26,423 nucleotides of DNA from a virus. The notes below the pieces were generated by a model. It saw only the letters and a program-made list of their open reading frames with translations. It was not told where the DNA came from and ran no database searches. Position 1 is the first letter of the stretch. Each line of letters begins with the position of its first letter. Below are positions 1 to 26,423 of the stretch, in pieces. The translations under genes and the position numbers were made by a program. The DNA lies in the IMG/VR virus record IMGVR_UViG_3300036768_001575, positions 1 through 26,423 of that record; one strand, written 5' to 3'.

Positions 1-50
1 TTGCTATCCAGTCGGTACTGCCCGATGAAATCCGCCGTAGTGTAGAGCAT
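1..50 (-). CDS. Partial leftward gene, unknown product
   Basis: Only the first 16 codons lie in the window. The minus-strand ATG at 50-48 opens a frame reading MLYTTADFIGQYRLDS and runs off the left edge without a stop. A perfect TATCTTTG box (minus strand, 61-54) ends 3 nt before the ATG, the same geometry as many other genes here, and this is the main reason to believe it. The fragment is too short to assign a family. It diverges from the rightward gene at 78. If the genome is circular or permuted, it could be the first gene of the leftward structural operon that re-enters at the right edge. That is inference. Confidence 0.5.
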   Translation of the reverse strand, partial: MLYTTADFIGQYRLDS

Positions 51-53
51 ACC

Positions 54-72
54 CAAAGATAAGGTATCTTTG
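54..72. promoter_or_regulatory. Palindromic divergent promoter pair
   Basis: CAAAGATA-agg-TATCTTTG is a perfect inverted repeat with a 3-nt centre. Each arm is a perfect TAnnTTTG -7 box. The plus-strand box (65-72) precedes the ATG at 78 by 5 nt, and the minus-strand box (61-54) precedes the ATG at 50 by 3 nt. Two polymerases could not easily occupy both boxes at once. Confidence 0.65.
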
Positions 73-77
73 TCAAG

Positions 78-425
78 ATGGAGGAGCTACGCAAACTCCG
101 CTGGCGCGACTTCTGCGACGGCCTTGACAAAGACCCGCCTGACGACATCCAAAAGGAAGCCGAGCACATCTTCTTTGACCATGTTTTCCCAGAGTCCGTA
201 CTCACCTTCTTTCAGAACGTCAGCGAGCTACTCCTGCTCTATGAGGCTGCCCCCTCCGCACCTGCCATGAAGACCATTGCCGACGCCAAGTTCAAAGAGC
301 TATTCAAACAGAACCCCATCCCGTTTTACGAGTCGCTCATACCAGCGCTCAAAAATATGGGAGCCGATCCTGAAACTGCAACCTTCTTAGAGGTATGCGC
401 TTACTTGACTACCTACAAGTCGTAA
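78..425 (+). CDS. Small phage protein before portal, unknown
   Basis: A 115-residue acidic, mostly helical-looking protein with no motif I recognise. The start at 78 follows a TATCTTTG box by 5 nt, and no in-frame upstream ATG competes. Its last 31 nt overlap the start of the portal gene in another frame, so the two are probably translated together. Position next to portal suggests a head-assembly or packaging accessory role, and a small-terminase role is conceivable. No terminase small subunit is recognisable elsewhere in the window, but I see no DNA-binding helix-turn-helix to support that reading. Confidence 0.7.
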   Translation: MEELRKLRWRDFCDGLDKDPPDDIQKEAEHIFFDHVFPESVLTFFQNVSELLLLYEAAPSAPAMKTIADAKFKELFKQNPIPFYESLIPALKNMGADPETATFLEVCAYLTTYKS

Positions 426-1396
426 TCCGCCTCATTAGGCCAGAGCGGAACCGGAAGGGACAGCGCGTGCTCCAAGACTTCCATGAATACGGCCTGGGCC
501 GCACTACCGACATCACGAACGCACTACCGCCACAGACCCCCTTAGAATGCCTCCAACGGATCGCCGACGTCCGGGCCATCCACTCCCTTATTGCCGGCGC
601 CTCCGCCCGCCTCACCTGGAAGGTAGCCCAGCGCTACAATGGCATGGAAGTCCCCGATGAATTCCGTTCCCGCAACCTTGACCGCTACGCGGGGCATATC
701 GTAGCTGACTACCTCGTACTGGGGCAGGCCTTCTTCACCGAAAACTTCACCTACGTCAGCCCTTTAGAGGCCTTCCCGGATACCACATTCAGCATTAAGC
801 GCCCCAACGGCACCCCGCTCCAGTCAGCCTTTTGGCTCATGCGCCAGTTTTGGGAGCTCAATCGCGCCGAAACGCAAATACTCTTCCTCATGGGCGCCGC
901 TGCCTTCCTCTACCCCAAAGACTCCAACATGCCCCTAACTGGCGACGAACTGGATCAGCTCCGCAAAAACCTCCAAGACAAAGTCCGAAAGGGTGGCGTC
1001 GGGGGGATTGAACCCGTCTCCGTACCCATCGAGCTCATCCCAGTCCCTATAAATAATGAGAAATATCAACTCATAGGAATCCGCACTCAGCTCATCCGCG
1101 AACTCTGTAATCTCTTCCAAATAGATAGCTCCCTCCTGAACGACCCTGAAAACAAAACCTATAGCAATAAAACCCTCGCCCTCAAAGCGCTCTACACCAA
1201 CGTCATCATCCCCACCGCCTACGAAGTGGCGTATGCCCTCCAAACCCGCACCCTTGACTATGTCATTACGATAGAGACCTCCAACATTGAACTACTCCAT
1301 GAAGACCGCGTCGCTCAGGCCGATTATGTGCTCACGCTCCTGGATGCCGGCCTTATCACGCCTGAACAGGCTAAAAGCCTCTTAGAGCTGGAGTAA
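395..1396 (+). CDS. Phage portal protein
   Basis: A 333-residue protein, short for a portal (commonly about 380-500). The C-terminal third carries the best signature: a segment around residues 228-268 reading like LIRELCNLFQIDSSLLND followed by a TYSNKTLALKALYTNVIIP-like stretch. This matches the portal pattern of a structural helix, a loop, then the 'tysn..a....y...i.P' wing-to-stem region. The central GQAFFTENF (about residues 106-114) also resembles portal cores. In the known family, portals form a dodecameric ring at one capsid vertex that threads DNA and anchors the tail. The gene overlaps the upstream small gene by 31 nt and converges with the VRR-NUC gene with a 15-nt tail overlap. Terminase is not adjacent but 5 kb away, which is unusual. 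Confidence 0.75.
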   Translation: MRLLDYLQVVIRLIRPERNRKGQRVLQDFHEYGLGRTTDITNALPPQTPLECLQRIADVRAIHSLIAGASARLTWKVAQRYNGMEVPDEFRSRNLDRYAGHIVADYLVLGQAFFTENFTYVSPLEAFPDTTFSIKRPNGTPLQSAFWLMRQFWELNRAETQILFLMGAAAFLYPKDSNMPLTGDELDQLRKNLQDKVRKGGVGGIEPVSVPIELIPVPINNEKYQLIGIRTQLIRELCNLFQIDSSLLNDPENKTYSNKTLALKALYTNVIIPTAYEVAYALQTRTLDYVITIETSNIELLHEDRVAQADYVLTLLDAGLITPEQAKSLLELE

Positions 1397-1717
1397 ATCC
1401 ATGATGTCGTCAATACCCCGCACCACCCGCACCTCCATCCCATGCAGGCGCAAAAGATCATGCACCTCTGCCTGGCTTCCGCTAACCTTCCCCTTCTCAG
1501 TCTTCACCTCCAAAAACACCACCCGTCCCCGTTTCACCGCCACTAAGTCGGGGGCCCCTGGCAATAGCCCGGCCCACCGCTGCCGGCCTCGCGTGGACTG
1601 GTTTGGGATGTGCATTACCAGCCACCCAGCCGATGCTAAGGCCTGCACGATGCCCCGCTGGACGTCGCTCTCTTTGCGCGGGAAATATGGCCGTCTAGCC
1701 TTTTGCCGCAATCGCAT
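1382..1717 (-). CDS. VRR-NUC domain nuclease
   Basis: A 111-residue protein that is essentially a single VRR-NUC (PD-(D/E)XK superfamily) domain. Visible residues are ESDVQ (E16), GAPDLVAV (D57), the FLEVKTEKGKVSGSQ stretch with E70 and K72, and Q82, in the order expected for the fold. Phage stand-alone VRR-NUC proteins are nucleases, probably acting on branched or structured DNA in replication or recombination. I place the start at the ATG at 1717, two codons inside a possible TTG start. A TAACTTTG box (1728-1721) then ends exactly 3 nt upstream, as at other genes here. It converges with the portal gene and diverges from the primase-helicase gene. Confidence 0.85.
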   Translation of the reverse strand: MRLRQKARRPYFPRKESDVQRGIVQALASAGWLVMHIPNQSTRGRQRWAGLLPGAPDLVAVKRGRVVFLEVKTEKGKVSGSQAEVHDLLRLHGMEVRVVRGIDDIMDLLQL

Positions 1718-1720
1718 GCC

Positions 1721-1728
1721 CAAAGTTA
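1721..1728 (-). promoter_or_regulatory. TAACTTTG promoter box of VRR-NUC gene
   Basis: A TAnnTTTG match on the minus strand separated by ggc from the ATG at 1717. It decides the start codon and implies a leaderless or nearly leaderless transcript. Confidence 0.55.
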
Positions 1729-1750
1729 GCCATTTGACGAGAAGCGGGGC

Positions 1751-1779
1751 AAATAAAAAAGCCCCCTCCGAGAGGGGGC
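1751..1779 (-). terminator. Minus-strand intrinsic terminator
   Basis: On the minus strand GCCCCCTC-tcg-GAGGGGGC is followed by TTTTTTATTT: an 8-bp GC stem, a 3-nt loop and a T-tract. It lies upstream of the VRR-NUC promoter, so it would stop leftward transcription arriving from inside or antisense to the primase gene, or end a very short RNA started between it and 1818. Confidence 0.7.
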
Positions 1780-1791
1780 GAGGGCTGGTAC

Positions 1792-1814
1792 TTGTAAAAA
1801 CTTTCGTACCTTAG
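1792..1814 (+). promoter_or_regulatory. Promoter of the PrimPol-helicase gene
   Basis: TTG at 1792-1794 and TTCGTACCTTAG at 1803-1814, with the ATG 4 nt later at 1819. The whole 23-nt block matches the block before the sigma-like gene (8512-8490, minus) at 19 of 23 positions. This shows the TTCGTAnnTTTG form is a shared, extended promoter element and not chance. Confidence 0.55.
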
Positions 1815-1818
1815 CCCT

Positions 1819-4776
1819 ATGCCACAGGAACGAGGCAAAGGTAAGAACTTTTTAGCACACGCAAGGGGTGCGGCGGAGAAGTTAGGCCTTCGGGTGTTCC
1901 CTATCAAAGAGGGCAAAAAGGCGCCGCCGCAAGTTGATGACTGGCCGAATAAGGCGACTTCGGATGTAGCGCAAATAGAAAAGTGGTGGGGGAAAGACCC
2001 AAGAGCGAACATCGGCGTAGCGCTGGGACGGTATAGGGATGGGTATCTTATCGTCATAGACTACGACCCACGAAATGGCGGGTACTGGGATGATCACCTT
2101 GAGGCGGGGATGCTGCCCGAAACTTGGGTGGTGCATACGCCAAGCGGCGGGCGGCATTATTATTACAGGACGGACGAGCCCGGGCGGAACGCCAAACTTG
2201 GGCCTGGGATTGATCTAAAAGGGGATGGAGGGTATGTGCTTTTCCCCCCGTCCGATTATTACAATGATGACGGGGAGTATGTGGGCGATTATGTGTGGCA
2301 GGTGGGGAACATGCCGAAGGATGTGAAAATTGCCGATGCGCCCAGTTGGGTCTTAGAGAAGTTGCGGGAGAAGGGTAGCGCTGGGGAGGGAAAAGAAGGG
2401 GAGCAGCTGGCCCTTTGGCGCATGCCACCACCCATCCCCAAGGGTTCGCGGCATAACTACCTTGTCTCTCTGGCCGGAGTGCTATGGGCAGCTGGGGCGG
2501 CCGAAAAGGAGATTGAGGCGGTGCTATGGGGGGTACTGGAGCTCTTTGAGACCAGAGAAGACTTTGACCCTGAGGCGGAAATCGGCGGCATACTCAAAAG
2601 CCTGAATAGCTGGGAGCGGAAAGGGGCGGACTGGGGCGCTATCCTGCATTCTCTCCCTACGGCGGTGCGGGAGATCGTTATTCGTGAGGTGGCTGCTGCT
2701 AAGGATTTGGCCAACGCTAATGCCGAGCGCATCCGGGAAAACCGCCGGCTGGCCACCGAGCTCGTCCGCACGATGGCGGTACGGAAAAAGGAGGACGGAA
2801 GCCTATGGTGGGTGTATCAGATGCCGGACGGGACTGAGCGGGAAGTACCCTACACCGCCGCAGGCCTCCAAGGCCTCCTGAAAGACCTCGGCATAGACGT
2901 AAGCATAAAAGAAGCTGGACGGCTCCTAAGCGTAGTCAGCGACGGAGAGCATAAGGGCAAAGGCAAAAAGTCCAAAGCGGTCAGCTTTGAGGATATCCTT
3001 GAGGTCGTATGGAAACATAAGTGGATTGAGTGGGGCGGCGAAACCTGGCTTTTGGAACCCCCGCTACTCACCCGCGCCAATATAGACAATATCCGGGCGC
3101 TCCTACTCCAAAACGGCTTAGAGATCAGCAAGGAGCGGCTGAATACCTTCTTTGACAAGCTGATGAAGTTCCTACCCGTCAGCCCCATGGACGGCGTGGT
3201 CGTATCCGAAGCGCCCAGATTTGGCAAGGCGGGCGGGATAAAAGGCCTCTGGTTACGGCAAAAGAATGACCTTTATGTAATAACGAAAGACGGCGTAAAG
3301 CACTTCCCCTTCGGGCAATGGCCGGAGGGGGTTTATGTGCTGGACTTGCGCCAGAGGGACTACATGATTGACTGGAACGGCACCCTGGAAGACCTAATCG
3401 CTTACTGGGACGGCGTTACGAACCGGCTGGTGGGCGATAAGCTCATAGCCTTGGCCATGTACCTCCCGGCCCTCTTAGACCAGGGCCACATCGGCCTCAT
3501 CCTACGCGGGCCAGCTGGGTCGGGTAAATCCACCCTCAAAAAGGCCCTGGGCTACCTACGCCTCGGAAAAGCCCCAAAAACCCCGCACGGCGCAACCACC
3601 CGCGACTTCATGGCCGTACTACACCAGAAAGCTATGGTCTTCTTTGACGAAGTGAGCGCCATGCCAGACGAAATGCAGACGGCCCTCAAAAGCATGATCA
3701 CCGGCGATGGTATGGCCATGCGCTCACTCTACACAGACTTAGAAGAGGTAGAAAGCGATATGATGGGCTCCGCCGTCTTCTGTGCTACCAAGCTGGAATA
3801 CATCCATTCCGACCTACGCACGCGGTGCTTTGTCTGGGAGCTGGAAAACAAAGGCGGCGGGGAATACGAAGATGAAATAGAGGATTTCTGTAAAAAGCTC
3901 TGGCGCCGCGCCCTCGCCGGGGCCATAAAGCTCTACCAGCAGGCCGCTAAGCTGCCTCCCCCACCCAAAACCCTACTCCCCGAAATCCGCTTCCGCCGCT
4001 GGGTATCTTGGGCATACCGATATGCCCAAGTGTTAGGGGTGGCAGATAAATTTGTCTCCTTCGTGCGGAAGGCCAAAATAGCCGCCCACAAGGGCGAAAA
4101 GTTTGAATTCCTGATTGACGCCCTCTCTAACCCCAACTTTGACCCCAACAAAGAATACACCATAAACGAACTCATTGAACTGGCAGACCCGGCCGGCGCC
4201 AACCTGCGCGGCATCGGCCAGTCCCTAAACAGGGAAAGCGTCAGGGACGCCATCATCACCTTGGCCCTCTCAATGGGCTATCACCTGCAAATAGAAAAGA
4301 AGCGCCTGAAAGGCGAAACAAAGGCCAAACTGCGCTTCTTCTTCACCCAGCTCCAAACTGGCGACAACTCCCGCCTCAGGGCCATCCTCAAAAGCAGGGG
4401 CATAGAACCAGATGACGACGACGATACCACACCCCCACCTGTACCTAACCCACCAGAGCCGCCCACACCACCAACTACGGCGCCAACTGAACCCTCCGAA
4501 CCTACAACCCCACCACCACAGCCACCTACACCGCCACCACAAAACGACGAGCCGCCTACCGACGAGGAGGTGATCGCCTACATAGAAAACGCTATGGCCG
4601 AGCATGACCGAAAAGGTGGTACCACCGAGCAAAAGCTCCTATACCTCTACCGGTTCAGAGAGCGGTTCGGCACAGAACTTGCCCAAAACGGCCTACATAA
4701 GGCCCGCGATTATATCCAAACGAAGATTTCAGAACTGGAAACCACCCTACAACCAGAAACACCAAAACCAACATAG
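1819..4776 (+). CDS. PrimPol-helicase replication protein
   Basis: 985 residues. The N-terminal region (about 15-190) is a bifunctional primase/polymerase of the archaeo-eukaryotic primase type: catalytic pair D81/D83 in VIDYDPRNGG, then SGGRHYYY with H113, then the IDLKGDGGYVLFPPS block at 131-145. The middle is a P-loop helicase of the phage/plasmid primase-helicase kind: Walker A GPAGSGKS at 564-571, Walker B AMVFFDEVSAM with D610/E611, and an arginine-rich DLRTRCF sensor region near 670. Residues about 865-914 form a Pro/Thr/Glu linker, followed by a small C-terminal domain of about 70 residues. Such proteins prime, and can extend, DNA at a phage or plasmid origin. No separate DNA polymerase is visible in this window. 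The iteron region about 1.1 kb downstream is the obvious candidate target (inference). Confidence 0.9.
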   Translation: MPQERGKGKNFLAHARGAAEKLGLRVFPIKEGKKAPPQVDDWPNKATSDVAQIEKWWGKDPRANIGVALGRYRDGYLIVIDYDPRNGGYWDDHLEAGMLPETWVVHTPSGGRHYYYRTDEPGRNAKLGPGIDLKGDGGYVLFPPSDYYNDDGEYVGDYVWQVGNMPKDVKIADAPSWVLEKLREKGSAGEGKEGEQLALWRMPPPIPKGSRHNYLVSLAGVLWAAGAAEKEIEAVLWGVLELFETREDFDPEAEIGGILKSLNSWERKGADWGAILHSLPTAVREIVIREVAAAKDLANANAERIRENRRLATELVRTMAVRKKEDGSLWWVYQMPDGTEREVPYTAAGLQGLLKDLGIDVSIKEAGRLLSVVSDGEHKGKGKKSKAVSFEDILEVVWKHKWIEWGGETWLLEPPLLTRANIDNIRALLLQNGLEISKERLNTFFDKLMKFLPVSPMDGVVVSEAPRFGKAGGIKGLWLRQKNDLYVITKDGVKHFPFGQWPEGVYVLDLRQRDYMIDWNGTLEDLIAYWDGVTNRLVGDKLIALAMYLPALLDQGHIGLILRGPAGSGKSTLKKALGYLRLGKAPKTPHGATTRDFMAVLHQKAMVFFDEVSAMPDEMQTALKSMITGDGMAMRSLYTDLEEVESDMMGSAVFCATKLEYIHSDLRTRCFVWELENKGGGEYEDEIEDFCKKLWRRALAGAIKLYQQAAKLPPPPKTLLPEIRFRRWVSWAYRYAQVLGVADKFVSFVRKAKIAAHKGEKFEFLIDALSNPNFDPNKEYTINELIELADPAGANLRGIGQSLNRESVRDAIITLALSMGYHLQIEKKRLKGETKAKLRFFFTQLQTGDNSRLRAILKSRGIEPDDDDDTTPPPVPNPPEPPTPPTTAPTEPSEPTTPPPQPPTPPPQNDEPPTDEEVIAYIENAMAEHDRKGGTTEQKLLYLYRFRERFGTELAQNGLHKARDYIQTKISELETTLQPETPKPT

Positions 4777-4778
4777 AT

Positions 4779-5111
4779 ATGGCCAACAAAGAAATGGAAA
4801 AGATTGAAAACCTCAACGCCATCATCAGCATGGCATTGACCAGCTACTACGCTGCCGCTAGAAGCAGAGACGACCTCTTAGACACCGCCTGCGGTGCCCC
4901 TTGGCTGCCAAAAGCACAAGAATACATCTCACACGCCGCCATCATACAACGCATCTGCAACGGCCTCTGCCAAGAACTCAAAGACCTACATGAGCTGAAA
5001 GAGAAAATAGAAAAGCAGGCCGATAAGGAACTCAAGATCATCATTGAGCATATAGAGAGTGCGGGGAACAATAGTCAGACAGGCAAGGACGCGCCGGAAG
5101 AGCGGCCTTAG
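4779..5111 (+). CDS. Small coiled-coil protein, unknown
   Basis: A 110-residue protein starting 2 nt after the primase-helicase stop, so almost certainly co-transcribed with it. The second half (about residues 60-95) is a charged heptad-like helix rich in K, E and L, consistent with a coiled coil. No catalytic motif or membrane segment is visible. Its position suggests a replication accessory role such as a primase-helicase partner, but nothing in the sequence proves it. The last 4 nt overlap the end of the convergent gene on the other strand. Confidence 0.7.
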   Translation: MANKEMEKIENLNAIISMALTSYYAAARSRDDLLDTACGAPWLPKAQEYISHAAIIQRICNGLCQELKDLHELKEKIEKQADKELKIIIEHIESAGNNSQTGKDAPEERP

Positions 5112-5779
5112 GATGTACGGGGCGGCCTTAGCGGTAGATAATCCCTCCGCATCTCAAAATGTTTCACCAACGCAAGTAGTTTCTCAACTTTTTTGAGCCA
5201 TACAGGGTCGTTCAGCTTGCTTTCCAACTCCTCAATCCATTCAGCCACTTCCTCTATCCCAGCCCCCTTCGCCCATGCCTCCCTCCAAGCAACTATCCGC
5301 CACCTCATCTTCTCATAAATAAACCCCACTATACCAGCCTCCATCGGCTGTTGCCGCCAATACTCCTCATCCCAATCCCATGCATGCCATCCGCTACCTT
5401 CTACATAAATAAGTTCATTCATATACTCTACCGCGATAATTTCGGCCACAAAGCCGGGGTGGATAGAATGCCTCCCCATTCTGGTAGGAAGCTGATGGAA
5501 TCCACCACACCATAAACCGACTTCTACCTTCTCTCTAAACCGCTCCTCATCAAAGTCGTCAAAGTCGGATATAGACTTTACTACGTCATCATACAACTTT
5601 TGCTCGACCTTCTCAAAGCGCTCGCCTAAAACGGCCTTCATCCTCCCAAGATGGAAGAAAATCCGAAAAACATCGCGGGGCCAATATAACTCTTCTATGT
5701 AATCAATCTTCCGATGCAATTCAAAAACGATACAATCAGCAAGCCCTTGCGCTATAAGTTCCGCCTTGACTGCGTCCAT
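5108..5779 (-). CDS. Unknown protein, paralogue of the 15297 gene
   Basis: A 223-residue acidic, Trp-rich protein of unknown function. It is homologous along its length to the product of 15297-15989. Shared landmarks are an early GLA(D/K)C, a (G)ER/DRFE..., a central GGxxQLPxxMGxxSIHxGxVA stretch, (E)GSGWxxW, GIVGxIYExMRxRIxxWREA and AEWIEELESKxNDPxWLxxVE near the end. I chose the ATG at 5779 because it aligns with the paralogue's start and because 17 nt (CGTATATTTGTGGCATG) are identical at both starts, including a TATATTTG box. An in-frame upstream start would lie inside that promoter. No known domain recognised; the conserved His in SIHxG could be functional but this is speculative. Confidence 0.8.
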   Translation of the reverse strand: MDAVKAELIAQGLADCIVFELHRKIDYIEELYWPRDVFRIFFHLGRMKAVLGERFEKVEQKLYDDVVKSISDFDDFDEERFREKVEVGLWCGGFHQLPTRMGRHSIHPGFVAEIIAVEYMNELIYVEGSGWHAWDWDEEYWRQQPMEAGIVGFIYEKMRWRIVAWREAWAKGAGIEEVAEWIEELESKLNDPVWLKKVEKLLALVKHFEMRRDYLPLRPPRTS

Positions 5780-5783
5780 GCCA

Positions 5784-5791
5784 CAAATATA
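5784..5791 (-). promoter_or_regulatory. TATATTTG promoter box
   Basis: A perfect TAnnTTTG box on the minus strand, 4 nt before the ATG at 5779. The same 17-nt block, box plus start codon, recurs before the paralogue at 15297. Confidence 0.6.
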
Positions 5792-5848
5792 CGACCTTCC
5801 CGCCAAACACAAGGCCCCTGCCTCTACCTTACCCTCTCCCCAGCCGCC

Positions 5849-6146
5849 TTAACCTGTTACCCCTGAATTTAACCTGTGCCCCTCGGATTTAACCTGTGCC
5901 CCTCGGATTTAACCTGTGCCTACCTGCGAGGGGACGACGTAACTGACTCCTCTATGCCCTCCCCAACGGGGCGCCGCACCACTCTTACCCTGTTACCCAT
6001 GTTCCCCTACGGGCTTTTTTCTCCTTTACCGCCTTATCCTATGCCCTCCCGGCTTATCCTGTGCCCTCCCGGCTTATCCTGTGCTTATCCAGCTTAACCT
6101 GTACCCCCCATATTTAACCTGTTACCCCTGAATTTAACCTGTGCCC
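5849..6146 (+). repeat. Rightward iteron array
   Basis: TTAACCTGT-type cores begin at 5849, 5869, 5889 and 5909, an exact 20-bp period. A variant TTACCCTGT sits at 5985. A second exact 20-bp series begins at 6034, 6054, 6074, 6094, 6114 and 6134, whose first three members read TTATCCT. Spacers are C/T-rich (for example TACCCCTGAAT or GCCCTCCCGGC). Confidence 0.85.
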
Positions 6147-6209
6147 ATTTGTGAGGATAAGACACGATCCCCTTCGCTACGGCCTTCCCGGCGGTTTTTC
6201 GCTCCCGGC

Positions 6210-6337
6210 TTAACCTGTTACCCATGTTTCCCTATGGTTTTTTACCCTCTTTATTCACCACTTCTCCGCCCACCTTACCCCCTACCCCTATTTTTTTACT
6301 AGTCGGAAAAAATAGGAGAACATGGGTAACAGGTTAA
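6210..6337. repeat. Long inverted repeat around origin centre
   Basis: TTAACCTGTTACCCATG at 6210-6226 is matched by its exact reverse complement at 6321-6337. Similarity continues inward for several bases. Each arm contains one iteron, so the two arrays are joined by a mirrored pair. The interval is C/T-rich and encloses the AT-rich hairpin. Confidence 0.75.
6287..6316. repeat. AT-rich hairpin at origin centre
   Basis: CCTATTTTTT (6287-6296) pairs with AAAAAATAGG (6307-6316) across a 10-nt loop that contains the palindrome ACTAGT. It is the most AT-rich spot of the region and sits at the mirror point of the two arrays, so it is a good candidate for the unwinding element. Confidence 0.6.
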
Positions 6338-6345
6338 GTCTGGTT

Positions 6346-6382
6346 AAAAACCCCTTCGCTACGGCCTTCCCAGCGGGTTTTT
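6346..6382. terminator. Terminator-like hairpin in the origin region
   Basis: AAAAACCC (6346-6353) pairs with GGGTTTTT (6375-6382). An inner CGCT/AGCG can extend the stem with a short bulge. The symmetric A and T tracts would allow it to work on either strand, possibly insulating origin transcription. Confidence 0.4.
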
Positions 6383-6386
6383 GGCC

Positions 6387-6554
6387 TTAACCTGTCAAAA
6401 TGGGCACAGGTTAAATAAGGCGGGCACAGGTTAAATCGGGGGTAACAGGATAAGCTGTGCGGGTACAGGATAAGCCGGGTAAGCACATGGGTAAGCCGTA
6501 TGGGCACAGGTTAAATCGGGGGGGCACAGGTTAAGATGGCGGGGCACAGGTTAA
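6387..6554 (-). repeat. Leftward iteron array
   Basis: ACAGGTTAA or ACAGGATAA cores (reverse of the left array) begin at 6406, 6426, 6445, 6465, 6506, 6526 and 6546. A weaker ACATGGGTAA at 6485 fills the gap, so the period is 19-21 bp throughout. One rightward copy, TTAACCTGT at 6387, faces them. The last copy ends about 20 bp before the TerL promoter box, so the binding protein could also control terL. Confidence 0.85.
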
Positions 6555-6574
6555 GCGCCTACATCCCGCGCCAT

Positions 6575-6585
6575 TTCGTACTTTG
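6575..6585 (+). promoter_or_regulatory. Promoter-like box before terL
   Basis: TTCGTACTTTG resembles the TTCGTAnnTTTG element before the primase and sigma-like genes but is one base shorter in the spacer. The ATG follows 6 nt later at 6592. Confidence 0.4.
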
Positions 6586-6591
6586 TAGCGG

Positions 6592-7698
6592 ATGCAGGTC
6601 GTATTGCGGACGGCGAAGCGCATCGCTGACTTTTTAGAGGCGAACCGCCATCGGCGGTATGTGATTTTGCGCGGCGGGACGCGGGCGGGGAAGACCTACA
6701 ACACCCTGATCTATCTACTGAAACGTGCGATGCAGGAGGGGCAGGATATCGGGGTTGTGGGGGCCCACTTGGTGCGGTTGCGTGAGACGGCGCTGAGGGA
6801 CTTTGAGGAGATCGTCAAAGACCTCCCCATGATAGACTACAATCGCAGCCTGCTGGTATTCAGCTTCCCCAGTGGCGGGCGGGTGAAGTTTTTCGGTGCG
6901 GACAAGGGGATAAAGCTGCGGGGGGCGAAGCGGGATATCCTCTTTATCAACGAGGCGAACGCGGTGGACTTTGACGTATTCTCGGAGCTGGATGTGCGGA
7001 CGACGACGCAGGTGATTTTGGACTTCAATCCGACTGGGCGGTTTTGGATCAACGAGTTCATGGAGTCGCACCCGCACCCGGAGTGGTTTGCGGAGGGTGT
7101 TTTCACCTACCGGGACAATCCCTTCATCTCGTCTGAGCATGTGCAGGCGATAGAGGCGCGGAGCAGGGATGCCCGCTGGTGGAAGGTTTTCGGCGAGGGG
7201 GAGTGGGGTGAAGCCAGTGGGCTGGCGTGGTATAACTACGAGGTGGTGGATGGCCTGCCGGAGACGGCGAAGCTGATGGCTGTGGGAGTGGATTTTGGCT
7301 TTACGCGGTCGCCGACGGCGGTGGTGGGCGTGTGGAAGTTAGGCTCGGACTTCTATGTGAGGGAGTTATTGTATCGGCATAACTTAAGGTTGGAGGAGCT
7401 TGGGGCATTTTTGAGGCAGTACCGGGATGCGCCCTACATTGTGGCGGACTCTGCGGAGCCAGACTTGATAGCAGCGCTGCGGCGGCAATACAATGTGCCA
7501 GTGGTACCGTGTCGGAAGCTGGAGCTGAAGGCCAGTTTTGCCATGATAAACGCCATACGGGTGCGGGTGGTGTCGGGGTCGCAGAACTTGCTGAATGAGG
7601 CGTATAAGCTATGCTGGGAGGGAGATCGGTTGCTTGGGGTGGATGATCATGCGATTGATGCGATGCGGTATGCGCTGCATGGGGTGATGGCAAAGTAA
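6592..7698 (+). CDS. terL: Terminase large subunit
   Basis: 368 residues, short but complete. ATPase: Walker A GGTRAGKT (28-35), Walker B KRDILFINEAN with D115 and E121, and the coupling motif VILDFNPTG (141-149). RNase-H-like nuclease: D234 in VGVDFGF, D286 in VADSAEPD and D351/D352 in VDDHAIDAMRY. This is the packaging motor that cuts concatemers and pumps DNA through the portal. The GGTRAGKT and DFNPTG forms resemble the PBSX/SPP1-like branch (family knowledge). The gene stands alone just right of the iteron region. No small subunit is recognisable next to it. Its last 398 nt overlap an opposite-strand open frame. Confidence 0.93.
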   Translation: MQVVLRTAKRIADFLEANRHRRYVILRGGTRAGKTYNTLIYLLKRAMQEGQDIGVVGAHLVRLRETALRDFEEIVKDLPMIDYNRSLLVFSFPSGGRVKFFGADKGIKLRGAKRDILFINEANAVDFDVFSELDVRTTTQVILDFNPTGRFWINEFMESHPHPEWFAEGVFTYRDNPFISSEHVQAIEARSRDARWWKVFGEGEWGEASGLAWYNYEVVDGLPETAKLMAVGVDFGFTRSPTAVVGVWKLGSDFYVRELLYRHNLRLEELGAFLRQYRDAPYIVADSAEPDLIAALRRQYNVPVVPCRKLELKASFAMINAIRVRVVSGSQNLLNEAYKLCWEGDRLLGVDDHAIDAMRYALHGVMAK

Positions 7699-8482
7699 AG
7701 ATGTCCGCCGGAGCAGAGTCTGAGTATTCTAAGCAATCGCCCTCTGAGGATTGGAGTGGGAGGTAGCGCGAGAAGGTTTTTTCGCGCATGCCGCAGGCGA
7801 CGGCGGCGTACTTGCGGCCGAGCTGCTTAGTGAGTTCGGCCGAGACGCGGAGGAAGGCCTCCATGAGATCGGATGTTGCCAGGGTGTCTGGCGAGCCCGG
7901 ATCGGTCTGGCTGACGGGTGCGGTGGGCTCATCATCGTCGTCGCCATCCTCCTCATTGTTTTCTTCATACAGGCAGAGGGCTTCTTCCATGATGTAGAAG
8001 TCCTCATGCGGGGTAACTACGGCCGGGGCTTTGAGTTTTTTTCGCCAGTAGGCTTTGAGTGCGTGCCGAAGGACTTGACGGCCGAGGCGGAAGAGGTGTT
8101 CTTCGTCATCGACTTCGTAGATGCACAGGCCTAGGATGGTCTCCTGTACGAGGTCTTCGGCGTCCATGCGGTCTTGGACTTTGGCGAGGGCGAGCTTCAT
8201 GAGCATGCTTTGGAGCTTTCGGAAGGTTTGGGGGTTGTCAATCATCTTGGCGGTGGTTTCTACGACGGGAGCGAGCGCGCGCTGCGTGGAGAGTAGGTGT
8301 TTTTTGGCGTACTTGGTATTTTCGTGCTGTTTAGCCCTTTTGCCCCTGGCGCTGAGCGGTTTCGGCTCTACGTGGCTGAAGTCTGAGTTTATGCCGAGCC
8401 GTTCGGCCACTTCGTTGGGTTGGACGCCCCATAAGGTGGCCAGTGCTGCCACCCCGTTGTCGAGGTGCACGCGGGAAAGCAT
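7301..8482 (-). CDS. Sigma-70-like factor, antisense to terL end
   Basis: A 393-codon frame from the ATG at 8482, chosen because a TACCTTTG box ends 7 nt upstream. Residues 10-31 could be a helix-turn-helix (ATLWGVQPNEVAERLGI). Residues 95-150 look like sigma-70 region 2: DAEDLVQETILGL followed by HLFRLGRQVLRHALKAYWRKKLK, the pattern of core-binding and -10-recognition helices. An acidic linker (165-200) leads to a possible region-4-like helix pair at 206-241 (RKYAAVACGMREKTFSRYL). Residues 262-393 lie antisense to terL, are Ser/Pro/Ala-rich and are probably not a folded domain. The true stop may have been lost or the tail may be tolerated. If real, the protein would redirect host RNA polymerase to phage promoters. 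Moderate confidence in the sigma call. Confidence 0.5.
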   Translation of the reverse strand: MLSRVHLDNGVAALATLWGVQPNEVAERLGINSDFSHVEPKPLSARGKRAKQHENTKYAKKHLLSTQRALAPVVETTAKMIDNPQTFRKLQSMLMKLALAKVQDRMDAEDLVQETILGLCIYEVDDEEHLFRLGRQVLRHALKAYWRKKLKAPAVVTPHEDFYIMEEALCLYEENNEEDGDDDDEPTAPVSQTDPGSPDTLATSDLMEAFLRVSAELTKQLGRKYAAVACGMREKTFSRYLPLQSSEGDCLEYSDSAPADIFTLPSPHAAHTASHQSHDHPPQATDLPPSIAYTPHSASSATPTPPAPVWRLSWQNWPSAPASDTVPLAHCIAAAALLSSLAPQSPPQCRAHPGTASKMPQAPPTLSYADTITPSHRSPSLTSTRPPPPSATA

Positions 8483-8489
8483 ATCAGGA

Positions 8490-8518
8490 CAAAGGTACGA
8501 AGTTTTTGACAATTGCAA
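8490..8518 (-). promoter_or_regulatory. Promoter of the sigma-like gene
   Basis: On the minus strand TTG (8518-8516), an 18-nt spacer, then TACCTTTG (8497-8490), 7 nt before the ATG at 8482. This is a near-canonical Bacteroidota -33/-7 pair. The block 8512-8490 is almost the same as that before the primase gene. Confidence 0.6.
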
Positions 8519-8589
8519 GGGGGGCGAACCGGGGTTTGCCTTATCTTTGCCGTACCATGCCCTTTGAGGGCGTACGTGGGATCATATCG

Positions 8590-8618
8590 CCCCCCGGTTT
8601 CGGGGGGTTTTCGTTTTT
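8590..8618 (+). terminator. Intrinsic terminator 1
   Basis: CCCCCCG-gttt-CGGGGGG followed by TTTTCGTTTTT. A strong 7-bp GC stem and T-tract. Confidence 0.8.
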
Positions 8619-8656
8619 GGGCTTTTGCGTACCTTGCGCGGCCAATGCCCAACCAT

Positions 8657-8686
8657 GCCCCTCCGCTTGGAGGGGCTTTTTCTTTT
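8657..8686 (+). terminator. Intrinsic terminator 2
   Basis: GCCCCTCC-gctt-GGAGGGGC followed by TTTTTCTTTT. It insulates the transcription unit that begins at 8735. Confidence 0.8.
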
Positions 8687-8699
8687 CCAGCTGGGGCCG

Positions 8700-8734
8700 A
8701 AAAGTGTACGCGCCCAGACATTAATAGGGGTGGT
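8700..8734 (+). promoter_or_regulatory. Regulon element, copy 1
   Basis: AAAAGTGTACGCGCCC followed by AGACATTAATAGGGGTGGT and the ATG at 8735. One of four near-identical copies in the window, each touching a start codon. TAGGGGTGG could act as a ribosome binding site. The conserved upstream GTGTACGCG half points to a promoter or operator. Confidence 0.75.
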
Positions 8735-9283
8735 ATGACTGCAAACATGAGTAAGGGCAACGGCCCTAAGAAAGACCAGCAGCCTCTCTGGCGGCGAAAA
8801 GCGAACTACATGCTCAGGGAACTGGTGCGCGCAGGGCATGGCCTGCCGTACGACACGGCGGTGATATGGGGATTGAACTATGCCCTTGCGGACATCCTGC
8901 ATACCTTCGCAAAGGAGAACGATTTGCCCGTCCCCAAGCTGATTTTCTGGTTTGACCGATTTTGGGAAGAGTTTTCTAAGGACTTAGGCGAACGGATTTT
9001 GACAATAGCCGATAGCATGAAGCTTGCGGATATTCTGCTCTCAGGTTTTCCGCCGGACAAGATGGATGTGGGCCGGCGTTTTGTTCGGAGCGAGAGTATA
9101 TGTAGCATGATACACTTGGCCAGCATACTCTTTCTAAGCGAAAACCGGCCTGGCGCCCTTTTAGCTTATTTCAGCAGCATGAAATGGCCATTGGCGTATT
9201 ATGAGGCCTTGGATGTAGCGCCGCTGGACTCCTTCACGATCTGGTATGTGAAGCGCGTGCATTTTGGGGGTAGTGAAAACTAA
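8735..9283 (+). CDS. RELAR-array family protein, copy A
   Basis: A 182-residue member of the paralogue family that fills 10955-15206, separated from it by the small-gene trio and the methylase. The N-terminal signature PLWRRKANYMLRELVRAGHG (about residues 15-34) aligns with PKWRLKANFLLRELARMWYG of the others. The C-terminal AYYEALDVAP aligns with YYEALPVDPE. The middle is the most diverged of all copies. The start is fixed by the regulon element and by alignment; in-frame upstream ATGs fall in the terminator region. Function unknown; it looks soluble and helical with no signal peptide. Confidence 0.8.
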   Translation: MTANMSKGNGPKKDQQPLWRRKANYMLRELVRAGHGLPYDTAVIWGLNYALADILHTFAKENDLPVPKLIFWFDRFWEEFSKDLGERILTIADSMKLADILLSGFPPDKMDVGRRFVRSESICSMIHLASILFLSENRPGALLAYFSSMKWPLAYYEALDVAPLDSFTIWYVKRVHFGGSEN

Positions 9284-9289
9284 GGGCGT

Positions 9290-9511
9290 ATGTACTACAC
9301 GATAGAGAGCGAGGGGCTACTGGAGCGCCAGATTTTCAGGGAGTACCGGAACGCCTGCATGGCGGCGTGGGAGTTAGCCCACCGCACGGGGCGGGAGGTT
9401 TGGGTAATCCGACTGGCTACGCCTTCCGGTATCGGGCGGCAGATTATGTGCGTGTACAACTGCAAGTACGAGGTTAGCTCAGGGCCGGCCCGTGCCAGAT
9501 ATGAGGAGTAA
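9290..9511 (+). CDS. MYY-family small protein 1
   Basis: A 73-residue basic protein, MYYTIESEGLLERQIFREYR onward. It is the first of three tandem paralogues (next at 9539 and 9733). The shared plan is M(Y/H)Y.(I/V).S at the N-terminus, then a basic F(R/K) (E/N/K)(Y/V) segment, a helix of type A..(A/F)A..L, then a V.(V/I)I strand. It begins 6 nt after the copy A stop, so the two are probably one operon. No known domain recognised; a small alpha-beta fold is plausible. Confidence 0.7.
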   Translation: MYYTIESEGLLERQIFREYRNACMAAWELAHRTGREVWVIRLATPSGIGRQIMCVYNCKYEVSSGPARARYEE

Positions 9512-9519
9512 CTTACCAC

Positions 9520-9531
9520 TTCGTAATTTAG
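9520..9531 (+). promoter_or_regulatory. Promoter-like box before 9539 gene
   Basis: TTCGTAATTTAG, a one-mismatch version of TTCGTAnnTTTG, ends 7 nt before the ATG at 9539. It is the same extended motif as at 1803 and 8501. Confidence 0.45.
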
Positions 9532-9538
9532 CCCAGCT

Positions 9539-9718
9539 ATGTACTACATAGTGCGAAGTCTGGCACTAGTAAAGGACAAGAAGTTCAGGAACGTAGAGAT
9601 GGCGGTAGCCTTCGCCAAGGCCCTTGCAAGGGAGACGCCTCACGTGGTGAAGGTTATAGCCCGCAACGGTGAATACTGGTTTAACCAGCAAGAGCTTTAT
9701 GTTTTCAATAGGAAATAA
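9539..9718 (+). CDS. MYY-family small protein 2 (59 aa)
   Basis: A 59-codon gene beginning MYYIVRSLALVKDKKFRNVE and ending LYVFNRK. It is short enough to be missed by common length cut-offs. Evidence that it is real: homology to both neighbours (MYY start, basic KKFRN, the MAVAFAKALARETP helix and VVKVIAR strand), a promoter-like box 7 nt before the start, and a clean stop before the next gene. Function unknown. Confidence 0.75.
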   Translation: MYYIVRSLALVKDKKFRNVEMAVAFAKALARETPHVVKVIARNGEYWFNQQELYVFNRK

Positions 9719-9732
9719 ACAAGCCTACCATT

Positions 9733-9939
9733 ATGCATTACAGAGTGGAAAGTAAGGCCTTGCCGAGAGTTCGGACGTTCAAAAAGTACGAAAAGGCCGT
9801 AGCATTTGCCGAAGAGCTCAGAAAGCAGACCGACCTTGAGATCTGTGTGAGAATCGTCGGTGCAAGTGAAGGTCGCAGCAATCGGGTAGTGTTCTGCTCC
9901 TATATACTTGGCCGCGACGACTCACCCAGCCCCGAATAG
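9733..9939 (+). CDS. MYY-family small protein 3
   Basis: 68 residues, starting MHYRVESKALPRVRTFKKYE. The segment KAVAFAEELRKQTDLEICVRIV aligns closely with copy 2 (MAVAFAKALARETPHVVKVIA). It starts 14 nt after copy 2. Its last 18 nt overlap the end of the convergent methylase gene. Function unknown. Confidence 0.72.
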   Translation: MHYRVESKALPRVRTFKKYEKAVAFAEELRKQTDLEICVRIVGASEGRSNRVVFCSYILGRDDSPSPE

Positions 9940-10902
9940 CCCCGCTCCCAGCCCCGGCGGCGTGAAATTTAGGTAAAGCGTCTCCGTCCGGGGCACGTGT
10001 GCCTTTGCCGCGCCTTTGCCTTGTAACTTGCTGCCCCGTATTTTGGCGGCCATGTGAGCCGCCGTTTCTTTTGTTAGCCTGTGCCATCCCGCTTTTGTGA
10101 GGGGCAAATAAACAGGGTGGTCGTAACAGGATAGCATGACTTTGCCCTTTGCCGCTAAGATGGCATCCACAAGGCGCTCATGATAGGCTAAGTCGGGCTC
10201 ATTCTTGTAAAGGGAGCGGTCTTTGCGGGTCTCTAAAACATACGGCGGGTCTATGTAAAACACGGTGTCTGGGGTATCCCAGTACTGGATGCAGGCGATG
10301 CCGTCCGTGTGGTCTATTTGTACACTACTAAGGCGCTCATGCCAAAAGTTTAGGAGTTTGATACGGCTACGCCACTGGCTGGTAGTGGCGGCCATATCGT
10401 TATGTACAAGGGTTATCGCCCTCCCCCAATTCCCCTCTGTCTGCGCCATCCCGCCGAACCCTTGATTTTGCTTCACAAAGAAAGCCCAAGCCCGATCTAT
10501 ATCGCTGGCGTTAGGGTCTTTGAGGGTTTGGAGTGCTCTTACGAACTCTGCCCGTGCGTAGGGGGTGAATATCAGCCTATGCGCCAGCTCCTCAAACTTA
10601 GCCCTATCCTGCAAAACCCGATATAGATTGACAATATCGCTGTCCAAGTCATTCAGCACCTCCACTGGGAAGGGTGTAGGCAAGTGCCAAAAGACGGACG
10701 CCGCACCTGCAAAAGGCTCCACGTAGGTATGGCCACTGGGGACGTACTGCAAAAGCCACCTTGCAAGTTTTCCCTTCCCGCCAGCCCACCGAAAAGGCGC
10801 CATAGGGCGGAGTGGCATGGGGATGCTGTCTAAGAAGTCCCTTTTCAGCGCCTCTATGGCGTCGCGTGGGGATATGGGGTAGTCGTATGCAGGTGAGGCC
10901 AT
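9922..10902 (-). CDS. dam: D12-class adenine-N6 DNA methyltransferase
   Basis: 326 residues. FRWAGGKGKL (37-46) is the Dam/D12 N-terminal signature. YVEPFAGAASVFW (60-72) is the S-adenosylmethionine site (motif I). LNDLDSDIVNLY (83-94) follows as usual. DPPY (218-221) is the catalytic motif IV. The C-terminal RTETLYLN matches the family's closing strand. It transfers a methyl group to adenine N6 in a short site, often GATC in this class, but the specificity cannot be read from sequence. I chose the start at 10902, after a TACCTTCG box 6 nt upstream; an upstream in-frame start would run through the regulon element. Phage orphan methylases usually protect the genome from host restriction. It lies amid the accessory array and diverges from gene B. 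Confidence 0.9.
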   Translation of the reverse strand: MASPAYDYPISPRDAIEALKRDFLDSIPMPLRPMAPFRWAGGKGKLARWLLQYVPSGHTYVEPFAGAASVFWHLPTPFPVEVLNDLDSDIVNLYRVLQDRAKFEELAHRLIFTPYARAEFVRALQTLKDPNASDIDRAWAFFVKQNQGFGGMAQTEGNWGRAITLVHNDMAATTSQWRSRIKLLNFWHERLSSVQIDHTDGIACIQYWDTPDTVFYIDPPYVLETRKDRSLYKNEPDLAYHERLVDAILAAKGKVMLSCYDHPVYLPLTKAGWHRLTKETAAHMAAKIRGSKLQGKGAAKAHVPRTETLYLNFTPPGLGAGLFGAG

Positions 10903-10908
10903 ACCTTG

Positions 10909-10916
10909 CGAAGGTA
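10909..10916 (-). promoter_or_regulatory. Promoter-like box of the methylase gene
   Basis: TACCTTCG on the minus strand, a near match to TAnnTTTG, 6 nt before the ATG at 10902. It abuts the opposite-facing regulon element at 10918, so the methylase and the paralogue array share a divergent control region of about 50 bp. Confidence 0.4.
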
Positions 10917-10917
10917 G

Positions 10918-10954
10918 AAAAAAGTGTACGCGGCCAGACATTAATAGGGATGCT
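10918..10954 (+). promoter_or_regulatory. Regulon element, copy 2
   Basis: AAAAAAGTGTACGCGGCC then AGACATTAATAGGGATGCT and the ATG at 10955. It has one base change in the GCG(C/G)CC part relative to the other copies. Confidence 0.75.
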
Positions 10955-11932
10955 ATGGCAACGCATGGCGAAAACATCGGCTCACGGAAGGTTGAGCCGG
11001 AGACGAACGGGCTGCCCAAGTGGCGGCTGAAAGCGAACTACGTGATGCGCGAACTGGCGCGCACATGGTACGGGAAGGATAGCGCCCTGCCTTTCCCAGT
11101 CGATCCACACCGCTTTGAGCACCTTTTGATTGAGGTCTTATGGCAATTCGTAGAAGACCATAGCATAAGGGGCAGTAGTGTGCTGGAAATGCTTAGGCAT
11201 GCCAGAAAGGAGTTTGAGGCTATCCATGGGCGGGAGATTGAGTTCAAAGACTGGATTGACAGGTTTGACTGGATGATAGAGGCTGGTCTCCCAGCACACT
11301 TACATAAAGAATTCAGCCGAGACGAACTGATACAGGACATATTGCGCACGATTGAGTGGCTCATCCACTACGCTACGGATGAAGAAGAAAAAACGGAACC
11401 CCCATTGCCTTCTATGAGTTGGCTCAAGCCGCTTGAGCACTACGAGGCCTTGCCGGTCTTGCCACCTACCCCGCATTGGTGTCTTTTAGTGAATGAAGTC
11501 GAGCGGGAACTGGCTTATGTCTGGCATGGCCACAGGCCGTATAATCCTAATGCTATCCGTGGCAAGCTTATGAAGGCGCTTTTTGAGTATGCGGATTATA
11601 TGAGGGATTATTCCGGGGAGGGTAGTCATGAGGCTTCTAAGCGCTTAAAGGATGGCATGGCAGAGTTTGAAAGTCGGCATGGGTTCTGTCTTGAATTCAA
11701 AACACCAGCGCGGGAAATAATCTGGATGGCGAAGACGGGGTTGCCGTTGCCTCACAGTTTTCTGTGCGAACCACGAGTGAAGCGTGTTCTGCGCGCTTTT
11801 GAGTTAATCCATATACTGAGTAAGGCAAAGGCTTCCAAGCCTTATAGTCTGTACTCTGTTGTTTTTCAGAACATTAGCCATTACGACAATCTGCAACCAT
11901 CAAAATTTTCGTGGGACTATGATGAAGACTGA
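10955..11932 (+). CDS. RELAR-array protein B, two fused units
   Basis: 325 residues holding two family units in one chain. Unit 1 (about 20-168) runs from PKWRLKANYVMRELARTWYG to HYEALPV. Unit 2 (about 173-325) runs from PHWCLLVNEVERELAYVWHG to SHYDNLQP, aligning with the same landmarks. The RHGF near 241 matches the HG of the family centre. Other copies are single units of 170-200 residues, so this is a tandem duplication that became an in-frame fusion. It is the first gene of the seven-gene run and follows the regulon element directly. The stop overlaps the start of gene C by 14 nt. Confidence 0.8.
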   Translation: MATHGENIGSRKVEPETNGLPKWRLKANYVMRELARTWYGKDSALPFPVDPHRFEHLLIEVLWQFVEDHSIRGSSVLEMLRHARKEFEAIHGREIEFKDWIDRFDWMIEAGLPAHLHKEFSRDELIQDILRTIEWLIHYATDEEEKTEPPLPSMSWLKPLEHYEALPVLPPTPHWCLLVNEVERELAYVWHGHRPYNPNAIRGKLMKALFEYADYMRDYSGEGSHEASKRLKDGMAEFESRHGFCLEFKTPAREIIWMAKTGLPLPHSFLCEPRVKRVLRAFELIHILSKAKASKPYSLYSVVFQNISHYDNLQPSKFSWDYDED

Positions 11933-12458
11933 GATGACACACGAAGGCCTGCCCAAGTGGCGGCTGTATGCGAACTTCCTAATCCGAGAAGTGGCCCGGA
12001 TGTGGTACGGCCAGAAAAGCGTATTTGACCTTAGCAAAGGCTATGGCCCAGATTCCCCGTTTTGGCGGGAGTTTGTAGCCATCTTTGACGAGATGGTCAA
12101 ACTTTTCGGCAAAGAGCACGGCCTGACTGAGGAAGTGATGTACGACCGCCTCTGGGAGGCAAACTGGAACTGGCAGATGTGGCATGGTGATGGGCCGACT
12201 TTTAGCCAGCCCTATTTTGAGGCGAAGTGGAAGGCCAAGCATCGGCTGGGGGATGAGCTGTACAAAAAGCTGCTTGACGATTTTGACGTGGAGGTAAGCC
12301 TGAGCCTTATAGGGTACGCCTCCGGCTTTGCCCGCAATGGCAAAAAGCAGCCCTACAAGGATATTGTGCGGATTAGGCCCATTGCGGACTACGAGGCTTT
12401 ACCGGTCGATCCGGAGCTGGAGGATAGGTATTACAATGGCGATGCTTTACCTTTCTAA
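11919..12458 (+). CDS. RELAR-array protein C
   Basis: 179 residues. PKWRLYANFLIREVARMWYG near the N-terminus, DSPFWREFVAIF, FGKEHGL, a WHGDGPTFSQPYFEAKWKAK centre and a YEALPVDPELEDRYY C-terminus ending LPF. The start could be 11919 or the next ATG at 11922; the latter matches the MKTE start of gene D. The stop codon TAA is itself the start of a TAACTTTG box that may serve gene D. Function unknown. Confidence 0.8.
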   Translation: MMKTEMTHEGLPKWRLYANFLIREVARMWYGQKSVFDLSKGYGPDSPFWREFVAIFDEMVKLFGKEHGLTEEVMYDRLWEANWNWQMWHGDGPTFSQPYFEAKWKAKHRLGDELYKKLLDDFDVEVSLSLIGYASGFARNGKKQPYKDIVRIRPIADYEALPVDPELEDRYYNGDALPF

Positions 12459-12463
12459 CTTTG
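12456..12463 (+). promoter_or_regulatory. Stop-embedded TAACTTTG box before gene D
   Basis: The TAA stop of gene C forms the first three bases of TAACTTTG. The 19-nt context CTTTACCTTTCTAACTTTG (12445-12463) is repeated exactly at 14120-14138. The distance to the ATG at 12481 is 17 nt, longer than at most other genes here. Confidence 0.45.
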
Positions 12464-12480
12464 CCATAAATCTGACGCAT

Positions 12481-13077
12481 ATGAAAACGGAAAGAGTACA
12501 AAAACGGGAAAGCCTGCCTAAATGGCAGCTGTATGCGAACTTCATCCTTAGAGAGCTCGCATGTTTATGTTATGGCGAGAAGAGCGTTTTTGACCTTGAC
12601 AGCTTCTATTATGGCGATGAAGCGCCGTATTGGGAGTATTTTAGACGTCTTTTTGGCTCTCTGATTTGGCATTATGGCGATGCGCACGGGATTTCTGCCG
12701 AAGAGTTGAACGACCGCATGGATAAGGTATATAAGGAGCTGGAGAAATGGCAAAATATGAGTCTAAGATTTCGTTCCCCCTCAAATGAGGCTATATGGTT
12801 TGCTATGCGGGTATTGGGCGAGGAGGAGGCCAAAGAGTTTTTTAGCGAGCTTGAAGTGAAGGAGATAATCAATACCATTGCGAACGCCTATGTTATGATT
12901 GCCCAAGGCAAAGAGCCGCCATATACGGATTTTGTGATACTGCGCCCCCTCGCATACTACGAGGCTTTGCTAGTTGCGCCAGAGCTGAATGGTATAGCAG
13001 AGGTCGTAAAAACCTTTCGGAGCGATATTGACGCCTATGACGACGGAAAAGGTACAAACACAGGACGGCAATCTTGA
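12481..13077 (+). CDS. RELAR-array protein D
   Basis: 198 residues. The start MKTERVQKRE is set by alignment; longer in-frame starts lie inside gene C. PKWQLYANFILRELACLCYG is followed by a middle that departs from C, E, F and H: instead of HG..F..PY.EAKW it reads SPSNEAIWFAMRVLGEEEAK, a form shared only with gene G. The C-terminus keeps AYYEALLVAPE, then runs on past the usual end into DIDAYDDGKGTNTGRQS. That tail is an out-of-frame reading of the start of gene E, showing that the original stop was lost. It overlaps gene E by 41 nt. Confidence 0.8.
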   Translation: MKTERVQKRESLPKWQLYANFILRELACLCYGEKSVFDLDSFYYGDEAPYWEYFRRLFGSLIWHYGDAHGISAEELNDRMDKVYKELEKWQNMSLRFRSPSNEAIWFAMRVLGEEEAKEFFSELEVKEIINTIANAYVMIAQGKEPPYTDFVILRPLAYYEALLVAPELNGIAEVVKTFRSDIDAYDDGKGTNTGRQS

Positions 13078-13609
13078 GTGGCAAAAGTGGCGCCTACAAG
13101 CGAACTTCCTACTTCGTGAACTGGCTCGCTTATGGTACGGCAAAGAGAGCATACTTAGCCTGAGGCGCGGTCTTTTTGGGCTGAAGCGAGGCATTAGAAA
13201 GTCCGATCCGTTTTGGCGACACTTTGTTTGCCTTTTCCGTGAGGTGGCTGAGAGTTTTGGCGAAGAGCATGGGCTTAGCAAACTAAAAATGGGGCTGAGC
13301 TATCTTGACGCTACTGAGGAGTGGGGGGCCTGCCATGGTCGGCCTATAGCTTTCAGCGAGCCTTACTGGGAGGCCAGGTGGACTGCCAAACACATATTGG
13401 GGGATGGGCTGTTTGGGAAGTTGACTGCCGATAGAGATATTAGGACGATACTTTACGTGGCCAAGTTCATTTATGGCGAGGTGGCTAAGGGCAAGCTGCC
13501 GCCGTATGATGATACAGAGCTCCAGCCGCTTACCTATTATGAGGTCTTGCCTGTTGATCCAGAGCTGGTAGAGCAGTACTATGTCAAACCCACTTCGCAA
13601 AAATCCTGA
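13037..13609 (+). CDS. RELAR-array protein E
   Basis: 190 residues from the ATG at 13037 (MTTEKVQTQDG), favoured over a TTG three codons earlier because GACGCCTATG precedes other family starts too. QKWRLQANFLLRELARLWYG, SDPFWRHFVCLF, FGEEHGL, CHGRPIAFSEPYWEARWTAK, then YYEVLPVDPELVEQYY. It carries a small insertion (RRGLFGLKRGIRK) after the N-terminal helix. It ends KPTSQKS at a TGA inside the AAAAATCCTGACGCCTATGG junction. Confidence 0.8.
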   Translation: MTTEKVQTQDGNLEWQKWRLQANFLLRELARLWYGKESILSLRRGLFGLKRGIRKSDPFWRHFVCLFREVAESFGEEHGLSKLKMGLSYLDATEEWGACHGRPIAFSEPYWEARWTAKHILGDGLFGKLTADRDIRTILYVAKFIYGEVAKGKLPPYDDTELQPLTYYEVLPVDPELVEQYYVKPTSQKS

Positions 13610-13614
13610 CGCCT

Positions 13615-14133
13615 ATGGCAGAGCGTAAGAAACGGGGGCGGCCTGAATGGCGGCTAAAAGCTAACTTCCTACTTAGGGAACTTGCCCGCATGTGGCATGG
13701 CCAAAAGAGCATTTTTGACCCCAGTAGTGAGTACTCTTGGCGGGATTTTGTTCGCCTTTTTGTCGGGCTTACCTACGACTTCGGCGAGGAACACGGCGTG
13801 AGTGAGAAGGAGGCGGCCATGAGGCTTGTAGATGCTATTGGGAAATGGCTAACTTGGCATGGGCAGCGGCCGACTTTTAGCTCGCCTTACTTTGAGGCGA
13901 AGTGGCACGCCATCCAGATGTTGGGCGAGGAGCTGGCCGAAAAGATGTTTGACGACTTTGACATCGGCGTAATCCTGAGTTTCGTAGAATACGCCTACAC
14001 CTTTGCATCCAAAGGCCAAATGCCGCCGTATAAACCTTTTGCAAGGATGGAGGCCTACGAAAACTTTGAGGCCTTGCCCGTCGATCCGTGGTGGGAAGAT
14101 CGGTACTATAAAGATGAACCTTTACCTTTCTAA
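13615..14133 (+). CDS. RELAR-array protein F
   Basis: 172 residues, the shortest intact single unit. MAERKKRGRPEWRLKANFLL is close to the start of gene H at both protein and DNA level. It lacks the D(S/D)PFW segment (about 6-10 residues shorter there) but retains FGEEHGV, WHGQRPTFSSPYFEAKWHA, FDIGVIL and ALPVDPWWEDRYY. It ends LPF like gene C, with the stop TAA again inside TAACTTTG. Starts 5 nt after gene E ends. Confidence 0.8.
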   Translation: MAERKKRGRPEWRLKANFLLRELARMWHGQKSIFDPSSEYSWRDFVRLFVGLTYDFGEEHGVSEKEAAMRLVDAIGKWLTWHGQRPTFSSPYFEAKWHAIQMLGEELAEKMFDDFDIGVILSFVEYAYTFASKGQMPPYKPFARMEAYENFEALPVDPWWEDRYYKDEPLPF

Positions 14134-14138
14134 CTTTG
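14131..14138 (+). promoter_or_regulatory. Stop-embedded TAACTTTG box before gene G
   Basis: The stop of gene F supplies the TAA. The ATG of gene G follows 6 nt later at 14145, a spacing like the leaderless promoters elsewhere. Internal initiation within the array is therefore likely. Confidence 0.5.
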
Positions 14139-14144
14139 ACACCT

Positions 14145-14720
14145 ATGACGACGGGGGAAATACAGGGACAAGAAGGCCGAACTGGGGGGGCTAAATGGAG
14201 GCTGTATGCGAGCTTCCTGCTCCGCGAGCTCACTCGGATGTGGTATGGAAAGAAAAGCATATTTGATGCTAGCGAAATCCTTGACCGCCACTCCCCTTTT
14301 TGGGAAAGGTTTAGGCATATTTTTAGCGGTATGGTCATAAGTTTTGGCGAGATTCTTGGTCTTGCGGATGAGGAAATAAAGAATCGCATTGAAAAGATAG
14401 AGAAGGATACTCATGGCGATTCACTTCCAGATTTCAGTCATCCTACCCACGAGGTGGTTTGGTTTGCTGAGCAAGTTCTCGGCGAGGAACAGGCTAAATG
14501 GCTTTTGAGCGACCTTGTGATTGGTTGGATATTTATTATTGTTGTAAAGACAGAACACCTTGTAGCTAATGGGGAAAAGCCTCCATACGGGAGGAAGGGC
14601 TATCTCCCGTCGCTTGAAGCCTGCGAGCGTTTTTCGCGGGTAGCGCCAGAGCTGGAAGAAATGTACTACGGCAAAAATCCTGACGCCTATGGCCGAGCGG
14701 GAAAACCGGGAGCTTCCTAA
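14145..14720 (+). CDS. RELAR-array protein G
   Basis: 191 residues. The start MTTGEIQGQEG resembles gene E (MTTEKVQTQDG). AKWRLYASFLLRELTRMWYG, HSPFWERF, then the D-type centre HPTHEVVWFAEQVLGEEQAK. The C-terminus is degenerate (LEACERFSRVAPELEEMYY) and runs into KNPDAYGRAGKPGAS, an out-of-frame reading of the start of gene H. So G, like D, lost its original stop and overlaps its neighbour (32 nt). A hydrophobic helix (VIGWIFIIVV, about residue 126) is unusual in the family. Confidence 0.78.
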   Translation: MTTGEIQGQEGRTGGAKWRLYASFLLRELTRMWYGKKSIFDASEILDRHSPFWERFRHIFSGMVISFGEILGLADEEIKNRIEKIEKDTHGDSLPDFSHPTHEVVWFAEQVLGEEQAKWLLSDLVIGWIFIIVVKTEHLVANGEKPPYGRKGYLPSLEACERFSRVAPELEEMYYGKNPDAYGRAGKPGAS

Positions 14721-15206
14721 GTGGAAGCTAAAAGCGAACTGGCTCCTTCGTGAGCTTGCCCGTACATGGTACGGCAAGGAGAGTATATTTGACCTTAGAT
14801 ACGGCCATGACGAGCGCTCCCCATTTTGGCAGCACTTCGTTTCTATTTTTCGGGACTTGGCTAGGATTTCGGCGAGGCGCATGGGCTGACCAAAGATGAG
14901 ATGTCTAAGCGCCTTGATGAGGCTTTTGAAGATTGGGTGAGCTGCCATGGGTGGCCTATGCATTTCAGAGAACCTTACGGGGAGGCTAAGTGGAGAGCCA
15001 AACAAATGCTCGGCAAAAAACTGCTGATAAAACTATTTGACTATTCCTTTGTTATAGGCATAATGCTGTGCGTAGTCAGGGCAATATACCACTATGCCTC
15101 GGAGGGAAAAATGCCGCCGTATGGCGAGATGGCGTATTTCAAGTCGCTCGAATATTACGAAGCACTCCCCGTCGACCCAGATTTAGAAGACCTTTACTAC
15201 GGCTGA
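14689..15206 (+). pseudogene. RELAR-array copy H, frameshifted
   Basis: The first frame, MAERENRELPKWKLKANWLL onward, stays in family register through SPFWQHFVSIFRDLA, then reads nonsense and stops at 14889. From about 14865 the next frame continues the family exactly: DFGEAHGLTKDEMSKRLDEA, CHGWPMHFREPYGEAKWRAK and YYEALPVDPDLEDLYYG to 15206. The join lies in 14861-14869 (CTAGGATTT). Restoring one base (for example A, giving codons AAG GAT TTC) repairs the frame. There is no slippery heptamer, so a one-base deletion, or a sequence error, is likelier than programmed shifting. The downstream half has lost almost no similarity, so the event is recent. Confidence 0.8.
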
Positions 15207-15230
15207 CCCAGCCCAGCCGCAAGCCTACCG

Positions 15231-15259
15231 CCCCCGCCTTCGGGCGGGGGTTTTCGTTT
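15231..15259 (+). terminator. Intrinsic terminator closing the array
   Basis: CCCCCGCC-ttcg-GGCGGGGG followed by TTTTCGTTT. A UUCG tetraloop hairpin 25 nt after the last family gene. Confidence 0.85.
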
Positions 15260-15284
15260 GTGCCTTGGGGTGGTGCGGAAGCCG

Positions 15285-15292
15285 TATATTTG
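15285..15292 (+). promoter_or_regulatory. TATATTTG promoter box
   Basis: A perfect TAnnTTTG box, 4 nt before the ATG at 15297. The flanking bases equal those before the paralogue at 5779 over 17 nt including the ATG. Confidence 0.6.
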
Positions 15293-15296
15293 TGGC

Positions 15297-15989
15297 ATGA
15301 ACGCGATCAACACGGAAGGGATTGCGGAAGGGCTGGCCAAGTGCTTCATCTATGAGGCCAACCGCTGGATTGAGAAAGCGGCGGCGAGAAAAGCGGATCG
15401 TTACAATAGCGTTTTTCGGGCCTTTCTAAATCTGGGGTGTATAAAAGCTATTTTAGGCGATCGGTTTGAGGAGGTTAGGCAGGAGCTACATAAGAAGGCC
15501 GAGGAGAGTATTGAATGTACTTTTTGCTCTGAGTCTTGGGTTAGTGATGCTGAGAGATCGGGGCTGAAGTACGGCGGGCGATTCCAGCTACCCAAAAAGA
15601 TGGGGGAGTGCTCCATTCACCATGGCCTTGTTGCAGGAATAGTTTCGCTGGAATTTGATAATAAACTCCGCTACTTTGAGGGATCGGGTTGGTATGTATG
15701 GCGACATGATGAAGGTGAATGGGAAGAGCGGCCGAAAGGGCGGGGCATTGTGGGTCTCATTTACGAGGTCATGCGGCAGAGGATAGCCGTATGGCGGGAG
15801 GCCATAGATGCGGGGATTGATGTGAGGGGTCTGGCGGAGTGGATAGAGGAGCTGGAAAGCAAGATAAACGATCCAGCCTGGCTCGATAGGGTAGAAGAGC
15901 TGCTTAGGCGGGTGGATTATTTTGGGGTGGAATGGATTTCTGAGGATAGTCCATACCGCCCTCGGAGCAAAAACAGGCGGAAGTCATAA
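15297..15989 (+). CDS. Unknown protein, paralogue of the 5779 gene
   Basis: 230 residues, homologous over its whole length to the minus-strand product at 5108-5779: GLAKC, LGDRFEEV, GGRFQLPKKMGECSIHHGLVA, EGSGWYVW, GRGIVGLIYEVMRQRIAVWR and LAEWIEELESKINDPAWL. The start is set by the shared promoter-start block. It is a single-gene unit between terminators at 15231 and 16038. The two copies lie about 9.5 kb apart in opposite orientation, so this is not a tandem duplicate. No known domain recognised. The conserved Trp, His and Glu positions suggest a binding or enzymatic role that cannot be named. Confidence 0.8.
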   Translation: MNAINTEGIAEGLAKCFIYEANRWIEKAAARKADRYNSVFRAFLNLGCIKAILGDRFEEVRQELHKKAEESIECTFCSESWVSDAERSGLKYGGRFQLPKKMGECSIHHGLVAGIVSLEFDNKLRYFEGSGWYVWRHDEGEWEERPKGRGIVGLIYEVMRQRIAVWREAIDAGIDVRGLAEWIEELESKINDPAWLDRVEELLRRVDYFGVEWISEDSPYRPRSKNRRKS

Positions 15990-16037
15990 CTTAGCGCCAA
16001 CCCAGCCGCGCCAGTTTCCGCGGTGATTGCGTTCATG

Positions 16038-16066
16038 GCGGCCCTTGCAGGGCCGCTTTTCTTTTT
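16038..16066 (+). terminator. Intrinsic terminator
   Basis: GCGGCCC-ttgca-GGGCCGC followed by TTTTCTTTTT. It ends the 15297 unit and lies just before regulon element copy 3. Confidence 0.85.
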
Positions 16067-16082
16067 GTGGGCTGGGGAGACC

Positions 16083-16119
16083 AAAAAAGTGTACGCGCCC
16101 AGACATTAATAGGAGTGAT
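16083..16119 (+). promoter_or_regulatory. Regulon element, copy 3
   Basis: AAAAAAGTGTACGCGCCC then AGACATTAATAGGAGTGAT and the ATG at 16120. Identical to copy 4 throughout. Confidence 0.78.
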
Positions 16120-16455
16120 ATGAGACGCATCGTTTTCCTGAATGCGAACGACCTTTTGGAGTTCGCTTCGCAGTGCCCGAGGTGGAGACTGATGACGCTG
16201 TGCCGGGATTTAGTCCAGTCAGGGCCTGTAGCTTACATAGCGGCCCGACCGCAGGAGCGTGAGGGTGCTAAGTTAGCGGCGCAGATTTTTCGTGGTGCGG
16301 AGATAGTAGATCCGCGCACATTGCAGGCGCGCGGGTGGATCAATGAGGCGGACGAGCTGGCGCTGATAACTACCGATCCCGACTTAGGGCTGAAGCTGGT
16401 GGTGCTGAAAAAAGTCAAAGGAGTTGAAACAAATTCAAAAAACGTATGGATATGA
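16120..16455 (+). CDS. Small protein of recombination operon, unknown
   Basis: 111 residues starting MRRIVFLNANDLLEFASQCP. The start is fixed by the regulon element. I recognise no family. PRWRLMTLCRDLVQSG (about 20-35) faintly resembles the N-terminal signature of the RELAR-array family (PKWRL...LLREL), but the rest does not follow. It is first in a three-gene operon with a possible annealing protein and a Cas4-like nuclease, overlapping the next gene by 10 nt, so a recombination accessory role is a reasonable guess. Confidence 0.65.
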   Translation: MRRIVFLNANDLLEFASQCPRWRLMTLCRDLVQSGPVAYIAARPQEREGAKLAAQIFRGAEIVDPRTLQARGWINEADELALITTDPDLGLKLVVLKKVKGVETNSKNVWI

Positions 16456-17147
16456 CCATGACGAAGCGAGAACAGGCCAAGAGGAAGGCCGAAGCGGTAA
16501 TCCTGGCGAATGCGCACAGGTTGTACTTTGTCCCCCAGCGAGGTGGGGGGTATGTAGCCGAAATGACCCGTGAGGTAGCGGCCGAACTTTGGGCGGCATT
16601 GACGGATGTGGCCCAGATGCGGCAATGGGTCAATGTAGTTCAGAGCGATGCGGATTATGTAGTGATCAGTTGCCGCATAGAGGTCGTAATGGATGAATGG
16701 AAGGCGGAGGTAGAGGATATAGGGGAGGCGTGGGCGAGGGAGTTTGAGGCCAGGCAAAAGGCGGCGAAGGGGGCCGGCGGTTCGCAGAAGCCCGAAGCGG
16801 CTGGGCAAACAGAAGCGGCACCCAGTACAGAGGCAGCCCCCAAGGCCGAAGCCGCGACAAAAACAGACGAGGCTATGCGGTACCGGATGTACCGGACGGC
16901 GACGACGCGGGCGCTGAAGCGGGCGATGGAGCTGCTTGTCGGCGACCTGAATAGCTTATTGAAGGGGCTGGCTATACTTTACGGGTACAAGCAGACGAAT
17001 AACAAAGGTGGATTGAAGGCCCTGCCCCCCGAAGCCGCTCCCATAATCCGTGCCCTTGGGGCAGCTGAGATCGGGGTAACGGATGCAATCAAAGGCCTTG
17101 CAGCTGTGATAGGCAAACCGCAAACCGAAAAGAGCCATGAGGGCTAA
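16446..17147 (+). CDS. Possible single-strand annealing protein
   Basis: 233 residues. Residues 20-100 form a compact domain with YVVISCRIEV. A low-complexity Ala/Glu/Pro/Lys linker spans about 105-142. Then RYRMYRTATTRALKRAMELL (about 144-163) leads into a C-terminal helical region. A TRA..RAL-like helix after a strand pair and linker is seen in phage annealing proteins of the Rad52-like/Erf-like groups, and the partner gene immediately downstream is a Cas4/RecB-like nuclease, the classic pairing. The similarity is weak and the call is mainly contextual. An alternative is a single-strand-binding or scaffolding protein of the same operon. It overlaps its neighbours on both sides by 10-11 nt. 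Confidence 0.4.
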   Translation: MDMTMTKREQAKRKAEAVILANAHRLYFVPQRGGGYVAEMTREVAAELWAALTDVAQMRQWVNVVQSDADYVVISCRIEVVMDEWKAEVEDIGEAWAREFEARQKAAKGAGGSQKPEAAGQTEAAPSTEAAPKAEAATKTDEAMRYRMYRTATTRALKRAMELLVGDLNSLLKGLAILYGYKQTNNKGGLKALPPEAAPIIRALGAAEIGVTDAIKGLAAVIGKPQTEKSHEG

Positions 17148-18081
17148 GCTTAGCATAGAGGCCGTTGTGGTGCGGGGCACCCTGATTTTTGAGGGTGAAG
17201 CGGCTGAGGTTGGGAAGCACTTGCGCCAAGTGATTGATCTACTGGTACCGGCCGGGGCTGGGGAAGCCCAGCCCCCAGCCCCGGAGCCGGAGACGGCGAA
17301 AAACGAGGCGCCTAAGACCGAACCGGAGCCAAAAGCAGGCACAGAGGCGCCAGCGGAGCCGGGATCGCCGGCAGCCCAGCCACCGGTGATCAATGGGGTG
17401 GCGCGTCCCGATGCGCCGGGCCTTCCTCTGCCAAGCCTTCCGAACCTTTCATTCAGCACCCTGACCCTGCTTTTCCGGTGTGCGCATGCTTTCCATCTGA
17501 AACTGGCCGGCATAAAGCCCCCGCCGTCGGAGGATATGCAGATCGGAACCGACTTCCACACTGGCATAGCTGCCTTTTTGCGTGGTGATGAGGCTGCTTT
17601 TGGCTATCCCCAAAATGAGGAGCGGTTCGCGCACGTGCGGGAGCTTCTCACGGCGCTCCGGTCGGCGCCCGATCTGGCGGTGGAGCCGCGTGCGGTATTG
17701 GAGGCCGGGGGGATGGAGTGGGTAGGTTATGCCGATGCCATAGCGAACGGGACTATATACGAGTTCAAGACCACGAAGCGGCTCCCATCGGAGCTGACGG
17801 ACACGCATGCCTTGCAGGCGTCGGTCTATGCGGCGATGTTCGGGGCGGAGAAGGCCAAGGTGGTCTATGTTACAGAGAAGGGTGCGCGGGAGTTTGACGT
17901 GGCGCCGTTGGCTGGGATGCGGGAGTTTTTGTCGGATATGGCGAGCCAGATAAGGGCAGGGGTGCCGAACATCCCCACAGGGCTAACGCACCCTTGGGGC
18001 TGCGACCGGTGCGAGTACCGTGGGCACTGCCGTTTTTACGACTTTGTGCGCGGCAATGGGGTTACAGAGATACCCTTCTGA
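17137..18081 (+). CDS. Cas4/RecB-like PD-(D/E)XK nuclease, Fe-S type
   Basis: 314 residues. Residues 1-38 form a small N-terminal segment and 40-100 a Pro/Glu/Ala linker. The nuclease spans about 104-314: FSTLTLLFRCAHAFHLKL (C115), GTDFHTGIAAFLRG (H141), WVGYADAI (D200), YEFKTTKR (E209, K211) and LQASVYAAMFG (Q227...Y231). The C-terminal CDRCEYRGHC gives C289, C292 and C298. C115 plus these three make the four-cysteine [4Fe-4S] set of Cas4, AddB and RecB-like exonucleases. Such phage enzymes resect double-strand ends for annealing recombination. No cas1/cas2 or CRISPR array is present, so an adaptation role is not supported. Overlaps the upstream gene by 11 nt. Confidence 0.87.
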   Translation: MRAKLSIEAVVVRGTLIFEGEAAEVGKHLRQVIDLLVPAGAGEAQPPAPEPETAKNEAPKTEPEPKAGTEAPAEPGSPAAQPPVINGVARPDAPGLPLPSLPNLSFSTLTLLFRCAHAFHLKLAGIKPPPSEDMQIGTDFHTGIAAFLRGDEAAFGYPQNEERFAHVRELLTALRSAPDLAVEPRAVLEAGGMEWVGYADAIANGTIYEFKTTKRLPSELTDTHALQASVYAAMFGAEKAKVVYVTEKGAREFDVAPLAGMREFLSDMASQIRAGVPNIPTGLTHPWGCDRCEYRGHCRFYDFVRGNGVTEIPF

Positions 18082-18115
18082 CCGCGAAGCTATTCGAGGC
18101 ATATCCCGGAGTATG

Positions 18116-18136
18116 GGGCGGCGCCAAGCCGCCCCG
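18116..18136 (+). terminator. Hairpin after nuclease gene, weak terminator
   Basis: GGGGCGGC-gccaa-GCCGCCCC (18115-18135), possibly enclosed by CGAAGC/GCTTCG (18085-18090 and 18136-18141). It lacks a proper T-tract, so termination may be partial or factor dependent. Confidence 0.45.
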
Positions 18137-18144
18137 CTTCGGTT

Positions 18145-18181
18145 AAAAAAGTGTACGCGCCCAGACATTAATAGGAGTGAT
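18145..18181 (+). promoter_or_regulatory. Regulon element, copy 4
   Basis: The same sequence as copy 3 up to the ATG at 18182. It follows the hairpin at 18115-18135 and opens the unit containing the SNF2 helicase. Confidence 0.78.
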
Positions 18182-18466
18182 ATGAAACGGGTAGAAGTTT
18201 GGCTGATAAACGAAGAAAGCGATCGGACGGTGCATGAGCACTTTGGGCAGCTTATAGAGGCCTACATCCCGCCTCGTGAAGAGTTTCTGGGCATTTGCGA
18301 AGCCTCGCCCCATGCGGTGGCTGAGCTGGCGGATGTGGACGACTGGAGTGCGGCTGAGGCGCTTGTCCGGCCATGGGAGCCCGTCTTAGTGGGTGAGTTG
18401 CATGAGGGAGATGTTTCGGCGCCGCTGTACCTTCTGGTAAGGCCGATTGTGCAGGCAAGCAAATAA
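18182..18466 (+). CDS. YIPP-family small protein 1
   Basis: 94 residues, acidic. MKRVEVWLINEESD, a helix with HFGQLIEAYIPP, an E(A/S)PHAVAELADVDDWSAAEAL helix and a C-terminal strand pair ending YLLVRPI. It is homologous along its length to the next gene (VEVWLI, EAYIPP/EPYIPP, A(S/T)P.AV..LA(D/E)V..W(S/A)A.EAL, VGE.(H/Y)E). The start is fixed by the regulon element. Function unknown; the strand-helix plan suggests a small alpha-beta fold. Confidence 0.75.
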   Translation: MKRVEVWLINEESDRTVHEHFGQLIEAYIPPREEFLGICEASPHAVAELADVDDWSAAEALVRPWEPVLVGELHEGDVSAPLYLLVRPIVQASK

Positions 18467-18475
18467 GGAGGTGCT

Positions 18476-18778
18476 ATGGATGATATTGAGCAAGTAGAAG
18501 TATGGCTGATATCCGAGGGCGGTGGGCGTGGGAAGGCACGCGAGCTTTTTGAGGAACTTAAAGAGCCCTATATCCCGCCTATGCATCGATTGGTAACTAT
18601 TAGCGATGCTACGCCTGAGGCTGTGTCTGATCTTGCCGAAGTAAGTTTATGGGCAGCGACCGAGGCGCTTGCCAATCCAGGGAAGCTTATCTTGATAGGT
18701 GAAGAATATGAATGTGAGGTCTCAGCCAAGTATTATCTTAAGGTGACCAAGTCTCGGCTGCACAGATGGAGGGTATAG
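18476..18778 (+). CDS. YIPP-family small protein 2
   Basis: 100 residues, tandem paralogue of the gene before it. The start at 18476 follows AAGGAGGTGCT, a clear purine-rich ribosome binding site, unlike the leaderless starts elsewhere. This fits an internal operon gene. Its last 13 nt overlap the SNF2 gene, suggesting coupling. Function unknown; a role supporting the helicase is only a positional guess. Confidence 0.75.
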   Translation: MDDIEQVEVWLISEGGGRGKARELFEELKEPYIPPMHRLVTISDATPEAVSDLAEVSLWAATEALANPGKLILIGEEYECEVSAKYYLKVTKSRLHRWRV

Positions 18779-20412
18779 ACTTTGAGAAGCTCTCACTGGC
18801 GGATTATGCCCAGCTTTTTGAGATAGGGGCTATGGCCAAAAGCCGGTGGGACTTGCTTGTTACGCTCACACCGGAGTTTGACGTGCAGATTTCGGGCTGC
18901 ACCTACGAGTATAGGGATAGGATAAAGGCAATAGCGCGGACAATCAAGACGAAGGCGATATGGGATGGGCAGAAGTGGATAATCCGCACATGGAAAAACC
19001 CCCACACGATCACGCAGGTGCTTTTAGGGCTTGCGGAGCTGCCTAATACCAAGCTGGCGCTAAGGTCAGACTTGGAGCAGCGCCCAGTTCCAAAGATAGA
19101 AATCCCCCCGCTGGGTGGGTATACTCTGTTTCCGTTCCAGATTGAGGGGATCAGCGTTATTGCGGAGACTTTTCGGCGTGGGGTGAAGAGCTTTTTGCTG
19201 GCTGATGAGATGGGGCTGGGCAAGACGATACAGGCCTTAGGCGTGGCGAAGGTGCTGGGGTTGGATGCGGTGGTAATATCCCCCGCATCGGTAGTGCCGA
19301 GCTGGGAGGAGAAGGCCCGCGAATGCGGGGTGAATGCGGAGGTTTTCAGTTATGCTAAGGCGGATAGGGCAAAGGCGGTTGGGAAGTTGCTGATTTTAGA
19401 TGAGGCGCACTACATCAAAAACAGAAGCGCCCAGCGCACGAAGGCGGTACGGCGCTTAGTGGCACAGGCGGAGAAGGTTTTAGCCCTCACAGGGACGCCC
19501 ATCCTAAACCGCATAGAGGAGTTAGCCAATATCTTGCAGAACATCGACATCATTGGGAGCGCAAAAGAGTTCCTTAACCAATATGCCAGTAAGACATTGC
19601 GAAGCATCCGGACGAAGGTGGGTTCCATCCAAAAGGAGGAGTACTATTTGACGGACGAGCAGGCCCGCATGCTGCGCACGCTTTTGACCACGAAGCTACC
19701 TTACCTACGACGGGAAAAGAAGGATGTTGGCCTCCAGTTCCCCCGAAAAGTCCGGTCGCGGGTTACGCTGGATGTAGAAGCGCCGGAGGCTTCAGAGACC
19801 CTGAGACGCGTAGCGGCGGAGTTCGCACGAAAGCTTGGCTTAGACCCGCGCAGTTTCTACTCAGCCGAGGCGCTCATTAACTTCGTCTTTGAGAATATCC
19901 CCTCGGCCGCACTGGCGACGGCGCGGCGGCTCTATGCTGTAGCCAAGGCGACGGCGACCGCTGAGTACGTGGAAAACCTTTTAGACGGCACAGATGGCCC
20001 TATCGTGGTCTTCTACCATCACGAGCAGGTACTGCGAGCCTTGCAGGAGCGGGTGCCGGCCCCCTACATAGACGGATCGGTGCCTCCGACGCGCCGGGCA
20101 GAGCTGGTTCGGGAGTTTCAGGACGGCCGGCATCGGGTGCTGTACCTTTCCATCACGGCCGCTGGGGTGGGGCTTACCCTCACCGCAGCCGATACGGCGG
20201 TTTTCGTGGAGTACGACTGGGTGCCGGCGAACCTATTGCAGGCCGAAGACCGCATAAATCGCATCGGGCAAGCAAGCGAGGTTACCTATTACCACTACCT
20301 GACCAGCAAAGACCACGTGGAAAAGCTCCTACTGGACAAGATTTTAGAGAAGGCGGCCCTAGCGGAGGCCGTCTTAGGCGGGGAGAGCGGGCTTAGAGAA
20401 GCGCTGAAATAG
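18766..20412 (+). CDS. SNF2-family helicase/translocase
   Basis: 548 residues. The small N-terminal part (1-110) includes WDGQKWIIR, reminiscent of the substrate-recognition repeat seen before the motor in SMARCAL1-like proteins. Motor: Q125 (Q motif, FQIEGI), ADEMGLGKT (146-154, motif I), VVISPASVVPSW (Ia), DEAH (212-215, II), LTGTP (241-245, III), IVVFYHH (IV), ITAAGVGLTLT (463-473, V) and QAEDRINRIGQ (492-502, VI). The family uses ATP to move along or remodel duplex DNA. Phage copies are common in replication and recombination modules and may process forks. All motifs look intact. It is followed closely by a strong hairpin at 20421. Confidence 0.93.
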   Translation: MEGIDFEKLSLADYAQLFEIGAMAKSRWDLLVTLTPEFDVQISGCTYEYRDRIKAIARTIKTKAIWDGQKWIIRTWKNPHTITQVLLGLAELPNTKLALRSDLEQRPVPKIEIPPLGGYTLFPFQIEGISVIAETFRRGVKSFLLADEMGLGKTIQALGVAKVLGLDAVVISPASVVPSWEEKARECGVNAEVFSYAKADRAKAVGKLLILDEAHYIKNRSAQRTKAVRRLVAQAEKVLALTGTPILNRIEELANILQNIDIIGSAKEFLNQYASKTLRSIRTKVGSIQKEEYYLTDEQARMLRTLLTTKLPYLRREKKDVGLQFPRKVRSRVTLDVEAPEASETLRRVAAEFARKLGLDPRSFYSAEALINFVFENIPSAALATARRLYAVAKATATAEYVENLLDGTDGPIVVFYHHEQVLRALQERVPAPYIDGSVPPTRRAELVREFQDGRHRVLYLSITAAGVGLTLTAADTAVFVEYDWVPANLLQAEDRINRIGQASEVTYYHYLTSKDHVEKLLLDKILEKAALAEAVLGGESGLREALK

Positions 20413-20420
20413 CCCATGCG

Positions 20421-20466
20421 CCCGGTCGTGGTATGGCTTTTAGGGCTGACGCCTATCATGACCGGG
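20421..20466. other. Strong 16-bp hairpin between SNF2 and endolysin
   Basis: CCCGGTCGTGGTATGGC (20421-20437) pairs with GCCTATCATGACCGGG (20451-20466). In RNA this gives 16 base pairs with two G-U wobbles and one bulged U, and a 13-nt loop. There is no T-tract, so it is not a typical intrinsic terminator. The wobbles favour the plus-strand RNA form. It may protect the 3' end of the helicase message or attenuate endolysin expression. Confidence 0.6.
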
Positions 20467-20488
20467 GGCAAGTCTGCGGTTTTATGCG

Positions 20489-20496
20489 TATCTTTA
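20489..20496 (+). promoter_or_regulatory. Promoter-like box before endolysin
   Basis: TATCTTTA, a one-mismatch TAnnTTTG, 3 nt before the ATG at 20500. It supports the internal start over the longer frame from 20416. Confidence 0.45.
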
Positions 20497-20499
20497 CGC

Positions 20500-21039
20500 A
20501 TGGCCGACGCGAGCCGCACTTTTGAGATCGCCCTGCAATTCGTGCTTGAGCATGAGGGCGGAAAAGCTGACCATCCCTACGACCGAGGGGGTCTGACCTA
20601 TCGGGGCATAGCCCGAAACGCATGGCCTAAGTGGGAAGGCTGGCAGTACATAGACAAGGGCACAGAGCCCCCGCTGGAAATGGTGCGGAAGTTCTATTAC
20701 GAGAACTTCTGGCTACCGCTCAAATGCGACAGCCTCCCCGCGCCGATAGCCATTTTCCTGTTTGACAGCGCCGTCGGGAGTGGGCATGTTTTGCCTACGA
20801 AGTGGCTCCAAAGGGCAGTCGGCGCCAAAGATGACGGCGCAGTCGGGGACGAGACGATCCGCAAGGCCCAGCAGGCGAACCCCAAGATCGTAGTGGATAG
20901 CATGCATAGCAGTCGCGTCCTGCTTTACGATACCATTATCCGAAACGATAGCCGCCAGGCCGTTTTTCGCGATGGGTGGCTCAAGCGGACAATGAACCTC
21001 CTATCCCTGGTTTACCGCAATTACATTTGGCGCATTTAG
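20500..21039 (+). CDS. GH108 N-acetylmuramidase (endolysin)
   Basis: 179 residues from the ATG at 20500 (MADASRTFEIALQFVLEHEGG). The hallmark HEGG has E19 as the likely catalytic acid, then YDRGGLTYRGIARNAWP, FYYENFWLPL, and a C-terminal WLQRAVGAKDDGAVGDETI segment typical of the peptidoglycan-binding half of GH108 lysozymes. It hydrolyses the glycan strand of peptidoglycan to release phage. A longer in-frame start at 20416 would place 28 residues across the hairpin, so I reject it. No signal peptide or holin is seen nearby. Its last 4 nt overlap the convergent tail operon. Confidence 0.85.
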   Translation: MADASRTFEIALQFVLEHEGGKADHPYDRGGLTYRGIARNAWPKWEGWQYIDKGTEPPLEMVRKFYYENFWLPLKCDSLPAPIAIFLFDSAVGSGHVLPTKWLQRAVGAKDDGAVGDETIRKAQQANPKIVVDSMHSSRVLLYDTIIRNDSRQAVFRDGWLKRTMNLLSLVYRNYIWRI

Positions 21040-23750
21040 GCGTTCCGCCGGTACTCCTCACGCCATTTGAACCGCCGTAACGTTATCCGCACACGGGCAT
21101 ACTTGGTATCATTCTCTATATTCACCTCCTCAAACTTCAGATTGCGTATTTCGGACGGGAGTAGCAGGTTATTTCTATTCACCACATCGCACTTTTCGGC
21201 GAACTTGAGCAAATCCACATGCGAAAGCTGGCAGGGGTCAAAGATGAGTAGCTCCACCTCGTACCGATCGGAGTAGGCGCGTACAATGTCCTCGGCGGCG
21301 TAGGCTGAGCTTACGAAGCTTTCAGACTCGTACTGGTCAGCGATGCGCTTTATCTGACCGATGAAGCGGGCCTTATGCTTGGCCCCCGACGGGACGGGCT
21401 TGCCTAAGACCGAACCCCTGAAATAGCCTATAAGGTCAATGTACGCCGAAGGCACCTCTGAGACCAGCTCAAAGCAAGTACAATAGTTCGCCAGCTCGCA
21501 CCCTGTGAGGGGGGTGGTGAAGGTTTGCCAGTCGCCGTTTGCGTCCTGATAGAGGCCGTCCCAGTTTTCGCCAGAGACGGCGGGGATTTTAGGGACGCAG
21601 AAGTCTGGCGATAGCGGCGGGCCAGAGGGTGGATCTGGCGGGGCGGAGATGGCGAAGTCGTAGAAGTAGGACTCGTCTTCCTCTTTATTCCACTTGTCTG
21701 GTGTAATTTCTTTCCGCACGCTGTGCCGAACATGGAGGGTGTATTGGCCAGGGGGGAGGGCGGCCTTATTGAGCGTGATGGTGTATTTCCTGAACCCTAA
21801 CGAAGGGCGAGCTATGACTAAGTTTGGATCACCCTCTGAATGCGAGCCAAGTATGCTGTTTGAAAAATAATCCTCTTTGATGTAACGCATCGTATGCATC
21901 ACGGGCTTGTAGCCCTCTGGGCGGGTAAAGACGGTCGCCCGTATGTAGGTGTGGTAGGTATCGGAAGTGGGGACGGCGTTAAATGTTCTCACCGCCGTTA
22001 TCTGCGTAGTCGTTTCGGTTACCACCGCATTCTGGTGGTCTATCTCAAAATACATTATATCCCCTTGGAAGGTTGTGGGGAAAGTCAGCTCATTGCTATC
22101 ATACACGCTCCCGTCGGGCATGAATAGCCGCCATTTGAGGGTTATCGGGCCGCCAGCCCAGTTATTGAGGTCAAGGCCATAGCCGCCCGAAGGCTGGGTC
22201 AGCGCCGTCGGGATTACTGGCGGCTTGCGACGGGAGGGGACGGGGATAAAGAAGCTTTTCTTACTGCTGCTAAAAAACAAATCAAAGTTTTGCGCCTGCC
22301 ATATTCTCACGCCCGTGCCGATATAATTCAGTGAAAGCGGGTACAAGTTAGTGCGTGCTGTAAAAGCCGAAACCGACGGGTAAGGGGTATTTACAATATC
22401 GGCGGTATCGTACTCTATTTCGTCAATCGGTATAAAGGTGTTCCCGACTTTTAGGAGGGTCTGAATGATGTATATACCAGCTGGAGGGTTGTCATGCGTG
22501 AAATGCCCCAGTAGGCTATCGTACCGAAAGATCGGGCCTTCATGTGCCTTCACCTGAAACACGCCCCCCGTCGGCGTACTGGCTGGCTCTTTATTTGTCA
22601 TGACGGCCACCCATTCACCGCCGTCTTGGCCTATCATGACGCCCACAAACTCCGCCCCTGGTCTGTTTGTGATAGTGGGCACAGTACCAGTTTGCCCCGT
22701 AACTGGGTTCGTCAGCGCTGTGCTGTGGGGTATATCCTGTCTGGGGTGGTCGCTATCCCGTCCTGTAACGGCCAATACGTAGCGGGTAGGCGAAAATCCA
22801 GCTGGCGGGTTTAGGGTATAGGTGTTTGTACTGCTGTTGATACTCAGCGTCCCCGGAGGCAGAAAGGCCTGCGTTCGCCCTTTTCGGTTGGGGTGCAGAA
22901 GGAGGCAGGGAAATGTTAGGGCGGCGTCCCTAACTGGCACTGGGGCCTGCAAAAGCACCTCTATACGGCCATCGAGGGAGTAAAGGGATGTAGGCGCTTG
23001 CGTTTGTGGGTCAAGGTTGGTGCGGTAGGCGTAGAACTGCGTGCCGTCGATGATGAAGGCGCGGCGGCGGAAGCTCAAAGGGAACACACCGCTACCAAGG
23101 TTATCTATTGTGGGCTCAAGGGTCGCATACTTCTGTAGGTTGTAGGTGAGCGCAGGCGGGAGGTCGCTGGAAAGGGTGCTTATTTGCGCCTCTATGGCGT
23201 CGGCGTGCGGGGACGTGAAGGGGATTGCCGATAAAGGAGAGTTCGGGCCGCTATTGTTGCCGAAATGGAAGGATGGTTTTACCTCCACGCGGTCGTTCGT
23301 CATCGTGATAACTGCCCGAAGTGGGGACTGGATATTCGGCGTGCCACTGGGCATATTCGCATTGCTTATCCTAAAAGTTGCCGAAGCGCCGTTTATACCT
23401 ATGATCTGGCATAGGAAGCCCGCATATTGCCCTGTCCCCCAGTGCAAAAACACATAAACGCCATCCCCTACTGCAAACCCTTCCTGTTCAAAGTCTTGGC
23501 CAAACAGGGTGAGGGAAAACGTATCACCCACCGTCCATGTACCGGTGTAAGCCGTTACGAAAGCGTTCGGGTCGGGGTTGTCAAGTGTCGCCCCTTGCGT
23601 CGGCTCGATCACCACGAAATACCTAGCCTTGATCCGTATCTTATACCTATCCAGCGGCGCGAGGATAAGCGTATCGGTCAGCGGGTCAAATGGCTGGTAG
23701 GTGTTCGTAGTAGAGTCTATGACGTCAAAAGAGAAGTCCCTGACTATCAT
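21036..23750 (-). CDS. Large tail/virion protein, unknown
   Basis: 904 residues, last gene of the leftward tail operon. Composition is rich in T, P, S, N, G and aromatic residues with alternating strand patterns, typical of beta-rich virion proteins such as tail-tip or fibre components. No single known domain is certain. A cysteine group lies near residues 717, 748, 755 and 757 (GCELANYCTC), which could be disulfide or metal related. The C-terminal 150 residues are more charged and mixed alpha-beta, so they may be the part that docks into the tail. ATG overlaps the upstream stop in ATGA. It converges with the endolysin gene. Confidence 0.65.
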   Translation of the reverse strand: MIVRDFSFDVIDSTTNTYQPFDPLTDTLILAPLDRYKIRIKARYFVVIEPTQGATLDNPDPNAFVTAYTGTWTVGDTFSLTLFGQDFEQEGFAVGDGVYVFLHWGTGQYAGFLCQIIGINGASATFRISNANMPSGTPNIQSPLRAVITMTNDRVEVKPSFHFGNNSGPNSPLSAIPFTSPHADAIEAQISTLSSDLPPALTYNLQKYATLEPTIDNLGSGVFPLSFRRRAFIIDGTQFYAYRTNLDPQTQAPTSLYSLDGRIEVLLQAPVPVRDAALTFPCLLLHPNRKGRTQAFLPPGTLSINSSTNTYTLNPPAGFSPTRYVLAVTGRDSDHPRQDIPHSTALTNPVTGQTGTVPTITNRPGAEFVGVMIGQDGGEWVAVMTNKEPASTPTGGVFQVKAHEGPIFRYDSLLGHFTHDNPPAGIYIIQTLLKVGNTFIPIDEIEYDTADIVNTPYPSVSAFTARTNLYPLSLNYIGTGVRIWQAQNFDLFFSSSKKSFFIPVPSRRKPPVIPTALTQPSGGYGLDLNNWAGGPITLKWRLFMPDGSVYDSNELTFPTTFQGDIMYFEIDHQNAVVTETTTQITAVRTFNAVPTSDTYHTYIRATVFTRPEGYKPVMHTMRYIKEDYFSNSILGSHSEGDPNLVIARPSLGFRKYTITLNKAALPPGQYTLHVRHSVRKEITPDKWNKEEDESYFYDFAISAPPDPPSGPPLSPDFCVPKIPAVSGENWDGLYQDANGDWQTFTTPLTGCELANYCTCFELVSEVPSAYIDLIGYFRGSVLGKPVPSGAKHKARFIGQIKRIADQYESESFVSSAYAAEDIVRAYSDRYEVELLIFDPCQLSHVDLLKFAEKCDVVNRNNLLLPSEIRNLKFEEVNIENDTKYARVRITLRRFKWREEYRRNA

Positions 23751-25207
23751 AGGATGTAGGTAGTTTTTTGCGGCTGTAAGGTAGTAGGCATTTCGTAATC
23801 TACCTCGGCGTAGTCGCTATTGATAGCCCAGCGAAGCCTTCGCACACCTGGGAAACCCTGCTGCGCCAGACTGGTGTAGTCGTTCTCTGTGAAAGGTATC
23901 CGAACGCTCTCATAGACTTCGGCCAGTTTCTTCTGGTAGCGGTCGGCAATGAACCGATGAAGGGCCGTCTCAGCCCCAGCGTCCAGCCCAGTAAGCCCTT
24001 CGGCCATGATGATCTTCGCCTCAAAGTAGTCAGAGCCTACGATGATGTTGCCGGGAGGCATGGGGTCGGGTACGCGCACGCTCCGAACGATGCGGCGGGC
24101 CGCGCCCAGTATGCGGTTTAGGAAGCTGGCTAAGCCGTCCAGCTTTGAGGGTTGCGTCTTCACCTTCGCAGGCGCATACTCTATCGTTTGCCTATCCAGC
24201 CCCATGAAGCCAGAGTAGGCGATCTCTACGTTGTGCGGCAGCCCAGACGAAAACCTATCCGTGAAGTCCCTGAGTAGCCCAATGATCGTCCGCCCCGTAA
24301 AGTCGTCGGTATTCATGCGGTAAAACTCCGTATAGGCCACATTATGTAGCGGGAAAGGGCGGTATAGACTGGCGAACCGAAGCGTCCCGTTGGCCATGTA
24401 AATCTGGGCGTTTAGGATGCGCCTGGCTAAACCGATCAGCTCCGTCGCCTCCAAAGTATCCACATAATCCCCTATGAGCCAAATCTTTTTTAGCTCCGAC
24501 GGGAGGGAGGCCGTATAGCCTGCCGCCTGCGTTACGTCGGTTATGGCGTCGTAAAGGTTTATGGCCTTTGTGGGCTTCCGTGTGGGGAGTAGGGCAATGA
24601 GCTGGTCTAAGACCTCAATGAACGCCGCCGCAAGGGCCGCAATAAATAGAGCGCGGATAGCAAACACCACCGCCTGAAAAATAGCCGCCGCAATCGGCCC
24701 CGTAGCTCCCCCAGCCGCATGCGCAACGGCGTTCGCTATATCTCTCGCAAGGTCGCTGGACTCCTTGATGATAGTGTAGAGAAGTAACATAGCGGCCGCT
24801 AAAAGCGCCGCCACAGTCGCATAATCCGCCTCCCGTTCCAGCGCCACCTCCACCGAAGCTATCGTAGATGGCCGCCGCCCCATGACCGCCCGCTCAAATA
24901 GCGCCAGCTCGTCAATCGTGATGCTGACTACCATGCGGTTACGCCCCCACTTCGCCCGTGAGGCCTCAATCAGCCCCTCCCAAGTCAGCCCACCGCCCAG
25001 TTTCAGCCGCACCCGAACGGGCTTGTACTGGCCATTGCGAAATGCCGCATCCACCGCCTGATAGGCCTGATCCAGTAAGACCACGTTGTCAATACTGGCC
25101 TCGATGGAAAAGCGCTCCGCATCGCGGGTTACATTCAGCTCCGCCGTTTCCCACTTACTCCACTCCGTGACCCGCTGACCGCCTACGTAAAGCTCAATAT
25201 ACCTCAT
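23747..25207 (-). CDS. Tail protein with hydrophobic insert
   Basis: 486 residues, directly downstream of the tape-measure gene and overlapping it by ATGA. The N-terminal 110 residues (MRYIELYVGGQRVTEW onward, with VTRDAERFSIEASID) look like a tail-hub/baseplate beta domain. Residues about 130-147 and 170-208 are strongly hydrophobic and Ala-rich, separated by a short amphipathic stretch, resembling a membrane hairpin. The remainder (220-486) is a mixed alpha-beta region. Position after tape measure fits a distal-tail or hub protein. The hydrophobic part may be buried in the tail tube and released into the membrane on infection, which is inference. Confidence 0.6.
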   Translation of the reverse strand: MRYIELYVGGQRVTEWSKWETAELNVTRDAERFSIEASIDNVVLLDQAYQAVDAAFRNGQYKPVRVRLKLGGGLTWEGLIEASRAKWGRNRMVVSITIDELALFERAVMGRRPSTIASVEVALEREADYATVAALLAAAMLLLYTIIKESSDLARDIANAVAHAAGGATGPIAAAIFQAVVFAIRALFIAALAAAFIEVLDQLIALLPTRKPTKAINLYDAITDVTQAAGYTASLPSELKKIWLIGDYVDTLEATELIGLARRILNAQIYMANGTLRFASLYRPFPLHNVAYTEFYRMNTDDFTGRTIIGLLRDFTDRFSSGLPHNVEIAYSGFMGLDRQTIEYAPAKVKTQPSKLDGLASFLNRILGAARRIVRSVRVPDPMPPGNIIVGSDYFEAKIIMAEGLTGLDAGAETALHRFIADRYQKKLAEVYESVRIPFTENDYTSLAQQGFPGVRRLRWAINSDYAEVDYEMPTTLQPQKTTYIL

Positions 25208-26423
25208 AGACTCCTATTGATTTTTTTCACGCTGTTCTGCCTTTTCACGACTATGACCATCGTATCAAGAAACCGATTATAGTCAAAGCTTACCTTCTCA
25301 CCAGCCACTAACTTCGGCAGGTCTTCATTCTTCACGCCACCCAACTGCTTATTTATGTGCGCTGGAACTATCCGTTCCCCCTCATGTACCCGTACGATTA
25401 GCGCATCACGTACGGCGTTAGGTATCCGCACCCCCTCCCGCACGTACTCAGTCCCATGGTAGAAAGTCGGGAGCTTGGAAATAACTTGACTGAGTAGGGT
25501 TATATCCCGGATCGTTTGGGCTAAGGCGTTCGGCGTCCCGCGTTCCAAAAGCTGCACATAGGTTTTGACCGCCGCCAAGGCAAACTCCCGCCGCTGGGCT
25601 CGCTTTTTCAGCTGCTCCTGTTGCTGTACCAGCTGGGCCTCCTGTGCCTCTAAGGCGGCGATGCTTTCCGATGCTGCCAAAGCCCCCTGTTTCGCTAAGC
25701 CCTCAAAGACCGATATCCTATGCTGCAAAACCCCTCGCTGGCGCTCCAACTTAGACAACGAACGTTCCTCTATCCGCTTCATGTACGCATCAAACGCATC
25801 CGCTATCGCTTCCAGCGCCTGCAAGTACTCTTTGAGGATTTCCTTTTGCGCCTGAACCCCGGCCTGCGATAGCTTTTTCAGCTGGGCATTCAGCTGCGCT
25901 ATCAGTGCCTCCTGCTGGGCTATTTCCAGTTCCAGACGCTTCTCGCCAGTAACCCGGTACATCTCCCGGAGCACGTTTAGCCGCTCCCGTGCGGCCTCAA
26001 GCTCTATCTCCACAAGCCGCCGTTCCCGGTATTTGACGAAATCCTCCTCTTTCGCAAAGTTTTCCCGCTCCGTCTCCAGCTTCGCCTTGGCCAACTCAGC
26101 CCTGAATTTTATATCCTCATCCGCACTTTTCAGCTGCGCGGCTATGATCGCCCGCGTTTTCGCCTCCTCTAAGCGCTGGATTAGCTCTGTTTCCTCAGCC
26201 CCAAGCTCCTCAGCAGCCTTCTGCACCTCCTCAATCATGGCATCATACCGCTCCCGGATGGCGCTAATCTCGCTGATCAGGGCATCCTGTTGCAGCTCCT
26301 CGCGGATTTTGGCCAGTTTCTTGGCGTTTTCGGCCACGATCTCGGCGTCTTTGCGCGCAAACTCGACCTCTAACTTGGCAATGCTGCTTTCGTATTCATC
26401 TTGTAGCTGTTTCAGAAGCTCTG
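25204..26423 (-). CDS. Tape-measure protein, C-terminal part
   Basis: The frame stays open to the right edge, so the gene is truncated by the window; a GTG at 26337 is only an internal codon, with 28 more codons (ELLKQLQDEYESSIAKLEVE onward) before it. About the first 285 visible residues are a long charged coiled coil rich in E, K, Q, A and L. The end, FYHGTEYVREGVRIPNAVRD followed by LIVRVHEGERIVPAHINKQL, matches the C-terminal 'G.......D.......GE.ivpa' pattern of phage tape-measure proteins. The known role is to set tail length and pass DNA through the membrane. Its stop overlaps the next gene's start. Confidence 0.8.
   Translation of the reverse strand, partial: ELLKQLQDEYESSIAKLEVEFARKDAEIVAENAKKLAKIREELQQDALISEISAIRERYDAMIEEVQKAAEELGAEETELIQRLEEAKTRAIIAAQLKSADEDIKFRAELAKAKLETERENFAKEEDFVKYRERRLVEIELEAARERLNVLREMYRVTGEKRLELEIAQQEALIAQLNAQLKKLSQAGVQAQKEILKEYLQALEAIADAFDAYMKRIEERSLSKLERQRGVLQHRISVFEGLAKQGALAASESIAALEAQEAQLVQQQEQLKKRAQRREFALAAVKTYVQLLERGTPNALAQTIRDITLLSQVISKLPTFYHGTEYVREGVRIPNAVRDALIVRVHEGERIVPAHINKQLGGVKNEDLPKLVAGEKVSFDYNRFLDTMVIVVKRQNSVKKINRSL

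Follow-up and report, generated by a model that had tools for sequence, protein, structure and literature searches.

The window analysed here is the whole of IMG/VR virus record IMGVR_UViG_3300036768_001575 (26,423 bases), probably a fragment, and the repeat-rich region at 5829-6555 is very probably the bidirectional (theta-type) replication origin of this phage, with iterons that its PrimPol-helicase would read. The analysis itself yielded the repeats, their mirrored layout, an unstable centre, a switch of strand composition at the array, and the recurrence of this layout beside related genes. The switch of GC skew supports the earlier proposal, made from the sequence alone, of a probably bidirectional origin linked to the PrimPol-helicase. 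The genes around the array follow the order portal, VRR-NUC, PrimPol-helicase, a 110-aa ORF, a divergent ~223-aa gene, the array, and terL:

395-1396, plus strand: portal gene
1723-1382, minus strand: VRR-NUC nuclease gene
1819-4776, plus strand: PrimPol-helicase gene (985 aa), the proposed initiator
5108-5779, minus strand: divergent ~223-aa gene to the left of the array, with a promoter-like element TATATTTG at 5784
6592-7698, plus strand: terL, the terminase large subunit gene and right neighbour of the array

The array is closer to terL than to the PrimPol gene, and its distance from the latter counts against the origin reading. About 1.07 kb, spanning the 110-aa ORF and the divergent ~223-aa ORF, separates the PrimPol stop codon from the first exact iteron, so that the primase gene, said in the sequence-only reading to lie just upstream, does so only in a loose sense. 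The element TAnnTTTG, the -7 element in promoters of Bacteroidota, is found 3-17 bp 5' of the start codon in several window genes, and TerL has its best matches in Bacteroides phages; on both grounds, the phage probably infects a member of the Bacteroidota.

The 26.4-kb window has 19 exact matches to TTAWCCTGT, all of them within 5849-6554 and none elsewhere, against a chance expectation of 0.24; a count of 19 was reached in none of 100 shuffles. The top 9-mer of the region occurs 15 times, compared with at most 6 times in 500 dinucleotide shuffles. Together with two one-mismatch sites, the exact copies make up an array with the following parts:

5829-5917, plus strand: left module 1, with exact iterons at 5849, 5869, 5889, and 5909 on a 20-bp lattice and a degenerate site at 5829
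5984-6003, plus strand: lone extended site of module 1 (CTTACCCTGTTACCCATGTT), 76 bp beyond the last iteron of the module
6033-6142, plus strand: left module 2, with six iterons (6034-6134) on a 20-bp lattice
6209-6228, plus strand: inner site of the left arm (CTTAACCTGTTACCCATGTT), 76 bp from module 2
6275-6325, no strand: AT-rich, least stable 50-mers of the array (z +2.3), a candidate unwinding element
6319-6338, minus strand: inner site of the right arm, an inverted copy of 6209-6228
6386-6395, plus strand: single counter-oriented iteron, set against the mirror and forming a short palindrome with the 6406 site
6406-6555, minus strand: right module, with seven inverted iterons (6406-6546) and a degenerate site near 6485

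The orientation of 20 of the 21 sites fits a mirror arrangement (p 0.0005 for random orientation). In module 2, the iteron at 6034 is TTATCCTAT with one mismatch, and those at 6054 and 6074 are TTATCCTGT. The minus-strand starts of the right module, at 6406, 6426, 6445, 6465, 6506, 6526, and 6546, are separated by gaps of 20, 19, 20, 41, 20, and 20 bp, and the 41-bp gap holds the degenerate site, which reads TTACCCATG on the minus strand. Lone sites start at 5985(+), 6210(+), 6329(-), and 6387(+), the first three of which have a longer word, CTTAMCCTGTTACCCATGTT, in common. The left side consists of two related modules, 5869-6028 and 6094-6253, which are 70% alike, a likeness suggesting that the array probably grew by module duplication. 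A direct search of IMG/VR for the iteron pair of the window found it in no other contig.

The centre of the array is enclosed by the two inner sites, 6209-6228 and 6319-6338, which form a perfect 20-bp inverted repeat around a hairpin with a 10-bp stem (6287-6296/6307-6316). Folding of the 259-nt centre is much more stable than that of its shuffled versions (z -4.4), and the hairpin potential of the spacer at 5920-6030 shows no excess over shuffles. A scan of the array region for sigma-70 promoters and terminators gave none above chance, and the window has no match to the DnaA box (TTWTNCACA). The sequence-only reading had described about twenty cores in 700 bp, starts exactly 20 bp apart at 5849-5909 and 6034-6134, an inverted series at 6406-6546, and a central hairpin, and all of these were borne out: the count is 19 exact and 2 near sites, every listed start is correct, the right series comprises seven minus-strand sites, and the hairpin is real and nested within the 20-bp arms.

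The strand composition of the window switches at the array, as examined by the GC-skew check that had been suggested together with the origin proposal. The cumulative GC-skew minimum falls at 6299, inside the AT-rich centre. In the closest relative, L009 (IMGVR_UViG_3300031950_000253, a 35.5-kb contig whose TerL protein is 90% identical to that of the window), it falls at 15078, inside an array of its own at 14945-15300. The arrays were masked because they are themselves strand-biased, and the minima, at 6577 in the window and 15358 in L009, still adjoined them. The depth of the skew V was matched in 1 of 5000 block permutations for the window and in 0 of 5000 for L009. The portal gene, on the plus strand in both, has a silent-site skew of -0.59 in the window and -0.67 in L009, whereas that of TerL, also on the plus strand, is strongly positive; transcription therefore does not explain the skew.

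L009 shares the order of portal, VRR-NUC, PrimPol, and TerL with the window, and no TTAWCCTGT array was found in its contig. Its own array (1863-2218 of the locus) lies between VRR-NUC and PrimPol, 5' of PrimPol and 5.8 kb from terL, and carries CTTACCCACA at 11 sites distributed over both strands, some of them spaced 20 bp apart; the mirror fit, with 9 of 11 sites, is not significant alone given the few sites (p 0.36). It resembles the array of the window in its two-strand repeats, some 20-bp spacings, the 76-bp gap between outer and inner sites, and the skew minimum inside, but differs in its core (CTTACCCACA instead of CTTAACCTGT), its position 5' of PrimPol, and its fewer and less regular sites. 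The array thus has PrimPol on one side in the window and on the other in L009, whereas portal and TerL lie on the same side in both. The fourfold sites of PrimPol contain 140 G and 204 C in the window but 260 G and 125 C in L009 (p=4e-13), with the gene direction unchanged, and the silent-site skews of portal and TerL show no difference between the two (p=0.43 and 0.88). The origin of L009 has moved to the other side of PrimPol, and the skew minimum has moved along with it. The pair is, in effect, a natural experiment in which the origin position changed and the strand composition followed. The sequence-only reading had counted against itself any related phage that keeps the primase and lacks repeats in this interval; L009 is such a phage to the letter, but a different mirrored array with a skew minimum sits 5' of its primase.

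One part of the skew profile is a misfit: the first quarter of the window PrimPol gene (1819-2560), on the array's negative side, has a silent-site skew of +0.39. This positive skew may, at a guess, be left over from an earlier origin position on the 5' side. A second local skew minimum was seen near 1.5-2 kb of the window, where L009 carries its array. In two Bacteroides phages with the nearest TerL, BS162P3 and BT638P8, skew simply tracks gene direction, and repeat clusters were found in only one of them. Skew alone is therefore insufficient for calling an origin, and these two phages neither support nor refute the origin reading.

The PrimPol-helicase has a clear Prim-Pol domain at residues 18-177, followed by a weak VapE-like AAA+ match at residues 560-657 (20.2 bits, below the Pfam cut-off of 25); its match to TIGR01613 scores 17.2 bits against a cut-off of 108.7. 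A winged-helix-like segment follows the AAA+ part at about residues 739-850 or, more narrowly, about 779-844. The full-length structural model (pLDDT 42) was set aside. The model of the C-terminal segment (pLDDT 72) gave weak matches led by RepE, Rep with iteron DNA, and RctB, which are suggestive only (E 0.06 and Z 5.1 for the weak best matches RepE and RctB). The winged-helix-like segment is an equal or better candidate for the iteron reader than the part put forward in the sequence-only reading, namely the C-terminal domain that follows the proline linker. The PrimPol proteins of the window and L009 share 51% identity overall; the figure is 57% for the primase domain, 60% for the AAA+ part, 49% for the post-AAA+ segment, and 39% for the tail. 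Searches of IMG/VR with PrimPol gave no confirmed relative from the single sequence and one close relative plus only distant Prim-Pol domains from an alignment; a sequence search of the PDB gave no relevant match. In the mechanism that we propose, the PrimPol-helicase would bind the iterons through its C-terminal DNA-binding domain, and each of the mirrored arms would assemble an oligomer of it, giving two oligomers in all. The centre between the inner sites (6209-6338) would then melt, one helicase ring would be loaded per arm, and both forks would be primed by the primase domain.

The surroundings of the array allow other functions to be considered. The array occupies a divergent intergenic region and faces both start codons, TATATTTG precedes the left gene, and the L009 array likewise lies between divergent genes (VRR-NUC and PrimPol), as would be expected of an operator array at which a phage regulator binds the repeats and controls two divergent promoters, that of terL and that of the ~223-aa gene. 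Such an operator predicts neither the skew minimum in each array and the unstable hairpin centre nor the recurrence of clusters at the 3' ends of VapE genes, and we regard it as unlikely as the main function, though origin and autoregulation could coexist in the array.

Its adjacency to terL (6592) might instead point to a packaging (pac/cos) site read by the small terminase, and in some Bacteroidota-type phages the VapE-linked clusters do lie shortly 5' of terminase genes; the L009 array, however, is far from terL and beside PrimPol, and the clusters of phages A2 and JNU_P5 come after the primase, within the replication module, which makes packaging quite improbable. Tandem short repeats on one helix face also mark plasmid centromeres, and the array might accordingly be the partition (centromere-like) site of a phage-plasmid, but no partition protein was recognised beside it and the skew and mirror layout favour replication; we give this reading very little credence. 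The bidirectional origin remains the best explanation of the array.

Several further features of the window were observed. The divergent gene at 5108-5779 (-) appears to belong to a ~230-aa family with other apparent members at 15297-15989 (+) and at 7272-7988 of L009; the family gene is inverted in the window relative to L009, which suggests that the segment beside the array has been rearranged. A 45-bp leader, AAAAAAGTGTACGCGCCCAGACATTAATAGGAGTGATATGA, is present in four copies (8698-8742, 10918-10962, 16083-16127, and 18145-18189) that are 82-98% alike and each end close to a start codon; copies also occur in L009, and the element may combine a promoter and a leader specific to the phage. 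An expanded family of seven paralogous genes, about 170-325 aa each, stands in tandem at 10955-14720, and neither of the two tested has a Pfam or PHROG match. A 393-aa ORF at 7301-8482 (-) overlaps the 3' end of terL on the opposite strand. It has TACCTTTG 7 bp 5' of its ATG, a counterpart at 8710-9882 of L009, and a Sigma70_r2 match below threshold; it may be real or a composition artefact.

Beyond the two related phages, we scanned for short words that recur on both strands. Two-strand clusters were found at the 3' ends of primase-helicase genes, with wholly different words, including ATCTTACCC, GTTACAGAT, GGTGACTAC, and AACCCTCGC. Among non-redundant VapE-type loci, 44 of 53 carry an 8-mer cluster on both strands no more than 600 bp from the stop codon, against 2 more in the remaining 407 kb; the cluster contains the least stable 50-mer in 44 of 63 loci, where 32% would be expected. 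In A2, JNU_P5, Pan4, and AmM-1, the cluster is at or shortly past the primase stop codon, and that of A2 is the annotated rep_origin. The arrays have a common layout of an outer cluster, a gap, an inner site, and an AT-rich centre, followed by the mirror image. The start-to-start distances (outer-inner gap/centre/inner-outer gap) are 76/120/77 in the window, 76/78/57 in L009, 64/75/56 in A2, 66/73/53 in JNU_P5, and 67/114/67 in Pan4. The window shows this A2-like layout, with oppositely oriented sets around an unstable centre, gaps of ~55-77 bp, and a centre of ~73-120 bp; the mirror orientation in A2, JNU_P5, and Pan4, each with few sites, is not significant singly (p 0.06-0.15). Mirrored iterons around an AT-rich centre are therefore usual next to PrimPol/VapE/D5-type primase-helicase genes, and the novelty that the sequence-only reading had seen in the mirrored layout does not hold. 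What is new here is the 20-bp phase instead of one of 9-12 bp, the presence of more than 20 sites in three modules, the displaced position, and the comparative pattern.

Within the VapE set, phage pairs that have a word in common are more alike in their C-terminal ~110 residues than would be expected from their helicase and N-terminal parts (p=0.0002); the reverse controls, for co-variation of the word with other VapE parts, were null (p=0.49 and 0.83). This co-variation fits a C-terminal reader of the iterons. In two related phage contigs, L075 (1536-1830) and L076 (7395-7600), different repeat words (TTTACACCA and TATCTTACCC) were seen at the same place; their terminase regions are similar and their replication genes seemingly different, and the repeats appear to move along with that gene. 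As a tentative proposal, somewhat more open to doubt than not, these arrays would represent a widespread origin class in Bacteroidota, Lactobacillus, cyanobacterial, and other phages, in which the phage primase-helicase reads mirrored iterons through its C-terminal domain, the 8-10-bp words change fast in step with the domain that reads them, and the origin is able to switch gene side. The window would be an enlarged version, with a 20-bp (two-turn) lattice and duplicated modules providing extended platforms for the loading of two opposed helicase rings. If this is true, a two-strand repeat cluster beside a primase-helicase gene would be a simple origin locator in many uncultured phages, and the natural pairing of reader domains with DNA words would form a data set from which the recognition code of the initiators could be learned.

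In the theta origins of lambda (O), RepE, and RK2, iterons bound by the initiator lie next to an AT-rich unwinding element. Lambda and the iteron plasmids have direct repeats, a one-sided AT-rich part, and loading of the host helicase, whereas the window has two mirrored sets and a phage-coded helicase. The origin of Lactobacillus phage A2 (AJ251789, rep_origin 32208-32717) is similar to that of the window in its mirrored outer and inner iterons (ACGGGAGGA in A2), its AT-rich centre, and the primase-helicase gene alongside. A2 has 7 sites with 12-bp spacing directly at the primase stop codon and a centre of 83% AT; the window has 21 sites with 20-bp spacing in three modules, 1.07 kb from the gene, with a weaker AT centre and another core. 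In the case of the SaPI Rep helicases, a C-terminal domain recognises iterons downstream of the helicase's own gene, and biochemical work has demonstrated such reading for Cch2, while for SaPI Rep it is stated (PMC7581432). The SaPI origins (SaPIbov1 and SaPI5, with self-loading Rep) and that of SCCmec Cch2, like the array of the window with its putative AAA+ helicase, have multiple short iterons linked to such a helicase, and the window has the SaPI-type trait of many short copies of one sequence; in sequence, the Rep families show only a distant relationship. A SaPI-type Rep helicase is self-loading and of the Primase_Cterm/D5 or DUF927 type, and on this trait the window protein offers its clear Prim-Pol domain and the VapE-like and TIGR01613 matches below cut-off. 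Their origins lie directly downstream of the helicase gene, whereas the array of the window does not and that of L009 is 5' of the gene; membership of the SaPI kind is therefore not claimed, and by analogy the array of the window may work like a SaPI-type origin.
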